64,000 bases of DNA from Gimibacter soli. Lineage in GTDB: Bacteria > Pseudomonadota > Alphaproteobacteria > Sphingomonadales > Kordiimonadaceae. Numbering within the stretch: position 1 is the stretch's first letter; each line of letters starts with the position of its first letter. The notes beneath the pieces were generated by a model, which saw only the letters and a list, made by a program, of their open reading frames with translations, was not told the origin of the DNA and made no database searches. This document shows, piece by piece, positions 1 through 64,000 of this stretch. Made by a program: the position numbers and the translations under genes. The stretch is taken from the NCBI RefSeq assembly GCF_028463845.1, contig NZ_CP116805.1, positions 2,480,001-2,544,000 of the forward strand. Direction: 5' to 3'.

Positions 1-699
1 GCCACGCATGCTCGCGAGAATATTCTTGATCACTGCGGCAGCACGCTCGCGGATCGCACTATAGAAATGGCTGTTGCTGATGGCCCATTCGTATAGCGGA
101 ATTTTCATCAGCTTGTCGGTCAGTTCCACACCGGGCAGATAGGTGCGAGCGGCCGGCTGCAGCGCGCCATCCACCATCTTGAAAAGGCCGGAGCGCACAT
201 TATCGTCCACGTCCGTCGTGTGCCATTCCATCAGCACAAGGTCCGGCTTGTATTTCAGGCCGCGTTCCCTGAGTGCGATCAGCTCCTCCGCCGTGCCGAA
301 GCCCGAAACGGCAAGGTTGATCACTTCCACCTTCAGCCCTTCGGCCTTCAGTCCCTCTTCCAGAAGCCATGCAAAGCTGTCTTGCAAGTCAACCTCATAG
401 CCCATCATGAAGCTGTCACCGAGGATGACGATCCGGTAAGTGCCGGGCGCCTTCTCAACCGGGATCTCGCGGTCGGCCCGCATGCCTTCGCCGTTGATAC
501 GCACTTCCACATCCACCTCGGGCGTCCACTGCCGGTAAACGGCGTTCGGGATATTGGCGCGAATGCCGTCAGGCGCGCCCGTCACATAACGCGGCATCAT
601 CGGCTGGGGGTCAAACGCCCGCAGGAAGAATTCTCCGAACACAAGGGCATAAAGCCCGATCAGTGCCCATTTGACGGTGGTTTTGAAAAATTTCTTCAC
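1..699 (-). CDS. SGNH/GDSL-family protein, N-terminally anchored (3' end cut by window edge)
   Basis: Open frame of 233 codons from a GTG at 699 running off the left edge, so the C-terminal part is missing. One hydrophobic segment lies near residues 9-24, suggesting a membrane anchor with a periplasmic domain. The nucleophile block reads VILGDSFMMGYEV, the GDS motif of SGNH hydrolases and acyltransferases. The start lies 12 bases after the stop of the MBOAT gene and the same strand carries a second SGNH gene upstream, so the three are probably one operon. Families of this type act as the periplasmic partner of MBOAT proteins in O-acylation of surface polysaccharides (AlgI with AlgJ/AlgX is the known example); the substrate here is unknown. 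Confidence 0.82.
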   Translation of the reverse strand, partial: MKKFFKTTVKWALIGLYALVFGEFFLRAFDPQPMMPRYVTGAPDGIRANIPNAVYRQWTPEVDVEVRINGEGMRADREIPVEKAPGTYRIVILGDSFMMGYEVDLQDSFAWLLEEGLKAEGLKVEVINLAVSGFGTAEELIALRERGLKYKPDLVLMEWHTTDVDDNVRSGLFKMVDGALQPAARTYLPGVELTDKLMKIPLYEWAISNSHFYSAIRERAAAVIKNILASMRG

Positions 700-711
700 A
701 GCCCCGCCCCC

Positions 712-2295
712 CTAGAAATCGAAATAGATGAAGGCCTGCGTCTGCACGGCCGGAAGGAAAAGCAGGCCATAAAGGATGGCAAGCGCGAGATTGAGCCGGA
801 TGAATTTCGGCACCCGCCAGAAAAACTCCAGATCGCGCATCCGGAACTGGATGATCTGCACCAGCACCAATGGCGCGATATAATGGAGCACCCTGACGAT
901 GCTCGGGTCGGTCCAGCCCTCGGTCCCGAACAGCCCGATGAAATAGGTGCCAAGGCTCGCCATGTCGTTGGCGCGGAAGATCAGCCAGCCAATGAGCGTG
1001 AAGCCGAACATGACGGCCATCAGGAGCCCGTTGATCGCCACCCGGCTCGCCATCGCGCGGTTCTTGAAGCCCTCGAGCCAGTCGTCGATGTTGAAGATGC
1101 GGTAGATGACAAGGAGCAGGCCGTGATACGTGCCCCACAGAACAAAGGTCCAGCTCGCCCCGTGCCACAGCCCGCCAAGGATCATCGTCAGCGAAAGGTT
1201 GCGGTAGGTGCCAATCGCCCCGCCCCGGTTACCGCCGAGCGAGATATAAAGATAGTCGCGAAGCCAGCTTGAAAGGCTGATATGCCAGCGCCGCCAAAAC
1301 TCGCTGGGCGTGCGCGAGACATAAGGCAGGTTGAAGTTCAGCATCAGATCGAAGCCGAGCATGCGGGCAGAGCCGCGCGCCATATCGCTATAGCCTGAAA
1401 AATCGCAGTAAATCTGGAAGGTGAAGGCCAGAAGCCCGGCAAACAGCTGCCCCGCTGTCATCAGCGAGGGGTCCGCGAAAGCCTGATTGGCGATGGGCGC
1501 GATATTGTCCGCAATCACCACCTTCTTGAACATGCCCCAGGCAAAGAGCACGGCGCCCGTCTGGATATTCTCCCAGTTCAGGTGGCGCAGGCGGTCGAAC
1601 TGCGGCAACAGGTGCGCGGCGCGCTCCACGGGGCCAGCCACAAGTTGCGGGAAGAAAGCGACGAAGGCGGCAAGTTCGATGAAACGATCGGTGGGCTTCA
1701 GGTTGCCGCGATACGCGTCGATCGTGTAGCTGAGCGTCTGGAAGGTATAGAAGGAAATACCGACCGGCAGCACGATCTCGAGCGTTACGTAGCTGAAACC
1801 GATGCCGAAGGTATCGCCGAGCGCCACGAGCGATTCCGCAAAGAAGTTCAGATACTTGAAGACGCCGAGAATGCTCAGGTTGATGACCACACTGGAGACG
1901 ACATAGAATTTCCGGCGGGCGGCTTCATCCATGCGGCGCGACAGGAACTCGATACCGACAAGGATGGCGCCAAGGCCCATCACCGCCAGGAAATACTGGC
2001 CGGATGTCTCCCACTGCGCGCCAAGCGCCACAAACGAGCCCACAAACAGATAGCCAAGCGCGGTGCCAACCTGACGGTTGGTGATCTTGTTACCCGCGGC
2101 CCCAAGCCCTGCCAGATAGTCGGTCGCGGTCGACGCGATGATCAGGACCAGAAAGCGCTCATCCCAGGCGCCATAGAAGACATAGCTGCCAATCAGGATC
2201 AGAATATTCTGGAGGCGCAGATGCTTCCGGGTCAGATAGTAAAGGCCGAAGAAGACTGTGAAGAAGGCGAAGAAAAGCGGCGTTTGAAATAGCAT
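712..2295 (-). CDS. MBOAT-family membrane O-acyltransferase (AlgI/DltB type)
   Basis: 527-residue polytopic membrane protein, normal length for the AlgI branch of the MBOAT family. Diagnostic blocks are QIYCDFSGYSDMARG near residue 294, EFWRRWHISLSSWLRDYLY near 332 with the first conserved His at 338, and GGLWHGASW near 374 with the second essential His at 378. Such proteins pass acyl (usually acetyl) groups across the inner membrane to a periplasmic acceptor. Here the gene sits between two SGNH-domain genes with gaps of 3 and 12 bases, a strong sign of one transcription unit acting on a secreted glycan. The acceptor cannot be told from sequence; no alginate genes are visible in the window. 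Confidence 0.93.
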   Translation of the reverse strand: MLFQTPLFFAFFTVFFGLYYLTRKHLRLQNILILIGSYVFYGAWDERFLVLIIASTATDYLAGLGAAGNKITNRQVGTALGYLFVGSFVALGAQWETSGQYFLAVMGLGAILVGIEFLSRRMDEAARRKFYVVSSVVINLSILGVFKYLNFFAESLVALGDTFGIGFSYVTLEIVLPVGISFYTFQTLSYTIDAYRGNLKPTDRFIELAAFVAFFPQLVAGPVERAAHLLPQFDRLRHLNWENIQTGAVLFAWGMFKKVVIADNIAPIANQAFADPSLMTAGQLFAGLLAFTFQIYCDFSGYSDMARGSARMLGFDLMLNFNLPYVSRTPSEFWRRWHISLSSWLRDYLYISLGGNRGGAIGTYRNLSLTMILGGLWHGASWTFVLWGTYHGLLLVIYRIFNIDDWLEGFKNRAMASRVAINGLLMAVMFGFTLIGWLIFRANDMASLGTYFIGLFGTEGWTDPSIVRVLHYIAPLVLVQIIQFRMRDLEFFWRVPKFIRLNLALAILYGLLFLPAVQTQAFIYFDF

Positions 2296-2298
2296 AAG

Positions 2299-3042
2299 TC
2301 AGTCATCCATAACGCCGCGCAGCGCGGCCGCAATGCGTTCGTATCCTAGCGGAGAATAATGAAGGGCGTCCACGAAGTTTTCCCGCCCATATTCGCCCCC
2401 TGCCATCAGCACCATTTCAAGGGGCAGATAGATGACCCCTTCGCCATTCAATTCGGCAAGCCTCTCATTGAGAGCCTCGACATCGGGGCTGGAATCACCC
2501 CAGAGAAGCGCGCGGGCAATGTCTGGCTGAACCGGCGGGGTAACGGAAGGGATAATCACCTCGATGCCCGCCTCGCGGCAGGCAGCAATCATGGCAGCCA
2601 GATTGGCTTGTGCTGCAGCTACGATACCGGCGCGTTTGCCATCTTCCAGCATCGAGGCCGTATTCAGGTCGTTGATGCCTGCGAAAATGATGACGGCATC
2701 GGGCTTGCGCTCTATCACGTCTTTCTGCAGGCGCACCAGCATGTTAGGCGTCGTATCACCGCCGATGCCGGCAATTTCGACGCCGCGACCAAGAAGCGCG
2801 TCCGCCCCGCGAAAGTTGGCTGCGCGGCTGTCGCCAAAAATCACAATATCCGGGGATGGTGCGCCGCTTCGATCCGCCACGCTCGCCCAGCCAGGTTCAA
2901 GATGGCCAAGGCGATACTCGATGTAAAAGGCACGGGCAGCGAAAAAGGCGACAATTGCTGAAGCCAGCAAGACGACGGTCACTCTGGACCAGAATTTCTG
3001 CCGTTTCGTCAAGCCGCCCCTCCCCCGGTCTGGCTTGCGCAA
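2299..3042 (-). CDS. SGNH/GDSL-family hydrolase or acyltransferase with N-terminal anchor
   Basis: 247 residues. A single transmembrane segment at about residues 20-38 is followed by an SGNH domain: block I DIVIFGDSR (Ser 72), block III FAGINDL (Asn 124) and block V DALHYSPLGYERIA with the Asp/His pair near the C-terminus. All catalytic blocks are present, so it should be active, probably in the periplasm. It is the first gene of the SGNH-MBOAT-SGNH operon; its stop lies 3 bases before the MBOAT start. It could be the acyl-transfer partner of the MBOAT protein or a de-acylating esterase that balances it. Confidence 0.86.
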   Translation of the reverse strand: MRKPDRGRGGLTKRQKFWSRVTVVLLASAIVAFFAARAFYIEYRLGHLEPGWASVADRSGAPSPDIVIFGDSRAANFRGADALLGRGVEIAGIGGDTTPNMLVRLQKDVIERKPDAVIIFAGINDLNTASMLEDGKRAGIVAAAQANLAAMIAACREAGIEVIIPSVTPPVQPDIARALLWGDSSPDVEALNERLAELNGEGVIYLPLEMVLMAGGEYGRENFVDALHYSPLGYERIAAALRGVMDD

Positions 3043-3053
3043 CTGTGCGCGTG

Positions 3054-3130
<77 letters not shown>

Positions 3131-3167
3131 CCTTGGGCCTCGTGACCGGCGCTAACGCCGGCCCGCT

Positions 3168-3455
3168 TCAGGCCGTATATTTGAAATTGTCGGCATAGGC
3201 CTGGATATTGCGCTTGCGCGAATGATCCGGCGCTACGGTGTACTCAAGCCCCATGCGCTTGGCATAGCTTTCAGCTTCTTCGAGCGTGTCGAATTTCAGC
3301 CGGACCTGACCTTTGGTATCACCCGAGCCCACCCAGCCCATCACGGGGTCGAGCGTCTTGCCCTTCTCGGGCTCAAACTCGAGAAACCATTGCCGCGTGT
3401 TGCGGGTGCCGGACTGCATGGCGGTCTTGGACGGACGATAGATGCGTGCACTCAT
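3168..3455 (-). CDS. Complex I accessory subunit of the NDUFS4 type (ETC complex I subunit)
   Basis: 95 residues, the usual size of the alphaproteobacterial homologue of mitochondrial NDUFS4. The frame contains the typical path: an N-terminal ARIYRPSKTAMQSG stretch, a central WFLEFEP and DPVMGWVGSGDTKGQ region, the LKFDTLEEAESYAKRMG helix, and a C-terminal RKRNIQAYADNFKY tail. The family stabilises the N-module of NADH:quinone oxidoreductase at the inner membrane. It lies alone, away from the nuo operon, downstream of nothing obvious on the same strand. Its presence supports an alphaproteobacterial host. Confidence 0.93.
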   Translation of the reverse strand: MSARIYRPSKTAMQSGTRNTRQWFLEFEPEKGKTLDPVMGWVGSGDTKGQVRLKFDTLEEAESYAKRMGLEYTVAPDHSRKRNIQAYADNFKYTA

Positions 3456-3547
3456 GGCTTTTCGTTCCTGTATCAGGGGTAGGCGAATTGGAGCTACCCA
3501 TTAACGCATTTTTCCGGCAAGCGAAACACCCAGTTTGCAGCCGGATG

Positions 3548-4282
3548 TTAGAAGACAAGCGAGGCCAGCGCGTGTTTCACCGGCAGGCACCGCACGCCGC
3601 TTTTAGCAACGGCATCCACCACGGCTCTGAATTCATCCGGGCGACAGCCGAAGGGGCTCGGTTTTTCAGCCACCTCGTGGGTGTAGAAGATCAGCCAGCC
3701 GCCGTTCGCCGCCACGTCGGCAATCTTGCCTTCAAGGGCCGCAAGGTCAAACCCGTTGCTGTAAATCTGGTTGGCGCGAAGGTTGCCAAGGTCGGCAAGC
3801 CCCCGGTTGATGCCCCCGGTCACGCCCCGTGCACTGCCGAAACGGTCGCTCGCCAGCCGTTTGGCGGCAACCGACATCTTGCCGAAGGGATAGGCAAAGC
3901 TGTAGGGCGCAAGGCCGGTCAGTTCGGTGATCGCGACCTTGTTCTTTTCAAGGTCAGTGGCAACCGCCGCCGCGCTGTTTGCCTGACAGTCCATATGGCT
4001 GAAGGTATGGCAGCCGATTTCGTGACCGGCATCGAAAGCGGTTTTCACCGTGTCCGCGCTCGCGATGCTATGGCCTTCAAGCTCGGCGTCTATCAGTCCG
4101 GCGCACAGATAGAAGGTCCCGGTCATGTCGGCCGCTTCCAGAATGCGCCCGCCCTGCTCGTAGGCATCCACATGGAAATCATCGAAGCAGAAGCTGATCG
4201 CACCCCGGCCCTTCGGCAGGGTCATGCGGCGGCTCGGTGCATAGCGGGCGACGCGGCGCTCGATCTTTTCAAGAAGCGACAT
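3548..4282 (-). CDS. Polysaccharide deacetylase (NodB-homology domain)
   Basis: 244 residues. NodB motifs are visible: motif 1 ISFCFDDFH with the Asp pair at residues 34-35, motif 2 HTFSH with metal-ligand histidines 92 and 96, a YPFGK region near 130, and a late FYTHE histidine. No signal peptide is evident, so it may act in the cytoplasm or be exported in another way. The start overlaps the 3' end of the FkbH-type gene by 14 bases, so the two are translated from the same message. Substrate is probably an N-acetylated sugar in a surface glycan; that is inference from the family and neighbours. Confidence 0.88.
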   Translation of the reverse strand: MSLLEKIERRVARYAPSRRMTLPKGRGAISFCFDDFHVDAYEQGGRILEAADMTGTFYLCAGLIDAELEGHSIASADTVKTAFDAGHEIGCHTFSHMDCQANSAAAVATDLEKNKVAITELTGLAPYSFAYPFGKMSVAAKRLASDRFGSARGVTGGINRGLADLGNLRANQIYSNGFDLAALEGKIADVAANGGWLIFYTHEVAEKPSPFGCRPDEFRAVVDAVAKSGVRCLPVKHALASLVF

Positions 4283-6113
4283 GATCGATCACCTTCACAT
4301 TGACGATATCCTGATGGTCGAAAGGCTTGCCGTCCGGCCGTTGCAGAATCTTGAAGTCCCCGTCCATGCCAACCTCATCGAAGCCGAGCTTCGAGAAAAT
4401 CTCGGCGGGCTTGATGTTGCGGTCGCTCGGCTTGAAGCGGATTTTCATGTCCGCGCCCTGGCTTTCCAGAAAATGCTGGATCACGGCATGATCGACATAT
4501 TTGCCCTGGATACGGCAGCTGAACATCAGGTCCTCGAGAAGCCCGGCTGGCCTGTCAAAGATCGCCAGGCCCACGATGCCGTAATTGCCGAAGCGGTCGG
4601 ACGCGTGCACCAGCATGGCAAGCTTGTTGTCACTCGCCGCGATTTCGGCAAGCTGCGTTTTGGTGTAGCGGCAGCCCGAGAAGTTCATCTGGTTGGTGCG
4701 CTGTGCCAGCTCGTGGGCGCGCGGCAACCGGTCCTCCGACAGGGGCTCCATCTCAACCTGCAGGTTACAGCCACGCAGGAAGGCAAGGAAATCCGCCTCG
4801 CCGTTGGTGGCAAGGAAGCTGTTGCGGCTCATTTCGTCGCGGTACATCTGGCGGCGCCCGGCGCTTTCGTCGGTCACTTCCACATCGAACGAGGGATGAT
4901 CCCGCCAGCTTTCAAAATCAAGCGCATCGAAGGTGCGCACCGCCGGATGGATCGTCGACACTTCCTCGCGCTCGAACGGCTGGTCATCAATGAAGGCGAA
5001 GGTATCAATCCCGATATTCAGGCTTTGCCGGATGATATCAATCGACTGGCTTTTGGGCCCCCAGTTGATTTGCGGATAGAGGAAATATTCCTCGATGCCG
5101 AGCTCACGGAGCTTCGCGAGGCCATCGGCCTCGTTATTCTTGCTGGCGACCGAATGCAGGATGCCCCTGGCGTCCATCGCCTTGATGAAATCGATCAGCT
5201 CGGTGCGCGCAACCAATTTGTCGGCGCCGTCCTCAATCAGCACCCCTTTCCAGAGCGTGTTATCGAGGTCCCAGATGATGCATTTCACTTTGTCTGCGGG
5301 GGTTTTCTTGGCTTCCTTCTTGGCGGCGGGCTTTGCAGCCGCCGACAGGAACTTCTGCGGATCACGCAGCTGCACGAAATCAGCGAACAGGAAGGCGATA
5401 TCTATATTGCCACCCTCTTCCGCCGGATAAACCGCCACGAAATAATCACCGGAAAGATCGATGAGCGCCGAGATCGACGCGAGATCGATCACCACACTCG
5501 TCAGGCCCGGCTCAATCGTCACATTCTTCTGGAACACGCCGGTGCGGCCATCCTTGTTGCGAAACTCAAGGATGAGGCTCGCCGCTTTGCCGGAAAGGCT
5601 GACGGCCTGCAGCAGGAAGGCATGCGATGCCGTCACCGGTACGCTGGCGCTGCGACGCGCGAGCTTCGATTTCAGGCCATAGAATTTACGGGCCGCCCAG
5701 GTACGCGCCCCGTGCGGTACAGGAAAGTGCCAGATCAGGCTGCCGATCACGGACGAAAGGCCAAGCGCGAGCGATGTGATAAGCCCACCCCGCAGCGCAT
5801 GACTGCCGATGGCTTCAAGCTTTGCCCATTTCCCGTAAGCAACCCGCGCCATCTTCGCGCCGTCCGGCCCCGAGGCAACCTCGAAACCGCGGCGGAACCG
5901 GGCACATTTGAAATCGCGGCGCGGCGCATAGAACTGGCAGGACGTGAAACAGGCCGGCATCGTGCATTCGCTGCAATGTTCCGACCATGAAAGAAGCGAC
6001 CGCCCGACAATGTCACCCGGCTGTACAAGGCCGGTGAGTGCGTCTGCCCCGAGGCCTTCGGGCCAGGCGATGCGCTTCACATTGCCGGATTCACTTTCAA
6101 TCAGCATTGCCAT
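4269..6113 (-). CDS. FkbH-type HAD-IIIC/GNAT protein with cysteine-rich N-terminal extension
   Basis: 614 residues, about twice a minimal FkbH domain. C-terminal half: HAD-IIIC phosphatase core with the DLDNT motif at residues 282-286 and FIDDQPFEREEV, then a GNAT-like part with LAQRTNQMNFSG and a SCRIQGKYVDHAVIQHF block. FkbH proteins load three-carbon units such as glyceryl groups onto carriers or glycans. The N-terminal 260 residues are unusual: five cysteines at 47, 50, 55, 59 and 70, a hydrophobic stretch near 108-128, and a likely beta-sandwich at about 160-250, then an Ala/Lys linker. The gene is translationally coupled to the deacetylase. A second ATG at 6107 is also possible. Confidence 0.85.
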   Translation of the reverse strand: MAMLIESESGNVKRIAWPEGLGADALTGLVQPGDIVGRSLLSWSEHCSECTMPACFTSCQFYAPRRDFKCARFRRGFEVASGPDGAKMARVAYGKWAKLEAIGSHALRGGLITSLALGLSSVIGSLIWHFPVPHGARTWAARKFYGLKSKLARRSASVPVTASHAFLLQAVSLSGKAASLILEFRNKDGRTGVFQKNVTIEPGLTSVVIDLASISALIDLSGDYFVAVYPAEEGGNIDIAFLFADFVQLRDPQKFLSAAAKPAAKKEAKKTPADKVKCIIWDLDNTLWKGVLIEDGADKLVARTELIDFIKAMDARGILHSVASKNNEADGLAKLRELGIEEYFLYPQINWGPKSQSIDIIRQSLNIGIDTFAFIDDQPFEREEVSTIHPAVRTFDALDFESWRDHPSFDVEVTDESAGRRQMYRDEMSRNSFLATNGEADFLAFLRGCNLQVEMEPLSEDRLPRAHELAQRTNQMNFSGCRYTKTQLAEIAASDNKLAMLVHASDRFGNYGIVGLAIFDRPAGLLEDLMFSCRIQGKYVDHAVIQHFLESQGADMKIRFKPSDRNIKPAEIFSKLGFDEVGMDGDFKILQRPDGKPFDHQDIVNVKVIDHVAS

Positions 6114-6315
6114 CAGTCGTTTCCGTCTTCCGTCTCGCGCCGGGAAAGGGGTCCCGGTCGCTCGCTAACAGGTAAGTAATATCGGAAGCAACCGCAATAG
6201 GCTAGCCGCCGACGGGAAAGTGATTGTTGAAACGCGTCTCATATCACCTGCCCTGTTGCAACGGCGGCGAATGTATCGTGAAATCATGAATGAATGATGG
6301 GAGGGAGAACCAGTC

Positions 6316-7119
6316 ATGTCCGTTACATTCGACTTTACAGGCAAAACCGTTTTCGTGTTTGGCGGCACCAGCGGCATCAATCTTGGCATTGCCGAGGCTT
6401 TCGCTGCACGTGGCGCGCTGGTCGGCGTCGCCAGCCGGTCGGAAGACAAGGTGAATGCGGCCGTCGCACGGCTTGAAAGCCTTGGCGCCAAAGCCGCCGG
6501 CTATCCACTTGACGTCCGCAATGTGGAAGCAGTGCGCGACGCACTGAAGGCTTTCCATGCCGCCCATGGCCAGATCGACATCCTCATTTCGGGCGCGGCC
6601 GGCAACTTCCCCGCCCCTGCCCTTGGCATGTCGGCCAACGCCTTCAAATCGGTCGTCGACATCGATCTTCTCGGCACCTTCCATGTGATGCAAAGCGCCC
6701 AGCCTTATCTCAGGGTACCCGGCGCCTCCATCATCAATATCTCGGCCCCGCAGGCCTGGATTCCTATGATGCTGCAGGCCCATGTGTGCGCCGCCAAATC
6801 GGGGGTCGATATGCTGACCCGCACACTGGCCATGGAATGGGGCCCGATGGGCATCCGGGTGAACTCGATCTCGCCCGGCCCCATCGATGGCACCGAAGGC
6901 ATGAAGCGGCTTGCACCGACGCCGGCAGCGGTGAAAGCCACCGTTGAAAGCGTGCCGCTGATGCGCATGGGCGCGGTCAGCGAGATTGCCGACGCGGCCA
7001 TGTTCCTGTCGTCCCCTGCAGCGGCCTATGTCAGTGGCGTGGTTCTACCCGTGGATGGCGGCTGGAGCCTTGCCGGCGCAGGCACCCTGTCGATGGCAAT
7101 GGTCAAGGGGCAGATTTAG
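6316..7119 (+). CDS. SDR-family oxidoreductase, 2,4-dienoyl-CoA reductase-like
   Basis: 267 residues with a classical SDR fold. The NAD(P) site reads TVFVFGGTSGINLGIAEAF near residues 10-28. The catalytic region is ISAPQAWIPMMLQAHVCAAKSGVDML: the usual Tyr of YxxxK is missing and the Lys is retained, followed by WGPMGIRVNSISPGPIDGTEG. This arrangement matches the peroxisomal-type 2,4-dienoyl-CoA reductases, which use other acid residues. Role would be reduction of dienoyl-CoA during beta-oxidation of polyunsaturated fatty acids. ATG at 6316 follows GGGAGGGAGAACC. The 3' end overlaps the convergent membrane-protein gene by 17 bases. Confidence 0.85.
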   Translation: MSVTFDFTGKTVFVFGGTSGINLGIAEAFAARGALVGVASRSEDKVNAAVARLESLGAKAAGYPLDVRNVEAVRDALKAFHAAHGQIDILISGAAGNFPAPALGMSANAFKSVVDIDLLGTFHVMQSAQPYLRVPGASIINISAPQAWIPMMLQAHVCAAKSGVDMLTRTLAMEWGPMGIRVNSISPGPIDGTEGMKRLAPTPAAVKATVESVPLMRMGAVSEIADAAMFLSSPAAAYVSGVVLPVDGGWSLAGAGTLSMAMVKGQI

Positions 7120-8671
7120 GCTCGATCCGGTAGATATCGTAGAAACTGCCGTTCAACACGGGGTGGAAGTTGGCCGGAATTTCGGCCCCGCCCCGCGCAC
7201 TGCCGCAGAGGATCGCATAGTCAAAGCCCGATGCTGCCAGCGCCTGCAGCTTTTCATTGGTGAGAGGCTGGTTGAAACCATGCCGGTAACGCGGGAACGA
7301 CGGCATCGCGTCGTCCGCTGCCGCCATCGCGCCAATCGCCCGCAGCGGCTGCTGGCCCGGGATGGTGAATAGCTGCGCGCCCACATGATGGACCAGCATC
7401 AACAGCGAATCGAGCGGCTGGCAGCGCGGTAACGAGTCGCGCCGGCCATTTACCGGCGCAATCGTGATCGGCTTGACAAGCGCCTCGGGCTCGATCAGCG
7501 CCGATGCTTCAGCAAGATACGCGCTGTAAGCGCTCTCGCTTTTCTGCAGATATGCCCCGAGCATTGCGCTTTGCACGACGGCGCCAAGCGACAAGGCAGC
7601 GACGAGCGTGCGGGTGCGAACCTCAGCCGTCAACCCTGCGGCCAGCGCGATCAGCAGCAAGAGCGGCACGCGAATTTCCAGATAGCTCGCCCCGAAAAAG
7701 TTCGGGGGAATGGTGACAAGCAGCAAGAGAGCCGCGGCGACCGGCATCAGCGGCGGCCAGATACCTGCGACCCGGCGGTGCCGTGCGAAGGCATAGATCA
7801 GGACAGCAAACAGCAGGCTGTTCAGAGCGATATCCGCCAAAAAGAATCCTGATTCGACCGTGGTCAATGTCACCACAAGGCGTTCCTTGATCTCCCACAC
7901 GGTGCGCGCCATCAGGCTGCCCGCATCCGGATAGGTGGCAAGCACACGGTCAACGCCAACGGCATAGCCGCCGCTCGCTTCGGCCGTGCGGGTCATGAAG
8001 AAGGCGGCAACCGGCACCAGGGCATGCCCGGCAAGCCAGAGCGCGTCGGTGAAGAGCGTGCGGATATCCCGTGGCTCCCGACGCCACCATCCGGCAAAGA
8101 TCAGCACACCGGCCATCAGCCCGTAAAAGACGAAGGCAAGCCCATGGCACAGGAAAACCATGAAGGCGAGCGGTAGCTGGATCAGATAGTGCCGCCGTAC
8201 CAGCCGCCAGTTATCGTCCAGCGTCAAGCGCAGCAGGAACAGCGACAGCGCGAAACCAAGGAGGAAATTGATGAAGCCCCAGCCGAGCACATAATTGTGG
8301 GAGAAAAGTGCCGCGACGGGCGCGGCCAGCCGCATATCGGCGCGCATCAGTTGCATCGCCGCAAGCCCGCCCCAATACATCAGCGAGACAAGCGCCAGAA
8401 TGCAAACCTTCGCCGCAATCAGCGGCGGCAGCCAGTTGAAGACGGGCCACGCGGCCAGATCGAACCCCAGATTGGGCATCAGGGCCCAGGCGGGAGCATA
8501 CCATTCCCTGAACTGCGGCACTTCATCAAAGTGCGTCAGCACAAAGAGGCGGGCGGCATGATTGTAAAGGTCGACAAAGGGGTAAAGCTGCACCAGCAAG
8601 AATGGCGCAAGCGCGACGGCAAAGAACAGGATGGCCCACCACCTGGACGTCACGAATTCCCCCTGATGCAT
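7103..8671 (-). CDS. Polytopic membrane protein of unknown function
   Basis: 522 residues with about ten to twelve hydrophobic segments spread over residues 10-400 and a soluble C-terminal tail of roughly 120 residues. An early loop after the first segment contains DLYNHAARL and a further acidic patch, a layout like membrane glycosyltransferases of the PMT/GT-C kind, but I see no motif that proves it. The ATG at 8671 is one choice; a GTG at 8653 preceded by AGGGGG five bases upstream is at least as good. No gene on the same strand is close, so it seems to be monocistronic. Confidence 0.75.
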   Translation of the reverse strand: MHQGEFVTSRWWAILFFAVALAPFLLVQLYPFVDLYNHAARLFVLTHFDEVPQFREWYAPAWALMPNLGFDLAAWPVFNWLPPLIAAKVCILALVSLMYWGGLAAMQLMRADMRLAAPVAALFSHNYVLGWGFINFLLGFALSLFLLRLTLDDNWRLVRRHYLIQLPLAFMVFLCHGLAFVFYGLMAGVLIFAGWWRREPRDIRTLFTDALWLAGHALVPVAAFFMTRTAEASGGYAVGVDRVLATYPDAGSLMARTVWEIKERLVVTLTTVESGFFLADIALNSLLFAVLIYAFARHRRVAGIWPPLMPVAAALLLLVTIPPNFFGASYLEIRVPLLLLIALAAGLTAEVRTRTLVAALSLGAVVQSAMLGAYLQKSESAYSAYLAEASALIEPEALVKPITIAPVNGRRDSLPRCQPLDSLLMLVHHVGAQLFTIPGQQPLRAIGAMAAADDAMPSFPRYRHGFNQPLTNEKLQALAASGFDYAILCGSARGGAEIPANFHPVLNGSFYDIYRIEPKSAP

Positions 8672-8914
8672 CCGATGCGATCAGCCCCCTGATCGATCTA
8701 ACGGTTTATGCTTTCCATTGACGATACTGCCCGCTTCTGCATTGCGCAACCTGCGGCATCACAACGGGGCGGAAGGCGTACCATACATTGGCGACCTATA
8801 TACAATTTTTACGATGCGCTAACACTTGATTCACGAATTGTCCGCTAAATATACAACCATTCACTGTAATTTCTGCGGGTAACGGCGGATGTTGTGCCGG
8901 AAGGAGAGAGTTGA
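8672..8914. other. Divergent intergenic region
   Basis: About 240 bases, noticeably AT-richer in the middle than the flanking genes, lying between the minus-strand membrane protein and the plus-strand DUF2726 gene. It must hold both promoters, but I do not see a convincing -35/-10 pair or operator. A Shine-Dalgarno sequence AAGGAGAG ends just before the ATG at 8915. Confidence 0.5.
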
Positions 8915-9505
8915 ATGGATGTCATGGTATGGGAACTGGTGGGCCTCGGCCTGATCCTTGTCGCCATCCTCGGCCTGAATGGCAAGGCGCTGACCCGCCG
9001 CAAAGGCAGCCGGCCAAAGCTTGTCTACAGCCGGGAACGCCAGGCTGAACGCCGCGACCCGACCATCGATCAGCTGCAGAAGGTGATGCAGGCAAGTTTC
9101 ACCAAACGGCGCATCATGAATGGCAGCGAATATGGGCTCTTCCGCCTTGTGGAAAAGGAGCTTCCACAGATCAACGGCGGCTACCGCGTGTTCGCACAGA
9201 CCTGCCTTGGCGAAATCATCGGCTCGAAAGACAGCGAAGCCCACGCCTGCATCAACAGCAAACGGGTGGATATCCTGATCATTGGCAACACCGGCGAGCC
9301 ATTGGCCGCCATCGAATATCAAGGCAGCGGCCATTATCAGGGCAATGCCGCCGTACGCGACGCGGTGAAGAAGGAGGCCCTCCGCCGCGCCGGTGTGCGC
9401 TATGTGGAAATTTTCGAAAGCTATACCGACGAAACGGTGCGCCAGCTGCTGCGCGATGCCCTGCGTCCTGCGCCGCAGACCGCTGCAACCTCACCCGCTG
9501 CCTGA
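8915..9505 (+). CDS. Membrane-anchored DUF2726 protein
   Basis: 196 residues. One hydrophobic segment at residues 4-22 (LVGLGLILVAILGLNG) and a soluble domain matching DUF2726: KLVYSRERQ, an FRLVEKELPQ helix, AQTCLGEII, a CINSKRVDILII strand and EYQGSGHYQGNAAVRDAVKKE. The D-I-L-I, E-Y-Q and K pattern resembles restriction-endonuclease-fold cores, so DUF2726 is thought to be nuclease-like; no activity is shown by sequence alone. A strong AAGGAGAG precedes the ATG. The stop lies 3 bases from the end of the convergent uvrB. Confidence 0.82.
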   Translation: MDVMVWELVGLGLILVAILGLNGKALTRRKGSRPKLVYSRERQAERRDPTIDQLQKVMQASFTKRRIMNGSEYGLFRLVEKELPQINGGYRVFAQTCLGEIIGSKDSEAHACINSKRVDILIIGNTGEPLAAIEYQGSGHYQGNAAVRDAVKKEALRRAGVRYVEIFESYTDETVRQLLRDALRPAPQTAATSPAA

Positions 9506-9508
9506 GCC

Positions 9509-11653
9509 CTACCCCAGTTTCCGCTGCGGTTTACCCTTGCGCGTCCTTGTGCCCGGCTTGCCGCCCATGGCGCGGCCTTGCGGACGCAGGGACTTATCGG
9601 CGATGCCAAGCTCGCCGGCCTCCAGCCGCTTGATCTCGTCCCGGATGCGGGCCGCTTCCTCGAATGCCAGATCCTCGGCGGCCTTGCGCATCTTTTCCAT
9701 CAGGTCCGCGAGGTGCGCCTTGAGGTTCGACCCCACCAGATGCTTGGCGTCCTCGCCGATATCGACGGTCACATAGTCCGATTCTGCCACATGCTCCAGA
9801 ATGTCGCCGACATTCTTCTTCACTGTTTGCGGAGTGATGCCATGCTCTTCGTTGAAGGCCTGCTGCTTGGCGCGGCGACGGTTGGTCTCGCCAATCGCGC
9901 GCTCCATCGAGCCCGTGATCTTGTCGGCATACAGGATCACCCGCCCTTCGGCGTTCCGCGCGGCACGGCCGATTGTCTGCACAAGCGAGCGTTCGGACCG
10001 GAGGAAACCTTCCTTGTCGGCGTCCAGAATGGCGACGAGGCCGCATTCAGGGATATCAAGACCCTCGCGCAGGAGGTTGATGCCCACCAGCACATCGAAC
10101 ACGCCAAGGCGCAGGTCGCGGATGATCTCGATCCGCTCCAGCGTTTCGATGTCCGAGTGCATGTAGCGCACCTTGACGCCGTTTTCGTGCAGATATTCGG
10201 TAAGGTCTTCCGCCATGCGCTTGGTGAGCGTGGTGACCAGTACCCGCAGGCCCTTTTCCGCCATGCGGCGGGCTTCATGCATCAGGTCATCCACCTGCGT
10301 ATCCACCGGGCGAATATCGATTTCCGGGTCGGTGAGGCCGGTCGGGCGGATCACCTGTTCTGCAAACACGCCGCCAGTACGTTCCATCTCCCAGTCGCCG
10401 GGAGTTGCAGAAACGAACACGCTTTCCGGGCGCATCGCGTCCCATTCCTCGAACTTCAGGGGGCGGTTATCCGCACAGCTCGGCAGACGGAAGCCATACT
10501 CCGAGAGGATCGATTTGCGCGCGGCATCGCCCCGGCTCATGCCGCCGATCTGGCTAACACTCACATGGCTTTCATCCACGAAAAGGATGGCGTTTTCGGG
10601 CAGATATTCAAACAGCGTCGGCGGTGGCTCACCGGGATTGCGGCCTGTAAGATAACGTGAATAGTTTTCGATCCCCGCGCAGGAGCCGGTGGCTTCCATC
10701 ATTTCGAGATCGAAACGAGTGCGCTGTTCCAGCCGCTGGGCTTCGAGGATGCGCCCCATCTTCTCATATTCGGCCAGCCGCTGGGTCAGCTCATGCCGGA
10801 TGCCCTTCACGGCCTGATCAAGCGTCGGGCGCGGCGTCACATAGTGGCTGTTGGCATATACCTTCACCTGCTCCAGGCTTTTGATCTTCTCGCCGGTCAG
10901 CGGATCGAACTCGACAATTTCCTCGATCTCGTCGCCGAACATCATCAGTCGCCATGCGCGATCTTCATAGTGGCTCGGGAAAATGTCGATCACGTCGCCG
11001 CGGATGCGGAAGGTGCCGCGATGGAAGGCGGCGTCGTTGCGCTGGTAATGCAGTGCCACCAGCCGCCGGGCCAGTTCGCGCGTGTCGATCTCGTCGCCTG
11101 CCTTCAGGGTGAAGGTCATGGCCGTATAGGTTTCCACCGACCCGATACCATAGATGCAGGACACCGAGGCCACGATGATCACGTCGTCGCGTTCCAGCAC
11201 GGCGCGGGTGGCCGAGTGGCGCATGCGGTCAATCTGTTCGTTGATCGAGGCTTCCTTCTCCACGAAGGTGTCGGTGCGCGGCACATAGGCCTCCGGCTGG
11301 TAATAGTCGTAATAGGATACGAAATACTCGACCGCGTTTTCCGGGAAAAAGCTTTTGAATTCGCCATAAAGCTGGGCCGCCAGCGTCTTGTTCGGCGCCA
11401 GGATCAGCGCCGGGCGCTGGGTTTCCTCGATGATCTTGGCCATCGTGAAGGTCTTGCCCGAGCCGGTGACACCGAGGAGCACCTGATCGCGCTCGTGCCC
11501 CTTCAGGCCGCCCACCAGCTCGGCAATCGCTGTTGGCTGGTCGCCTGCCGGCGTGAAATCGCTCACCAGCTTGAAGGCAATGCCGCCTTCGGATTTCTCA
11601 GGCCTGTCGGGCCGGTGCGGCACGAAAGGGATAGTGGCGTCGTTCGGGATCAT
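9509..11653 (-). CDS. uvrB: UvrABC system protein B (excinuclease subunit)
   Basis: 714 residues, slightly longer than typical UvrB because of a basic C-terminal tail. Walker [18 protein letters not shown] near residue 57, the [12 protein letters not shown] beta-hairpin region that wedges the DNA, DEAD-like LFVDESHVS, helicase motif [11 protein letters not shown] and a C-terminal UVR domain ([20 protein letters not shown]). It receives damaged DNA from UvrA and recruits UvrC for nucleotide excision repair. I looked upstream for a LexA site of the GTTC-N7-GTTC type and found no clean match. Confidence 0.98.
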
Positions 11654-11947
11654 TCTTATGCCTCGCTGTGTTTGGCCCGAAGGTGCCCCTTTCGGGCCGC
11701 CGCATCAAGCCCTGCCCGCGAACAGAATTCCGTGATTACCCGCCCCATCGATGTGTTCATATTTTAATCAATGATTATAATATGTGCATGTTTTCTATCG
11801 CATCGCAACATAGCTGGATCAGCGAAAACTCAATATATTGTTAATTTACAATGAATTACCGGATAATACCGCGATTGGCACAGCCTTTGCTGATATGCTG
11901 TCACAAAAATGAAAATTACCAAGACCCGATATCCACGGAGGAATACT
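11654..11947. other. AT-rich divergent intergenic region between uvrB and the TorF-type porin
   Basis: Nearly 300 bases. The part from about 11760 to 11930 is strongly AT-rich for this genome and probably carries both promoters. A near-match to a TTAA-N7-TTAA box (TTAA, seven bases, TGAA) occurs near 11839-11853 but the second half is imperfect. CGGAGG just before 11948 fixes the start of the porin gene. Confidence 0.5.
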
Positions 11948-12670
11948 ATGCCCACTTTGAAACTGCGCCGTTCTCTTGTTCCCCTGGTTCTGATTGCCTC
12001 GGCTGCTGCTGTAGCCCCGAGCGCTGCCATGGCGGACGACGAGCCTTACTTCAGCCTTTCCGCCAATGCTTCGCTCGTCAGCGAATACCGCTTCCGCGGC
12101 CTTTCGCTTTCTGAAAAAGATCCTGCCATTCAGGGCGGCTTCGATGTTTCAACCAAGGATGGCTTCTATATCGGCGCCTGGGGCTCCTCGATCGAGGGCT
12201 ATGGCACCGACACCGGCGGCCTTTCCGAGCTCGAGCTTGACATCTATGCCGGCTACGCCACTGAAATCGGCGCGGGCCTGACTGCAGATATCGGTGTCCT
12301 CGCCTATACCTATCCGGGTTCGGACGGCACCCATTATGTGGAAGCCTACGGCTCCATTTCCGGCAACTTCGCCGAACTGGTCGACTGGAAGCTTGGCGCT
12401 GCCTACGTATGGGGTGGCCAGGCCAACCTCACCAACCAGGACAATATCTACGTTTATCTGGATGCCGGCGTGCCGATCAAGGACACCCCGATCACCGCAA
12501 CGGGCCACATCGCCTATGAAGACGGCGCCTTTGGCGACGGCAAATGGGACTGGAACCTCGGCCTTGAGTATGCGTTCGAGCAATACAGCGTCAGCGTTCA
12601 GTATGTGGACACCAACGTCGACGGGATCGGCGCTGCCGCCGCCGTCTTCGGCCTGCATGCGTCCTTCTGA
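11948..12670 (+). CDS. TorF-family putative outer-membrane porin
   Basis: 240 residues from the ATG at 11948, which has GGAGG eight bases upstream; an earlier in-frame ATG at 11909 lacks such a site. A signal peptide (basic start, hydrophobic core VPLVLIASAAAVAP, cleavage after AMA near residue 28) leads into alternating aromatic/polar strands ending in LHASF, as expected for an outer-membrane beta-barrel. The first strand SLVSEYRFRGLSLSEKDPA is the hallmark of the TIGR02001/TorF family. Substrate is not known. A rho-independent terminator follows. Confidence 0.9.
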   Translation: MPTLKLRRSLVPLVLIASAAAVAPSAAMADDEPYFSLSANASLVSEYRFRGLSLSEKDPAIQGGFDVSTKDGFYIGAWGSSIEGYGTDTGGLSELELDIYAGYATEIGAGLTADIGVLAYTYPGSDGTHYVEAYGSISGNFAELVDWKLGAAYVWGGQANLTNQDNIYVYLDAGVPIKDTPITATGHIAYEDGAFGDGKWDWNLGLEYAFEQYSVSVQYVDTNVDGIGAAAAVFGLHASF

Positions 12671-12707
12671 CGCCTGATCAACCTTTCTATAGTTTCTGGA
12701 CCAACTT

Positions 12708-12737
12708 GGGGGCGCTACGGCACCCCCATTTTTTTTT
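12708..12737 (+). terminator. Intrinsic terminator after the porin gene
   Basis: Stem GGGGG-C-GC / GC-A-CCCCC (12708-12727, one C-A mismatch) followed by nine T residues at 12729-12737. Lies 38 bases after the porin stop. Confidence 0.85.
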
Positions 12738-12773
12738 GATTTTCTGATAGCTTTTGGCCCTTTCTGCCCTTGA

Positions 12774-14923
<2,150 letters not shown>

Positions 14924-14945
14924 CCTGTTAATCGATTTTTTCGAT

Positions 14946-14989
14946 CACAGACACACCTTTAATCGTCTGTATATATTCCCATGTCTGTG
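14946..14989. promoter_or_regulatory. Inverted repeat in the dps promoter region (candidate operator)
   Basis: CACAGACA at 14946-14953 and its exact reverse complement TGTCTGTG at 14982-14989, 28 bases apart, with a further GTCTGT at 14965-14970 just before a TATATAT stretch that could be a -10 element. The repeat ends 33 bases before the dps start. The binding protein is unknown; an oxidative-stress or iron regulator would fit. Confidence 0.4.
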
Positions 14990-15022
14990 GCATAACCATT
15001 TCAACAGCAAGGAGAAATGAAT

Positions 15023-15508
15023 ATGAGCCCCAAGACGACGAAGAAATCTGCCACCGTTAAGGCTATTGTTGCTTCCCCCGCCGTTGTCGATGATCTCAAG
15101 GTCATCCTCGCGGAAACCGTTCAGCTTTATATCCTGACCTACAACGTACACTGGAACGTCACCGGTCCACTTTTCCAGCCGGTGCACCTGCTGACTGAAA
15201 CGCAATATACCGAAATCGCGCTTGCCGTTGATGAAGTCGCGGAACGCATCCGTACCCTTGGCCAAAAGGCCCCTGCCGGCTTCAAGGTCTACCAGAAACT
15301 GGGCTCGATCGCGGACGGCGATGAAAACGCCTCGGCCGAAGATATGGTCAAAAGCCTTGTGGCTGCCCACGCCCACCTCGCCGCACGCATCCGTCCGGTG
15401 ATTGGCAAGGCAGCCGAAGTACATGATGAAGTAACTGCAGGCCTCCTGACCGACCGCCTGCAAGCCCACGAGAAAGCAGGCTGGATGCTCGGCGCCATGC
15501 TCGCCTGA
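15023..15508 (+). CDS. dps: Dps-family DNA-binding ferritin-like protein
   Basis: 161 residues from the ATG at 15023 (AAGGAG eight bases upstream; the ATG at 15017 is only two bases from it). A lysine-rich N-tail (SPKTTKKSATVK) typical of DNA-binding Dps is followed by the four-helix bundle. Intersubunit ferroxidase residues are seen in YNVHWNVTGPLFQPVH and in the DEVAERI helix. Dps dodecamers oxidise iron with peroxide and protect DNA in stress or stationary phase. Ends at a perfect bidirectional terminator. Confidence 0.94.
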   Translation: MSPKTTKKSATVKAIVASPAVVDDLKVILAETVQLYILTYNVHWNVTGPLFQPVHLLTETQYTEIALAVDEVAERIRTLGQKAPAGFKVYQKLGSIADGDENASAEDMVKSLVAAHAHLAARIRPVIGKAAEVHDEVTAGLLTDRLQAHEKAGWMLGAMLA

Positions 15509-15537
15509 TTAAAGGCAGACACCTGCAAAAATGAAAA

Positions 15538-15560
15538 CCGGGCGCCCAAGAGGCGCCCGG
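15538..15560. terminator. Bidirectional intrinsic terminator between dps and a TonB receptor gene
   Basis: Perfect 9-bp stem CCGGGCGCC (15538-15546) / GGCGCCCGG (15552-15560) with loop CAAGA. T-rich sequence follows on the plus strand (CTTCATTTTGG) and A-rich sequence precedes it, giving a T-tract on the minus strand, so it can serve both convergent genes. Confidence 0.88.
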
Positions 15561-15585
15561 CTTCATTTTGGCTAAATGCAGCTTC

Positions 15586-18500
15586 CTAGAAGCGGAAGTT
15601 GGCCGACAGCATCAGGCGGCGGCCGATAACGTCATAAGTCGACGGATCGGTACCCGACTGCACGTTCGGTGCATAGGTTTGCGGCTGCTTGTTGAACAGG
15701 TTGTTCAGGCCGGCGCGGAAGGTCATATTCTCGGTGAAATTCCAGCTGACAGCGGTATCGAAATACCAGACAGCTTTGGTACCGGTGGGCGACGTTTCAC
15801 CAAGGAACTCAACAGAAGCCCGGTTTTTCATGCCGTCGATGAAGCGGCTACGGAGGTCAACCGAGAAGTCACCCACGGTCCAGCGGGTGTTCAGGTTGGC
15901 TTTCCATTTCGGGAAGGTCTGACCGAGGCCGACACCGAAATACGGTACGGTGCCCGCATAATCGATCACCGGCAGGAAGTCCCATTCCTGAACCTTGTAA
16001 TCCATCACATGGTTCACGGAGAGGCTCATGTCGATAGAACCCGCCGACGGTGAAGCACCGAGCCATTCCAGATCGAAGCCCCAGCCAACGAGCAGGTCAA
16101 GACCGGTCGTTTTGGTGAAGCCCTGGTTGTTGCCCGGGATATTGCCGTCATCCGTATTCGGGTCCTGAAGGGCCAGAATGTCACCGCCTGCGCGGAAGAT
16201 ATACTGGCATGAACCATAGTCGGCCGACATGCTCTGATTATTGCCATAATAGTTATAGCAATCCGCGATCAGCAGGTTCACGTTCGGCGTATTGATCAGG
16301 CCCGTTACCTTGATGTTGTAGTAATCAAGCGAGGCAACCAGACGCGAAGTCCACTGATTGCTGGTGGGGGCGTTGTAAACGGCGCCCAGCGTGATCGTGG
16401 TCCCTTTTTCCGGCTGCAGTTCGGTATTGCCGGTGGTGTTGATCGAAGCCTGGGTGCCTGGCGTCTGCGAATAGGTGTCGGGCGCGCCCACACCGGTTGC
16501 AGCACAAAGCGCCCGTGCGTCAGCCCCGCCCGAAGTGCGGAACACGGTCGTCACCGAGCAAGGATCGAAATACTGTGGGGCAGCACCGCCACCGTCAAAG
16601 AGCTCGCCGAAGTTCGGGGCACGTACCGACTTCTGGTACGAACCACGGAAACGCGGCCAGCTCGGGTCGACCTGCCAGCTGAGTTCCGCCTTGAAGGCCG
16701 AGCTGTTGTCTGCCTCACCAACGATCCCGCGGGCGGTATCGGTGAATTTGGCGCTCGACAGGCGGTAGCCAAGGCTGAGTTCCAGCGTTTCAGCCCAGCT
16801 TTCGCCAGAGGCAAGCGGGACAAGGGCTTCAAGGAAGATATCGTTGAAGCGGTTCTTGCCACCAGCCGGATCCTGGGTGTTGAAGCCCGAGACCGGACCG
16901 CTCAGTGAACCCGGATCGAAGTCATACTTGAAGTGACGGGTCTCAGCCCCTGCCACAACGCTGACCGGGCCAGCGGGTGCTTCGAAGAGCTCGCCGGTGA
17001 TGTAGCCCTGCGCGATCTGCTGCTTGAAGACCGTGCCGGTACGTGCATCAACCGTGAAATAGTCGACACATTCTTGCGAGACTTCCTGACGGCCGAACGG
17101 ATTGTATCCGCCGGCGCAGAGGCTGGCGCCACCGTCGGCTGCTTCAAGGGCATTCTGGATACGCTGGGTATCAAGGTTACCGGTCTGGCGCTGTTCGATG
17201 GTCGTCTTGCCTTCCATGGCATAGGCTTCCCAACGCCAGTTGTCGCCGAGGGTGCCACGAAGGCCTGCCATATATTGCAGCACGGTGTTGTCATAGTTGG
17301 ACTGGCGCAGGCCACCCCAGAGCGAACGGGACCGCATCAGGAACGGTTCGGTTGCGCCCGAGCCCACGAGGTTCGGGTTGTCACCCGACCGCGAAGCCAG
17401 CACTGCCGCGAAGTCGGCCGGAATGAAGGGGTTGGTAACCGGCACGATCAAGGTGTTGTTGATCAGGCCACCCGGTACCACGAGATCGGTTTTCACCCGC
17501 GAACTTTCGGTGCCAGCGGTGTTTTCGAAACCGACAGTCGGGAACGGTGTCGGCGCCAGCGCAGTTGCCGAATTGTAGTTGGTCCACGAAGCCGAAGCGA
17601 AAACCTCGATACTGTCGCTCAGTTCATAATTGATCTTGGTAGAGAACGACTTGCGTTCCACCGGCAGGATCAGCAGGTTCACAGCGTCGAAGTTGTAACT
17701 GTAGACATCCGGGAACAGCGAGGTGTTGACCCCGTTATCGATCGGATAGCGCCAGTTCACAACGTCGATCGGCGTATTGAAACCGCCGTAACCGATCAGC
17801 GTGCCATCAAGGTTGAAGCCGATGATGCTGCCATTCGCCGGTACTGCACCCGCACCAACGCCATATTGGGCGAAGATTGCATCAACCGAAGCCTGGGTCG
17901 GGTTGTTGCCACCGCTGAAATAGCGACCTTCCGGGAAGAAGGAGGTGGTCGACGTGGCGATTTCCGCAAATTCACGCTGCGATTTGATCAGGGCTTCCCT
18001 CGAGGAATAATCAAACGAGAAGATCGCATTGCCCTTGTCGTCGGCGAAGTTGCCCCCGATAACGCCCGAAACGTTATATTCCTTGGCGTCCCACTGCTTC
18101 AGCGAGTTCGAATAGTTGGCGCGCACATCCAGCCCTTCGAAATCATTCTTCAGCTTGATGTTGACAGCACCGGCGATGGCATCGGCACCATAAGCGGCAC
18201 CGGCACCGCCCGTGATGATTTCGATGCTGTCGATCATCGCGGCCGGGATGGTGTTCAGGTCGACCGTCATGTTCGAGGCCGACACCATTGTGCGGCGGCC
18301 ATCGACCAACACGAGGTTGCGGTTGGCGCCAAGGCCGCGAAGGTCGATGTTCGACTGGCCGTTGTTGCCGGGGTTGTTCGAGCTCGTGGTACCCGCCGGG
18401 TTCACTTGCGGCAGGGTGTTGAGGAAGGTGTCAATCGTGACATCTGCACGGCTGTTCAGTTCTTCCGCACCCACGGTCGAAACCGGGCTGTTGGCGACAT

Positions 18501-18675
18501 AGTCCTTGCGCACAATGCGCGAGCCGGTGACGACAACCTCTTCAAAGGCCATATCCTCATCTGCACCGGTTGAATCCTGTGCTGCTACCTGTGCTCCCAA
18601 TCCGCCGGTCGCAAGGGCCACGAGGGCCACATTGCCAAGATACCGGGCGGCTCTTCCATACGTTCTGCGTTCCAT
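15586..18675 (-). CDS. TonB-dependent outer-membrane receptor
   Basis: 1029 residues. Signal peptide with hydrophobic core LGNVALVALATGGLGAQ cleaved near AAQ-D, a TonB box region EEVVVTGSRIVRKDY, a plug domain with NIDLRGLGANRNLVLVDGRR and GAAYGADAIAGAVNIKLK, and a long beta-barrel ending in LMLSANFRF with the required terminal Phe. GGGAG lies eight bases before the ATG. The plug and the large loops rich in Asn/Gly resemble the Oar-like/caulobacterial receptors that take up oligosaccharides or other large nutrients; the ligand is not evident. No sigma/anti-sigma gene is transcribed with it; the FecIR pair upstream points the other way. Confidence 0.95.
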   Translation of the reverse strand: MERRTYGRAARYLGNVALVALATGGLGAQVAAQDSTGADEDMAFEEVVVTGSRIVRKDYVANSPVSTVGAEELNSRADVTIDTFLNTLPQVNPAGTTSSNNPGNNGQSNIDLRGLGANRNLVLVDGRRTMVSASNMTVDLNTIPAAMIDSIEIITGGAGAAYGADAIAGAVNIKLKNDFEGLDVRANYSNSLKQWDAKEYNVSGVIGGNFADDKGNAIFSFDYSSREALIKSQREFAEIATSTTSFFPEGRYFSGGNNPTQASVDAIFAQYGVGAGAVPANGSIIGFNLDGTLIGYGGFNTPIDVVNWRYPIDNGVNTSLFPDVYSYNFDAVNLLILPVERKSFSTKINYELSDSIEVFASASWTNYNSATALAPTPFPTVGFENTAGTESSRVKTDLVVPGGLINNTLIVPVTNPFIPADFAAVLASRSGDNPNLVGSGATEPFLMRSRSLWGGLRQSNYDNTVLQYMAGLRGTLGDNWRWEAYAMEGKTTIEQRQTGNLDTQRIQNALEAADGGASLCAGGYNPFGRQEVSQECVDYFTVDARTGTVFKQQIAQGYITGELFEAPAGPVSVVAGAETRHFKYDFDPGSLSGPVSGFNTQDPAGGKNRFNDIFLEALVPLASGESWAETLELSLGYRLSSAKFTDTARGIVGEADNSSAFKAELSWQVDPSWPRFRGSYQKSVRAPNFGELFDGGGAAPQYFDPCSVTTVFRTSGGADARALCAATGVGAPDTYSQTPGTQASINTTGNTELQPEKGTTITLGAVYNAPTSNQWTSRLVASLDYYNIKVTGLINTPNVNLLIADCYNYYGNNQSMSADYGSCQYIFRAGGDILALQDPNTDDGNIPGNNQGFTKTTGLDLLVGWGFDLEWLGASPSAGSIDMSLSVNHVMDYKVQEWDFLPVIDYAGTVPYFGVGLGQTFPKWKANLNTRWTVGDFSVDLRSRFIDGMKNRASVEFLGETSPTGTKAVWYFDTAVSWNFTENMTFRAGLNNLFNKQPQTYAPNVQSGTDPSTYDVIGRRLMLSANFRF

Positions 18676-19082
18676 GGAACATTCTCCCTTATGTCATTGA
18701 ATCGGAGAGCTTCGGGCGAATGCCTCCGCCCCCGACACCCCCTCAGACACATGGGATTTCACTTCCCTCATACGACGGATGATTTAGATCGGAGCCTGTT
18801 ACATAATTGCAACATTCGTCAGCATGACCCGACCGGTCACATAAAATTACACTGGTCATAACGGGGAAGACACGGCAAGCTTGCATCACAAGAAAAAAGG
18901 GCGACACAAAGATGCCGCCCTCAAAAGTGTGCTTGGAAACACAAAGTGTGCACCTGTTAAGACCCACGGGTACGGCAATCCCTCAACGGATTTCCGAAAA
19001 AATTCACAGATGCACAAAAAATGCATGAATCGTGGTGTGTTAGCGGGTTTTAAGGAGGAACGGAACAAGCAAGACGCACACA
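18676..19082. other. Divergent control region between two TonB systems
   Basis: Just over 400 bases without a convincing gene. It contains an inverted repeat TGACC-N5-GGTCA at 18825-18839, about 150 bases before the minus-strand receptor start, and a partial copy ACTGGTCA near 18852. AAGGAGG at about 19051 is too far from the ATG at 19083 to serve it and has no start codon at proper spacing. A short open frame crosses 18881-19090 but its composition is not gene-like. I cannot assign promoters with confidence. Confidence 0.5.
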
Positions 19083-19766
19083 ATGAATAGCCAAGCCTTC
19101 AAGCTATACAACAAGGACGACAGCGTGACTTTCCTCAACTTTGGGGCCGCGGGCAGAACAGCGCGGGACCGCGCTGTTGCAGACTGCAGCCGTGAGCAAA
19201 TCTCTGCTCTGGAAACGGCAATTACCGAAAATCGACCGATACTGGTCAACTGGCTTCGCCGAAAACTGGGCAATGACGACAGTGCCGAAGATCTGGCGCA
19301 GCAGGTTTTTCTGCGTGCCGTGAATTATGCAGGCACCAACGAGATTGCCGAGCCCCGTGCGCTTCTGTTCAAGATTGCTGCCAATCTGGTTATCAACGAG
19401 TACCGCCGCCGCGCGATGGAAGCCATGCACTTTGTGCCGCTGGATGACGATGCGCCGGCAAATGCCTTTGATGCCACAAAGGCGGAATCCCAGTCTCCCG
19501 AGTTCCAGCTCCTCCACAAACAGCAACTGCAGCTTCTGAAAGCTGCGATCGATGCCCTGCCCGAACGTCAGCGCACCGCGTTTGTCATGAACCGGTTTGA
19601 AGGCAAAACCTATCCGGATATTGCGGCGGTCATGCAGGTCTCGGTCAGCACCATTGAAAAATACATGATGGAGGCGCTCCGCCAGTTGCGGGACGCGGCA
19701 GGTCGCACCCCCCTTTCTCCGGGCCAGACGAAACCTGCCAATCCAAACGATCGGGACACCAAATGA
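19083..19766 (+). CDS. ECF-type RNA polymerase sigma factor (FecI-like)
   Basis: 227 residues. Region 2 is seen in LVNWLRRKLGNDDSAEDLAQQ and the RALLFKIAANLVINEYRRR helix; region 4 in LPERQRTAFVMNRFEGKTYPDIA with the helix-turn-helix SVSTIEKYMMEALRQL. Start at 19083 gives a 40-residue tail ahead of region 2; a GTG at 19125 with AAGGA eight bases upstream is an alternative. The stop overlaps the FecR-type gene as ATGA. Expected role is to transcribe this operon, or the adjacent receptor genes, after a signal relayed by FecR. Confidence 0.92.
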   Translation: MNSQAFKLYNKDDSVTFLNFGAAGRTARDRAVADCSREQISALETAITENRPILVNWLRRKLGNDDSAEDLAQQVFLRAVNYAGTNEIAEPRALLFKIAANLVINEYRRRAMEAMHFVPLDDDAPANAFDATKAESQSPEFQLLHKQQLQLLKAAIDALPERQRTAFVMNRFEGKTYPDIAAVMQVSVSTIEKYMMEALRQLRDAAGRTPLSPGQTKPANPNDRDTK

Positions 19767-20830
19767 ACGAAAACAATAATCCCATGCCCGCTGAACTGAT
19801 CGACGAAACGGCGCACGGCTGGGTCGCCCGTCAACGCTCCGGCATAATGGACGAAAGCGATGTCGCCGAGCTGAATGACTGGCTGGCTGCTGCCGAGCAG
19901 CACCGTGATGCCTATTGGCGAGCCCGGGCCTTCGATGAATCGCTCGATGACATCGCCGCCGAAGTACTCGAGCCCCTGCTCATCGCCGAGCTTGAGGCAG
20001 ATGCCGCGGCGGCCGCTGAAGCAAGGATGCCGGCAGGGCCCGCCACGGGCGATATATTGCCTTTCAGGAAGGCCGCCCCGCCAGCCCCAACAAACAGTGG
20101 ATGGCGCACGATGATGCAGGCAGCGGCAGTTTTTCTGGTGGCCGGGGTTGCCGGGCTCATGCTTTGGCAAGAGCCACCTGCCGAAGCAACAATTTACGAA
20201 ACTGCTGTCGGGCGGCAGCAAACGATCAGCCTGGCAGATGGCTCGGCCGTTACCCTCAACACCGGCAGTCGGCTCGAAGCGGGGCTTGACGGCAACGACC
20301 GGCATGTCCGCCTGCAGCAGGGCGAGGCCTTCTTCGATGTCTCGCACGATGAAGCCCATCCCTTTGTTGTTGAAAGCGGCAACACCCGCATCATTGTGCT
20401 TGGCACCAGTTTCAGCGTGCGCCACGACAGCGAAGGCGAAACCGTGGTCGTCCTCACCGGCCGGGTTCAGGTTCAATATGAAAACGACCAGCGCACCGAA
20501 AGCGCGCTTCTTTCCGCCAACGAGCGTATCAAGGTCAGTGAGACTGATGAGCCGAAAGTCGAGAAAAGCGAGCCGGGGATCGATTTCGCCTGGCGGGATG
20601 GCTGGCTGAGATTCCGCCAGACTCCCCTGGCCGAGGCCGTCGCGGATCTCAACCGTTATCGCCGCCAGAAGCTTGTCATCGAGGACGAACGCCTAAAGAA
20701 CTTGCCCCTGACAGCCGACTTCAGGTTTGAACAGGAAGCTGACACGGTCAAGGCACTGGAAGCCGCCTTCAACCTGAAGGCACGCCGCAGCACGACAGGC
20801 GAGATGATCCTTGAAGCTGCGCAGTCCTGA
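19763..20830 (+). CDS. FecR-family anti-sigma/sigma-regulator
   Basis: 355 residues. N-terminal cytoplasmic DUF4880-like part (ETAHGWVARQRSG, then LNDWLAAAEQHRDAYWRA), a single transmembrane segment at about residues 115-132 (MQAAAVFLVAGVAGLMLW), a periplasmic FecR domain (GRQQTISLADGSAVTLNTGS, VRLQQGEAFFDVSHD, VLGTSFSVRHD) and a C-terminal DUF4974/STN-like segment (FRQTPLAEAVADLNRY, KALEAAF). It binds the sigma factor and transmits the occupied state of the STN-bearing receptor. Overlaps the sigma gene by 4 bases and the receptor gene by 20. Confidence 0.93.
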   Translation: MNENNNPMPAELIDETAHGWVARQRSGIMDESDVAELNDWLAAAEQHRDAYWRARAFDESLDDIAAEVLEPLLIAELEADAAAAAEARMPAGPATGDILPFRKAAPPAPTNSGWRTMMQAAAVFLVAGVAGLMLWQEPPAEATIYETAVGRQQTISLADGSAVTLNTGSRLEAGLDGNDRHVRLQQGEAFFDVSHDEAHPFVVESGNTRIIVLGTSFSVRHDSEGETVVVLTGRVQVQYENDQRTESALLSANERIKVSETDEPKVEKSEPGIDFAWRDGWLRFRQTPLAEAVADLNRYRRQKLVIEDERLKNLPLTADFRFEQEADTVKALEAAFNLKARRSTTGEMILEAAQS

Positions 20831-23800
20831 CCATCGCAAACGGAGCAAGGCACTTCTTGGCCTTGCGCTTTGCGGCATCACATTGCCTGCCGCCGGCGCC
20901 GATGAGGTGCGGGCAGCGATGGAGTTCACTATCCCGAGCCAGCCGCTGCCGGCCGCGCTGACATCCTATGTCGACCAGACCGGCATCGGTATCGTCGTCG
21001 ACAGCCGGCTGATTGCCGGCAAGACAGCCCGGGCCGTCACCGGTCCGATGCTCCCGCTTGATGCACTGGAACACATGCTGGCGGACAGCGGGCTCGATAT
21101 CCGGCGGATTGGCCAAGGCACAGTATCGCTGACGCCCATGCGCGCCCTCAATGTTGACAGTGCCCGCCGGATCGCGCCCTTGCCGGTTGCCGAAATACGG
21201 CATACGGCCGCCCGTGACATCCCGATTGAAGAACTGCTGGTAATCGGCGAACGACCGCCGCAATTCACCCAGCCGAACGGCCACCCTGTCTCACGGCTCA
21301 ATTTGGATCAGATTTCCGGCAACGGCTATCTGACTGCAGCAGACGCACTGACCAGCCTGCCAATGATGGAATCGACCATCGGTCTTATCAACTCGGCGAT
21401 TTATGGAACGGCCACCGCCCTCTCGCTGGTTGAACTGCGAGGGCTCGGCGCAATGCGCACCCTTGTCCTTGTGAACGGCAAGCGCGTCGCCAGTACGCTT
21501 GGCGGCAACGACATGCTGCAAGGTACCGATCTCAATTCCATCCCGCTTGATGACATCGAACAGATTGAGGTCATCAGGGGCAATAGCTCGGCGGAATATG
21601 GCGAAGAAGCTATCGGCGGCGTCATCAACTTCAAGCTGGCGCGGGACAGGGAAGGCTTTTCGCTGACGACAAACAGCGGCATCAGCCAAAAGGGCGACCG
21701 GCAGAATATCAGCGGCAGCATGCGCTATGGCACGCCCTTCAGTGGTGGATCGGGCTTTGTTTCCGGCAGCATTTCCTACGCTGCTTCTGGCGGGCTTCTC
21801 ATGAGCGACCGCCGGATTACATCGAGCCCTGCCGACTTCGCGAAAGATGGCAGAAGGGTCCCGTTTCAGGAGGGGGGCGTCTATACGCCGGGCTTCGGCG
21901 GCAGCACCTTTACGCAGAACGGCACTATCATCGGCTATTGGACAGCCGATGGGGAACTGCGCAACTTTTCGGACGGCTCCTACCTCATCGCCCCGGACGG
22001 CAGCTCGATCACACGGCCCGAAGGCAAGCCCGGCGAGCGGTACAATTATTCAAGCGCCCAGTCGCTGGTTGCGCCGCTGGAGCGTTGGACCGCAAACTTC
22101 TACATCGACAAGGATATCGGCAGCAGCGCCGAATGGCGCCTTGATGCCGGCTTTGCCCGCTCAAGCGCTGACACGACCCTCGCGCCGCTGCCGCTGGTCG
22201 CGGGTACCGATATCGTCGAAGCGACGAGCCCGATTTATGGCATCGATCTCGATCATCCTGCGATCCCGGAGAGTGTGCGGCAGGAACTGCTGGCCGCGTC
22301 CGGCGGTGCGGCATCTCGCCTGCTGCTCACCCGGCGTCTTGTAGAACTTGGCAGCCGAACGTGGCTTTTGGACCGGGATACGATCAACGCCTCAACCGGC
22401 ATTTCGGGCAGCTTTGCCGATATCTGGCACTATGACCTCGACCTCCTCTACAGCCAGACCATCGTCAAGGAACGCCGCCGGGGGCTGGTCAACCTTTCAA
22501 AGCTGTTGCGGGCACTGGATGCCGAAGACTGCGCGGCCGAGCCCGGTTGCACGCCGGTGCATCTGTTTGGCGCTAACGGGATATCACCTGAGGCCGCCAT
22601 CTATATCGGCGCGGCAGAAACACGGCGCCGTCTGACAAGCTACAGCAAGATTGCCAGCTTCTCGCTGGAAGGCAACCTACGCTTCCTTGGGCGTCCCACG
22701 ACCCTGAATACCGGGCTGGAATATCGCCACGACAAGATCAAGGACCGCCCGGAAAGCAGACATGCCCCCGGCGAGGTACTCAGTACCTTCCCCCTTCTTT
22801 CGACGGAGGGCAGCACAAGCGTGCCATCTGCCTGGTCACGGCTTTCTCTCTCGCTCATCGACAACAAGCCTTTTGTCCATGCGCTGAACGTTAACATGGC
22901 TGCACGGGTGAGTTCCCAGGGCAGCTCCGGGACGCTTTTCAGCCGTAGCCACAGCCTTGACTGGCAACCCGCCAAAGGGATTTCGGTCAATTTTTCCTAC
23001 AGCCGAAGTGAACGCCCGCCCTCAACACTCGAAATGTTCCTGAACGGCCCATTTGGCTACGATCCCTACAACGATCCCTGTGCCGGGATAGAAATCCCCG
23101 ACAACTCAGACCTCGCGGCGAACTGTGATGCCGTACTGCCAACAGATGCCCATGATCTGTTCGAGCAGGAGAACCCCAATACGCTCGTCTGGTACGAAGG
23201 CAGCACCGAGCTTGAGGCGGAACAGATCAAGAGCACTTCTCTTGGCGTTGATTTCGCCACCCAGCCCATATGGCCGGACGCAGGTTTTCAGGCTGGCCTA
23301 AGCATTGACTGGTACCGTAACCGACTTTGGAATGTGATCGGATACCCTACCGCTTCCGACGTGCTGGCGACCTGCTATCAGTCGCCGGAGTTTTCCCACC
23401 GCTTTTGCGGTGCCGCCCCGCTCAGTGGCCGTCCGATCATCACGCGCGACCCGGTCTCCGGGCAGGTCAGCCGCGTCATCGTCACCCCGCTTGCACAGGG
23501 CCGCGGCAGCACCGAAGGCGTTGAGACTGAATTATGGTTCAGCTTCGACACATCGAATGGCGCCCTTGGCAACAAGTACGGGCTGCAACATCTCGATCTC
23601 AGCATTTCGCACCATTATTCGATCAAGGTTTCGCGGCAGCTGTCGCTGCAACAGGACGAACAGAATCTGAGCGGAACGACAAAATATCCGAAGCACCGGA
23701 TGGAAGTCCGTTCGGACCTTGATTTCGATGCGCTTGCCATTGGCCTGTCGGCCCACATCCGGGGCCCCGGATACGCCGATGCCGCCCCCCTGCCAATCGC

Positions 23801-24005
23801 CGCCGCCCGGGCACCCTGGATTGTCACCATGGACTTGTCGGCACGCTACCGGCTGAGCGACACCGTTACCATGACGGCGTCCGTGCAGAACCTGTTCAAC
23901 AAGGACGCGCCCTTCTTCGCCTTCAGCACAACCTCAGGCACGTCCCCAGAATATTATGACGTGGTGGGAAGACGATTCAGTCTTGGCGTGCGCCTCGCAT
24001 TCTGA
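20811..24005 (+). CDS. TonB-dependent receptor with STN signalling domain (FecA-like transducer)
   Basis: 1064 residues starting at a TTG, overlapping fecR by 20 bases. Signal peptide (KALLGLALCGITLPAAGA) then the secretin/TonB N-terminal domain (FTIPSQPLPAALTSYVDQTG to about residue 105), which contacts FecR. TonB-box/plug: IEELLVIGERPP, VELRGLGAMRTLVLVNGKR, GNSSAEYGEEAIGGVINFKL. The barrel ends in SLGVRLAF. The domain order and gene order sigma-FecR-receptor define a cell-surface signalling operon in which ligand binding switches on transcription. The ligand is not known; the receptor resembles the Oar/caulobacterial class more than a classic siderophore receptor. Confidence 0.93.
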   Translation: MKLRSPDHRKRSKALLGLALCGITLPAAGADEVRAAMEFTIPSQPLPAALTSYVDQTGIGIVVDSRLIAGKTARAVTGPMLPLDALEHMLADSGLDIRRIGQGTVSLTPMRALNVDSARRIAPLPVAEIRHTAARDIPIEELLVIGERPPQFTQPNGHPVSRLNLDQISGNGYLTAADALTSLPMMESTIGLINSAIYGTATALSLVELRGLGAMRTLVLVNGKRVASTLGGNDMLQGTDLNSIPLDDIEQIEVIRGNSSAEYGEEAIGGVINFKLARDREGFSLTTNSGISQKGDRQNISGSMRYGTPFSGGSGFVSGSISYAASGGLLMSDRRITSSPADFAKDGRRVPFQEGGVYTPGFGGSTFTQNGTIIGYWTADGELRNFSDGSYLIAPDGSSITRPEGKPGERYNYSSAQSLVAPLERWTANFYIDKDIGSSAEWRLDAGFARSSADTTLAPLPLVAGTDIVEATSPIYGIDLDHPAIPESVRQELLAASGGAASRLLLTRRLVELGSRTWLLDRDTINASTGISGSFADIWHYDLDLLYSQTIVKERRRGLVNLSKLLRALDAEDCAAEPGCTPVHLFGANGISPEAAIYIGAAETRRRLTSYSKIASFSLEGNLRFLGRPTTLNTGLEYRHDKIKDRPESRHAPGEVLSTFPLLSTEGSTSVPSAWSRLSLSLIDNKPFVHALNVNMAARVSSQGSSGTLFSRSHSLDWQPAKGISVNFSYSRSERPPSTLEMFLNGPFGYDPYNDPCAGIEIPDNSDLAANCDAVLPTDAHDLFEQENPNTLVWYEGSTELEAEQIKSTSLGVDFATQPIWPDAGFQAGLSIDWYRNRLWNVIGYPTASDVLATCYQSPEFSHRFCGAAPLSGRPIITRDPVSGQVSRVIVTPLAQGRGSTEGVETELWFSFDTSNGALGNKYGLQHLDLSISHHYSIKVSRQLSLQQDEQNLSGTTKYPKHRMEVRSDLDFDALAIGLSAHIRGPGYADAAPLPIAAARAPWIVTMDLSARYRLSDTVTMTASVQNLFNKDAPFFAFSTTSGTSPEYYDVVGRRFSLGVRLAF

Positions 24006-24085
24006 CCACGCCTACGGAAGCATCGTCAGGTGGCATGTATCCTGCTACTGTCGGGATATAGTGAAATGTTCAGGAAACTCCCCCG

Positions 24086-25804
24086 ATGTCCAATCCATAT
24101 CAATCGCTTGGCCCTTCAAAATTCTGGCGCTCCGGTGTCGCTGAAATTGAACAGGGCAAAAGCTTTCCTGACATCTGGTGCCCCAAATACCCGGTTGGCG
24201 AGCAGTCCGGATTCATCACAGCCGGGTCTTGCTTTGCCCAGCATGTCGGCAAATGGCTGACATCGAACGGCTTTCGATTTTCGCCGTCCAGGCTTGCGCC
24301 AGCGTTCAATTTTTCCTTCGCGCTCGGCAACATCTACACCCCTGCCCTGATGCGCCAGTGGCTGGAGGCCGCTGCAGGAGGCAAAACCCTCACCGGGCAC
24401 ATTGCCGAAACGGACGGCAAGTTTTTTGACCTGCTGCGCCCTGCTGTGGTCACGGACGGGTTTGAAAGCGCTGCTACCTTACAGGAAGCCAGAGAAAAGG
24501 CGATTGCCGAGATCGCGGAGCAGATCAGGAGTGCGGAGATATTCGTGTTCACGCTCGGCCTGACTGAAGCATGGCGCCATAGCGATGGTACGGTCTATCC
24601 CATGTGCCCGGGCACGATCTGCGGCACATTTGACCCCACCGCCCACCACTTCCACAATTATGGCCACGCCGAAACGCTGGCCGAAATGAAGGCCGTGCGG
24701 CGCCTCGCCCGCGAAATCAACCCGGATATCCGCTTCCTCCTGACCGTATCGCCCGTTCCGCTCACCGCCACAGCAGCAGACGACCATGTGCTTGTGGCAA
24801 CGACCTATTCAAAATCGGTGCTGCGGGCCGTTGCCGGCGAGCTTGCCGCAAGCCATGCTGATATCGACTATTTCCCTTCCTTCGAGCTGATTGCCTCCCC
24901 GCCGATCCAGGGACGGTATTTCGAGGAAAACCAGCGCAACGTGAAACCCGAAGGCGTGTCATTTGTGATGTCGCACCTGAGGGCAGGCCTTGGAGGGGCG
25001 CCCCAAGACTCAGCGCAGCCCGTGGCCGCTGACGAAGATGCCATTTGCGAGGAATTGCAGCTCGAAAGCTGGAACAACAGCTCGAAAGTCGATACCACGG
25101 CGCGCTTCTGCCTCGTCGGCGATAGCCATATGCCGCTTCTGGCCAGGAGTTTCGCCCGGGCTAACATCCCAACGGTCGGCGGCATGACCATGATGGGGGC
25201 TTCGTGGGCCGCGGGCAAATTCCGCCCCGATGAGGACGACTTCTTCGTGCCGCTCGAGGGCCGGGCATCCCGTCGCAACTGGCTGCAAACGCTCGAGCAT
25301 CTTGAAGCCATCGAAAAGGTCGCAGGTAAGCCGGTTATCGTGACCAACATCGGCCTCAATACAAGGGCCAGCGTCAATCAGCTGATCCAGTGGCTGCAAG
25401 CCCGCAACATGTTGCAAAATCTGGACGTCAACAAATGCTTCGACTTCTTCAATGAAGTGAAGGCCCCACACAAGGCCGCCATCAAGGCATTTGTCGATGC
25501 GGGATACGGGGTCGTTGTTTTCTCCGACCCGCCATTGCAACGCTTCTACGACACCGGCTCGGAGATCGAACCGTTTGTCGAGCTTTATGAGAAACTCTAT
25601 TGCCTTGTCGTGCGCTCGGTGGGCGCCGAATTCATTCTGGTGCGGGAAAAGATGGCGGAGGAGGGCCGGATCAGCGAAGCCCTGTGCTCTGACACACCGC
25701 TGGCGGACGGCGGGCGGGACTGGATGCACGGCAGCGATGCCTATTATGACATCATCCGCGACTGGCTTGTCGCCCTTGAGAAAACAAAAAGCCCGGTCAG
25801 ATGA
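24086..25804 (+). CDS. GSCFA-domain protein with a second SGNH-like domain
   Basis: 572 residues. The family signature GSCFA is at residues 47-51, followed by FTLGLTEAWR near 155, TVSPVPLTAT near 220 and NVKPEGVSFVMS near 285, together the SGNH-like fold of GSCFA proteins. After a linker a second domain opens with FCLVGDSHMPLLARSF (GDS at 345-347) and includes TNIGLNTRASVNQL. GSCFA proteins are found next to polysaccharide or lipid modification genes and are probably esterases or acyltransferases; the tandem second GDS domain is less common. Stop codon lies inside the hairpin of a terminator shared with tRNA-Pro. Confidence 0.85.
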   Translation: MSNPYQSLGPSKFWRSGVAEIEQGKSFPDIWCPKYPVGEQSGFITAGSCFAQHVGKWLTSNGFRFSPSRLAPAFNFSFALGNIYTPALMRQWLEAAAGGKTLTGHIAETDGKFFDLLRPAVVTDGFESAATLQEAREKAIAEIAEQIRSAEIFVFTLGLTEAWRHSDGTVYPMCPGTICGTFDPTAHHFHNYGHAETLAEMKAVRRLAREINPDIRFLLTVSPVPLTATAADDHVLVATTYSKSVLRAVAGELAASHADIDYFPSFELIASPPIQGRYFEENQRNVKPEGVSFVMSHLRAGLGGAPQDSAQPVAADEDAICEELQLESWNNSSKVDTTARFCLVGDSHMPLLARSFARANIPTVGGMTMMGASWAAGKFRPDEDDFFVPLEGRASRRNWLQTLEHLEAIEKVAGKPVIVTNIGLNTRASVNQLIQWLQARNMLQNLDVNKCFDFFNEVKAPHKAAIKAFVDAGYGVVVFSDPPLQRFYDTGSEIEPFVELYEKLYCLVVRSVGAEFILVREKMAEEGRISEALCSDTPLADGGRDWMHGSDAYYDIIRDWLVALEKTKSPVR

Positions 25805-25815
25805 CCGGGCTTTTT
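25786..25815. terminator. Bidirectional terminator overlapping the GSCFA stop codon
   Basis: Stem AAAAAGCCCGGTC (25786-25798) / GACCGGGCTTTTT (25803-25815), 13 bp perfect, loop AGAT. The TGA stop 25802-25804 is within the hairpin. The flanking A/T runs give a T-tract on each strand, so it can also stop transcription of the minus-strand tRNA-Pro. Confidence 0.9.
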
Positions 25816-25818
25816 ATC

Positions 25819-25896
<78 letters not shown>

Positions 25897-25951
25897 ACGC
25901 CCGCTCCTTCTAGGGAACTGTAGCATCGCTTGGCAAGCGGAAAGTTCGGGA

Positions 25952-26425
25952 TTATTCGCCCGCGGCGATCAGGTCGTGCAGGATACGGTCGCCCGGCTTG
26001 ATGCCGAGCTCCGCTGCGCGGCCACCGGCAAGCTCCAGGACACCGATCACCCTGCCCTTCGAGGGGCGCGGATCATCGGTCTCAGGCTCGGCATTGGCGA
26101 TGATATTGGCCACCCGGCCATCGGTGCGGATAAAGAGCATATCAAGCGGGATCAGCGTATTGCGCATCCAGAACTGGGCGCGCACGGGCTCCTCGAAGAT
26201 GAAAAGCATGCCGTGATCGGGGGCCAGATGGGTGCGGAACATCAGCCCTTCGGCGCGGGACATGTCATCCGTTGCCGTTTCCACCTGAAATTCGATCCGG
26301 GCGCCATCGCCCTTCACGACAGCAAGTGGCGAAAGCGGCCCTTGTTGTTCGCCCGCCGCAAGCGGCAAGGCGGCCACTGCCAGAAGGCAGAAGCCGGCCA
26401 ATAATGTTTTGAAGGTACGCAGCAC
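25952..26425 (-). CDS. Secreted DUF192 protein
   Basis: 157 residues with a clear signal peptide (FKTLLAGFCLLAVAALPLAAG) and one DUF192 domain: RAEGLMFRTHLAPDHGMLFIF, QFWMRNTLIPLDMLFI, and VLELAGGRAAELGIKPGD. The family is small, often exported and of unknown biochemical role. Same strand and 24 bases downstream of the double cold-shock gene, so it may be cotranscribed with it. Confidence 0.9.
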   Translation of the reverse strand: MLRTFKTLLAGFCLLAVAALPLAAGEQQGPLSPLAVVKGDGARIEFQVETATDDMSRAEGLMFRTHLAPDHGMLFIFEEPVRAQFWMRNTLIPLDMLFIRTDGRVANIIANAEPETDDPRPSKGRVIGVLELAGGRAAELGIKPGDRILHDLIAAGE

Positions 26426-26449
26426 AGATTGCCCCTGGGCTTTAAGGGA

Positions 26450-27001
26450 TCACGCGTCCCCGGGCAGTGCGATCTGGGCTACAAGCGGCCCGCGCTCGCC
26501 CCGGCCGATCCGTACGCGTACGGCCTGCCCGGGCTCGAGATCCGTCAGGCCTGCCCGGCGCAGCGTCTCGATATGGACGAAAATATCAGGTGTGCCTTCA
26601 CCACGCGACACGAAACCGTATCCCTTGGTGCGGTTGAACCATTTGACACTGACGTCTTCATATTCGCGCGCGACCTCAACTTCCATCCCCGGATGGGAGA
26701 AGGACGAACGCCCCAGATCTTCGGGCGAAACGGCTGTTGAAAGGTCGAGCGAGCTTACACGAACAGCCTGCCGCCCCTTGTCGCGGGCGACAGCTTCGCA
26801 AATCACGGTTGTCCCCTCGGGGACTGAACGGCGTCCAATTTCACGCAGTACGGAGAAATGGAGAAGAATGTCGCCATTGCCATCATCGGGCACCATGAAT
26901 CCGTAGCCTTTCACGGCATCGAACCATTTGACGCGCCCGGTAACTTGCTGCGCATTCTCGACGGGCCGGTCCTCCAAACGCGCCTGATCACGGCCACTCA
27001 T
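26450..27001 (-). CDS. Double cold-shock-domain protein
   Basis: 183 residues containing two CSDs. First: [28 protein letters not shown], at about residues 18-85. Second: [32 protein letters not shown], at about 115-180. Both keep the RNP1 (KGYGF) and RNP2 (F/L-V/L-H-x) aromatic residues, so both should bind single-stranded nucleic acid. Tandem-CSD proteins of this size are typical of alphaproteobacteria. A perfect TTAA-N7-TTAAC box lies 50 bases upstream. Confidence 0.92.
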
Positions 27002-27051
27002 ATCTACCCCCCTTAAATAGTCACGGACGGATATGCCTGACCGCCCAAAAA

Positions 27052-27067
27052 TTAACCATTCATTAAC
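27052..27067 (+). promoter_or_regulatory. Candidate CtrA-binding box
   Basis: TTAA (27052-27055), seven bases, TTAAC (27063-27067), an exact match to the alphaproteobacterial CtrA consensus. It lies between the double cold-shock gene (start 27001, minus) and the nhaB terminator, so the former is the likely target. Confidence 0.5.
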
Positions 27068-27094
27068 TATATAGCAAACATTGGCTCAAAATAA

Positions 27095-27127
27095 AACCGC
27101 CCGCAACTGTTTTCGTTGCGGGCGGTT
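27095..27127 (-). terminator. Intrinsic terminator of nhaB
   Basis: Perfect 13-bp stem 27095-27107 / 27115-27127 (AACCGCCCGCAAC and its complement) with a 7-base loop. Read on the minus strand it is followed by TTTTATTTT. It lies 51 bases after the nhaB stop. Confidence 0.92.
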
Positions 27128-27178
27128 TGTCGTTTCGTCACCGGCCTGTTGCTTCAAGACAACGGGCAGGAACTTGTT

Positions 27179-28801
27179 TTAGTGACCGGTTTTATCCGGA
27201 ACACCGTGCGTACCGGCGGTGTCACCCATGTCGGCAGCTTCGCCCACAAGCTCATGGTGATGCTTGATCAGCTTGGCTTCATACATGTATTCGGTGCCCG
27301 GAATAAGCAGGTGGGCAACGGCAAGATAGCCAATGATCGACATGGTGATCGTGTAGGGCAGCGCCATCACGACCATGCGCATGTAGCTGAGCCGGATGAG
27401 GGGCGCGAGCGCGCTCGTCAGCAGGAACAGGAATGCAGCCTGGCCGTTCGGGGTCGCAACCGACGGGATGTTGGTGCCGGTGTTGATCGCCACAGCCATC
27501 ATGTCGAAGGTGTCGCGGTCGATCACGTGGGTCGACAGTGCCTTCGCAGCTTCAGTGATATAGACCGTTGCCACGAACACGTTGTCCGAGATCGCCGATA
27601 GCACCCCGTTCGCCACATAGAAGGCTGTGATCTGGCCGTGCCCGTCAAGGCTCAGCACGAGATCAGTGACCGGACGGAAGAGATCGAGGTTACCGATCAC
27701 CGCCACAACCGCGAAGAAGACCACGAGCAGCGAGGTGAAGGGCAGTGCTTCCTGGAAAGCATGGCCGATCTGGTGTTCTTCGGTCACACCGGTCAGCGCC
27801 GATGCGAGAACGATGATGGTCAGGCCGATAAGACCGACAGCGGCAAGGTGGAACAGAAGCGCCACGATCAGCCAAAGGGCAACAATGCCCTGAAGTACGA
27901 GCGAAATCTTGTCCTTCTTCGTGCGGCGCCCGCTTTCGTAGGCGTCATAGTCCTGCAGGATGGTGAGGACTTTCGGCGGAATCTTGCCGCCATAGCCGAA
28001 CCAGCCGGTGAGCTCGAGCAGCACACAGGTGATGAGGCCGGTGAAGAGAACCGGAATGGTCACGGGCGACATGCGGAGGAAGAATTCCGCAAATCCCCAG
28101 TTGGCGCGGCTGCCGATCATCAGGTTCTGCGGCTCGCCAACGATGGTGCAAACGCCACCAAGGGCGGTACCGACAGCAGCGTGCATCATCAGGCTGCGCA
28201 GGAACGCGCGGAAACCTTCAAGGTCTTCCTGACCAAGCGGCTCGATCGTCGTGTCGTCGCCGTGATCGTGGTCGTGATGGTAATCCTTGCCCGAAGCTAC
28301 CTTGTGGTAGATCGAGTAGAAACCGACCGAAATCGCGATAACGACGGCGATAACCGTGAGCGCATCAAGGAAGGCCGACAGGAAGGCGCCGGCAAAGCAG
28401 AACATCAGGCCAAGAAGGACCTTGTTCTTGACGCGCACCAGGAGCTTCGTGAAGACAAACAGCAGCATGTCTTTCAGGAAGTGGATACCCGCTACCATGA
28501 AGACGAGGAGCAGGATCACTTCAAGGCCGTGCTGGACCTCGTAATAGACCTGATCGGGCGACGCCATGCCGATGGCGATGGCCTCGATGGCGAGAAGACC
28601 GCCGGGCTGCAGCGGATAGCATTTCAGCGCCATCGCAAGGCAGAAGATGAATTCGAGAACGAGCACCCAGCCGGCGATCCACGGATCCACGGCGAAATAG
28701 ATGATCGGGTTAATTACAAGAAATGCCAGAATGGTCAGCTTGTACCATTCGGCGGAATGCCCGAGGAAAAGTCTCCCCGTCGGGTTCGCAAAAAGCGACA
28801 T
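27179..28801 (-). CDS. nhaB: Na+/H+ antiporter NhaB
   Basis: 540 residues with about twelve membrane segments. Strong resemblance to E. coli NhaB by eye: [21 protein letters not shown] near residue 50, [16 protein letters not shown] near 140, [51 protein letters not shown] and [21 protein letters not shown]. Exports sodium in exchange for protons at the inner membrane. Oddity: a cytoplasmic loop near residues 172-185 carries HHDHDH, a histidine/aspartate cluster I do not recall from the enterobacterial protein. Confidence 0.96.
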
Positions 28802-29002
28802 TGTCCACCCCTAAACTTTATTGGAAGTCCTCAATCCGGTCGCAGCTTTTCCCTGGCCAGCTTCCGGCGTGCAGTTCGCTTTTACAAACCCCCTATTCCC
28901 AAATCAAGGATAACCGGTAGCGATACCGGCTATCGGCTTAAGGCTTGCCAGCCACAGCGGGGCGGCGCTAGTCTCCGGCAAAATGGGGATGGGCACACGC
29001 GT

Positions 29003-29959
29003 ATGGATCATGAACTACAGACACTGATCAGTTGGCACCTTGCGGGGCAGAAGGTGGCCCTTGCCATCGTGGCGGAAACATGGGGTTCTGCCCCGCGCCC
29101 GGCTGGCAGCCTGATGGTGATCCGCAAGGATCAGGCCTTCGAGGGATCCGTGTCCGGTGGCTGCGTTGAAGGCGCCGTCATCGCAGAGGCAACCGAACTG
29201 ATGCATTTCGGCGGCGCCAAGCGGCTGAATTTCAGCGTCGCTGATTCCGAGGCATGGGGCGCCGGCCTCGCCTGTGGTGGCCAGATTCGCATCCTTCTCC
29301 TCGCCGTTGACCATGCGCTTTCCGAAATCCTCGGCGACACGCTGAAAAAACTGCAGGCAGGCAAGGATACGCTGCTCGAGATCGATATGAAGCGCGGCAC
29401 GATCAGCATCCCCCGCTATGTGGGTGAGGAGATCAGCGGCAGCGACATCCCCATCATCGAGGGCGACACGCTTTTCCTGCCGGTGAAATCGAAGCCGAAA
29501 CTGGTGGTCGTCGGTGCGGTTCACATCGCGCAGCATCTGGTGCAATTCGCGAACGAATCCGGATTCGCGGTCACCGTTGTGGACCCGCGCGGCGCTTTCA
29601 CCGACAGCCGCGTGTTCGGCAAGGCGGAAATCGTGCGCGACTGGCCGGACGATTATCTGAATTCGCACGAGCCCGACAGCCGCACCGCCGTTGTCACCCT
29701 GACCCACGATCCGAAGCTGGATGACGCAGCGCTCAAGGTGGCGCTCCGTAGTGACGCCTTCTATATCGGCGCACTCGGCAGCCGCAAAACCCACGGCGCG
29801 CGGATCGAACGGCTGAAGCAATATTCGTTCGACACGGCGACCCTTACCCGTATCCAGGGTCCTGTCGGGCTCAAGATCGGCGCGGTAACGCCCGCCGAGA
29901 TCGCGCTTTCCATCATGGCGGAAATCATCTGCATCATGAGAACGGGCAATGGACTTTGA
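29003..29959 (+). CDS. XdhC/CoxI-family molybdoenzyme maturation protein
   Basis: 318 residues from the ATG at 29003. N-terminal XdhC_CoxI domain: VALAIVAETWGSAPRPAGSLMVI and SVSGGCVEGAVI with the conserved Cys, GLACGGQIRIL with a second Cys. C-terminal Rossmann domain: KLVVVGAVHIAQHLVQFAN, VVDPRGAFTD, TLTHDPKLDDAAL, IGALGSRKTHGARIERL. XdhC proteins bind and sulfurate the molybdenum cofactor before insertion into xanthine-dehydrogenase-family enzymes. It overlaps the next gene by 11 bases. No oxidase structural genes are in view. Confidence 0.92.
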   Translation: MDHELQTLISWHLAGQKVALAIVAETWGSAPRPAGSLMVIRKDQAFEGSVSGGCVEGAVIAEATELMHFGGAKRLNFSVADSEAWGAGLACGGQIRILLLAVDHALSEILGDTLKKLQAGKDTLLEIDMKRGTISIPRYVGEEISGSDIPIIEGDTLFLPVKSKPKLVVVGAVHIAQHLVQFANESGFAVTVVDPRGAFTDSRVFGKAEIVRDWPDDYLNSHEPDSRTAVVTLTHDPKLDDAALKVALRSDAFYIGALGSRKTHGARIERLKQYSFDTATLTRIQGPVGLKIGAVTPAEIALSIMAEIICIMRTGNGL

Positions 29960-31532
29960 AGATCGCGCACCGGCTGATGCCATCGGCTGGCAGCTCGCGC
30001 ACTCCCTGCCCTTTCCCGGTGGCAAACTGACCAAGGGCCATCTGCTGACAGATGCCGACATTGACCGGATGGGGAATACCGCCCGCACACCTGTCGGTGT
30101 TTTCCGCTTGGGACCAGACGATTGCGGCGAGGATGACGCCGCCACAAGGATTGCAGCCACGCTTGCCGGCGCCGGCGTGCGGGCGGCAGCCCCCGTTCAT
30201 GGCAGGGTCGATCTGTTCGCGGCGGCTGACGGCCTGTTGCAGCTGCCGACGGATCAGCCCCAAGGTCTCGGTGGCTATCCCACCGCGCTTGCCACCCTCA
30301 GCCCATCAGCACCGGTAAAAGCTGGCGACAAGGTTGCAAGCCTCAAGGTCATCCCGTTCGGCCTGCCCTCACGCGACGTGAAGGCTTTGGCCGCTGCAGC
30401 GGCTGCCCTGCAAGTCGCGCCCTTCAAACCGTTCAGGGCAGCACTTCTGAATGCAGATGCGCCGGGAGGTGAGAAGCTGGTGAAAGTCACCGATGCTCGC
30501 CTTGCCGCTGCCGCAGGTGCACTTGCTGTCCATGCCGACTGCGGGTTTGACAAGGCATCGCTCGCCGATGCGCTGGCAAAAGCAAGCACCGCGTCGCCGG
30601 ATGTGATCCTGATTGCCGGCAAAGCAGCCATCACCGACGCGCGCGATATCGTGCCTGCAGCCCTTGTGGCGGCTGGTGGGGAAGTTCTGCAACTTGGCCT
30701 CGCGGTCGATCCCGGCAACCTCCTGATGCTCGGCAAGCTAGGGAACAGCCTTGTCATTGGCATGCCCGGCTGTGCCCGCAGCCCCGCCCGCAACGGGCTG
30801 GATCTGGTGCTGGAGCGGTTCGCAGCGCGCCTGCCGCTTGACCCCGCAGCCCTCAGCACCCTTGGTGCTGGCGGTCTTCTGGAGCCCGGCCGCGGACGTA
30901 TCGAGGTTACCAGCAGCAATGCTGAACCGCGCATCGCTGCCATTGTCCTTGCCGCCGGATCGGCCCGGCGCGCGGGCGGCGTCAACAAGCTGACAAGCCG
31001 GTTGAACGGTGAACCCGTGCTCGCACGCAGCATTAGAAAAATATCAGAACCAATTAAAAATAAAGACAATATCATCGTCATAACGGGCCACGATTCAGCG
31101 TCGAGCGGCGCGATTGCTGTCGCAGAGGGCGTCGTGGCAATCCACAATCCGGCACATGCGGAAGGCATGAGCACCAGCCTGAAAGCCGGCCTTGCGGCCC
31201 TGCCCGAGTGTGACTGGTTCCTTGTGGCGCTGGGTGACATGCCCTTCGTGCGGGCCGATACGATCAAGGCACTGATCAATGCCGGTGAAGACGACCCCAC
31301 AGCCGAAATCATCGCTCCCCTCTTCGCCGGGCGGCGCGGCCATCCAGTGCTATGGCGGGCCGATCTGAAAGCTGAACTGATGCAGGTTGAAGGCGACAAG
31401 GGCGGCAAGGCCGTAATGGCGGCGCACGAAGCTGGCGTGCTTGAAGTGCCGGTTGACGACCCCGGCATCCTCATCGATCTCGACACGCCCGAGCTTCTCG
31501 CCCTATTCGGTGCGGTTACAGAAGCTCCCTGA
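29949..31532 (+). CDS. Molybdopterin-binding / MobA-like nucleotidyltransferase fusion (MocA-like)
   Basis: 527 residues. Residues 1 to about 320 look like the molybdopterin-binding domain of this fusion family (AHSLPFPGGKLTKGHLLTDAD at the start, then VIGMPGCARSPARNGLDLVLE). From about 325 a MobA-like domain begins with IAAIVLAAGSARRAGGVNKL, followed by VITGHDS, LVALGDMPFVRADTI and GRRGHPVLW. Likely adds CMP or GMP to the cofactor for the enzyme served by the upstream xdhC-like gene. A short AT-rich patch at 31032-31080 stands out inside the gene. Convergent overlap of 17 bases with recX. Confidence 0.87.
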   Translation: MDFEDRAPADAIGWQLAHSLPFPGGKLTKGHLLTDADIDRMGNTARTPVGVFRLGPDDCGEDDAATRIAATLAGAGVRAAAPVHGRVDLFAAADGLLQLPTDQPQGLGGYPTALATLSPSAPVKAGDKVASLKVIPFGLPSRDVKALAAAAAALQVAPFKPFRAALLNADAPGGEKLVKVTDARLAAAAGALAVHADCGFDKASLADALAKASTASPDVILIAGKAAITDARDIVPAALVAAGGEVLQLGLAVDPGNLLMLGKLGNSLVIGMPGCARSPARNGLDLVLERFAARLPLDPAALSTLGAGGLLEPGRGRIEVTSSNAEPRIAAIVLAAGSARRAGGVNKLTSRLNGEPVLARSIRKISEPIKNKDNIIVITGHDSASSGAIAVAEGVVAIHNPAHAEGMSTSLKAGLAALPECDWFLVALGDMPFVRADTIKALINAGEDDPTAEIIAPLFAGRRGHPVLWRADLKAELMQVEGDKGGKAVMAAHEAGVLEVPVDDPGILIDLDTPELLALFGAVTEAP

Positions 31533-32082
31533 GGGCGTCTTCGTCCATATCGAGGATTTCCGTCGCGAGGCTATAGGAAAAGCCGCCGCGCATCATGGCG
31601 CCCAGTTCCTTGCGGCGACGGTCGTCGCTTTGCTCCTTGCCCGTACCAAAGGCACCGAACCGGCGGCGACGCGCCAAAGCAGCCGCCGCTCTGCGATCCA
31701 GTGAGGCACCTTCGTCGGTATCGATTGTTTCCAGCGCCCCGGCCACGCCCTCTTCGCCGATGCCCCGGTGGCGCAGGTCGGCCGCAATCGCGCGTCCGGG
31801 CTTGCCCTTGCGCAGCAGCGTGGCGGCGCGGGCGCGGGCATAGGCCGCGTCATCCACATAGCCCAGCTCCACGCAGCGGTCGGCCACGGCCTCAACCCAG
31901 CCTGCCTCCTCCGTGCTTGGCGGGGCGTCGTCCTCATGCCGTCGGCGCACCTTGCGGATCAGCACCTCTACAAGCCGGCTTCGTGTTGCCGAATAACGCC
32001 CCAGATAATGCAGCGCCGCCCGTTCCAGCCATTCCTTGGTGACTGGCCGGGCCCGGCGTGCCTTGGCGGGGTCAGAGTGCAC
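31516..32082 (-). CDS. recX: RecX-family regulator of RecA
   Basis: 188 residues from a GTG at 32082, preceded by GGAG seven bases upstream and overlapping the aminotransferase stop by 11 bases. Sequence shows the repeated three-helix RecX pattern: ALHYLGRYSATRSRLVEVLIRK, CVELGYVDDAAYARARA, GKPGRAIAADLRHRGIGEEGV, RRRKELGAMMRGGFSYSLATEIL. RecX caps or disassembles RecA filaments. recA is not adjacent; instead the gene is coupled to a class V aminotransferase gene. Confidence 0.85.
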   Translation of the reverse strand: MHSDPAKARRARPVTKEWLERAALHYLGRYSATRSRLVEVLIRKVRRRHEDDAPPSTEEAGWVEAVADRCVELGYVDDAAYARARAATLLRKGKPGRAIAADLRHRGIGEEGVAGALETIDTDEGASLDRRAAAALARRRRFGAFGTGKEQSDDRRRKELGAMMRGGFSYSLATEILDMDEDALRELL

Positions 32083-33244
32083 CGATCCGCTCCACAAAGC
32101 GGTCGATATCTTCTTCCGACAGATAATAGTGCGGCGATGCGCGAAGTGTGGTGTCGACCCCGCGTGCCTCAAGGTCGATCCGTGTATGCGCCACCGACGC
32201 CACATTCACCGCGATACCTTCTGCTTCCAGCAGCGCTTTCACTGCTGCCGGGTCATGCCCCTCCTTGCGGAAGGTCACGATGGCGCCGTAAGCGCCGGGC
32301 GGACAGGTCATGGTGACACCGGGAAGGCTGGCAAGACCCGAGCGAAGCCGGTCAGCGAGGCCAAGTGCCCGCGCCATCAGCTCAGCCGGGCCATGGTCGC
32401 GGAAATAGCCAAGCGCAGCCCCGAAACCGAGGACGGCAACCACATTGCGCTCCCATGCTTCAAAGGCGCGGGCATCATCCCTGAGGGCAAAGCGGTCGGT
32501 CGCGACCCAGGCGCTGTTGTTGGTGACAAAGGCGAGCTCAAGCCGCCGCCGCATTTCAGGCTTCACGTAAAGGAAGCCCACACCGCGCGGCCCGCGCAGG
32601 AACTTGCGCGCCGTGCCGATCATCATGTCGCAGCCGATCTCGTCCACATTCACCGGCACATGGCCTGCGGACTGGGCGGCGTCCAGCAGGAACGGCACCC
32701 CCTTGGCCCGTGCCACCTTGCCAACCGCCGCAACAGGATTCACCTGCCCGCTTGAAGACGGCACATGCACGAGGCTGATAAGCCGGGTGCGGGCATCGAC
32801 AAGGCTTTCGAGGGCAGCCACATCAAGCTCGCCGTTCGCGCCGGGCGGTGCCACGCGGATTTCGATCCCGCGCCGCTCAGCCTGATGCAAATAGGCAACA
32901 TAGTTGGCACAATATTCATTGTAGCCGGTGACGAGATTGTCGCCCGGCTCGAACGGAACACTGTAGAAAAGCCGGGTCCAAGCATCCACCGCACCGCTTG
33001 TCAAAGCATAGTCCGCTGTCTTGCCGCCAAAGAGGGCTGCAAGCGACATATAGACGCCGTCCATCTCCGCCGCCGTGCGCTCCTGCCCCACGTAGCCGCC
33101 AGTCTCTGCCTCGAGTTTCAGCTGCTTTTCCATGCGCTCGATCACCGGCCGCGGCATCAGGGCCGAACCGGCATTATCGAGGTGCAGTCGCGTGGCCGCC
33201 CCTGGTGTGTCGTTACGCAGATCGTTCAGGTTCTGTTCAGGCAT
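32072..33244 (-). CDS. Class V PLP-dependent aminotransferase (cysteine-desulfurase-like)
   Basis: 390 residues. LHLDNAGSALMPRPVIERM at the start is typical of the NifS/CsdA-like fold; PLP contacts in SLVHVPSSSGQVNPV and LLDAAQSAGHVPV, and the Schiff-base lysine in TARKFLRGPRGVGFLYV near residue 225. The C-terminal domain contains TLRASPHYY. The loop cysteine needed for desulfuration is not evident, so it is more likely an aminotransferase or lyase of the isopenicillin-epimerase-like group. Coupled to recX. Confidence 0.87.
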   Translation of the reverse strand: MPEQNLNDLRNDTPGAATRLHLDNAGSALMPRPVIERMEKQLKLEAETGGYVGQERTAAEMDGVYMSLAALFGGKTADYALTSGAVDAWTRLFYSVPFEPGDNLVTGYNEYCANYVAYLHQAERRGIEIRVAPPGANGELDVAALESLVDARTRLISLVHVPSSSGQVNPVAAVGKVARAKGVPFLLDAAQSAGHVPVNVDEIGCDMMIGTARKFLRGPRGVGFLYVKPEMRRRLELAFVTNNSAWVATDRFALRDDARAFEAWERNVVAVLGFGAALGYFRDHGPAELMARALGLADRLRSGLASLPGVTMTCPPGAYGAIVTFRKEGHDPAAVKALLEAEGIAVNVASVAHTRIDLEARGVDTTLRASPHYYLSEEDIDRFVERIGAL

Positions 33245-33548
33245 ATCAAATGTCTTCCGCTGTCATCTTTTGGCCGCAATGGCTCTCTAATCGAACTCGC
33301 AGACTACCCGGCAGGCCAGAAATCACTTGCGCCGGAGCCGCGCAGATTGTAATTCAGCCGTAACATTCGGGACAAAACTAACTGCCTGAAATGAATAAAA
33401 TGGGACCCGGGCGAATCAAGGATTTTCTTTCGGGTTTGCAAGCAAAATATCAGTTCCAGGGACGGGACCGACGGCGAATCGGAACGACCCTCGTATGTTA
33501 TTTGGTACCGGTCCGTTTGTCTGGATCTATTTGGTTGAAGCGAGCGCT
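33245..33548. other. Divergent intergenic region upstream of the ceramide operon
   Basis: About 300 bases between the minus-strand aminotransferase and the plus-strand acyl-ACP synthetase. It must contain the promoter of the spt operon. I see no clear -35/-10 pair, CtrA box or long palindrome. An in-frame ATG at 33495 lies within it but lacks a good ribosome-binding site. Confidence 0.45.
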
Positions 33549-35282
33549 ATGACTTCAGTAACGCCTACCCTTGACCCCACCCTGCCGCGTCGCTTTGCGG
33601 ACTTCGATACTCTTGTCGACGCAATGGAATATGCGGCGCAGGGTATTCGGGGCGCCAATTTTTTTGACGCACGGGGTGATCTTGTAGAGTCGGTTACCTG
33701 GACCGAAATTCGTGACCGCGCCCGTATCATCGGCCGCAAACTGACGGGCCTTGGCTTCAAGCCGGGCGACCGCATTGCGTTGATCGCCGAAACGAGCGCC
33801 AATTTCGTGGCCTTTTTCGTGGGCTGCCAGTATGCGAGCGTCCTGCCCGTGCCACTGCCCCTGCCGACCTCGTTCGGTGGCAAGGAAGGCTATGTGAGCC
33901 AGCTGCAGGGCCAGATGCAAAGCTGCGATGCCTCGGGCATCATGGCGCCGGAATTCATGAGCAGCATCATCGCCGAAGCCACCGAAGGCATGAGCCTGCG
34001 CTTCAAAGGCTCCTACGCTGACTATGCCGCCGCCGATGCAGACGCCGAGCATAACCTGCCGACCGCAGATGACCTCGCTTACCTGCAATATTCTTCCGGC
34101 AGCACGCGCTTCCCGCACGGTGTGGCGGTTACCCACCGGTCGCTCCTTGCCAACACCTTCGGCATGGGCTTCCACGGCGTGAAGCTGCAGGATACCGACC
34201 GCTGCGTTTCCTGGCTGCCTTTCTACCATGACATGGGCCTTGTCGGCACGCTCCTCACCACCCTCACCTGCCAGGTATCGGTGGACTTCATCCCGACCGA
34301 GGAATTTGCCCGCCGCCCGCTTACATGGCTGCGTGTTCTGTCGAACAACAAGGGCACCATTTCCTACAGCCCGACCTTCGGTTTCGATGTCTGCTCGCGC
34401 CGCGCTGCCATGCGCGCCAGCGCCCTTGAAGGCCTCGATCTTACCAGCTGGCGCGTGGCCGGTATCGGCGGCGACATGATCCGCCCCGACGTGATGCGTG
34501 ACTTCTTCGAGACCTTCCGGTCGATTGGCCTCAAGAAAACGATTTTCCTGCCGAGCTACGGCCTTGCCGAATGCACCTTGGGTGTGAGCTTCGGCGAAGT
34601 GGGCAAAGGGATCGAGATCGATCTCGTCGAGGAAGCCCTTCTGGGCGGCGACCGCCACCTCCTCGTCACCAACTCCAAGGACAACGACCGCAAGCGCGAA
34701 GTTGTCAACTGCGGCAAGCCGCTCCCCGAATATGAGATCGAAATCCGCGACGAAGACGACGCCGCCCTTGGCGAAGGCCATGTGGGCCGTGTGTTCGTAC
34801 GTGGCACCTCGGTCATGCGGGAATATTTCAACGATCCCGAAACCACCCGCGACGTTCTGTCGGAAGACGGCTGGCTCGACACCGGCGACATGGGCTACAT
34901 GAAGCGCGAGTGCCTCTATATCGTTGGCCGCGCCAAGGACATGATCATCGTCAACGGCCGTAACCATTGGCCGCAGGATATCGAATGGGCTGCCGAGCAG
35001 CTTCCGGGCGTGAAGGCCGGCGATATTGCCGCCATTTCGGTTCCCGGCGAGAATGCCGAAGAAGTGCCGATGATCCTTGCCCAGTGCCGCCAGTCGGACC
35101 CGGCGGACCGCGCCCGTTTCGCCGACATGCTGAAAAAGCATGTCCAGAAAACCACCGGCATCAACTGCCTGATCGAGCTTGTCGGCCCACGCGCCCTGCC
35201 GCGCACCTCTTCGGGCAAGCTCAGCCGCTCCAAGGCCCGCAACCAGTATCTGTCGGGCCGCCTGCAGGCCCTCGCGAGCTGA
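33549..35282 (+). CDS. Fatty-acyl-AMP ligase / acyl-ACP synthetase of the ceramide locus
   Basis: 577 residues from the ATG at 33549. An adenylate-forming enzyme: A3-type loop YSSGSTRFPHGVAVTH, in which the usual Gly-x-Pro-Lys reads Arg-Phe-Pro-His, SWLPFYHDMGLVG typical of acyl-AMP ligases, SYGLAECTLG, and the hinge GWLDTGDMGYM ... GRAKDMIIVNGRNHWPQDIE. This HDMGL/YGLAE pattern is the FAAL type. In the caulobacter ceramide pathway the matching gene loads a fatty acid on the dedicated ACP. The next gene starts 1 base after its stop. Confidence 0.9.
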   Translation: MTSVTPTLDPTLPRRFADFDTLVDAMEYAAQGIRGANFFDARGDLVESVTWTEIRDRARIIGRKLTGLGFKPGDRIALIAETSANFVAFFVGCQYASVLPVPLPLPTSFGGKEGYVSQLQGQMQSCDASGIMAPEFMSSIIAEATEGMSLRFKGSYADYAAADADAEHNLPTADDLAYLQYSSGSTRFPHGVAVTHRSLLANTFGMGFHGVKLQDTDRCVSWLPFYHDMGLVGTLLTTLTCQVSVDFIPTEEFARRPLTWLRVLSNNKGTISYSPTFGFDVCSRRAAMRASALEGLDLTSWRVAGIGGDMIRPDVMRDFFETFRSIGLKKTIFLPSYGLAECTLGVSFGEVGKGIEIDLVEEALLGGDRHLLVTNSKDNDRKREVVNCGKPLPEYEIEIRDEDDAALGEGHVGRVFVRGTSVMREYFNDPETTRDVLSEDGWLDTGDMGYMKRECLYIVGRAKDMIIVNGRNHWPQDIEWAAEQLPGVKAGDIAAISVPGENAEEVPMILAQCRQSDPADRARFADMLKKHVQKTTGINCLIELVGPRALPRTSSGKLSRSKARNQYLSGRLQALAS

Positions 35283-35283
35283 T

Positions 35284-36231
35284 ATGAGCGACCCCGTGGC
35301 GACGGCACCCGTCGTCGCCCTGACCGGGGCGACCGGTTTTCTCGGCGGTCATCTGATCGATAGTCTTTTGCGTGCCGGATACCGCGTGCGTGCCCTCACC
35401 CGCCGCACGCCCACCGACAACCGCACCGGGCTTGAGTGGATCAAGGGCGACCTTGACGACGAAGACGCGCTTGAAGATCTCTGCGAAGGGGCCGAGGCCG
35501 TCATCCATGCCGCTGGTCTTGTGAAAGCGCTCAGCCGCAGTGACTATTTCGACGTCAACCTGAACGGCACGCTCGCCGTACTGAAGGCGGCAGCCGACGA
35601 AGACGTGAAGCGCTTCTTCCTTGTCTCCAGCCTGTCGGCCCGCGAGCCGCGCCTGACCCATTATGGCGCCTCGAAAGCCGCAGCCGAGCTTGCCGTATCG
35701 GCGCGTCCCTGGCCGTTTCGCTGGACCATCATCCGCCCGCCTGCCATCTATGGCCCCGGCGACATGGAAATCCTGAAGCTGTTCAAGGCGACCCGGTTTG
35801 GCCTTCTGCCCAACGGCGGCTCGCGCGACAATCGCTTCTCGATGATCCACGGCGCCGACATGGCCGAGGCCATCGTTGCCATGCTGAAGGGCGGTTTTGG
35901 AGGCCAGATCGTGGAAGTGGACGACGGCCGTGACGGCGGTTACCGGATCGACGATATCGCCAGGGCGCTCGGCGACGACGAGAAAACACCCCGTGTGCTG
36001 GCCATCCCGCGCCCGCTGGTGATCTTTGCCGGCGCTATCGGCAGCCTCGTCGGACGCATCATCGGCAAGCCGCTCACGCTCAATCTGGACAAGGCCCGGC
36101 TGATCACCCACCCGGACTGGCTGGTGCGCGGCGCACGGCGCCCGTCGATCCCCGGCTGGACCCCCGTTTACGACCTGAAATCGGGCCTAAAAAACACAAT
36201 TGAATGGTATCGCCTGAACCGCTTTTTGTGA
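35284..36231 (+). CDS. cerR: NAD-dependent epimerase/dehydratase-type SDR, probable ceramide reductase
   Basis: 315 residues from the ATG at 35284. Extended-SDR features: ALTGATGFLGGHLIDSLL (GxxGxxG) near residue 11, D-rich KGDLDDEDALEDL, VIHAAGLVKALSRSDYFDVN, FLVSSLSAREP, the active-site HYGASKAAAEL (YxxxK) and IIRPPAIYGPGD. In bacterial sphingolipid synthesis the oxidised ceramide formed by N-acylation of 3-keto-sphinganine is reduced by an SDR of this type (CerR in Caulobacter). Position between the acyl-ACP synthetase and the ACP/SPT pair makes that role likely; the gene symbol is by analogy. Confidence 0.85.
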   Translation: MSDPVATAPVVALTGATGFLGGHLIDSLLRAGYRVRALTRRTPTDNRTGLEWIKGDLDDEDALEDLCEGAEAVIHAAGLVKALSRSDYFDVNLNGTLAVLKAAADEDVKRFFLVSSLSAREPRLTHYGASKAAAELAVSARPWPFRWTIIRPPAIYGPGDMEILKLFKATRFGLLPNGGSRDNRFSMIHGADMAEAIVAMLKGGFGGQIVEVDDGRDGGYRIDDIARALGDDEKTPRVLAIPRPLVIFAGAIGSLVGRIIGKPLTLNLDKARLITHPDWLVRGARRPSIPGWTPVYDLKSGLKNTIEWYRLNRFL

Positions 36232-36306
36232 TAGGTTCCGCGTCACCCTGCCAGCAGCCCGGTTTCCGGGTGCGCCGGCCCCCAACCAAGAGGCGGATTT
36301 ATTTCT

Positions 36307-36555
36307 ATGGCAAACGCCCAAACCCTCGACCGTATTTTCGAACTGGTCACCCCCTTCAACAAGAAGGGCATTGAACTTCAAGCGGACACGACTTTCGCGA
36401 CAGACCTTGATCTCGACAGCCTGACCGTGATGGATCTGGTGGCTGAAATCGAAGACGCGTTCGACATCATCCTGCCGCTCAATCTGCTGCCCGAACTCGA
36501 AACCATCGAGCAGGTGGCCGACGCCGTCGACCGCATCGTGGCCGACAACGACTGA
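36307..36555 (+). CDS. Acyl carrier protein dedicated to sphingolipid synthesis
   Basis: 82 residues, acidic, four-helix ACP. The 4'-phosphopantetheine site is Ser 38 in DLDLDSLTVMDLVAEIED. It is shorter in helix I identity to the housekeeping AcpP (no GADSLD motif) and lies 22 bases before spt, as in caulobacter-type loci where the ACP carries the acyl chain used by serine palmitoyltransferase. Confidence 0.93.
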   Translation: MANAQTLDRIFELVTPFNKKGIELQADTTFATDLDLDSLTVMDLVAEIEDAFDIILPLNLLPELETIEQVADAVDRIVADND

Positions 36556-36577
36556 GCCTTTTGCCCGAGTACCGACG

Positions 36578-37783
36578 ATGGACCTGTTTGACAAATTCGA
36601 TCCGCTGATCGCCCAGAAATCCAGCCTGCCGTTCGAGAAGGCCGACCCCTTCAAGGTAGTGATGGAAAAGGTTCTCTCCGAGACCGTTGCGATCATCGAT
36701 GGCCGCGAGACCATCCTTGCCGGCACCAACAATTACATGGGCATGACCTTCAACGAGGAAGCGATTGCTGCCGCCAAGGAAGCCCTGGACAATTACGGCA
36801 CCGGAACAACCGGCAGCCGCGTCCTTAACGGCACCTATTCGGGCCATAAAGGCCTCGAGAAAACTATCGCCGACTTCTATGGCATGGACCATTGCATGGT
36901 CTTTTCCACGGGCTATCAGGCCAACCTTGGCATGATCTCCACCCTCGCAGGTGTCGACGATTATGTCATCATCGATGCCGACAGCCATGCCTCGATCTAT
37001 GACGGCTGCGCCATGGGCAATGCCACCATCGTGCGCTTCAAGCACAATGACATCGAAAGCATGGAAAAGCGCCTGAAGCGCCTGCCGGAAGGCGTTGGCA
37101 AGCTCGTTGTCGTCGAAAGCCTTTATTCGATGCTGGGCGATGCCGCCCCGTTGAAAGAACTTCTGGAAACCGCCAAGAAATACGGCTGCACCACGCTCGT
37201 GGACGAAGCGCACTCGATGGGCTTCTGCGGCGAAAAAGGCCGCGGCCTTTGCGAGGAACTCGGCGTCGAGCATCTGGCTGATTTCATCGTCGGCACCTTC
37301 TCGAAATCGGTTGGTACCGTTGGCGGCTACTGCGTTTCGAACCATCCGAAATTCGATGTGCTGCGCCTTGTGTGCCGCCCCTATATGTTCACGGCTTCGC
37401 TGCCGCCGAGCGTGGTGGCGTCGGCCACGGCAGCCATCAAGGCGCTGGAGCGCAGCGGGAACCGCCGTGCCCACCTGTGGGAAAATGCCCGCCGCCTGCA
37501 TTCGGGTCTGAAAGCCGCCGGCTTTACGCTGGCGACCGAAACGGCAACGAGCCCGATCATCGCGGTTTGCCTGCCGGACCCCCTGATCGCCACCAAATTC
37601 TGGGAAAAGCTGCTCCTGAACGGCGTTTACGTGAACATGGCCCTGCCGCCTGCCACGCCCGCCGGTTACAACCTGATGCGGGTCAGCGTTTGTGCGCAGC
37701 ATACGACCGAACAGATCGACGAGATCACCCGCCGCTTCATCGCCACGGCAGAAGAACTGGGCCTGAACGTCAAGGCTGCCTGA
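36578..37783 (+). CDS. spt: Serine palmitoyltransferase
   Basis: 401 residues, soluble homodimeric bacterial type. Alpha-oxoamine-synthase motifs: NNYMGMTF near residue 51, TGSRVLNGTYSGH near 78, the PLP-stacking His 138 in DADSHASIYDGC, ESLYSMLGD near 180, DEAHSMG at 209-215, and the PLP lysine 243 in GTFSKSVGTVGG. The sequence follows the Sphingomonas enzyme closely by eye, closer than to KBL or BioF. It condenses L-serine with an acyl thioester to 3-keto-sphinganine, the first committed step. Ends the operon at a strong terminator. Confidence 0.95.
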   Translation: MDLFDKFDPLIAQKSSLPFEKADPFKVVMEKVLSETVAIIDGRETILAGTNNYMGMTFNEEAIAAAKEALDNYGTGTTGSRVLNGTYSGHKGLEKTIADFYGMDHCMVFSTGYQANLGMISTLAGVDDYVIIDADSHASIYDGCAMGNATIVRFKHNDIESMEKRLKRLPEGVGKLVVVESLYSMLGDAAPLKELLETAKKYGCTTLVDEAHSMGFCGEKGRGLCEELGVEHLADFIVGTFSKSVGTVGGYCVSNHPKFDVLRLVCRPYMFTASLPPSVVASATAAIKALERSGNRRAHLWENARRLHSGLKAAGFTLATETATSPIIAVCLPDPLIATKFWEKLLLNGVYVNMALPPATPAGYNLMRVSVCAQHTTEQIDEITRRFIATAEELGLNVKAA

Positions 37784-37804
37784 CCCGGCGAACATCCGAT
37801 ACAG

Positions 37805-37830
37805 AAAGGGCCGCATTGCTGCGGCCCTTT
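37805..37830 (+). terminator. Intrinsic terminator of the spt operon
   Basis: Perfect 11-bp stem AAAGGGCCGCA (37805-37815) / TGCGGCCCTTT (37820-37830), loop TTGC, followed by TTCTTT. Starts 22 bases after the spt stop. Confidence 0.92.
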
Positions 37831-37838
37831 TTCTTTGC

Positions 37839-38753
37839 CTATTTGAAGGCGCCCTTTTTCCTTAGGCTCCAGAAAAGCGAGATACCGGCGAGCACCGGGT
37901 GGCGGCGCATCCAGTCGGTGACTTCGATCTCCACCCCCGAATGACGGCGGATCTTCCAGGCAAGATAGTCGATGCCACCATCAAAGGTCATGGAAGCCTT
38001 CACAAGCCTGAGGAAACTGACAACCTTGCCGTTCCAGCGGCGCCGCGCCCAAAGGAAGCCGGGCGAGTGTGGCATCGGGATGCCGTCAGCCGCGATCACA
38101 CCGGCAAGCGACGGCGTGAAGCGGTCATACCGTTCCTGATCGAGCAGATAAAGCTCCAGCCCCTTGCCCGGCTTTTCAGACCGCAGCTCGGCCGCATAGG
38201 TGGCCTCGAAGGCTGCCACCCACCAGTCGCGCGGCGCCGCGCTTTCGATCAGCGGCTTTGCAGCCTCGAGCATCGTCACGCTGGCCTCAGCAATGGCTGC
38301 AGCAATCCGGTCGCGCGATGCGTCATCTTTGGCTGAAAGCAGTAGTGTCGGCTGCGAGAAACGCGCCCAGACGGAGACATTCAGGCAGCTGCGCCCGGTG
38401 CGGTATTCAAGATCGGCAAGCGACAGGACGGCATATTTGGACCGCACGATCATGCCGCCATGATTGAACTCATGATAAAACACGTTCGGCGGGATCAGCT
38501 TGTTGGCAACGGCCAGAAACCGGCTTTTATAGGCCGCAGCATAATCACTGACGATCACATAGAAATCGAGGATCTTGTCCTCGATCTCGCCCGTCCGCAG
38601 GCAGGAACCATAGAAGAGCGTGCCAAGAGCGGCATCCCCATAAAGGGCGGCAATCCGGCTGGCGGCTTCAACCGCGGCCTCGGCGGCCGGGCGCTGCCAT
38701 TCCTGAAGGATGAAATCGCGGGCGCCCGCGCGGGCTTCCTGTGGCGTGGTCAT
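37839..38753 (-). CDS. Nucleotidyltransferase-like protein of the ceramide headgroup cluster
   Basis: 304 residues, no signal peptide. Near the N-terminus GTLFYGSCLRTG (Gly-Ser at 49-50) followed by EIEDKILDFYVIVSD (Asp 59 and Asp 63) resembles the GS...D-x-D core of pol-beta-type nucleotidyltransferases. The rest is mixed alpha/beta with a basic, hydrophobic C-terminal part (residues about 240-304) that may bind membranes. It sits next to spt and 16 bases downstream of the lipid-kinase gene. By position it corresponds to one of the cpg genes for ceramide phosphoglycerate in Caulobacter; I infer a headgroup role and cannot name the reaction. Confidence 0.72.
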   Translation of the reverse strand: MTTPQEARAGARDFILQEWQRPAAEAAVEAASRIAALYGDAALGTLFYGSCLRTGEIEDKILDFYVIVSDYAAAYKSRFLAVANKLIPPNVFYHEFNHGGMIVRSKYAVLSLADLEYRTGRSCLNVSVWARFSQPTLLLSAKDDASRDRIAAAIAEASVTMLEAAKPLIESAAPRDWWVAAFEATYAAELRSEKPGKGLELYLLDQERYDRFTPSLAGVIAADGIPMPHSPGFLWARRRWNGKVVSFLRLVKASMTFDGGIDYLAWKIRRHSGVEIEVTDWMRRHPVLAGISLFWSLRKKGAFK

Positions 38754-38769
38754 GCGTGTTGGCCGCGCG

Positions 38770-39768
38770 TCAGAGCCGGACGAAGGTGAGGCACTTGTCG
38801 CCCCGCAGGACCACAGGGCGGCCCGGGATCGGCGTGTAGATTTCGCCGTCGAGCGTCATCGGGTCGCTGCCTTCGATAAGGATTTCGTCGCCGCAATAGG
38901 TGTGCACGCCTTCTGCCGGGCGGCGGCCAAACACGCCGGTGAGCAGGTCGCGCATGCCGCGCCACACATTGGCGCCGCCAAATTCAACCGCTGCGAAACG
39001 AAGGCCACCAAGTCCGTCCTCGGCATAGGGGCGCAGGCCGAACAGAAGCCGGTCGAGCGTCGTCGCCGTCACGATGGCGAAACGCCCGGTCAGCGTTACC
39101 CTGCCCCGTACATCAAGCTGCATGGGTTCGGACGCCATCAGGTTGCGGTCCTTGCCAAGGCCGGCGGCGGACGAGATCAGCTTGAAGGCCGACCACAGGT
39201 GCGCCATCCAGTTGGGCAGGCCAAGGCTGTAGGCATTCTCGCGGCACCAGAAGATGCCTTTCACGATACCGGCAGTCCCGAAGAAGGTGCCAACCTTGGG
39301 GTGCGATCCGTCGCCAAGGTCCAGCTCGATCAGCTGGCGGCTGGTCAGGTTGTCGTCCACCTTGCCGAAGGCCGCGAGGCGCAGCAATTTTTTGAGGACA
39401 GCATCCGGCCGCCCTTTGGCGCCAAGGTCTGCAGCCGTCATGTTCGTCTTGCCGCCGGGCAGGAAGGAAACCGGCGGCGTCGATTTGAAGGGGTTGCGGT
39501 AGAGAAGTGCAGCAAGCACGGCACCGATCGTGCCGTCGCCGCCGTTGATGACCACGAGGCCGACGCCGGCACGGGCGAACAGCGCAAGGCCTTCATCGAT
39601 GGATTCGATGCCATCAAGTTCGAAATGGATCACATGCGGGGTGGCATCCACAATGGAGCGGATGCGGCTCATGCCCTCGGCATTGGTGGAACTGCGCGGG
39701 TTGGAAAGAATACCGACGAGCAAGATGCCCGATTTGCCTTCTTCCACGATATGCCGCTCATGCTGCAT
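38770..39768 (-). CDS. DAGK/LCB5-type lipid kinase, probable ceramide kinase
   Basis: 332 residues. The diacylglycerol-kinase catalytic domain is clear: ILSNPRSSTN near residue 18, VVINGGDGTIGAVLAALL (GGDGT) near 75, and SFLPGGKTNMTAADLG near 105, where the usual GTxND reads GKTNM. Later HTYCGDEILIEG and an acidic PMTLDGEIY (the D-G-E metal/lipid site). In Caulobacter the kinase CpgB of this family phosphorylates ceramide, and the gene lies beside spt as here. Ceramide as substrate is inferred from context. Confidence 0.87.
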   Translation of the reverse strand: MQHERHIVEEGKSGILLVGILSNPRSSTNAEGMSRIRSIVDATPHVIHFELDGIESIDEGLALFARAGVGLVVINGGDGTIGAVLAALLYRNPFKSTPPVSFLPGGKTNMTAADLGAKGRPDAVLKKLLRLAAFGKVDDNLTSRQLIELDLGDGSHPKVGTFFGTAGIVKGIFWCRENAYSLGLPNWMAHLWSAFKLISSAAGLGKDRNLMASEPMQLDVRGRVTLTGRFAIVTATTLDRLLFGLRPYAEDGLGGLRFAAVEFGGANVWRGMRDLLTGVFGRRPAEGVHTYCGDEILIEGSDPMTLDGEIYTPIPGRPVVLRGDKCLTFVRL

Positions 39769-39844
39769 CGTGCGCGTTCCAATCCCTGCTATGCTGACCG
39801 GCGTCTTCTTACCGTTTCAACAGCCAGCCTGCAAGCATCGTCGG

Positions 39845-40354
39845 TCAGCTACGCCGGAGCTTGCGCCGTTTCTCGGTCTGTTCCTTGTCTTTCCCGAACA
39901 TATATTGAAGATCGATAGAAACCAATGTTTCTCCGGCGGGTGCGTCAAAAACGACATCTTCATGGTCGGGTGCCGAGAGGCCAAGCTTGGGATTGTTCGA
40001 AAAACCGAAGCCTTCCGAGAAAAAATCGGATTTCCCGTTCGCATTGCGGTCATGCAGGATCACCAGCGCATAACGGCCGGGTGCAGGGAGCGGCACACAG
40101 ATGCTGGCATCGTCCTCAAGGGCGGGCACCTCGATGCGAACGAGCTTTTTGCCCTTCTTCAGGAACTCTGCCTTGTCGCTACTGTAAACCTGCGCGCGCA
40201 GGTTACCCTCCGCCGAGCGGATATTGTGGATTTCTGCGCGGATCACGGCGCCGCTTGGCGGTACCTCGCAATCAGCTGATGACTTTTCTTCGGCCTGGAC
40301 CGGGACCGAAACCATTGTCAGGGCAAGCAGGAAAGGAAGCGTAATGCGCTTCAA
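39845..40354 (-). CDS. Secreted DUF2141 protein
   Basis: 169 residues with a signal peptide (RITLPFLLALTMVSVPVQA). DUF2141 features: EIHNIRSAEGNLRAQVYSS, VPLPAPGRYALVILHDRNANGK, and EGFGFSNNPKLG. A C-terminal tail is highly charged (GKDKEQTEKRRKLRR). The D-x-N-x-N-G-K stretch is a likely calcium-binding loop. Same strand and 76 bases upstream of the lipid-kinase gene, so it may be the first gene of a headgroup operon; periplasmic location would suit a lipid-binding or trafficking function, which is conjecture. Confidence 0.85.
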   Translation of the reverse strand: MKRITLPFLLALTMVSVPVQAEEKSSADCEVPPSGAVIRAEIHNIRSAEGNLRAQVYSSDKAEFLKKGKKLVRIEVPALEDDASICVPLPAPGRYALVILHDRNANGKSDFFSEGFGFSNNPKLGLSAPDHEDVVFDAPAGETLVSIDLQYMFGKDKEQTEKRRKLRRS

Positions 40355-40524
40355 AAGACATCTCCTCTATCTTCGCCGTCGGGTCTTTTTTCTGTTCTGG
40401 CCCGTACAGGCATCGCCGTCCAAGGTGGCAAAAATAAGGTAGAGCAGCACAAGCGTCACCGAGCAAACGATTTTTCAACACAAATTGGCTTGCATCGGCG
40501 CCCGCGCCCGTGTAGCGCGGACTG

Positions 40525-41715
40525 ATGCTGACCCTTCTTGACCGCTATGTCCTGCGCCTTGTCATGACCCCGCTCATGACCACGCTCGGTATTGCGGCCC
40601 TCCTCCTTATCCTCGAGCGAATGCTGCGGCTTTTCGACTTCGTGGTGAACGAGGGCGGCCCTGTGGGCGTGGTGTTCGAGATGCTGGCGAACCTGACGCC
40701 GCACTATATGGGGCTTGCCCTGCCCATCGGGCTTTTCCTCGGCATCCTTGTCGCCTTCCGGAACCTTTCACTTTCAAGTGAGCTCGATGCCCTGCAGACC
40801 AACGGCGTCGGCCTTGGCCGTTTGCTGCGCCCGGTCCTGATGCTGGCGCTTCTCCTGATGGCAGTGAATGTGGCGCTCGTTGGTTGGGTCCAGCCGCACA
40901 GCCGCTATGCTTACCGCGGCCTTGTCTATGACCTGCGCTCGGGCGCGCTTGGCGCCTCGATCCGGGTCGGCGAATTTGTCGAGATCGGTGACGACACCGT
41001 GCTTCGGATCGAAGAGTCGCACAATCAGGGCAGCGACCTGCGCGGTATCTTTGTCGAGCGCCGCGACAGCCGGGGCAGCATCGCCGTTTCCGCCGACCGC
41101 GGCGGCTTCTTTGCAACCAGCGACGAACAGACCGTGATGCTGCGGCTTTATGACGGCATGCTCATTGACCTTAACGAGAACCAGATGAAGCCGCGTGTGC
41201 TGTCATTCGATCAGCAGGACCTGACCTTCCGCCTGCCGACCGGCAGCACCTTCCGCGACCGGCTGGGCGAAGAGCTTGAGATGACCCTGCCGGAACTGTA
41301 CCGGCACCAGCATGACAGCAGCCTGCCCCCTGAAAGCCGCCAGCGCATGGAAGCCAACTTCCACTGGCGCCTGATGCACAGCCTGACCTTCCTTGTGTTG
41401 CCGCTCCTTGCCGTGCCCATGGGCATCACCAACAAGCGCGCCACCAAGGCCACGGGCTTCGTCGTCGGCCTCACGCTCGTCATCGTTTATAACGAACTGA
41501 TGGAAGCGATGGAGACGCTGATCATCAGCGGCCATTCTCCCTTTACCACCATGTGGCTGCTGTTTGCCGGTTTCACGATACTCAGCCTGTACCTCTTCCG
41601 CGTTGCCGCCTATAAGGTAGGCGGTGACCCGCTCGCATGGGTCAACGGCATCTGGAGCAGCATCAAGACACCGCTGATCCGCACGACCCGCCGACTGATC
41701 GGAGTGAAAGACTGA
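40525..41715 (+). CDS. LptF/LptG (YjgP/YjgQ) family permease, first of pair
   Basis: 396 residues. Three N-terminal membrane segments (RLVMTPLMTTLGIAALLLI; YMGLALPIGLFLGILVAF; VLMLALLLMAVNVALVGW), a periplasmic beta-jellyroll region (about residues 130-270: IRVGEFVEIGDD ... DGMLIDLNE) and three C-terminal segments, the layout of LptF/LptG. SELDALQTNGVGLGRLLRP matches the coupling helix contacting the ATPase. Canonical members pull LPS from the inner membrane with LptB. The pair here lies within the ceramide gene block. The TGATG overlap with the next gene shows translational coupling. Confidence 0.92.
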   Translation: MLTLLDRYVLRLVMTPLMTTLGIAALLLILERMLRLFDFVVNEGGPVGVVFEMLANLTPHYMGLALPIGLFLGILVAFRNLSLSSELDALQTNGVGLGRLLRPVLMLALLLMAVNVALVGWVQPHSRYAYRGLVYDLRSGALGASIRVGEFVEIGDDTVLRIEESHNQGSDLRGIFVERRDSRGSIAVSADRGGFFATSDEQTVMLRLYDGMLIDLNENQMKPRVLSFDQQDLTFRLPTGSTFRDRLGEELEMTLPELYRHQHDSSLPPESRQRMEANFHWRLMHSLTFLVLPLLAVPMGITNKRATKATGFVVGLTLVIVYNELMEAMETLIISGHSPFTTMWLLFAGFTILSLYLFRVAAYKVGGDPLAWVNGIWSSIKTPLIRTTRRLIGVKD

Positions 41716-42863
41716 TGGCCATGAAGTTCCTGCGCCCCCTGATGCCCTCGGGCACGCTGGCGCGCTACATGATCCGGATGCATCTCGGTCGCTTCTTCGG
41801 CATTCTCATCGGCCTCTGCGCCGTGCTGCAGCTTCTGGACCTTCTGGCCCAGTCGGACGAGATCATGGCGGCCGACGGCGCCACGTCAGCCTCGCTCATC
41901 ACCTATGTTGGCCTGCGCTTGCCGCAGATCATCAGCCAGTTCGTGCCATTTGTGGCGCTTCTTGCCACCCTTCTGACCCTAGCCACGCTCAACCAGCACA
42001 GCGAGGTGATCGTGATGAAGGCCGCCGGGCTTTCCGCGCACCGCATCCTCTTGCCTGTCGGCTATGCCTCCTTCTTCATCGCTGTCGCGCACTTCACCTT
42101 CAACGAAACCGTTGTGGTGGATGCCACCGACCAGCTCGATTACTGGGCCGAGCATGGCTACGCGATCGACCTGCCACCCAAAACCTCCAACACCGGGCGC
42201 GTGTGGGTGAAGGAAGGTGAGACAGTCATCCTTGTGGAAGCCGTCAGCCAGGTGCAGAACCGAGTGGTGCTAGACAAGGTCAACCTTTTCGAACGCGATG
42301 GCTCGGGCCGCCTCAAGGCCATTGCCCGCGCCGATTTTGCCTGGCACCAGGATGGCAAGTGGACTCTCCATGAGGTCCGCCGCTTTGACGCAGGCTCGCA
42401 CGAGCTTTCCGTCACGCCGCTTGAAGAATGGAATATCCCGACGCGTCCGCAGCGCTTCATGGCACTGACGGTGAAACCCAAACATGAATCGCTTTTCTCG
42501 CTGTGGCATTCGATCGATGAACTGAAGGCCGAGGGCCTGCCGACCGAACGACTGATGACGAGCCTGCTGCACAAGATTGCCGCCCCGGCCTCAAGCCTCC
42601 TGATGCCGCTGCTGGCCGCTGTCGCCGCCTTCGGTGTGCACCGCGCCGGCAGCCTGTTCATGCGGCTTGTGATGGGCATGGCGCTCGGTTTCGGTTTCTT
42701 CGTCGCCGACAATTTCATGCTGGCGATGGGCGAGTTCGGCGTGGCGCCGCCGCTGCTGGCTTCGTTTGCGCCTTTCCTTCTGTTCCTTGTCGTCGGCTAT
42801 GCCGTGATCTTCCATACTGAAGAAGGGCACAAACTGCCCCGCCGCAAAGAGGTCTCCGCGTGA
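41715..42863 (+). CDS. LptF/LptG (YjgP/YjgQ) family permease, second of pair
   Basis: 382 residues from the ATG at 41715 that shares one base with the previous stop; an ATG at 41721 is also possible. Six membrane segments flanking a periplasmic beta domain (VWVKEGETVILVEAVSQVQN, GKWTLHEVRRFD). The first cytoplasmic helix TLNQHSEVIVMKAAGLSAHRIL is the LptG-type coupling region. With the preceding gene it forms the two permease subunits of an Lpt-like exporter; the ATPase (LptB) is not in the window. GTGA overlap with the flippase gene downstream. Confidence 0.92.
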   Translation: MAMKFLRPLMPSGTLARYMIRMHLGRFFGILIGLCAVLQLLDLLAQSDEIMAADGATSASLITYVGLRLPQIISQFVPFVALLATLLTLATLNQHSEVIVMKAAGLSAHRILLPVGYASFFIAVAHFTFNETVVVDATDQLDYWAEHGYAIDLPPKTSNTGRVWVKEGETVILVEAVSQVQNRVVLDKVNLFERDGSGRLKAIARADFAWHQDGKWTLHEVRRFDAGSHELSVTPLEEWNIPTRPQRFMALTVKPKHESLFSLWHSIDELKAEGLPTERLMTSLLHKIAAPASSLLMPLLAAVAAFGVHRAGSLFMRLVMGMALGFGFFVADNFMLAMGEFGVAPPLLASFAPFLLFLVVGYAVIFHTEEGHKLPRRKEVSA

Positions 42864-44404
42864 GCGACCCTCACCTGTCGGATGCCGGGAAGGAAGAGGA
42901 CCAGCGTGCCCGCGTCGCTTCCGGCGCCGGGATGGCGCTGGTGGGCCGCCTTGGCGCCCTGATCGAGGTCGTATCGGTCATCTTCTTCACCTGGGCCTAC
43001 GGGGCCGTCACCTACGGCCTTTTCGCGGTTCTCTGGAGCTATGTGAAAGTCCTGACGGCGGTCAGCGACATCGCCATGACAACCGCCCTGCAGCGCTTCG
43101 TACCACGCGCCGAGGGCGAAGCTGCCGACCATGCGGCAGGCTATGCCCTCAAACTCAGCCTGATTGCTTCGAGCCTGATCGCACTTGCCCTGACTGTCGC
43201 GGCCCCCTTCCTTGGCCGGTTTGTGAACGCCGGGGACGGCGACGCCGAGCATCTGGTGCGCGTGATCCAGCTTTATGCGTGGGTGCTGCCCTTCTGGACG
43301 ATTGTCGAGGTCGCAACCGCCGCCATCCGGGCGCGGCGCACCTTCGGACCCGAAATCCGGGTGCGCATCTTCTATGAGCAAGGCCTTCGCCTCGTCGCAG
43401 CCCTCGCCTTCGCCGGGCTCGGCTTCAATACCTTCGGGCTTTTCGCGGCCCACCTTGTCAGCGTCATTCTGGCGGCGATCCTCGCCCTTCGCCTTGTTGC
43501 CAAACATTATAATTTCCGTGCTGTCATGGCGGCCCCGATGCGGGGATTGCAGGTACAGGCGATGCGCCGCTATGGCCGCACCGTGATGCCCGCGAACCTT
43601 GTGAAGAAGCTCTTCAGCGAATTCCCTGTCATGTATCTGAACCTGCTGCTGCCGGGCGCAGCGGGGGCGGCGGCTGGCGGCTATTATGCCGTGGCCCGCA
43701 AGGTGGCAAGCGCGCTACAACTGGTGCGCCTGACCTTCGAATATGTGATGGCGCCCCTGGCGGCTGAACGCGACGGCAAAGGCGACCGCTCCGCGCTTGG
43801 CGACATGTATGCCTTCGCGACCCGTATCTCGCTGGCGCTTGCCCTGCCCTTCGGCGTGTCGCTGATGGCCGCCCGCCATGACCTGCTGGCTGCACTCACA
43901 CCCGAGTTTCAGGTGGCGGGTAGCGCGATTGTGATCCTGTGCGTGGCGCGGATCATCGAGGCCGCAACCGGGCCATCGTCGGCGATTGTCGAGATGCTCG
44001 GCCACCGCAGCCTGCCGCTTATCAATGGCTTCGCAGGCCTTGCCGTGCTGCTTGCCCTCGGCTTCGCCCTCATTCCGGAACAAGGGGTTACGGGTGCCGC
44101 GTGGGCTGCTGCCTTCGGTATGAATACCACCGCCATCCTTGGCCTTATCCAGACGCATATGCTGTACCGTCTCAACCCCTACACCCGCCCCATGGTGCGC
44201 CCGCTGGCGCTCGGGATCCTTCTCGGGGCGCTGCTATTCGGCCTCGGCGACGCGCTAAACACCTTCGGCCCGCCCTTCGGCCTTGTTTCTGCCGTTTTTG
44301 GCTTTATGGTGTCGCTCCTGATTCTGGTACGGTACGGGATCGGCGCGGAAGATGCCGCTGCACTTGGACGTTTTGGACGTATCCTGCGGCACGGACGAGC
44401 CTGA
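42860..44404 (+). CDS. Polysaccharide/lipid flippase of the MOP (Wzx/MATE-like) superfamily
   Basis: 514 residues, start GTG at 42860 overlapping the LptG-like stop as GTGA. About fourteen hydrophobic segments; the first two-helix repeat contains GAMALVGRLGALIEV-type sequence followed by AYGAVTYGLFAVLWSYV, and mid-protein RYGRTVMPANLVKKLFSEFP, typical of oligosaccharide flippases. Strict translational coupling to the two Lpt-like permeases suggests that the three proteins move the same or related lipid-linked substrate. Substrate unknown. Confidence 0.88.
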   Translation: MSDPHLSDAGKEEDQRARVASGAGMALVGRLGALIEVVSVIFFTWAYGAVTYGLFAVLWSYVKVLTAVSDIAMTTALQRFVPRAEGEAADHAAGYALKLSLIASSLIALALTVAAPFLGRFVNAGDGDAEHLVRVIQLYAWVLPFWTIVEVATAAIRARRTFGPEIRVRIFYEQGLRLVAALAFAGLGFNTFGLFAAHLVSVILAAILALRLVAKHYNFRAVMAAPMRGLQVQAMRRYGRTVMPANLVKKLFSEFPVMYLNLLLPGAAGAAAGGYYAVARKVASALQLVRLTFEYVMAPLAAERDGKGDRSALGDMYAFATRISLALALPFGVSLMAARHDLLAALTPEFQVAGSAIVILCVARIIEAATGPSSAIVEMLGHRSLPLINGFAGLAVLLALGFALIPEQGVTGAAWAAAFGMNTTAILGLIQTHMLYRLNPYTRPMVRPLALGILLGALLFGLGDALNTFGPPFGLVSAVFGFMVSLLILVRYGIGAEDAAALGRFGRILRHGRA

Positions 44405-44512
44405 GACCTGCGTGCGGCACAGTGCCGCGTATCAGAAAATGATGTTGCGGTGCAGCCATCGAGGCTAGTATGACCGCGATTAGACAGCGAAAATGATTGC
44501 GGAGTGCAAGCA

Positions 44513-45301
44513 ATGCGGTTCAGCTTCCTGAAGCAGAAGAGCCATTATCTCGACAAGATGACCATCAAAGAACTGGTGGTCGCCTTCTTCGGCTATTATG
44601 CCGTGCAGGTGTATCTGGTGCTGGCGGCCGTCAGCCTTTATGTCGCCTTCACCTATGGCACCAGCCTTCTCATGGGCCTTGCAGCAGCCGCGATCGCCAT
44701 CGCGCTTTATCCGCTGTCGTGGTACATCACCCACCGCTGGATCCTGCACGGGCAGTGGCTTTACAAGAACCCGCTGACCGCCCCGCTCTGGAAGCGGATC
44801 CATTATGATCACCATCAGGACCCGCACCATCTCGAGGTGCTGTTCGGCGCGCTTTACACCACACTGCCGGCCATCGGCATCGTGACCATTCCGGCTGGCT
44901 ACTATCTGGACGGGATCGGCGGCGCAGGTGCGGGCTTCGCGGCAGGTGTGCTCTGGACCTGTTTCTATGAATTCTGCCACTGCATCCAGCACCTGAACTA
45001 CAAGCCCAAGAATGCGTTCCTGAAGCATATGAAGGAACAGCACATGATGCACCACTTCCATGATGAAGATGGCAACTATGGCATCACCAGCTTCTTCTGG
45101 GACAAGCTCTTTGGCACCTATTACCTGCGCAAGGAACGCCCCGTGAAAAGCACCACTGTCTTCAACCTCGGCTATACCGAGGAAGTCGCGGCGGTCTATC
45201 CGTGGGTCGCGAACCTTTCAGGCGGCGTCGATGACCGCCGGCCCCGCGAAAAACGCGATGGCTACAAATCCGGCGCAGAAGACACGAAGGCGGCTGAATA
45301 A
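44513..45301 (+). CDS. Fatty-acid-hydroxylase-superfamily membrane enzyme
   Basis: 262 residues from the ATG at 44513, with GGAG eight bases upstream (a GTG at 44504 overlaps that site and is less likely). Membrane segments near residues 20-65 and 100-140 surround the di-iron histidine clusters: THRWILHG, IHYDHHQDPHH, FCHCIQHLNY and QHMMHHFHDEDGNYG. This is the sterol desaturase / fatty acid hydroxylase pattern. In this locus a sphingoid-base or ceramide hydroxylase is the natural guess, but the family also includes carotenoid and sterol enzymes. Confidence 0.88.
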   Translation: MRFSFLKQKSHYLDKMTIKELVVAFFGYYAVQVYLVLAAVSLYVAFTYGTSLLMGLAAAAIAIALYPLSWYITHRWILHGQWLYKNPLTAPLWKRIHYDHHQDPHHLEVLFGALYTTLPAIGIVTIPAGYYLDGIGGAGAGFAAGVLWTCFYEFCHCIQHLNYKPKNAFLKHMKEQHMMHHFHDEDGNYGITSFFWDKLFGTYYLRKERPVKSTTVFNLGYTEEVAAVYPWVANLSGGVDDRRPREKRDGYKSGAEDTKAAE

Positions 45302-45336
45302 GCCGCCTTTGGCGTATCAGTACGGGGAAGCATACT

Positions 45337-46476
45337 GTGAGCGAACTCATCATCCGGCCTGTTGTTACAAAGGCCGACCTCAAGACATTCATCCGCGTCA
45401 CCGAGCTCGTCTATAAGGACGACCCGGCCTTCATCCAGCCCTTGATGCTGGAGCGGCTTGAAAGCCTTTCGAAAGACAAGAATCCCTATTTCCTGCATGC
45501 GGAAGGCGAATACTGGATCGCCGAGCGCGACGGCATTGCCGTTGGCCGCATTTCGGCGCAGGTTGACCCGACCGTGCAGGAAAAGTGGGGCCCGGACCTC
45601 GGCCACTTCGGGCTCTTTGAGGCAACCGACTTTGAAGCCGCGGAAGCCCTTTTCAAAACCGCTGCCGGCTGGCTGAAAGCCAAGGGCATGAAACGCATCC
45701 AGGGCCCGTGGTCGCTGTCGGCCAACCAGGAATGCGGCATGCTCGTCAAGGGCTTCGAGACGCCGCCTGTGGTGATGATGCCACATGGCCGCCCCGAATA
45801 TGATGGCTGGCTGAAAAAGCTCGGCTTCGAAAAGGCCAAGGATCTGGTTGCCTGGTATCTCGATATCAAGGACGAGCCCGAAGAGCGCATCGCCCGTATC
45901 GTCGAAATGGGCAAGCGCAACAAGAAGATCAAGATCCGCGAGATCGATATGAAGCGCTTCAATGAGGAACTCGACCTCATCCTCGATATCTTCAACGACG
46001 CATGGGCGGACAACTGGGGCTTCTCGCCCTTCACGGACGCCGAAGCCGCGCACACCGCCGCCTCGCTGAAACCCATCGTGAAGCCCTACCGCACCTTTAT
46101 CGCCGAATATGACGGCGAAGCCGTGGGCTTCATGGTGACCATTCCTGATGTGAACCACCATATCCGTGACCTGAAAGGCAAGCTTTTCCCCTTCGGCATC
46201 TTCAAGCTCTTGGCTCGGATGCTGGGCAAAAAATCGGACGAGCGCGTCCGCGTACCCCTGATGGGCGTTCGCCAGTCAATCCAGAAATCGAAGGTCGGCG
46301 GCATCATCCCGATCATGCTGATCGAAGCCACCCGCCCGGGTGTGCGCAAACGCGGCGCCACCTTCGCCGAGCTCAGCTGGATCCTTGAAGACAACGAAGG
46401 CATGAACAACATGCTGCGCGAAGTGGCCTGCGTGCCCTACAAAACGATGCGCATGTATGAAAAGGCTATCGACTAG
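45337..46476 (+). CDS. bcerS: GNAT-fold N-acyltransferase, probable bacterial ceramide synthase
   Basis: 379 residues from a GTG at 45337 with GGGGAAG about six bases upstream. Two GNAT-like halves are suggested: YWIAERDGIAVGRISAQVDP near residue 60 and FIAEYDGEAVGFMVTIPDVN near 255. The spacing, length and C-terminal AELSWILEDNEGMNNML fit the GNAT-type ceramide synthase of Caulobacter, which N-acylates 3-keto-sphinganine. Proximity to spt, ACP and the SDR supports this, though I name it by analogy. The 3' end overlaps the convergent glycosylase-like gene by four bases. Confidence 0.8.
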   Translation: MSELIIRPVVTKADLKTFIRVTELVYKDDPAFIQPLMLERLESLSKDKNPYFLHAEGEYWIAERDGIAVGRISAQVDPTVQEKWGPDLGHFGLFEATDFEAAEALFKTAAGWLKAKGMKRIQGPWSLSANQECGMLVKGFETPPVVMMPHGRPEYDGWLKKLGFEKAKDLVAWYLDIKDEPEERIARIVEMGKRNKKIKIREIDMKRFNEELDLILDIFNDAWADNWGFSPFTDAEAAHTAASLKPIVKPYRTFIAEYDGEAVGFMVTIPDVNHHIRDLKGKLFPFGIFKLLARMLGKKSDERVRVPLMGVRQSIQKSKVGGIIPIMLIEATRPGVRKRGATFAELSWILEDNEGMNNMLREVACVPYKTMRMYEKAID

Positions 46477-47180
46477 CCTGCCTTGGTCTCGAAACTGCCC
46501 TCAAGGCTCTCCCGCAGCCAGTCGGCAACATATTCTTTGCCACAAGGCGAGTAGCGACTGAGATGGGGAAGCCCTGCGACAACCAATGGGCTTCCCTTTA
46601 CGACCGCGCGAAACCTTTTTAGCTTCCAGTTCCCGTGACCTGCGGCCTGATGGTCGACGACGGCTTCTCTACAATCAAAAGGCGTCTGCAAATAATTAAA
46701 TGGCGAAGTCTTGGAGTTGCCGAAGGCCAGAATGAGTTTGGGCCTCACAATTCCCAAGATTGCCTCATGCACCGGCCAACAAATATCGGCCAAATCACGA
46801 GGAACTTCGCCTGCCCTCCTGCTTTTCACAAATATCAGGTTGCTGGCGCAAATGGTCTGGAGCGGGTACCCAAGCTGATCCGCGATCCATTTCAGCCGTT
46901 GCTGGAGAGGGGCTCTACTATACGGGGCATCAGGCCCCTGATCGGAGGTCAGCCAATTCTCGCAAAGATAGGCATTGCAGTCGTTTGTCAGCATCGTATC
47001 GATGCTTTCCGAAATCGGCCTACCGTCTTCTGGCGCTCCGCCGGGATTGAAGCCCAGAATATAGATATCGCCCTTCACGAGGGTACTGTGGCCGCTATAA
47101 AGAATGCCGCCCGTCCGGTGCTGAATATCTTTCAGCTTCTCCCTCGCCTTGACCTGCAGATCTACTTTTCCGATGTCCAA
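46473..47180 (-). CDS. Uracil-DNA-glycosylase-like protein, substrate unknown
   Basis: 235 residues when started at a TTG at 47180, which has GGGAGG seven bases upstream; an ATG at 47234 gives 18 more residues but lies before that site. Seen: DIYILGFNPGGAPEDGRPI, like motif A (GxxPG) of the MUG/UDG fold; ASNLIFVKSRRAGE; KLILAFGNSKTSPF; and VAGLPHLSRYSP, in the place of the HPS/NPS motif B. The catalytic details differ from the named UDG families, so activity is uncertain. It overlaps the 3' end of the ceramide-synthase-like gene convergently and has no partner on its strand. Confidence 0.65.
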   Translation of the reverse strand: MDIGKVDLQVKAREKLKDIQHRTGGILYSGHSTLVKGDIYILGFNPGGAPEDGRPISESIDTMLTNDCNAYLCENWLTSDQGPDAPYSRAPLQQRLKWIADQLGYPLQTICASNLIFVKSRRAGEVPRDLADICWPVHEAILGIVRPKLILAFGNSKTSPFNYLQTPFDCREAVVDHQAAGHGNWKLKRFRAVVKGSPLVVAGLPHLSRYSPCGKEYVADWLRESLEGSFETKAG

Positions 47181-47252
47181 AGCGCCCCTCCCGATGCCTG
47201 ATCGGATGCTAGATATCCACGCGAGCAGCAACAATCAAAAATTGCAGCGGTG

Positions 47253-49340
47253 TTATCCCGATTGCATCAGGCGCACGCCTTCGTCGCGCTCGAACAGATA
47301 CAGAAGATTACGGAGCGCCTGACCGCGCTCCGTTTTCAATTCCGGGTCCTTCGATACAAACAGCCGGGCGTCGTCGTTCGCCATCGGGATCATGTCACCG
47401 TGGGCTGCGAAATCGACGAGGCGGAATTCCGGCAGGCCCGATTGCTTGAGCCCGAGGATTTCACCGCCCCCCCGAAGGCGCAGGTCTTCCTCGGCGATCA
47501 GGAAGCCATCGTCAGTGTCGCGCATCACCTGCAGGCGGGCGCGGGCGACCTCGCCGACCGACTGGGCACGAACGAGCAAGCAGGTTGACTTGGCAGCCCC
47601 CCGCCCCACCCGGCCCCTGAGCTGGTGAAGCTGGGCCAGGCCGAAACGTTCGGCATGTTCGATCACCATGATGGAAGCTTCGGGCACATCAACCCCCACC
47701 TCGATCACTGTGGTCGCCACCAGCAGCTGGATATCGCCTTTCTGGAAGGCTTCCATCACCGCGTCTTTCTCCGGCCCCTTCATGCGGCCATGGACAAGCC
47801 CGACAGCGTTTTCACCGAAGACATGGGCGAGCATGCCATAGCGTTCTTCGGCGGCAGCCAAGTCGCTGTTTTCGGATTCCTCCACGAGCGGACAAACCCA
47901 ATAGGCGCGTGCCCCCTGCGCCATCGCCCGGCGCAAGCCGTCAATCACATCCGACAGCCGGTCTTCCGATACTACACGGGTATCGATCGGCGTGCGGCCC
48001 GGCGGCTTTTCGCGAATGAGCGACACATCCATGTCGCCGTAGGCCGTCAGCGTCAGCGTGCGCGGGATGGGGGTCGCCGTCATGCCCAGCACATCGATGC
48101 CATGGGCGGCCTTGTCGGCAAGCGCCAGCCGCTGCTGCACGCCAAAGCGATGCTGCTCGTCGATGATGGCAAGGCCGAGGTCGCGGTAGGCCACATCATC
48201 CTGAATGAGGGCGTGGGTGCCGATGAGGATATCAATCTCGCCGGCCTTGAGGCTGGCGAGCAAAGCCTCGCGCGCCTTGCCCTTGGTGCGACCGGTGAGG
48301 AACGCAATCTTGAGGCCGGCAGCAGCCGCCAGTTTCTCGATCCCCGCCGCATGCTGGCGCGCGAGGATTTCGGTCGGTGCCAGGAGGGCCGCCTGTGTGC
48401 CCGCCTCCACGGCGGTCGCCATGGCGAGAAGCGCCACGACCGTCTTGCCACTGCCCACATCGCCTTGCAGCAGGCGCAGCATGGCGCGGTCCCCGCCCAT
48501 GTCGGCCATGATCTCGGCCAGTGCCTTTTCCTGATCACCAGTCAGCGTGTAGGGAAGTGCGGCGCGTATCTGTGCCGTCAGTTTGCCGTTCCCTTTGATC
48601 GCGCGCCCGCGCTTCTTGCGGACCTTTTCGCGCACCAGCGCGAGCGCCAACTGGGTGGCCAGCAGTTCGTCGTAAGCCAGCCGCCGCCGGGCGGGGCTAT
48701 CGAGCGCGATATCATGCCCGGTTTCGGGCGAATGCAGATGGGTGAGTGCAGCCTTGAAGCCCGGCCAGCCTTCGCGCGCCATCAGGCCGGCGTCATGCCA
48801 TTCGGGCAGGTCGGGGATTTGCCCGAGCGCATCAAGCACCGCCTTGCGGATCACCTTGCCCGAGAGGCCGGCAGTGAGCGGATAAACGGTTTCGAGCAGC
48901 GGCAGGCTGCCTTCTTCCTCCGGCTTCACCATATAGTCCGGATGGGTGATCTGCCGGGTGCCCTGATATTCCTCCACCCGGCCCGAGATCAGCCGGGTTT
49001 CGCCTTCGGGCAGCTGCGCCCGCAGCCAGTCGGCCCGCGGATTGAAGAACACGAGGGTCAGGAAACCGGTCTCATCCTTCGTGAGCACGCGGTATGGCAC
49101 GCGCTTCGAAGGCGCAGGGCGGTGTTCGATGATATCGAGCGACAGGGTGGCGATACTGCCCGGCACGGCAACCGCCACGCTCGGCCTATAGCGCCGGTCA
49201 ATCAGGCCGGTCGGCAGATGCAACAGCATGTCGCGGATACGGGTGCCGGAAAGTTTATCGAAAAGCGCGCGGTTGCGCTTGCCGATGCCAGACAGGCCCT
49301 CTATATCCGCAAAAAATGCATTCAAGGCTGGCGGCCGCAT
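47253..49340 (-). CDS. recG: ATP-dependent DNA helicase RecG
   Basis: 695 residues. N-terminal wedge domain with LHLPTGLIDRRYRPSV, OB-fold region GTRQITHPDYM, Walker A LLQGDVGSGKTVVALLAM near residue 280, AIIDEQHRFGVQQRLAL (DEQH box), TATPIPRTL, ARAYWVCPLVEES, and RVGRGAAKSTCLL with motif VI. Drives reversal of stalled replication forks and branch migration. Divergent from sdhE and followed by mfd, a common alphaproteobacterial arrangement. Confidence 0.97.
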   Translation of the reverse strand: MRPPALNAFFADIEGLSGIGKRNRALFDKLSGTRIRDMLLHLPTGLIDRRYRPSVAVAVPGSIATLSLDIIEHRPAPSKRVPYRVLTKDETGFLTLVFFNPRADWLRAQLPEGETRLISGRVEEYQGTRQITHPDYMVKPEEEGSLPLLETVYPLTAGLSGKVIRKAVLDALGQIPDLPEWHDAGLMAREGWPGFKAALTHLHSPETGHDIALDSPARRRLAYDELLATQLALALVREKVRKKRGRAIKGNGKLTAQIRAALPYTLTGDQEKALAEIMADMGGDRAMLRLLQGDVGSGKTVVALLAMATAVEAGTQAALLAPTEILARQHAAGIEKLAAAAGLKIAFLTGRTKGKAREALLASLKAGEIDILIGTHALIQDDVAYRDLGLAIIDEQHRFGVQQRLALADKAAHGIDVLGMTATPIPRTLTLTAYGDMDVSLIREKPPGRTPIDTRVVSEDRLSDVIDGLRRAMAQGARAYWVCPLVEESENSDLAAAEERYGMLAHVFGENAVGLVHGRMKGPEKDAVMEAFQKGDIQLLVATTVIEVGVDVPEASIMVIEHAERFGLAQLHQLRGRVGRGAAKSTCLLVRAQSVGEVARARLQVMRDTDDGFLIAEEDLRLRGGGEILGLKQSGLPEFRLVDFAAHGDMIPMANDDARLFVSKDPELKTERGQALRNLLYLFERDEGVRLMQSG

Positions 49341-49434
49341 TGGCCCTGTCTCCCCGGAATTTAGCTTTATCGGGGGTGGACCTTAGCCTATGGTGGCGGC
49401 CCCGCCAAGAGAGCGAAACGATAAGAGAATTCCG

Positions 49435-49731
49435 ATGAGCGACTATAACCCCCATGCCCCCCTGAACCTTGAAGACCGGCGCCGCCGCCTTGTCTTCCGG
49501 TCGTGGCACCGGGGCATCAAGGAACTGGACCTCATCTTCGGCAATTTCGTCGAGGCGAATGTGGCCACCTTCAGCGATGAGGATTGCGCCTGGTTCGAAC
49601 GCCTCTTTGAGGAACAGGACCATGAAATCCTCGCATGGGTCACGGGCGGCGCGCCTGAGCCTGATGAATTCAAAGGCGAGATGATGGACCGGCTGAAGAA
49701 GCTTGATTTCATGACACTGAAGGCGAGGTAG
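49435..49731 (+). CDS. sdhE: Succinate dehydrogenase assembly factor SdhE (Sdh5/YgfY family)
   Basis: 98 residues from the ATG at 49435. The family core RRRLVFRSWHRGIKELDLIFGNF carries the conserved R-G-x-x-E-x-D surface that contacts the flavoprotein, followed by LFEEQDHEILAWV. It promotes covalent attachment of FAD to succinate dehydrogenase. Located between recG and mfd, as is usual in alphaproteobacteria. Confidence 0.93.
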   Translation: MSDYNPHAPLNLEDRRRRLVFRSWHRGIKELDLIFGNFVEANVATFSDEDCAWFERLFEEQDHEILAWVTGGAPEPDEFKGEMMDRLKKLDFMTLKAR

Positions 49732-49738
49732 GTGGATC

Positions 49739-49963
49739 GTGATTGCCAATATCATTGACAGTCGAAAGAAGAAATTCCGTTGGAAAACTGTGAATGCGAT
49801 AGTCGAGGCGACATGGCAAGACAACAGCTGCTCAGATTCAGATCAAGCTGAAGAGGGTGAGGCTGTTTTTGATGAGCGCAAGGGCATTTCAGTCCACGAG
49901 GCTATCGACTGGGCGAGCAACATGACCATGCCCGTCACGCTCTATCTGTCTGATTCAAAGTAA
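49739..49963 (+). CDS. Small hypothetical protein
   Basis: 74 residues from a GTG at 49739, seven bases after the sdhE stop, with an AGGTAGG site overlapping that stop. The protein starts with a basic stretch (SRKKKFRWK), has an acidic middle (SDQAEEGEAVFDERKG) and a C-terminal amphipathic segment. I recognise no domain. Base composition is lower in GC than sdhE and mfd. It may be a genuine small gene or a decayed remnant. Confidence 0.5.
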   Translation: MIANIIDSRKKKFRWKTVNAIVEATWQDNSCSDSDQAEEGEAVFDERKGISVHEAIDWASNMTMPVTLYLSDSK

Positions 49964-50012
49964 TCCACTTAGCCACAATCAACTGTTTTCAGGCTTCAAT
50001 ATTGAACATCAC

Positions 50013-53000
50013 ATGACGAACCCTGCCGCCGATGCTCTGCCCTTTGCCCTCGCGCTCGACGCCCTGACGAGCGGCGACCCCGTCACGCGCATGTCCGGCG
50101 TTGTGCCGGGCTTCGATGGCATGATGCTCGGGGCGCTGGCCTCCCGTGTGTTCGGTAAGGGCAAGCGGGCGCTCGTTCATGTGGCGCGGGATGACGCACG
50201 GCTCGCCGCCCTTGAAGCCACCGTCCGCTTCTTCTCGCCTGAAATCGAGGTCATCACCTTCCCGGCGTGGGACTGCCTGCCTTATGACCGCGTGAGCCCG
50301 GCGGGGGAGATCGTGGCGCACCGGATGGCGACGCTCGCCGAGCTTGCCGCACGCAAGCCCAAAGGCCCTCTCCTTCTCCTCACCACCATCAACGCCGCCC
50401 TGCAGCGTGTGGTGCCGAAATCGGCGGTAGCGACATCAAGCCTGATGGCCACCCCCGGCGATACGCTTTCGATGGACGATGTGATCGCCTTCCTTGTCGG
50501 CGCCGGTTACCGCCGTGCGGGACAAGTGATGGAAGCCGGCGAGTTTGCGGTGCGCGGTGGCCTTGTCGATATTTTCCCCTCGGGTGAAGCCGAACCCGTG
50601 CGGCTCGATTTCTTTGGCGACGAGCTGGATGCCATTCGCCGCTTCGATCCCTTCACGCAGCTGACGACCCAGAAGGCGGACAAGCTGCATCTGATCTCGG
50701 CTAGCGAAATTGCCTTCACGCCCGAAGCCATCAGCCGCTTCCAGCGCACCTACACATCCACCTTCGGCCCTGCCAAGGGTGAAGACCCGCTTTATGAAGC
50801 CGTGCTTGATGGCCGCCGCTATCAGGGCGCCGAACACTGGCTGCCCTTCTTCCATGAGCGGCTGGAGACGATCTTCGATTATCTCGATGATCCGGTCGTC
50901 ACCTTGGATCACCAGACGGATGAAGCCGCCGCCGAGCGCTTCACGGCCGTAGCTGACTATTACACTGCCCGCAAGGAAGCCTGGGAAACCGCCAAGGCGA
51001 CAAAAGACACCCGCATCCCGCCCTACAAGCCGGTGCCGGCGGAAAGCCTGTTTCTGGATGCTGAAGGCTGGGGTGACCTCACCGATGTGCTGGGTGCCCT
51101 GCACCTGACGCCCTTCAAGGCCCCGCAGGTGCCGGGTCTTGTGGCATTCGATGCAGCACAGGGCCGCGACTTCGCTCCGGAACGCGCCGCCCGCGAAGGC
51201 AATATCTATGACACGCTGAAAACCCACGTTGATGCCCTGCGGGACGCCGGCAAACGGGTCGTGTTCGCCAGTTACTCGGAAGGCGCTGCCGAGCGCCTGA
51301 AGGGTGTTCTGGAAGACCACGGCGTGAAGCCAGTTGGCGTGGCCGAGGGCTGGGCCGATATCCGCCACGCCAATCCGCGCCTTGTGGCCATCACAGTGCT
51401 GCCGCTTGAAAGCGGGTTCGAGACCGCCGACCTCGCCATCATCAGCGAGCAGGATGTGCTGGGCGACCGGCTGGTGCGCAAGGTGCGCCGCTCCAAGAAG
51501 GCCGACAATTTCCTGACCGAAGCCGCCGCCCTCAGCCCCGGTGATCTGGTCGTGCACGCCAGCCATGGCATCGGGCGCTTCGAAGGGCTTGAGACCGTAG
51601 AGGTGACGGGAGCAGCGCATGACTGCGTGCTTCTCACCTATCATGGCGGCGACAAGCTTTTTGTGCCGGTCGAGAATATCGAGGTCCTGTCGCGTTACGG
51701 CAGCGACGAAACCGGCGCCCAGCTCGACAAGCTTGGCGGTGTTGCGTGGCAGGCCCGCAAGGCGAAGATGAAAGAGCGTATCCGCGAGATGGCGGGGGAG
51801 CTGATCAAGCTTGCCGCTGCCCGCGCGCTCAAGGAAGGCAATCCCATCGCCGCCACCGACGGCGCCTACGAGGAATTCTGCGCCCGCTTCCCCTACGCCG
51901 AAACGGACGATCAGCTGCGCGCCATCGCCGATGTGGCGACCGACCTTGCGTCCGGTCGCCCGATGGACCGGCTCATTTGCGGCGACGTGGGTTTCGGCAA
52001 AACCGAAGTGGCCCTGCGTGCGGCTTTCCTTGCCGTGATGGCTGGCTATCAGGTGGCGGTGATCGCGCCGACCACCCTTCTTGCCCGTCAGCATTTCCAG
52101 ACCTTCACCGAGCGCTTCAAGGGGCTCCCGGTTCGCATTGCGCAGCTTTCGCGGCTTGTTTCCACCAAGGAGGCAAACGCCAGCAAGGACGAGATGAAGG
52201 ACGGCAAGCTCGATATCGTGATCGGCACCCACGCCCTTCTCGGCAAGGGGATCGGCTTCCGCGACCTCGGCCTGATGATTGTGGACGAAGAGCAGCATTT
52301 CGGCGTGGCCCACAAGGAGCGCCTGAAGGCGCTGAAAGCCAACGTCCACGTGCTGACCCTGACCGCCACCCCCATCCCGCGCACCCTGCAGATGGCAATG
52401 AGCGGCATCCGTGATCTTTCGATCATCGCGACCCCACCGGTGGACAGGCTGGCCGTGCGCACCTTCGTACTGCCGTTCGACCCCGTGGTGATCCGCGAGG
52501 CGCTCTTGCGCGAGCATTACAGGGGCGGCCAGAGCTTCTTCGTGGTGCCGCGCATCTCGGATATCGCCGAGGCTGCCGACTTCCTGAAGGAACAGGTGCC
52601 CGAAGTGCGCTTCACCATCGGCCACGGCCAGATGGCCGCAAGCGAACTGGAAGATGTCATGACCGCCTTCTACGAGGGCAAGTATGAAGTGCTTCTGTCC
52701 ACCACCATTGTGGAATCCGGCATCGATATCCCCACTGCGAATACAATGGTGCTATACCGCGCTGACCGGTTTGGCCTGGCGCAGATGTACCAGCTGCGCG
52801 GGCGTGTGGGGCGCGCCAAGGTGCGGGCTTATGCTTATCTGACCACCCCGCCCGGCCAGATGATCAGCGACAATGCCGACAAGCGCCTGCAAGTGCTGCA
52901 AACGCTGGATACGCTCGGCGCCGGCTTCACGCTTGCCAGCCACGATATGGATATCCGGGGCGCGGGGAACCTCCTTGGCGAGGAACAGTCCGGCCATATC

Positions 53001-53540
53001 CGCGAGGTGGGCGTCGAGCTTTACCAGAAGATGCTCGAGGAAGCCGTGGCCGAAGCCCGTGCCGGCGGGTTCGAGGAAGCGGAAACCGACTGGTCCCCCA
53101 CCATCAATGTGGGCGCCACCGTGATGATTCCGGAAAGCTATGTGCCGGATCTCAACCAGCGCATGGCGCTATATCGCCGCCTTGCCGACCTCGACACGCG
53201 CGAAGAAATTGATGGATTTGCCGCCGAATTGATCGACCGTTTCGGCCCGCTGCCGCCACCGGTGAAGCAGCTGACCGCCATCATGATCATCAAGGGCCAC
53301 GCCAAACGGGCGGGGATCGACAAGCTGGAAGCCGGCCCCAAGGGTGTCATCATCGGTTTCCGGGGCGACAAGTTCGAAAATCCGGCGGGTCTTGTGGAGT
53401 TTATCTCCGGCAGTGGTATCCGGGCAAAACTCAGGCCGGATCATAAGCTTATTTACTTCGCCGCCGAAGCAAAGATCGGTGCGCGACTGAAGATGGTGCA
53501 CGCTCTTGTAAAAGAGCTGGAAGTACGCGCACGGCGTTAA
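50013..53540 (+). CDS. mfd: Transcription-repair coupling factor Mfd
   Basis: 1175 residues. N-terminal UvrB-like module with FPAWDCLPYDRVSP near residue 83; the RNA polymerase interaction domain at about 510-570 (DLVVHASHGIGRFEGLE, KLFVPVENIEVLSRYG); the helicase motor with RLICGDVGFGKTEVALRA near 650 and MIVDEEQHFGVAHKERLK; TRG motif TTIVESGIDIPTANTM and RVGRAKVRAYAYL; C-terminal TRCF domain. Releases stalled RNA polymerase and recruits UvrA at transcription-blocking lesions. Confidence 0.98.
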   Translation: MTNPAADALPFALALDALTSGDPVTRMSGVVPGFDGMMLGALASRVFGKGKRALVHVARDDARLAALEATVRFFSPEIEVITFPAWDCLPYDRVSPAGEIVAHRMATLAELAARKPKGPLLLLTTINAALQRVVPKSAVATSSLMATPGDTLSMDDVIAFLVGAGYRRAGQVMEAGEFAVRGGLVDIFPSGEAEPVRLDFFGDELDAIRRFDPFTQLTTQKADKLHLISASEIAFTPEAISRFQRTYTSTFGPAKGEDPLYEAVLDGRRYQGAEHWLPFFHERLETIFDYLDDPVVTLDHQTDEAAAERFTAVADYYTARKEAWETAKATKDTRIPPYKPVPAESLFLDAEGWGDLTDVLGALHLTPFKAPQVPGLVAFDAAQGRDFAPERAAREGNIYDTLKTHVDALRDAGKRVVFASYSEGAAERLKGVLEDHGVKPVGVAEGWADIRHANPRLVAITVLPLESGFETADLAIISEQDVLGDRLVRKVRRSKKADNFLTEAAALSPGDLVVHASHGIGRFEGLETVEVTGAAHDCVLLTYHGGDKLFVPVENIEVLSRYGSDETGAQLDKLGGVAWQARKAKMKERIREMAGELIKLAAARALKEGNPIAATDGAYEEFCARFPYAETDDQLRAIADVATDLASGRPMDRLICGDVGFGKTEVALRAAFLAVMAGYQVAVIAPTTLLARQHFQTFTERFKGLPVRIAQLSRLVSTKEANASKDEMKDGKLDIVIGTHALLGKGIGFRDLGLMIVDEEQHFGVAHKERLKALKANVHVLTLTATPIPRTLQMAMSGIRDLSIIATPPVDRLAVRTFVLPFDPVVIREALLREHYRGGQSFFVVPRISDIAEAADFLKEQVPEVRFTIGHGQMAASELEDVMTAFYEGKYEVLLSTTIVESGIDIPTANTMVLYRADRFGLAQMYQLRGRVGRAKVRAYAYLTTPPGQMISDNADKRLQVLQTLDTLGAGFTLASHDMDIRGAGNLLGEEQSGHIREVGVELYQKMLEEAVAEARAGGFEEAETDWSPTINVGATVMIPESYVPDLNQRMALYRRLADLDTREEIDGFAAELIDRFGPLPPPVKQLTAIMIIKGHAKRAGIDKLEAGPKGVIIGFRGDKFENPAGLVEFISGSGIRAKLRPDHKLIYFAAEAKIGARLKMVHALVKELEVRARR

Positions 53541-53640
53541 CCTTAATCCGCTTTTCTAATACATCGAATTGATATATGTTCCGCCTCCTTAACAAGGCTG
53601 GCAGCAAGCTGGCCATTTTTGCGACAGAGAGGAAACATCA

Positions 53641-54018
53641 ATGCTTGCAGCGCGCTTTTTCAAACTCGGGGCCTTATACGGCCTGATCGGCATCGCCCTT
53701 GGCGTTTACATGGGGGCGAGCCATGACCACAGCCAGATGCCCACCCATGCCCACCTCAACCTTCTGGGCTTCGTATCGATGATGCTGTTTGGCGGCTATT
53801 ACCGCCTGCACCCCGCCGCCAATCACACGATGCTGGCGCGGATGCATTTCTGGCTGTCGAACATCGGCCTCTGGATGATGATCGTCGGCCTGTTCGTCAT
53901 GTTCAGCGGCAATATGGGCGCCGAGCCGCTCACGGCTGTCGGTTCCATCGTCGTGCTCATTTCGATGGCGATGTTTGTGGCCGTCACGCTGCGCACCAAA
54001 ACGCCGACAGCGTACTGA
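53641..54018 (+). CDS. Small four-helix membrane protein resembling part of heme-copper oxidase subunit I
   Basis: 125 residues with four membrane segments at about 10-26, 40-58, 70-92 and 100-118. Conserved-looking histidines occur in MPTHAHLNLLGFV, YYRLHPAANHTM and MHFWLSNIGLWMMIVG, like the helix that carries heme ligands in cbb3/NorB-type subunit I. It is far too short to be an oxidase. Several alphaproteobacteria encode such stand-alone proteins, usually annotated vaguely as cytochrome oxidase-like. Role unknown. Confidence 0.75.
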   Translation: MLAARFFKLGALYGLIGIALGVYMGASHDHSQMPTHAHLNLLGFVSMMLFGGYYRLHPAANHTMLARMHFWLSNIGLWMMIVGLFVMFSGNMGAEPLTAVGSIVVLISMAMFVAVTLRTKTPTAY

Positions 54019-54037
54019 ACCGTAATTCCCAAAGCTT

Positions 54038-54688
54038 TCAGGCGCCCGCCCCGTCGGTCGCCTGCGCATGGTCGATCACCTTCACAAGTTCGCTATGGTC
54101 CTGCGCGCCGGACACGGCAAAGCGGCCATCGAAAATGAAGAAGGGCACGCCCTGCACGCCCATCCGGTGCGCCTCGGCCACTTCCACCTGCACAACGTCC
54201 CTGTCGGCGTCGCTCGCCAGCAGATCGGCCACCAGCGTGCGGTCCATCCCTGCCCTTGCGGCAATATCGGCGAGCAGTTCACGGTCGCCCAGAAACGCGC
54301 CTTCCTCGAAATAGGCGCGCATCAGTCCTTCCACCACAAGATCCTGACAGCCGGGTGCCAAGGCCCAGCGGATCAGGCGGTGCGCATCCAGCGTGTTGGC
54401 GATCCGGGCCGGACGCTCGAAATCGAAGGCGATGCCGAGCTCTTCTCCCCGCGCGATCAGATGCTTCCGCGCCTGTTGGAACTGCGGGCTATTGCCAAAT
54501 TTCTGCGCATAATAGGTGGCGCGGTCCACGCCCTCAGCCGGCGTTTCAGCACTCAGCTGATAGGGCCGCCAGCGCACGCCAGTGACAGCCGCCGGCCGCT
54601 CGGCAACCGCGAGGTCCAGTTCCCGTTTGCCGACGAAGCACCAGGGGCAGACCACATCGATCACCGTATCGATCAGCATCACAGACAT
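54038..54688 (-). CDS. DsbA-family thioredoxin-fold oxidoreductase (FrnE-like)
   Basis: 216 residues with no signal peptide, so cytoplasmic. Active-site CPWC at residues 14-17 in TVIDVVCPWCFVG, helical insertion GVDRATYYAQKFGNSPQF, a cis-Pro loop in GVQGVPFFIFDGRFAVSGA. This is the 2-hydroxychromene-2-carboxylate isomerase / FrnE branch. A stress-related disulfide exchange or an isomerase role is possible; sequence alone does not decide. Confidence 0.9.
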   Translation of the reverse strand: MSVMLIDTVIDVVCPWCFVGKRELDLAVAERPAAVTGVRWRPYQLSAETPAEGVDRATYYAQKFGNSPQFQQARKHLIARGEELGIAFDFERPARIANTLDAHRLIRWALAPGCQDLVVEGLMRAYFEEGAFLGDRELLADIAARAGMDRTLVADLLASDADRDVVQVEVAEAHRMGVQGVPFFIFDGRFAVSGAQDHSELVKVIDHAQATDGAGA

Positions 54689-54767
54689 CCTTCAAATTGC
54701 GCCTACGCATTAAACAGAGCTTTACCCTTTCACCTTATGGTCAGCTAATCAAGGAGGAGAAGCCACC

Positions 54768-55097
54768 GTGATCGACGCCCTGAACATTGCCGCAAACGGC
54801 CTCATCCAGTCCGAAAAACGGGCGACGGATGTGGCGCGCAAGATCATTGACGACACCACGGCAGCGGCCAATTTCTCGCTTGATGACCTGCCCGAAGGCG
54901 CCAATACGGCGGCTGTGGCCACCGCCACCGGCGGCAGCGGCAAGCTCTCGGGCGGCCCCGGTTTCGGCGACCTGATCCAGCATATGGTGGACCTGAAGAC
55001 GGAAAAGCATGTCTTTGCCGCCAACGCGAAGGTCTTCAGCAGCATCGACGAGACGCTGGACGAAGGCCTCGGCCGCCTGCTGGACGACAAGGGCTGA
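54768..55097 (+). CDS. Small flagellar-rod-like protein
   Basis: 109 residues from a GTG at 54768 with a strong AAGGAGGAG upstream. N-terminal [26 protein letters not shown] and C-terminal [33 protein letters not shown] resemble the paired terminal helices of flagellar axial proteins (FlgB/FlgC/FlgG), where the C-terminal pattern E-M-V-x-x-x-x-A-x-x-x-x-A-N-x-K-V is a hallmark. The middle is short and Gly-rich. Isolated from other flagellar genes by about 6 kb. It may be an axial-type cap or adaptor; I cannot name it. Confidence 0.7.
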
Positions 55098-55176
55098 GGA
55101 TAGCCCGCCGTTCGATTCCTTCTGGAACTCCTCACCCGAACGCCTATACTCTCCGCCCGAGGGAGTATTGCTCAGT

Positions 55177-55935
55177 ATGAAAATAGCCATCATTTCCAGC
55201 GAGTTCGGCGAAGCTGCGAAAGCCGCCGCCCGTCTGCGCAGCCACTATCCGGTGGTGGGCACCCGCGAGGCCGAGGTGATCGTCGCCCTTGGCGGCGACG
55301 GCTTCATGCTGCAAACCCTGCACGCCTATATGAACCAGAATGTGCCCATCTTCGGGATGAACAAGGGCACCGTCGGCTTCCTGATGAACGAATATAACGA
55401 GGAAGGCCTGATAGAGCGGATCAAGGCGGCCACCAACTTCACGATTCACCCCTTGCGGATGCGTGCCACCACCTGCGACGGCGAAACGATCGAATATATG
55501 GCGGTGAACGAGGTGTCACTCCTGCGCGAAACCCGGCAGGCTGCCAAGATCCGTGTGTCCATCGATGGCACCGAACGCATCCCCGAACTGGTGGGTGACG
55601 GCATCCTTGTGGCCACGCCTGCCGGCAGCACGGCCTATAATCTTTCCGCCAATGGCCCGATCATTCCGCTCGGCGCTGACCTCATGGCACTGACCCCCTT
55701 GGCCGCCTTCCGCCCCCGGCGCTGGCGCGGTGCGCTGTTGCCGCACAATGTGTCGGTCGAGCTGGTGGTGATGGACCCGAGCAAACGCCCGGTTTCTGCC
55801 GTGGCCGACATGCACGAGGTGCGTGACGTGCGCAAAGTGGTGGTCGAGGAAGCCCGCGATATCCGGATTAATCTTTTGTTCGATAGCGAACATAATCTCG
55901 CTGAACGTATCTTCGGCGAACAGTTTGTACACTGA
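55177..55935 (+). CDS. nadK: NAD kinase
   Basis: 252 residues from the ATG at 55177, the short alphaproteobacterial size. Diagnostic GGDG in [43 protein letters not shown], and [21 protein letters not shown]. Phosphorylates NAD+ to NADP+ using ATP. It follows the rod-like gene by 79 bases on the same strand. Confidence 0.96.
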
Positions 55936-55967
55936 GCCAACAATATAAACCAATTTGGGGGGCGAGA

Positions 55968-57467
55968 ATGAAACCCATGAAATACCTGACCGGCCTGCTG
56001 GTAGCAGCGCTGGTCATGAGCGGATCGGCTATTGCCGACGACAAGAAAGAAACGGCTGCAAAGCCGGTTGGTGAGCCCAAAGTCTTCGAGACAACCCACA
56101 AGGGCACCTTCGGCGGCACCGCCGTCAGCTACAAGGCTGTGGCCGGCGAAACCTACCTGAAGGATGAAAACGGCGAGCCGACCGCTGCCATTTTCTCCAC
56201 GAGCTATATCCGCACCGATGTGAAAGACAGCGTTTCGCGCCCTGTCTTCTTCGTCTTCAACGGCGGCCCGGGCTCGGCGAGCGTGTGGCTGCATATGGGC
56301 ATTTACGGCCCGAAGCGCATCATTGTGCCGTCAGACGCCAAGGATGACGGCGCCGCCCCCTTCACGCTTGTTGATAACCCGGATTCGATCCTTGATCAGG
56401 TCGATATGGTCTTCATTGACCCGGTCGGCACCGGCTGGTCCCGCGCCATCGGCAAGGGCAAAAGCGAAGACTTCTGGGGTGTGAAGGAAGACGCCAAGTC
56501 GGTCGCGGAATTTATCCGCATCTGGCTGCAGAAGAACAACCGCTGGAACAGCCCCAAATATCTGTCTGGCGAAAGCTATGGCACCACGCGTGCAGCCGCG
56601 CTCCTGAACGAGCTTCAGGGCAGCTACACCGATATCGCCATCAACGGCGTGGCGCTGATTTCCTCGATCCTCGACTTCTCGTGGAACAGCTATGACCCCG
56701 GCCAAACACGCGCCTATATCGGCTACCTGCCGACGATGGCCGCCACCGCCTGGTATCACGGCCTTGTCAGCCATGAAGGCCGCACGCTTGAAGGCTATGT
56801 CGAGGAAGTGCGTCAGTTCGCCCTTGGCGACTATGCAACGGCCCTCCTCCAGGGCAACCGCCTGCCGAAAGCCAAGTTCAACGAGATTGCCGAAAAGGTG
56901 GCTGCCTACACGGGCCTGAAGCTTCAGTATGTGAAAAACGCCAACCTGCGTGTTCACTATTACAAATATCTGAAGGAGCTGCGCCGCGACGAAGGCCTCA
57001 CCGTTGGCCGCCTCGATGGCCGCTATCTTGGCCGCGACTATGAAGGCACGGGCGAGCATATCGACAACGACCCGTCCTTCTACGGCATCGATTCCGCCTA
57101 TAACGCCGGCACCATGCATTATTTCCAGAACGACCTGAAGGTCGATATCGAACGCCGCTTCTCCGTGATCGGCGGCGTGCGCAACTGGAAAGGCCTGGAA
57201 TATGGCGGCTATGACGGCGGCTTCGTGAATGTCGCCCAGCATGTGGGCCAGGCCCAGCGCGAGAACAGCGATATCAAGATACTGGTGGCAAACGGCTATT
57301 ACGATTTTGCAACGCCCTTCTTCGCCACGGAGAATACCTTCAACGACAATGGCATCGACACCGCGAAGGTCACCTTCACCTATTATGAATCCGGCCACAT
57401 GATGTATGCCCACGAGCCCAGCTTCCAGCAGCTCGTGAAAGATGTGCGGGACTTCATCAGGAAGTAA
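55968..57467 (+). CDS. Secreted serine carboxypeptidase (peptidase family S10)
   Basis: 499 residues with a signal peptide (YLTGLLVAALVMSGSAIA). Oxyanion/substrate loop FNGGPGSASVWLHMG near residue 92, nucleophile in YLSGESYGTTRAAAL (GESYG) near 202, catalytic Asp in ANGYYDFATPFFA and His in YYESGHMMYAHEP near the C-terminus. All three catalytic residues are present. Periplasmic C-terminal amino-acid removal is the expected activity. Terminated by the hairpin at 57476-57505. Confidence 0.94.
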   Translation: MKPMKYLTGLLVAALVMSGSAIADDKKETAAKPVGEPKVFETTHKGTFGGTAVSYKAVAGETYLKDENGEPTAAIFSTSYIRTDVKDSVSRPVFFVFNGGPGSASVWLHMGIYGPKRIIVPSDAKDDGAAPFTLVDNPDSILDQVDMVFIDPVGTGWSRAIGKGKSEDFWGVKEDAKSVAEFIRIWLQKNNRWNSPKYLSGESYGTTRAAALLNELQGSYTDIAINGVALISSILDFSWNSYDPGQTRAYIGYLPTMAATAWYHGLVSHEGRTLEGYVEEVRQFALGDYATALLQGNRLPKAKFNEIAEKVAAYTGLKLQYVKNANLRVHYYKYLKELRRDEGLTVGRLDGRYLGRDYEGTGEHIDNDPSFYGIDSAYNAGTMHYFQNDLKVDIERRFSVIGGVRNWKGLEYGGYDGGFVNVAQHVGQAQRENSDIKILVANGYYDFATPFFATENTFNDNGIDTAKVTFTYYESGHMMYAHEPSFQQLVKDVRDFIRK

Positions 57468-57475
57468 AAACCAGA

Positions 57476-57505
57476 GGCCCGGCAGTGGAAACCGCCGGGC
57501 CTTTT
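57476..57505 (+). terminator. Intrinsic terminator after the carboxypeptidase gene
   Basis: Stem GGCCCGGC (57476-57483) / GCCGGGCC (57494-57501) with a 10-base loop, followed by TTTT. Nine bases after the stop codon. Confidence 0.88.
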
Positions 57506-57508
57506 CCA

Positions 57509-57548
57509 CAAAAAGAGGGGGCCTCAAAGGCTTGTCGCCTGAGGCCCC
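57509..57548 (-). terminator. Intrinsic terminator of the histidine-kinase gene
   Basis: Stem 57518-57526 (GGGGCCTCA) / 57540-57548 (TGAGGCCCC), 9 bp perfect, 13-base loop. On the minus strand it is followed by a CTCTTTTTG tract. Starts 45 bases after the kinase stop, and sits back to back with the carboxypeptidase terminator. Confidence 0.88.
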
Positions 57549-57593
57549 GCTCCTCCCGTCCCGATCTTGTGATCGGTGATTATCCCCTGGATA

Positions 57594-59306
57594 TCAGATG
57601 AAATTGTCGTCCGCGGCAGCACCATCCGAAAGCGGCAGGTGCACGGTGAAGCGGCTGCCCTCACCCACATTGCTTGCAAGCGTCAGGTCGCCGTCCATCC
57701 GCCGCGCCAGCTCGCGCGAGATATGCAGGCCAAGGCCGGTGCCTTCCTGCTTGCGCGAGTAGACGTCGTCGGTCACCTGATGGAATTTCTCGAACACCTT
57801 CGGCTGGTTTTCTTCCGAAATGCCGATGCCGGTATCCCAGATTGTCAGCTCCACCATATTGTCGTCGCGGTTCTCGGTGATCTCGCAGCCGATGGAGCCG
57901 CCCTCAGGCGTGAATTTCACGGCGTTCGACAGAAGGTTCACGATGATCTGCGTGGTGCGCCGGTCATCCGCCTTGATGACAAGGTCGCTGGTGGTGGCGA
58001 GAAGCCCGTCCACATCGATCTGTTTCTTGCGGGCAGCTTCCACATTCATCTGCACGGCTTTCATCAGCACGCGCTCCAGCGGCAGTTCGTCAATCAGCAG
58101 CGACAGGCCGCCGCTTTCGATCACTGCCACATCCAGAATATCGTTGATAAGGCCAAGGAGATGCTGGCCCGATTTGCGGATATCCGCCGCATAGGCGAGA
58201 TAGGCGTCTTCAAGCTCGCCAAAGGCCTTGCGCTCGAAGCTTTCGGCAAAGCCGATAATGGCATTAAGCGGCGTACGAAGCTCGTGGCTCATAGCCGCCA
58301 GGAATTCGTTCTTGGCCCGCAGCGCCGTGGTGGCCTGCGCCGTGGCGTCATCAAGCGCGATATTCTTGCGGGTCAGTTCCGCCAGCAGCTTTTCAAGTCG
58401 TTCCTGGTTTTGCCGCGCGTCATTCGCCTGCTTGTAGCGTTCGGTCACATCCATGCCAACGCCGCGATAGCCACGGAACTCGCCGCTTGCGCGCTCGAAC
58501 ACCGGCACGGCGGACAAGTGGAATTTCAGTTCGTGCCCGTCATGGGTTTCAACCACAAAAAGCTGGTCGCGGAAGGGCTTGCGCATCTTGATGGCGCGCG
58601 GCCCATCCGAGTGGCCTTCAAGGTTCGCGTCGAAACGGCCGAACTGATGGAACTCGGCGCCCACGAAAAGCTGGGCCGGCTGGCCGACAAGCGCCGTGAA
58701 ACGGTCGGACAGTGTGGTGATCTTGAGGTCCGCCCCGCATTCGAAGAACCAGTCAGAGCTTGCGCGGGCGAAATCCTGGAAACGGGCCTGCGTCTTCGAG
58801 GCTTCCTCGATACCGCGCACCTGCACGGTCACATCCTCGTAGGTGCCGGCGATGGCGATGATCTCGCCCTTTTCATTGCGCACCGGCATATGACGGCCGA
58901 GATAGACCCGCTCCTTGCCGCCGATCACGGCGACTTCCTCGGCGCGCACGGTGGCGCGGGACGCCAGAATATCGCCAATGATGGGCGCCAGCATCGTGCT
59001 GCCGCGCTTGCCGCGCGTTTCGGCACCGCCCGGCGCCAGCGTGGCATCGCCCAGCATATGGTCAAGCTGGCGGTAATGGCCGTTCATATGGATAACGGTG
59101 CCATCCAGCGCCGCCACATAAAGCGGCAGGCTGTCGTCCACAACGATGCGGTCAATCAGGCCCAGTGCCTGCTCGTTCGCCGGAAGGCCTGCATGGGTGC
59201 CGCGAGAGATAGAAGCGCCAAAGGCCGCGTCCGCCCCGTCACCGCGGCGGCCGGTCAGATCAACGACATTCGCTGCCGCCTCAATCGTCCCTTTATCGAC
59301 CTTCAT
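57594..59306 (-). CDS. PAS-domain sensor histidine kinase
   Basis: 570 residues, no membrane segment, so cytoplasmic. Two PAS domains at about residues 55-165 and 180-290, each closing with a PAC-type signature (GTYEDVT; GYRGVGMDVTERYKQ), a coiled-coil linker, then HisKA with the phosphoacceptor His 341 in FLAAMSHELRTPLNAIIGF, and a HATPase domain with the N-box QIIVNLLSNAVKFTPEGG, WDTGIGIS and GTGLGLHISREL. No response regulator is adjacent, so it is an orphan. Start lies 60 bases after the DUF2336 gene stop, same strand. Confidence 0.94.
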   Translation of the reverse strand: MKVDKGTIEAAANVVDLTGRRGDGADAAFGASISRGTHAGLPANEQALGLIDRIVVDDSLPLYVAALDGTVIHMNGHYRQLDHMLGDATLAPGGAETRGKRGSTMLAPIIGDILASRATVRAEEVAVIGGKERVYLGRHMPVRNEKGEIIAIAGTYEDVTVQVRGIEEASKTQARFQDFARASSDWFFECGADLKITTLSDRFTALVGQPAQLFVGAEFHQFGRFDANLEGHSDGPRAIKMRKPFRDQLFVVETHDGHELKFHLSAVPVFERASGEFRGYRGVGMDVTERYKQANDARQNQERLEKLLAELTRKNIALDDATAQATTALRAKNEFLAAMSHELRTPLNAIIGFAESFERKAFGELEDAYLAYAADIRKSGQHLLGLINDILDVAVIESGGLSLLIDELPLERVLMKAVQMNVEAARKKQIDVDGLLATTSDLVIKADDRRTTQIIVNLLSNAVKFTPEGGSIGCEITENRDDNMVELTIWDTGIGISEENQPKVFEKFHQVTDDVYSRKQEGTGLGLHISRELARRMDGDLTLASNVGEGSRFTVHLPLSDGAAADDNFI

Positions 59307-59366
59307 AAGCGTTCACTACCCTGTCCAGCGGCACTTCTTTTACCGGCGCCTGCCATTTTACCCGGT

Positions 59367-60485
59367 TCAACCGACCCGGTCCAATTCCTCGATCGCAGCC
59401 TGATAGGCGCTGTCGCGCTGCCAGACCTGCAAGGCCCCCTTCGCATTCTCTTCCGTGATGGCATCGAAAAGCGCCAGGATTTCCTTCAGGAAACCCGGCG
59501 ACTTGACGGTCGCGCCTTCGCGCGCCTGCACCACCAGAAGGAAGATGCTGGTGAACTGGCTGCGATCCACGCCCACGGCCTTGGCAAGGATCGCGAAGCT
59601 TTCGCCACCACGGTCCGAGAAAATGCGCCACGCAGTGCGGAAATCCACATTGCCGAGCTCGCCCATGCCTGCCACAAAAACGGCAATCCGCTGCTGACGC
59701 AGCGAATTGATCAGGAACTGGATCGAAAGTTCGCCGTTTTCGGCCATGCGGCGCACCAGTTTCTGGGCGCGTATATAGGCGCTTTCATTTTGCTGATGAT
59801 CGACAATCGTTGTGCTGACGGCGCGCTTCACGGCCTGCTCCAGCACCACGGGGTCGATATCGAATTCGGTTAGGATACGCTTCCTGAGCGCGGCCGACAC
59901 CCACCAGTACATGCGATAGGCCAGATCGCCCGGCAGATCGGCACGCAACAGAAGCGGCTCCTGGAAGCGGTCAACGCGGCGGCTTTCCGCCACCAGATAT
60001 TCCATCGCACGTTTCGAGATATTGGCGTCGTGGTTGTTCAGAAGCGTCTCGATCACGTCTTCCGAACCATATTCCACGAGCGCATTCGACACGGCTTCCG
60101 AAAGCTCGTCACGCATCGCGATGGACATGCGGTGTTCATCGGTGCGCATGCGGATGATTTCAATCAGGTCCGGATCCTGCAGCAGATGGCTGCGTTCCAG
60201 AAGCGGGCGGGCAATCTCGACCTCGTCGTTCGCGAGCATCCGGGCGATATCGGGGAAATCGACCCCGGCCCGCACCATCGTCTCGGCCAGCTCCTTGCGG
60301 ATATCAGCTTCCACCTGCCCGATCAGCTTGCCAAGAATGTCCGACATCAGCGCGCGTTCATGCTCGCTGAGGCGGCCTTGGTCAGAAAGGAAAAGGTCAG
60401 TGATATTCTCGACAAGACGTGCCCGGGCATCGACGGATTTGCTCCGCGCCAGCAACAATAGCTGCTTCAACTGCTCACCAGACAC
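59367..60485 (-). CDS. DUF2336-domain protein
   Basis: 372 residues, almost all helical, no signal peptide. The N-terminal DUF2336 region includes RARLVENITDLFLSDQGRLSEHERALMSDILGKLI and RKELAETMVRAG, a HEAT-like repeat style typical of alphaproteobacteria. Function unknown; the gene precedes a histidine kinase in the same direction, suggesting a shared signalling task. Confidence 0.9.
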   Translation of the reverse strand: MSGEQLKQLLLLARSKSVDARARLVENITDLFLSDQGRLSEHERALMSDILGKLIGQVEADIRKELAETMVRAGVDFPDIARMLANDEVEIARPLLERSHLLQDPDLIEIIRMRTDEHRMSIAMRDELSEAVSNALVEYGSEDVIETLLNNHDANISKRAMEYLVAESRRVDRFQEPLLLRADLPGDLAYRMYWWVSAALRKRILTEFDIDPVVLEQAVKRAVSTTIVDHQQNESAYIRAQKLVRRMAENGELSIQFLINSLRQQRIAVFVAGMGELGNVDFRTAWRIFSDRGGESFAILAKAVGVDRSQFTSIFLLVVQAREGATVKSPGFLKEILALFDAITEENAKGALQVWQRDSAYQAAIEELDRVG

Positions 60486-60724
60486 CCATCTTCTCCCGTC
60501 GAGAAATTCTTCTCAGCCCGCATGAAAAATTCGAGCATGCGTTTCCCAACTCAGAACCCTTGGCCTTTAGGATATAGATTCCAGACCAAGAATCAACAAT
60601 TTAGAAGAAATCGTTAACTATTTGCCTTTAGGCTCCCGCCCTTTCCACCATATATCGACTCATAGCGAGTCTCCGATTCTATATCTTGTGATTCGGAAGG
60701 TGGCGGAATTCTGCGAAAAATTTA
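60486..60724. other. Intergenic region upstream of the DUF2336/kinase operon
   Basis: About 240 bases, AT-richer than its surroundings. Contains a direct repeat GCCTTTAGG at 60563-60571 and 60624-60632, 61 bases apart start to start, of unknown meaning. No clean CtrA box or promoter pair is visible. Confidence 0.45.
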
Positions 60725-61231
60725 TCAAAGCGGCGTCAGGGTCGACCATGTGCCGTCAATATAGGCCAGCGGGTCTTCAAACTGCTCGCCTTCGGCCTCG
60801 ATCCCCTGCACCTGCCCGATGACGATGCCGTGGCTGCCAACATCAAGAATATTATCGACTGTGCAGTCGAACGTGGCGAGCGCCCCCTTGAGGGCTGGCG
60901 CCCCGGTCACGAGCGGCGCCCACAGGCCCCGTTCGAACCGGTCACACTCGGGCTCGCCGCTCATGCCGGCAAAACGCTTGGCAAGTTCAAGATGCGATGC
61001 CCCGAGCACATTGATGCACAGGGTGCGGCCGCGCGAGATGATGTCATAGGTGCCGCCCTGCCGGTTGATACAGGCGAGAAGGCGGGGTGGCTCAGCCGAC
61101 AGCGACGTGACCGCCGTGGCGGTGAGCCCGGCCCAGCGATCCTTGCCATCGGCGGCGGTGACGATGGTGACAGCCCCGCCCAGCCGGCGCATGCCTTTGC
61201 GGAAAAGATTTTCGGTGACGCGCACAAACAT
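60725..61231 (-). CDS. Flavin reductase family protein (HpaC-like)
   Basis: 168 residues, normal for the FMN-dependent NAD(P)H:flavin reductase family: AVTIVTAADGKDRWAGLTATAVTSLSAEPP, LLACINRQGGTYD, FCINVLG-type CINVLGAS, and the C-terminal GQVQGIEAE and PLAYIDG. These supply reduced flavin to two-component monooxygenases. No monooxygenase partner is adjacent. Confidence 0.9.
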   Translation of the reverse strand: MFVRVTENLFRKGMRRLGGAVTIVTAADGKDRWAGLTATAVTSLSAEPPRLLACINRQGGTYDIISRGRTLCINVLGASHLELAKRFAGMSGEPECDRFERGLWAPLVTGAPALKGALATFDCTVDNILDVGSHGIVIGQVQGIEAEGEQFEDPLAYIDGTWSTLTPL

Positions 61232-61295
61232 TCCCCGGTCGCTTCAGAAACGCCCTGACTGTAGCCAGCGCACCCCGGAAAGCAAGGCCGATCGG

Positions 61296-62219
61296 TCAGA
61301 TATAGCGCAGAAGCGACAGGTCAGAGAGGATCGAAACAGCCTGATAGGATGCTTCGAGCGCGACCTGGTTGTTGTTGAGCCGCGTCACGGCCTCGGCCAT
61401 GTCCACATCCTCAAGGTCGGCAATGAAGACCTCAAGGAACACAGCTGTGTCGGAATGCTGCTCGTTAATCAGGTCCAGGCGTTCATACACAAGGCCGTTC
61501 TTCACCTGGTTCTGACGCAGACCATCGATGGCCGAGGTGATGTTCGACAGCATGGACTGCAGGTAATCCCACTGCGTCTGGTCAAGTTCGCCATTCAGCG
61601 GACCGCCGGCGCCCTGATCGTAGTTATAGAGGTCAAGGAGGACCTGAAAGCTCTCCTCCGCCACGTCATCAGCCACCAGCCCGAAATCGAGATCGACATT
61701 GTCGGCAATCTTGGCCTTGAAGCCGATATCCGAGTTATCAAAGGCGTCGGCGACAGCTCCCAGCCCTGAAAGTTCGGCCAGAGTTTTCACGTTCACCGGC
61801 ACGGTGCTGGTCTTGGCACCCGAGAAAAGATAGGTGCCGTCGAAATTGGTATTGAGGCCATTGACCATGAATTTGAAGGTCTGGTCGAGAAGCTCCGAAA
61901 AGCCTTCAGCCTGATTGTTGGCGAGCGCCACCTGGATATTGTCCTTCAGGGCTTCCATCGAGGAGAGCATGCCTTCAATCTGCACGTCGTTGGCGTCAAG
62001 CTTGCCACGCACCGTCTTGATCGTCGTCTGGAAGGTATCAACCCGTGCCATGAAAGACCGGGAGCTAAGGACCGTGTTGGTCGCGCTCTTGAGGCCTGCA
62101 TATTCGTCGGTCTTCTTGCCGGTTGCCACCTGACGCTGGCCTTCGAACACCCGTTTCTGGTTTTCCATCAGGGTGTTGACCATCAGCGACTGCTGGCCGA
62201 AGCTGGATACGCGCGTCAT
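61296..62219 (-). CDS. flgL: Flagellar hook-associated protein 3 (FlgL)
   Basis: 307 residues. N-terminal flagellin-like helix with SLMVNTLMENQKRVFEGQRQVATGKKT; central KFMVNGLNTNFDGTYLFSG region; C-terminal pattern DLEDVDMAEAVTRLNNNQVALEASYQAVSILS, which matches flagellin/FlgL C-terminal helices. It is the junction protein between hook and filament. It follows flgK by 13 bases. Confidence 0.95.
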   Translation of the reverse strand: MTRVSSFGQQSLMVNTLMENQKRVFEGQRQVATGKKTDEYAGLKSATNTVLSSRSFMARVDTFQTTIKTVRGKLDANDVQIEGMLSSMEALKDNIQVALANNQAEGFSELLDQTFKFMVNGLNTNFDGTYLFSGAKTSTVPVNVKTLAELSGLGAVADAFDNSDIGFKAKIADNVDLDFGLVADDVAEESFQVLLDLYNYDQGAGGPLNGELDQTQWDYLQSMLSNITSAIDGLRQNQVKNGLVYERLDLINEQHSDTAVFLEVFIADLEDVDMAEAVTRLNNNQVALEASYQAVSILSDLSLLRYI

Positions 62220-62232
62220 GCTATTGCCTCCC

Positions 62233-64000
62233 TTACACCGAGCTCAGGAGCGTGTCGTAAAGCTCCTGCACGCTCGAAAGAACCCGCGCTGCCGCATTGT
62301 AGGCATTCTGGTAGACGATGAGGTTCGAGAGCTCCTCGTCCATATTCACGCCCGTCACATCCGAAAGACGTACGCCGAGCTCGGTCTGCAGCGCCATATT
62401 GTCTTCCATCATATTGTTCGCCCGGTTGGCCATCAGGCCGGTATTACCGAGGAAACGGGCGGTATATTGGGTCAGGGTCACGGCAGTGGCATTCAGCTCG
62501 CCGGCGTCATCGAAGCTGACAAGCTTGCTCTCAAGCTCCTGAAACGCCAGCGCCCCGCGCTGGTCGCCGTTGGTGAGCGCCACCTGGCCAACCGCTGCGG
62601 TCAGGTCAAACTGGCTGAGTGCCAGAAGGTTCTGGTTATTCTGCAGCCGGTCCACCACCTTCACGTCGCGGGCAGCGTTCGCCTGATAACCATCACCGAT
62701 GCCGAACGCTTCGGTGAAGCCGATGCCGGTGGTGCCGATTTCGCTATTGTCGGTAAGCACTTCAAGCTCCAGCCCCGTACGCGGCGGATTGACTGTCCAA
62801 TCGAGCCCGCCGTTTGAATTGAGCGAGAAGTTGAAATAGGCACCAAGGCCGGCAACGTTATTGAGCTCGGCCACCATGTCGCCGTAGGTCGTGCCGGTCG
62901 CATTCACGGTCACCGTCGTCAGCACACGCCCCTGAGCGTCGCGCACCCGGAAGGTCATGCTGTCGGTCGCGCCGAGATTGTGAAGCGTGGTTGAGGCAAC
63001 GCCGGTTTCATAGATGCCGGGCTGTGATGCTTCGATAATGTCGTTCATGCCGAAATAGTGGCTGAAGCCGCGGCCGCCACGATCGCTCGGCGCGGACGGA
63101 TCGTCGGCGATGGCAACACCATGGGTGGGATCAGTTGCGGTCAGGCTCATGACACCGTTATTGAGCGCAAGCGTGCCAGCACCGCCAAGGCCCGCATTCA
63201 CCTGCGCGATGAGGGCAGCATAGTCCGCGGGCGGGGCACCGTCGAAATCAACCGTCGTTTTGGCAATCACATTGCCTGTGGCATCGACCACGGCAAAGTT
63301 CACAATGCCCGTGAAGCCGGTCTCGTTGTTCGCAGAAACCGGCTTGGCCTTGCCGATCAGGCTATTCGGCGCCGGGATCGCGCTGAACTGGTTGTGAACA
63401 GCATTGAATTCGTCGGCTGCATGGGCCGCGAGCTCGCCAAGGCTCAGCGACAGGTCGCGCAGCTGGCCATCGCGCATGTCCAGAAGGCCGCGCAGTTCAC
63501 CAGAACGGACAACCGCTGAAAGATCGAAGGCCGAGGAGGTCGGGTTTAGCTGGTCGTCAACCCGGTGAAGCTCGACCGCACCGAACTTGGTGTCGGCATT
63601 CACGATGCCAGCAGCCGAATAGGAAAGCTGGCTGAGCGATGTGTCGACGAGCGGCAGGCCGCTTGAGGTGAAAACGCTGATACCGCCATCGCTGCGCGGG
63701 CGCACCACGATATCCAGCAACTGCGAAAGCTCGCTCAGTGCCTGGTCCATCTGGCCGGAAATACCGCCGGTTTCGCCGCCCACCACATTCTGGCGGATAA
63801 GGATCGGGTTCAGGTTATCGATGACGCGCAGCAGTTCGTTGGCCTGATCGACCACATCCTCGATCTTGGCGCTCACATCGGCGCGCAGGTCCTGGATCTG
63901 ATACTGCAGGGTACTGATCTGGCCGAGGTATGTATCGATCTCGGTGATATAATCCTGCCGGCGCAGGGAATCTGCAGGGTTGATCGAGAGGTCGGCAACC
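62233..64000 (-). CDS. flgK: Flagellar hook-associated protein 1 (FlgK), 5' part cut by window edge
   Basis: The open frame continues to the right edge, so the N-terminal helix is outside the window; 589 codons are visible. Seen: NPADSLRRQDYITEIDTYLGQIS, then QANELLRVIDNLN, a domain with GGISGQMDQALSELSQLLDIVV, and C-terminal SGVNMDEELSNLIVYQ-type sequence (VNMDEELSNLIVYQNAYNAAARV), the signature of FlgK/FlgE-type axial proteins. Cotranscribed with flgL. Confidence 0.95.
   Translation of the reverse strand, partial: VADLSINPADSLRRQDYITEIDTYLGQISTLQYQIQDLRADVSAKIEDVVDQANELLRVIDNLNPILIRQNVVGGETGGISGQMDQALSELSQLLDIVVRPRSDGGISVFTSSGLPLVDTSLSQLSYSAAGIVNADTKFGAVELHRVDDQLNPTSSAFDLSAVVRSGELRGLLDMRDGQLRDLSLSLGELAAHAADEFNAVHNQFSAIPAPNSLIGKAKPVSANNETGFTGIVNFAVVDATGNVIAKTTVDFDGAPPADYAALIAQVNAGLGGAGTLALNNGVMSLTATDPTHGVAIADDPSAPSDRGGRGFSHYFGMNDIIEASQPGIYETGVASTTLHNLGATDSMTFRVRDAQGRVLTTVTVNATGTTYGDMVAELNNVAGLGAYFNFSLNSNGGLDWTVNPPRTGLELEVLTDNSEIGTTGIGFTEAFGIGDGYQANAARDVKVVDRLQNNQNLLALSQFDLTAAVGQVALTNGDQRGALAFQELESKLVSFDDAGELNATAVTLTQYTARFLGNTGLMANRANNMMEDNMALQTELGVRLSDVTGVNMDEELSNLIVYQNAYNAAARVLSSVQELYDTLLSSV

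Follow-up and report, generated by a model that had tools for sequence, protein, structure and literature searches.

The window is the whole stretch of DNA that was analysed (64,000 nucleotides). It carries a gene for an FkbH-type protein, and downstream of it, on the same strand, lie genes for a deacetylase, an SGNH/GDSL hydrolase and an MBOAT O-acyltransferase. The genes and the segments of the FkbH-type product are as follows.

712..2295, minus strand: MBOAT O-acyltransferase gene (PF03062, E 1.4e-23)
2299..3042, minus strand: SGNH/GDSL hydrolase gene (PF13472, E 1.2e-19)
3548..4282, minus strand: HfsH-like NodB-family deacetylase, 244 aa (PF01522, E 9e-21)
4269..6113, minus strand: FkbH-type protein with an N-terminal five-cysteine module, 614 aa (TIGR01686 FkbH, 209.1 bits)
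4359..4898, minus strand: FkbH C-terminal domain, residues 406-585, with S532-C533-R534 (sequence comparison)
4899..5291, minus strand: HAD-IIIC catalytic domain, residues 275-405, with D282, D284, T286, K354, D376 and D377 (TIGR01681, E 3.5e-17)
5364..5633, minus strand: putative beta-rich domain, residues 161-250 (26% mean identity to 13 members outside the genus)
5634..5804, minus strand: variable, locally hydrophobic linker, residues 104-160 (12% mean identity to the same 13 members)
5805..5996, minus strand: cysteine module, residues 40-103, with C47, C50, C55, C59 and C70 (all five in each of the 15 aligned members; motif at every one of the 17 loci)

The FkbH-type gene and its product

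The minus-strand open reading frame starts with an ATG at 6113 and covers exactly 4269-6113. The first-pass annotation had proposed this frame and cysteines at residues 47, 50, 55, 59 and 70, and both are exactly as it placed them. A promoter and terminator scan returned 2 and 9 candidates, respectively, against means of 2.1 and 6.7 in shuffled sequence.

The product belongs to the FkbH family. Its TIGR01686 score of 209.1 bits exceeds the curated cut-off of 146.65, and three other members of its own family score 232-251 bits. The profile match places the FkbH domain at residues 276-578 (E 8.5e-62). When the window protein and four more members of its family are compared with nine other FkbH proteins, D282, D284, T286, K354, D376 and D377 do not vary. 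These fourteen proteins also share the S-C-R motif, which is identical in all 15 aligned family members. More broadly, 25 positions, C533 among them, are the same across the five members and the nine other proteins. Judged from the sequence, a complete FkbH enzyme makes up the C-terminal half, with the shared FkbH residues intact.

Between the cysteine module and the HAD domain lie two less conserved segments. The hydrophobic stretch noted earlier is present at residues 109-127 (mean Kyte-Doolittle hydropathy 1.74), but it does not stand as a conserved element, since residues 104-160 are only 12% identical outside the genus. Hydropathy and poor conservation likewise rule it out as a membrane element. 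Residues 161-250 would form a beta-rich domain, where P230 and D245 are invariant among the 15 aligned members; this is the candidate for the jelly-roll-like segment of the first-pass annotation, or for a CBM-like sandwich. Searches with this segment returned no convincing match; one of the 15 members has a sub-threshold match to CIA30 (E 0.079). The structure model is unreliable (pLDDT 31.8).

Family spread and the five-cysteine module

Queried on its own in pairwise searches, the N-terminus matched only within the genus, and nothing on plasmids. Profile and pattern scans of viral contigs also returned nothing. In a class-wide profile search of 385 genomes, with up to six candidates scored per genome, only the window's own genome was recovered. 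The view of the N-terminus as an orphan domain was nevertheless overturned by a cysteine-pattern scan, which revealed relatives. A looser pattern of cysteines only, run on the 385 class genomes, gave eight matches spread over seven genomes. The window's own gene accounts for one; the other seven were judged from the matched letters alone, and the reversed control gave one match.

In total, 17 related loci are found in Pseudokordiimonas, in a second alphaproteobacterial family (where the FkbH gene occurs in 11 of 60 genomes) and in one other order of Pseudomonadota. The exact spacing C-x2-C-x4-C-x3-C-x10-C occurs in every one of them, beyond what chance would give, which bears out the earlier proposal that FkbH here carries a fused, conserved cysteine module. 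Across the alignment of 15 full-length members the five cysteines never change; Cys 278, 449 and 481 do. The alignment excludes the frame-split members L034 and L042, and both still have the five-cysteine motif. Also invariant in the module are E45, H46, E49, P53, Y62, P64, R65, D67, G76, W96, E100 and G103. The mean identity to the 13 members outside the genus is 45% for the module against 48% for the HAD domain, so the module is conserved about as strongly as the catalytic domain. The first-pass annotation would have fallen if the N-terminal extension were not conserved in relatives or its cysteines were missing from close homologues, and this check did not overturn it.

No Pfam or NCBIfam family spans the module in profile searches, and a PHROGs search gave no match. 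More precisely, the window module scores 14.1 bits with the 4Fe-4S dicluster family Fer4_11 (PF13247), below the cut-off of 26.2. With E values up to 10, sub-threshold matches to Fer4_11 occur in 3 of the 15 modules, and to CDPF1 (PF10170) in 5 of the 15, the window's own excepted, with a best E of 0.011. These matches hint at a metal. The sole solved-structure match to the module, a thymidylate synthase (E 0.018), has a best domain i-Evalue of 6.7 and is taken as chance. The module is an unannotated, strongly conserved unit fused to a known catalytic unit.

The deacetylase partner and a possible acyl exchange

The deacetylase gene overlaps the FkbH gene by 14 nt. Its product is a member of the NodB superfamily (PF01522, 74.6 bits against a cut-off of 23.1). 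The best family is HfsH (NF050820), although the score of 170.2 bits is below the equivalog cut-off of 400, so the protein is HfsH-like and falls outside HfsH itself. D34, D35, H92 and H96 are invariant among 12 aligned partners, and we take D35, H92 and H96 to be the metal ligands. A signal peptide is not evident by eye.

The coupling to a NodB deacetylase, suggested from the window, extends to all 13 alphaproteobacterial loci, where an HfsH-like enzyme is encoded directly downstream (-16 to +3 nt). Across 55 genome pairs, the sequence identities of the FkbH and deacetylase proteins correlate at 0.98; shared descent by itself would account for much of this. In the second family, each of the 11 genomes with FkbH has the deacetylase alongside, and a related deacetylase is present in 43 of 60 genomes. 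FkbH implies the deacetylase and not the reverse, which fits an FkbH enzyme acting on the deacetylated product. In such a two-gene operon, the partner hints at the target of the FkbH enzyme. In the other order, two of the four loci have, within 3 kb, a FemAB/GNAT-type gene (PF13480) and a deacetylase that belongs to the NodB superfamily but differs from the HfsH-like one. A deacetylase was not seen near L030, and L032 lies at a contig end; this weighs against our best reading, set out below.

The wider neighbourhood is less constant. The expectation that homologues sit next to NodB or MBOAT genes is upheld for NodB and fails for MBOAT beyond the genus. The MBOAT gene, whose best NCBIfam match is DltB (below cut-off), adjoins the pair in 2 of the 17 loci, and it is ruled out as a core partner. 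Likewise, the SGNH hydrolase is the same neighbour only in the genus, with weak SGNH matches several kb off in six other loci. In the window's genome, an exosortase-V exopolysaccharide cluster is located about 12-30 kb from the pair. Conversely, in locus L028 of the second family the pair adjoins housekeeping genes with no glycan cluster, which counts against the best reading. By ORF layout, seven further loci of this family have a similar housekeeping setting.

An acyl carrier protein (ACP) gene within two genes is usual for FkbH, though not universal, and none of the 17 loci has one there. A profile built from nine ACPs detects no such gene at any of the 17 loci, its best match having E 5.2. 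In leave-one-out runs, the profile recovers the ACP at 7 of the 7 ordinary FkbH loci where one is present, as well as the ACP elsewhere in the window. Among the nine other FkbH loci, an ACP is annotated in seven. The window enzyme could draw on a housekeeping ACP whose gene lies elsewhere.

Our best reading is that of a proposed distinct FkbH subfamily paired with an HfsH-like deacetylase alongside. We suggest, with a probability of about 0.4, that the pair exchanges the N-acetyl group of a glycan amino sugar for a glyceryl or similar acyl group, and that the cysteine module is a metal site. In the cytoplasm, the deacetylase would act on a surface glycan still being made and strip the N-acetyl group from one of its amino sugars. 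The HAD domain would accept a phosphorylated three-carbon acid, and the acyl group would be held as a thioester on C533. The C-terminal domain may then hand it to the exposed amine, leaving N-glyceryl, or a close relative, in place of N-acetyl. The module would bind Zn or Fe-S, and the beta-rich segment may help hold the glycan acceptor, substituting for a dedicated ACP. We infer the substrate, the acceptor, the metal, the thioester site and the direct, ACP-free transfer. The stricter form of this proposal is unlikely: FkbH chemistry would have left polyketide/ACP metabolism for surface-glycan tailoring as a self-contained, carrier-protein-free glyceryltransferase, with the ACP replaced by a five-cysteine metal module (possibly Fe-S) and a domain that binds the acceptor, and the FkbH enzyme and its deacetylase would convert N-acetyl to N-glyceryl on exopolysaccharide.

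Several other explanations should be considered. In the classical ACP-dependent scheme, glyceryl-ACP would form on a housekeeping ACP, a separate, unlinked FemAB/GNAT-type transferase would load the amine exposed by the deacetylase, and the cysteine module would be structural or for docking. This is somewhat unlikely. The FkbH chemistry described in one report is ACP-linked (PMC7489565), the ordinary FkbH proteins most similar to the window protein (41% identity) are encoded in operons that include an ACP, and at two of the other order's four loci a FemAB/GNAT-type gene and a deacetylase are close by. However, the scan that recovered 7 of 7 controls was negative for an ACP gene across the 17 loci, and the other 15 loci contain nothing that matches the FemAB/GNAT-type proteins of L031 and L033. 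A Dlt-like O-glycerylation, where the MBOAT and SGNH proteins would place an FkbH glyceryl thioester on a secreted polymer with NodB merely co-transcribed, is very unlikely. The downstream SGNH and MBOAT genes agree with it, as does Sinorhizobium meliloti, where an MBOAT, an ACP and an FkbH gene all fall within four genes. Yet MBOAT is near the pair in two loci of one genus, whereas the deacetylase is present at all 13 alphaproteobacterial loci.

The two remaining alternatives concern parts of the protein, and each has a low probability. The FkbH part might be recruited for another acyl group (e.g., lactyl or a different hydroxy acid) or might simply act as a sugar-phosphate phosphatase. Sequence cannot reveal the substrate, and FkbH domains occur in varied clusters. 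Against this, positions common to polyketide-type and other FkbH proteins are retained, S-C-R included, and the tree places polyketide-type FkbH proteins as nearest relatives. The cysteine module, in turn, could be an Fe-S or thiol redox switch tuning glycan modification to oxygen or redox state, and not a structural metal site. Its C-x2-C-x2-P-x-C-x3-C spacing presumably resembles that of some 4Fe-4S dicluster proteins, and the Fer4_11 matches agree. But ferredoxins have a proline after the fourth cysteine, which is absent here, and CDPF1 is matched by more members.

If the acyl-exchange reading is right, FkbH glycerate chemistry would extend to surface polysaccharides without a carrier protein. 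The two genes would be a candidate pair for acetyl replacement on amino sugars, affecting the charge and stickiness of bacterial adhesins.

Comparison with known systems

The polyketide methoxymalonyl FkbH-type enzymes (TIGR01686), of which we take OzmB as a characterised example, share the HAD-IIIC and C-terminal domains with the window protein (41% identity to two Streptomyces examples). They also share D282, D284, T286, K354, D376, D377, N474, Q475, N477, D506 and S532-C533-R534. Unlike them, the window protein has about 270 extra N-terminal residues, which include the five-cysteine module; its gene is paired with a deacetylase gene and has no ACP gene nearby.

Length itself is not distinctive. 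The first-pass annotation described FkbH proteins as usually having 300-370 residues, which does not hold: four of the nine others have 598-637 aa and one has 1028 aa, with other N-termini, and Pfam already has an FkbH_N family. BF1531 (3slr) and the Niveispirillum FkbH_N (PF21211) protein likewise have more than 200 residues before the HAD domain. Nevertheless, the window N-terminus lies outside FkbH_N, with no match to PF21211 at E up to 10, and C-x2-C-x4-C-x3-C is found in none of the nine.

FkbH-like proteins are credited in one account with glyceryl-ACP formation from 1,3-bisphosphoglycerate (PMC7489565). Our search of the open-access literature found no paper combining FkbH, polysaccharide and deacetylase. 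In Campylobacter jejuni, the fkbH-domain gene cj1302 is reported at the flagellar glycosylation locus (PMC7099621), and flagellin of strain NCTC 11168 is reported to carry a di-O-methylglyceric acid sugar in small amounts (PMC3958885). The likeness is an FkbH gene at a glycan locus; cj1302 itself is not tied to the glyceric acid sugar in the relevant part of those reports.

The Caulobacter HfsH/HfsK system has the same kind of partner, and a similar logic is suggested for it. According to the account cited here, HfsK is suggested to acylate the amines that HfsH exposes in the holdfast (PMC5362036). However, HfsK is GNAT/FemX-like and not FkbH, and the window deacetylase, at 170 bits, falls short of the 400 that the HfsH family requires. 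The analogy is weak, because HfsK and its paralogs in Hirschia baltica are described as having no role in holdfast binding, as that report puts it (PMC8449245). What the two systems would share is a deacetylase followed by an acyltransferase.

The cysteine module of the FkbH-type protein

The interval 4269-6113, assigned by the first-pass annotation to an FkbH-type protein with five N-terminal cysteines, is an open reading frame of the minus strand and carries these residues at the claimed positions. The relevant genes of the window are:

6113..4269, minus strand, FkbH-type ORF, 614 aa, with Cys 47, 50, 55, 59 and 70
3548..4282, minus strand, HfsH-like NodB-family deacetylase
3168-3455, minus strand, NDUS4 gene (accessory subunit of complex I), flanked by the deacetylase on one side and the SGNH/MBOAT genes on the other

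The FkbH domain occupies the C-terminal half (residues 276-578; 209.1 bits, cut-off 146.65). In the Pfam scan, residues 1-265 matched no family except for a weak MFS_MOT1 match (E 0.093). The own genome (single contig, 3.59 Mb) gave one match to the FkbH protein. The closest named relative is in Pseudokordiimonas caeni (Kordiimonadales), with 94% identity over the full length and 90% over the N-terminus.

We searched for relatives at three levels. Pairwise comparison of the N-terminus reached the genus only (2/29 family genomes and 1/385 class genomes, the latter being the own genome). The degenerate DNA pattern H-C-x-E-C-x4-C-[YF]-x2-C matched in 7 of 398 Pseudomonadota genomes, own genome counted, and the reversed pattern had no match in the same set. 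All seven matches fall within ORFs sharing the architecture of the window protein. An N-terminal profile was positive in 11 of 60 genomes of a second alphaproteobacterial family (that of G670) and in 4 of 48 genomes of the order containing G440 and G420, where two scans gave an identical set of four. Together with the two Pseudokordiimonas genomes, they make the 17 loci of the Cys family.

The five-cysteine module proposed at the outset is conserved in these homologues. The exact spacing C-x2-C-x4-C-x3-C-x10-C is present in 17/17 loci. All five cysteines are invariant among the 15 intact proteins aligned (split-frame L034 and L042 excluded), as are E45, H46, E49, P53, Y62, P64, R65, D67, G76, W96, E100 and G103. 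Cys 278, 449 and 481 vary. The first pattern required four cysteines; fairer tests are the fifth cysteine and the nine profile-only loci. Both pass, although Cys-bearing members had themselves gone into the profile. In G773 (L042), the frame is split between the module and the rest, by sequencing error or gene decay.

Compared with the 13 Cys-family members from other genera, the window protein has a mean identity of 45% in the Cys module (residues 40-103), 12% in residues 104-160, 26% in residues 161-250, 48% in the HAD domain and 35% in the C-terminal domain. Thus, the module is under a constraint like that of the catalytic domain. The hydrophobic stretch within residues 104-160, named in the first-pass annotation as a part of the N-terminal extension, is so poorly conserved that we consider it incidental. 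The putative beta-rich segment has invariant P230 and D245. AlphaFold2 on a two-sequence input gave a pLDDT of 31.8. Sub-threshold matches to Fer4_11 (3/15 modules) and CDPF1 (5/15) appeared at E up to 10. Neither Pfam nor NCBIfam has a family for the module.

For comparison we used nine FkbH proteins encoded on named plasmids, chosen among 30 of 109 matching records. Between them and five Cys-family members, 25 positions are identical, including D282, D284, T286, K354, D376, D377, N474, Q475, N477, D506 and S532-C533-R534. Their retention indicates an intact enzyme core. The C-x2-C-x4-C-x3-C motif is present in 0/9 plasmid proteins. Four of the nine are 598-637 aa long and one is 1028 aa, so long N-termini are common among FkbH proteins. 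Pfam FkbH_N matches 1/6 scanned. A 24-protein tree separates the Cys family from the others with an ultrafast bootstrap of 84 and places the polyketide-type FkbH proteins nearest to it. The 1028-aa protein (L080 1639-4725, plus strand, Komagataeibacter saccharivorans plasmid) is a fusion in which a DUF1796 putative cysteine peptidase and TPR-like repeats are joined to an FkbH-like part. It adjoins a glycosyltransferase-61 gene.

Pairing with a deacetylase and wider neighbourhood

Whether the homologues have a NodB neighbour was one of the checks proposed at the outset. An HfsH-like NodB-family deacetylase lies directly downstream of FkbH in 13/13 alphaproteobacterial loci (spacing -16 to +3 nt), counting L034, where both genes are frame-broken, and L041, where a contig end truncates the deacetylase. 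The split frames in L034 (genome G786) reflect sequencing error or decaying genes. Our searches of open-access literature found no paper describing the pairing.

In the G440/G420 order, a different NodB-superfamily deacetylase is present in 2/4 loci. The L031 protein scores 23.4 bits (PF01522 cut-off 23.1), and that of L033 is 45% identical to it. In both loci, a gene of FemAB/GNAT type (PF13480) lies no more than 3 kb away. L030 has no deacetylase near FkbH, and L032 lies at a contig end. Contig ends shorten L030, L032, L039 and L041, where absences weigh less.

The G670 family has a related deacetylase in 43/60 genomes (E up to 1e-8) and FkbH in 11/60. In twelve deacetylase loci taken as FkbH-free, no FkbH-like ORF was present; the deacetylase was recovered in the ORF calls of 9/12. 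By eye, at least four of these nine adjoin glycosyltransferase and chain-length-like genes.

A GH18-NodB-GT2 protein follows the pair in G750 and G786. The fusion genes next to the pair are:

L029 4406-7762, minus strand, GH18-NodB-GT2 fusion, 1118 aa
L034 4511-7864, minus strand, GH18-NodB-GT2 fusion

The top NCBIfam match of the G750 copy is PgaC, under its cut-off, and a NodC match is also sub-cut-off.

MBOAT, the other proposed neighbour, is confined to the genus (2/17 loci), as is NDUS4 (2/17). The window's genome has an O-antigen-ligase-like gene about 12 kb from the pair and an exopolysaccharide cluster at about 15-30 kb. Exosortase V, EpsI type V, EpsD, a PEPxxWA-CTERM protein, a glucose phosphotransferase and a glucuronosyltransferase exceed their cut-offs there; EpsE and EpsF matches are under theirs. 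Past the window's left end, this exosortase-V exopolysaccharide/PEP-CTERM cluster (L068, genome 2450001-2470000, and L026) also includes glucuronosyltransferase and pyruvyl-transferase-like genes. The XrtA-type deacetylase family has a single weak, sub-cut-off match in the own genome, the partner deacetylase.

Carrier protein and proposed mechanism

An annotated acyl carrier protein (ACP) lies within two genes in 7/9 ordinary FkbH loci. A profile built on nine ACPs recovered 7/7 control loci in a leave-one-locus-out test (E no worse than about 3e-7) and also the ACP encoded at about 36.2 kb of the window (E 1.6e-5). Across the 17 Cys-family loci (mostly about 10 kb each side), it found no ACP gene (best E 5.2). 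A distant housekeeping ACP could serve these proteins. From its ORF translations, we take the segment 33495-39768 of the window to resemble a bacterial ceramide (sphingolipid) cluster of Caulobacter type. It holds a fatty-acyl-AMP-ligase-like gene, an SDR/epimerase, a small ACP (about 36234), a serine-palmitoyltransferase-like aminotransferase and a diacylglycerol-kinase-like gene. In L081 (Sinorhizobium meliloti plasmid CP050512.1), MBOAT, ACP and a 628-aa FkbH gene share a four-gene stretch that may be a Dlt-like O-glycerylation system.

Because C533 is invariant, and by the precedent of OzmB, this residue may be the thioester site. The deacetylase would expose an amine, and a glyceryl (or similar) group would then pass to it from C533. 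The Cys module would be a putative metal site. The observations end with the conserved architecture, the retained residues, the paired genes and the lack of a nearby ACP; we infer the rest of the mechanism. Of the composite enzyme first envisaged, the conserved module on FkbH and the deacetylase pairing are supported; coupling to MBOAT beyond the genus and a conserved hydrophobic stretch are not.

The proposal of deacetylation followed by glyceryl transfer combines three precedents, each taken from passages of the cited papers. Glyceryl-ACP formation from 1,3-bisphosphoglycerate is assigned to FkbH-like proteins (PMC7489565). For holdfast, the deacetylase HfsH is suggested to expose an amine for the acyltransferase HfsK (PMC5362036); in Hirschia, HfsK is dispensable (PMC8449245). 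Campylobacter jejuni offers a glycan precedent: cj1302, in the flagellar glycosylation locus, carries an fkbH domain (PMC7099621), and NCTC 11168 flagellin bears a di-O-methylglyceric acid sugar in minor amounts (PMC3958885), although these passages leave gene and sugar unconnected. The catalytic unit is thus of a known kind. What sets the protein apart is the Cys module and, as far as the papers found go, the deacetylase pairing.

Follow-up and report, generated by a model that had tools for sequence, protein, structure and literature searches.

The sphingolipid cluster of Gimibacter soli

The window analysed here is a stretch of 64,000 nucleotides from the complete, 3.59 Mb genome of Gimibacter soli, and between positions 33495 and 46476 it carries a sphingolipid gene cluster (Table 1). 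A plus-strand run that ends in serine palmitoyltransferase (Spt) is followed by the minus-strand genes for a nucleotidyltransferase-like protein (NT), a lipid kinase and a secreted DUF2141 protein, after which a second plus-strand run opens with an LptF-like gene. All three minus-strand genes are real, as a first-pass annotation of the window had proposed, and are borne out by their open reading frames and by domain matches to PF00781 and PF09912. Its description of them as a divergent module needs correcting, since spt and the NT gene converge, and the divergent pair is that of the DUF2141 gene and the LptF-like gene. Among the best 80 loci from named genomes, the nearest counterpart of NT is that of Pseudokordiimonas caeni, at 91% identity.

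Table 1. Genes of the sphingolipid cluster, with positions in the window and the evidence for each assignment
Feature	Position	Strand	Evidence
AasR-like acyl-ACP synthetase (AMP-binding; fatty acyl-AMP ligase)	33495..35282	+	PF00501 7e-53; NF006624 above cut-off
SDR, CerR-like NAD-dependent epimerase/reductase	35281..36231	+	PF01370 6.5e-28; position as Caulobacter CC_1164
Acyl carrier protein (AcpR-like), 82 aa, DLDSLTVMDL motif	36307..36555	+	Frame translation between SDR and spt
Serine palmitoyltransferase Spt	36578..37783	+	NF047599 609 bits, cut-off 500
Tam41-type nucleotidyltransferase NT, proposed CTP:ceramide-1-phosphate cytidylyltransferase (CpgC-type), 304 aa	37839..38753	-	Tam41 fold and motif YGS...LDFY...KYAV.S...R..QP
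Lipid kinase, proposed ceramide kinase (CpgB-type), 332 aa	38770..39768	-	DAGK_cat PF00781 3e-12, GGDGT motif; NT neighbour
Secreted DUF2141 protein, sphingolipid-specific clade, 169 aa, TTG start, invariant C29 and C86	39845..40354	-	PF09912 2e-22; clade support 99/94
LptF-like permease (LptF2 type)	40525..41715	+	PF03739 1.3e-65
LptG-like permease (LptG2 type)	41712..42863	+	PF03739 8.6e-66
Flippase-like polysaccharide exporter, counterpart of CC_1166	42860..44404	+	PF01943 5.9e-7
Fatty acid hydroxylase, conserved in such clusters	44504..45301	+	PF04116 2.9e-20
GNAT-like protein, CerS-type N-acyltransferase	45337..46476	+	PF00583 2.8e-4; conserved position

Most such clusters keep the fatty acid hydroxylase gene next to the CerS-type gene; in Caulobacter the hydroxylase is reported to lie at a different place in the genome (CC_0202). 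At the other end of the cluster, a class V aminotransferase gene (EgtE/SufS-like; 32072-33244, minus strand) adjoins the AasR-like gene and is kept in many clusters of Kordiimonadaceae. PADLOC gave no result.

Association with spt and conservation of gene order

Among 289 alphaproteobacterial genomes, 43 encode Spt (42 above the curated cut-off, one truncated) and 38 hold a strong match to NT. The gene for NT is present in 37 of the 43 genomes with spt and in one of the 246 without it (Fisher p=3e-39, genomes of the same family not being independent), two further weak matches (E about 3e-4) having been set aside in this count. The sole exception, G282, has a similar cluster that includes a weaker Spt-like gene, and in the families of mixed content (f24, f28, f42 and f77) genomes have either both NT and Spt or neither. 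Frequencies so unequal with and without spt uphold the earlier suggestion that NT belongs to sphingolipid biosynthesis. The genomes with spt and without NT are G010, G125, G055, G064, G208 and G235; one of them, G055, holds a 1152-aa open reading frame resembling a CRISPR effector, near tandem repeats that translate as LRLARDHSVGRL, several kb from its Spt gene (L149:2222-10436).

Neighbourhoods of NT homologues were sampled from the alphaproteobacterial genome set (36 loci) and from named genomes (the best 80 loci, mostly of Kordiimonadaceae, sphingomonads and Dongia). The order LptF, DUF2141, kinase, NT, Spt recurs in Kordiimonas, Eilatimonas, Iodidimonas, Sphingomonas, Sphingopyxis and Sphingosinicella, so the arrangement is not due to chance. 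Kinase and NT lie on one strand and no more than 200 bp apart in 99 of the 100 loci that hold both, with a median gap of 7 bp and a 4-bp overlap in 26 loci, start codons being approximate in the fetched loci, where genes were called from open reading frames and homology. Around this pair, genes for Spt, SDR, AasR, LptF, LptG, the hydroxylase and GNAT recur in the sampled loci. Twelve loci of Sphingobium and Novosphingobium (L109, L115, L117, L119, L123, L124, L131, L138, L141, L142, L144 and L147) have NT about 2 kb from Spt and no detected gene for kinase, DUF2141 or LptF/G within 10 kb.

The partner kinase has a DAGK_cat domain and a GGDGT motif and lacks a CxxxCxxC motif. A DAGK domain, a GGDG motif and the absence of CxxxCxxC are features of the CpgB type of bacterial ceramide kinase (PMC10331486), which the window protein also resembles in its length of about 330 aa and in being found with Spt. 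Likened to CpgB in domain, motif, length and context, the kinase is predicted to act on ceramide.

Comparison with Caulobacter and the expected headgroup

In Caulobacter, spt is followed by CC_1161 (CpgC), CC_1160 (ceramide kinase), CC_1159 (CDP-alcohol domain), CC_1158 (phosphoesterase), CC_1157, LptF2, LptG2, CerS, CC_1153 (CofC-like) and CC_1152 (PMC11324152). Dongia and related Rhodospirillaceae carry genes for Spt, NT, kinase, a CDP-alcohol transferase (PF01066), a metallophosphoesterase (PF00149), LptF, LptG, a second CDP-alcohol transferase, hydroxylase, GNAT and a CofC-like protein, a cluster collinear with CC_1162-CC_1153 in which NT consequently occupies the position of CpgC. Both in the window and in Dongia-type loci (L032, L087, L101, L102 and L137), NT sits between spt and the ceramide-kinase-type gene. 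A CDP-DAG-synthase InterPro domain is reported in CC_1161/CpgC, for which Geiger and colleagues suggested an NDP-ceramide (PMC11324152); the mechanism of CpgC is called unidentified in papers of 2025-2026. From collinearity and this reported domain annotation, NT is very probably of the CpgC type. As a side observation, the second CDP-alcohol transferase after LptG in Dongia-type clusters (L032:15527-16738; L087, L089, L101, L102, L107 and L137) is distinct from the CpgA-like one that they also carry.

Set against Caulobacter CC_1168-CC_1152 as a whole, the window cluster has in common the Spt operon, a ceramide-kinase-type gene with an adjacent CDP-lipid-synthase-like gene, an LptF/LptG pair, a flippase and a CerS-type gene, and in the Dongia relatives the gene order is the same as well. 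It differs in having a fatty acid hydroxylase inside the cluster and no phosphoesterase, CofC-like or CpgD-type gene. The parallel with the cpg genes of Caulobacter that the first-pass annotation had drawn thus stands for NT and the kinase, which take the places of CpgC and CpgB, and breaks down at CpgA: a PF01066 search of the whole genome found no CpgA-type CDP-alcohol transferase. Its only two proteins with this domain, read from sequence and neighbours, are PgsA (beside uvrC) and PssA (beside psd), and no candidate transferase for CDP-ceramide was found in the genome besides these.

As CpgA is missing, a second phosphoglycerate is unlikely and a lipid with a single headgroup would be expected. 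Since Caulobacter CPG requires CC_1160 and not CC_1159, CPG is our best guess for the product from this comparison; ceramide phosphoserine, phosphoethanolamine or phosphoglycerol, formed via PssA or PgsA, may be made instead.

A sphingolipid-specific clade of DUF2141

The DUF2141 protein of the window matches PF09912 at 79 bits (cut-off 24.4) and has an N-terminal signal-like stretch. Taken whole, the family occurs in 21 of 43 genomes with spt and 68 of 246 without (p=0.007), a co-occurrence that was weak and misleading, and splitting the family resolved the pattern. A profile trained on the copies from named clusters and applied to the DUF2141 genes found across the 289 genomes gave bimodal scores, of at least 92 bits or at most 75 bits, and in a tree the high-scoring proteins form one clade (support 99/94). 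With thresholds that were chosen after the gap in scores had been seen, and for which the tree gives the same split, the clade at 100 bits or above is found in 16 of 43 genomes with spt and in none of the 246 without (p=4e-15), the member at 92 bits being that of G282, whereas the low-scoring group has no association (10/43 versus 59/246, p=1.0). The proposed link between DUF2141 and spt therefore nearly fails for the family at large, which is only weakly tied to spt, and survives for the clade to which the window copy belongs. At least two cysteines are present in all 29 clade members versus 13 of 77 other DUF2141 proteins, and the window protein's C29 and C86 are conserved in every sequence of alignment A4. 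The window copy shares with DUF2141 at large the domain, the HDxNxNG loop and secretion, and differs in its separate clade, its two invariant cysteines and its restriction to genomes with spt; other members of the family lie near crtG carotenoid genes (PMC5989583).

The commonest neighbour of the clade is LptF/G, with LptF or LptG adjoining it in 11 of 17 genomes (G000, G031, G140, G221, G173, G105, G282, G193, G265, G022 and G208). The order in G022, phosphoesterase, DUF2141, LptF, LptG, is that of Caulobacter CC_1158-CC_1155, suggesting that CC_1157 belongs to DUF2141; the Caulobacter genome does carry a DUF2141 gene somewhere. CC_1157 itself has been called probably unrelated and without high cofitness (PMC11324152). 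The predicted structure of the window protein is a small beta-sandwich whose best fold match reaches Z 9.0, and because the fold search returned only common beta-sandwiches, with no clear enzyme match, no function can be read from the fold.

The first-pass annotation assigned DUF2141 to a periplasmic step in headgroup synthesis or transfer, so that all three minus-strand genes would build the headgroup. Such a role would suit the specificity of the clade for spt, the contiguity of DUF2141, kinase and NT in Kordiimonadaceae and many sphingomonads, and two genomes (G276 and G207) in which DUF2141 adjoins NT without LptF. We nevertheless consider it unlikely, given that the clade occurs in spt-bearing genomes in which NT and a kinase of the window type were not detected (G010, G125 and G208), is missing from most genomes with NT, keeps company chiefly with LptF/G and has a model with no clear match among enzymes. 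As the clade adjoins LptF/G and occurs without NT and kinase, the window DUF2141 is, on these sequence comparisons, more likely a periplasmic accessory to export than a headgroup enzyme. That it is a passenger with no part in sphingolipid metabolism, as the wide occurrence of the family without spt and the label given to CC_1157 in the same position could imply, is improbable in view of a well-supported clade confined to genomes with spt beside generic relatives that have no such association.

Fold and predicted reaction of NT

The NT of the window matches no Pfam or NCBIfam model, PF09139 (Tam41_Mmp37) included, and PF09139 matches 2 of 32 NT relatives (best 9.8e-7); scans with PF09139 of this genome and of control genomes were uninformative. 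A profile search of the PDB with A1 gave a weak match to Tam41 (6ig2, E=0.012), in which K-x-x-V-x-S and R-F-x-x-P segments are paired; a search with A3 did not find Tam41. The AlphaFold model (pLDDT 92.7) matches Tam41 and no other fold strongly: Z is 18.2 for the Firmicutes protein 7ecd (221 residues, rmsd 3.3), 14.6 and 14.3 for the yeast protein (6ig4 and 6ig2), and 7.8 for the next unrelated fold, ANT(4'); Foldseek pairs the model with Tam41 at 6.6e-8. By its model, the fold of NT is that of Tam41. NT had at first been taken as unrelated to the Cpg proteins, CpgD and CC_1153 being nucleotidyltransferases of other types, a view overturned by this fold and by the collinearity with Caulobacter.

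Tam41 transfers CMP from CTP onto phosphatidic acid and keeps one of the three usual nucleotidyltransferase acidic residues (PMC11646218). The NT family has invariant Y48, G49, K106, R131, Q134, E189, R191 and E193 and a nearly invariant S50. D63 is invariant too, in every row of two alignments, and two positions after it almost all rows have Tyr and none has Asp. This reduced active site agrees with the one-of-three pattern of Tam41, the positions being read from sequence alignments rather than superposed coordinates. NT thus resembles Tam41/TAMM41 in fold and in a single conserved Asp in the nucleotidyltransferase site; it differs in identity (about 14% at aligned positions), in a C-terminal part that lies outside the structural match, in the missing PF09139 match and in its linkage to sphingolipid genes.

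A normal CdsA is present in this genome, so NT is not its sole CDP-DAG synthase. Together with the Tam41 fold and the CpgB-like partner kinase, this makes a ceramide-1-phosphate cytidylyltransferase the simplest reading, and the modelled structure points to CTP + ceramide-1-phosphate -> CDP-ceramide as the likely reaction. NT might instead be a Tam41-type CDP-DAG synthase that acts on phosphatidic acid and is clustered here for regulatory reasons: CDP-DAG is the product of both Tam41 and its Firmicutes homologue (PMC11646218), and in vitro CpgB accepts DAG in addition to ceramide. The presence of spt in 37 of the 38 genomes with NT, the coupling to a ceramide-kinase-type gene and the genome's own CdsA make this distinctly unlikely. 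Still less can be said for the use of CTP to activate the headgroup (for instance phosphoglycerate to CDP-glycerate) before its transfer to ceramide-1-phosphate, for although Caulobacter CpgD makes CDP-glycerate for the second unit, CpgD is reportedly close in structure to IMPCT-type cytidylyltransferases, a different kind (PMC12275187), and the substrate known for the Tam41 fold is a lipid phosphate.

A proposed route to CDP-ceramide and export

The gene content, the Tam41 fold, the coupling of kinase and NT and the dependence of both NT and the DUF2141 clade on spt are the observations from which we infer substrates, product and a role in export. On balance we think it probable that the cluster is the phosphosphingolipid branch of a Caulobacter-type system. 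The kinase would convert ceramide to ceramide-1-phosphate, onto which NT, an enzyme of the Tam41 kind, would transfer CMP from CTP, giving CDP-ceramide and PPi. CDP-ceramide would serve as the activated ceramide to which a polar group is attached; as in Caulobacter CPG, this would most likely be glycerate, with only one such unit expected. The exported DUF2141 protein, which a disulfide joining its two invariant cysteines may stabilise, would work alongside the neighbouring LptF/LptG pair in the periplasm, helping to carry the sphingolipid to the outer membrane. The fuller claim, that the Tam41 family includes a bacterial synthase of CDP-ceramide and that a DUF2141 clade works in the periplasm for a dedicated Lpt-type sphingolipid exporter, both of them new functions, is put forward more tentatively, as a possibility somewhat short of an even chance.

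The Tam41 fold gives proteins of the CpgC type a specific and testable reaction, CDP-ceramide synthesis, which, if true, would answer the energetic objection to direct attachment of glycerate that has been raised (PMC11324152), and the step would be a general one, its gene being carried by 37 of the 43 spt-bearing genomes sampled. The route of sphingolipid export has been called unknown (PMC11324152); with a sphingolipid-only clade separated from the rest of DUF2141, a gene whose position in Caulobacter was labelled unrelated becomes a candidate for that export. If both proposals are true, a new function would be gained both by a fold known from a mitochondrial lipid enzyme and by an uncharacterised family.

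NT homologues on plasmids and in other lineages

A contig titled as a Desulfobacterales metagenome-assembled genome (L125) carries phosphoesterase, kinase and NT genes in order, a case of possible transfer or mis-binning. Plasmid records (NZ_CP025062.1 and others) also carry NT homologues, annotated as hypothetical: these lie on large plasmids of Roseomonas mucosa and on plasmids of Pseudomonas, Diaphorobacter and Qipengyuania, and the trait may therefore be mobile.
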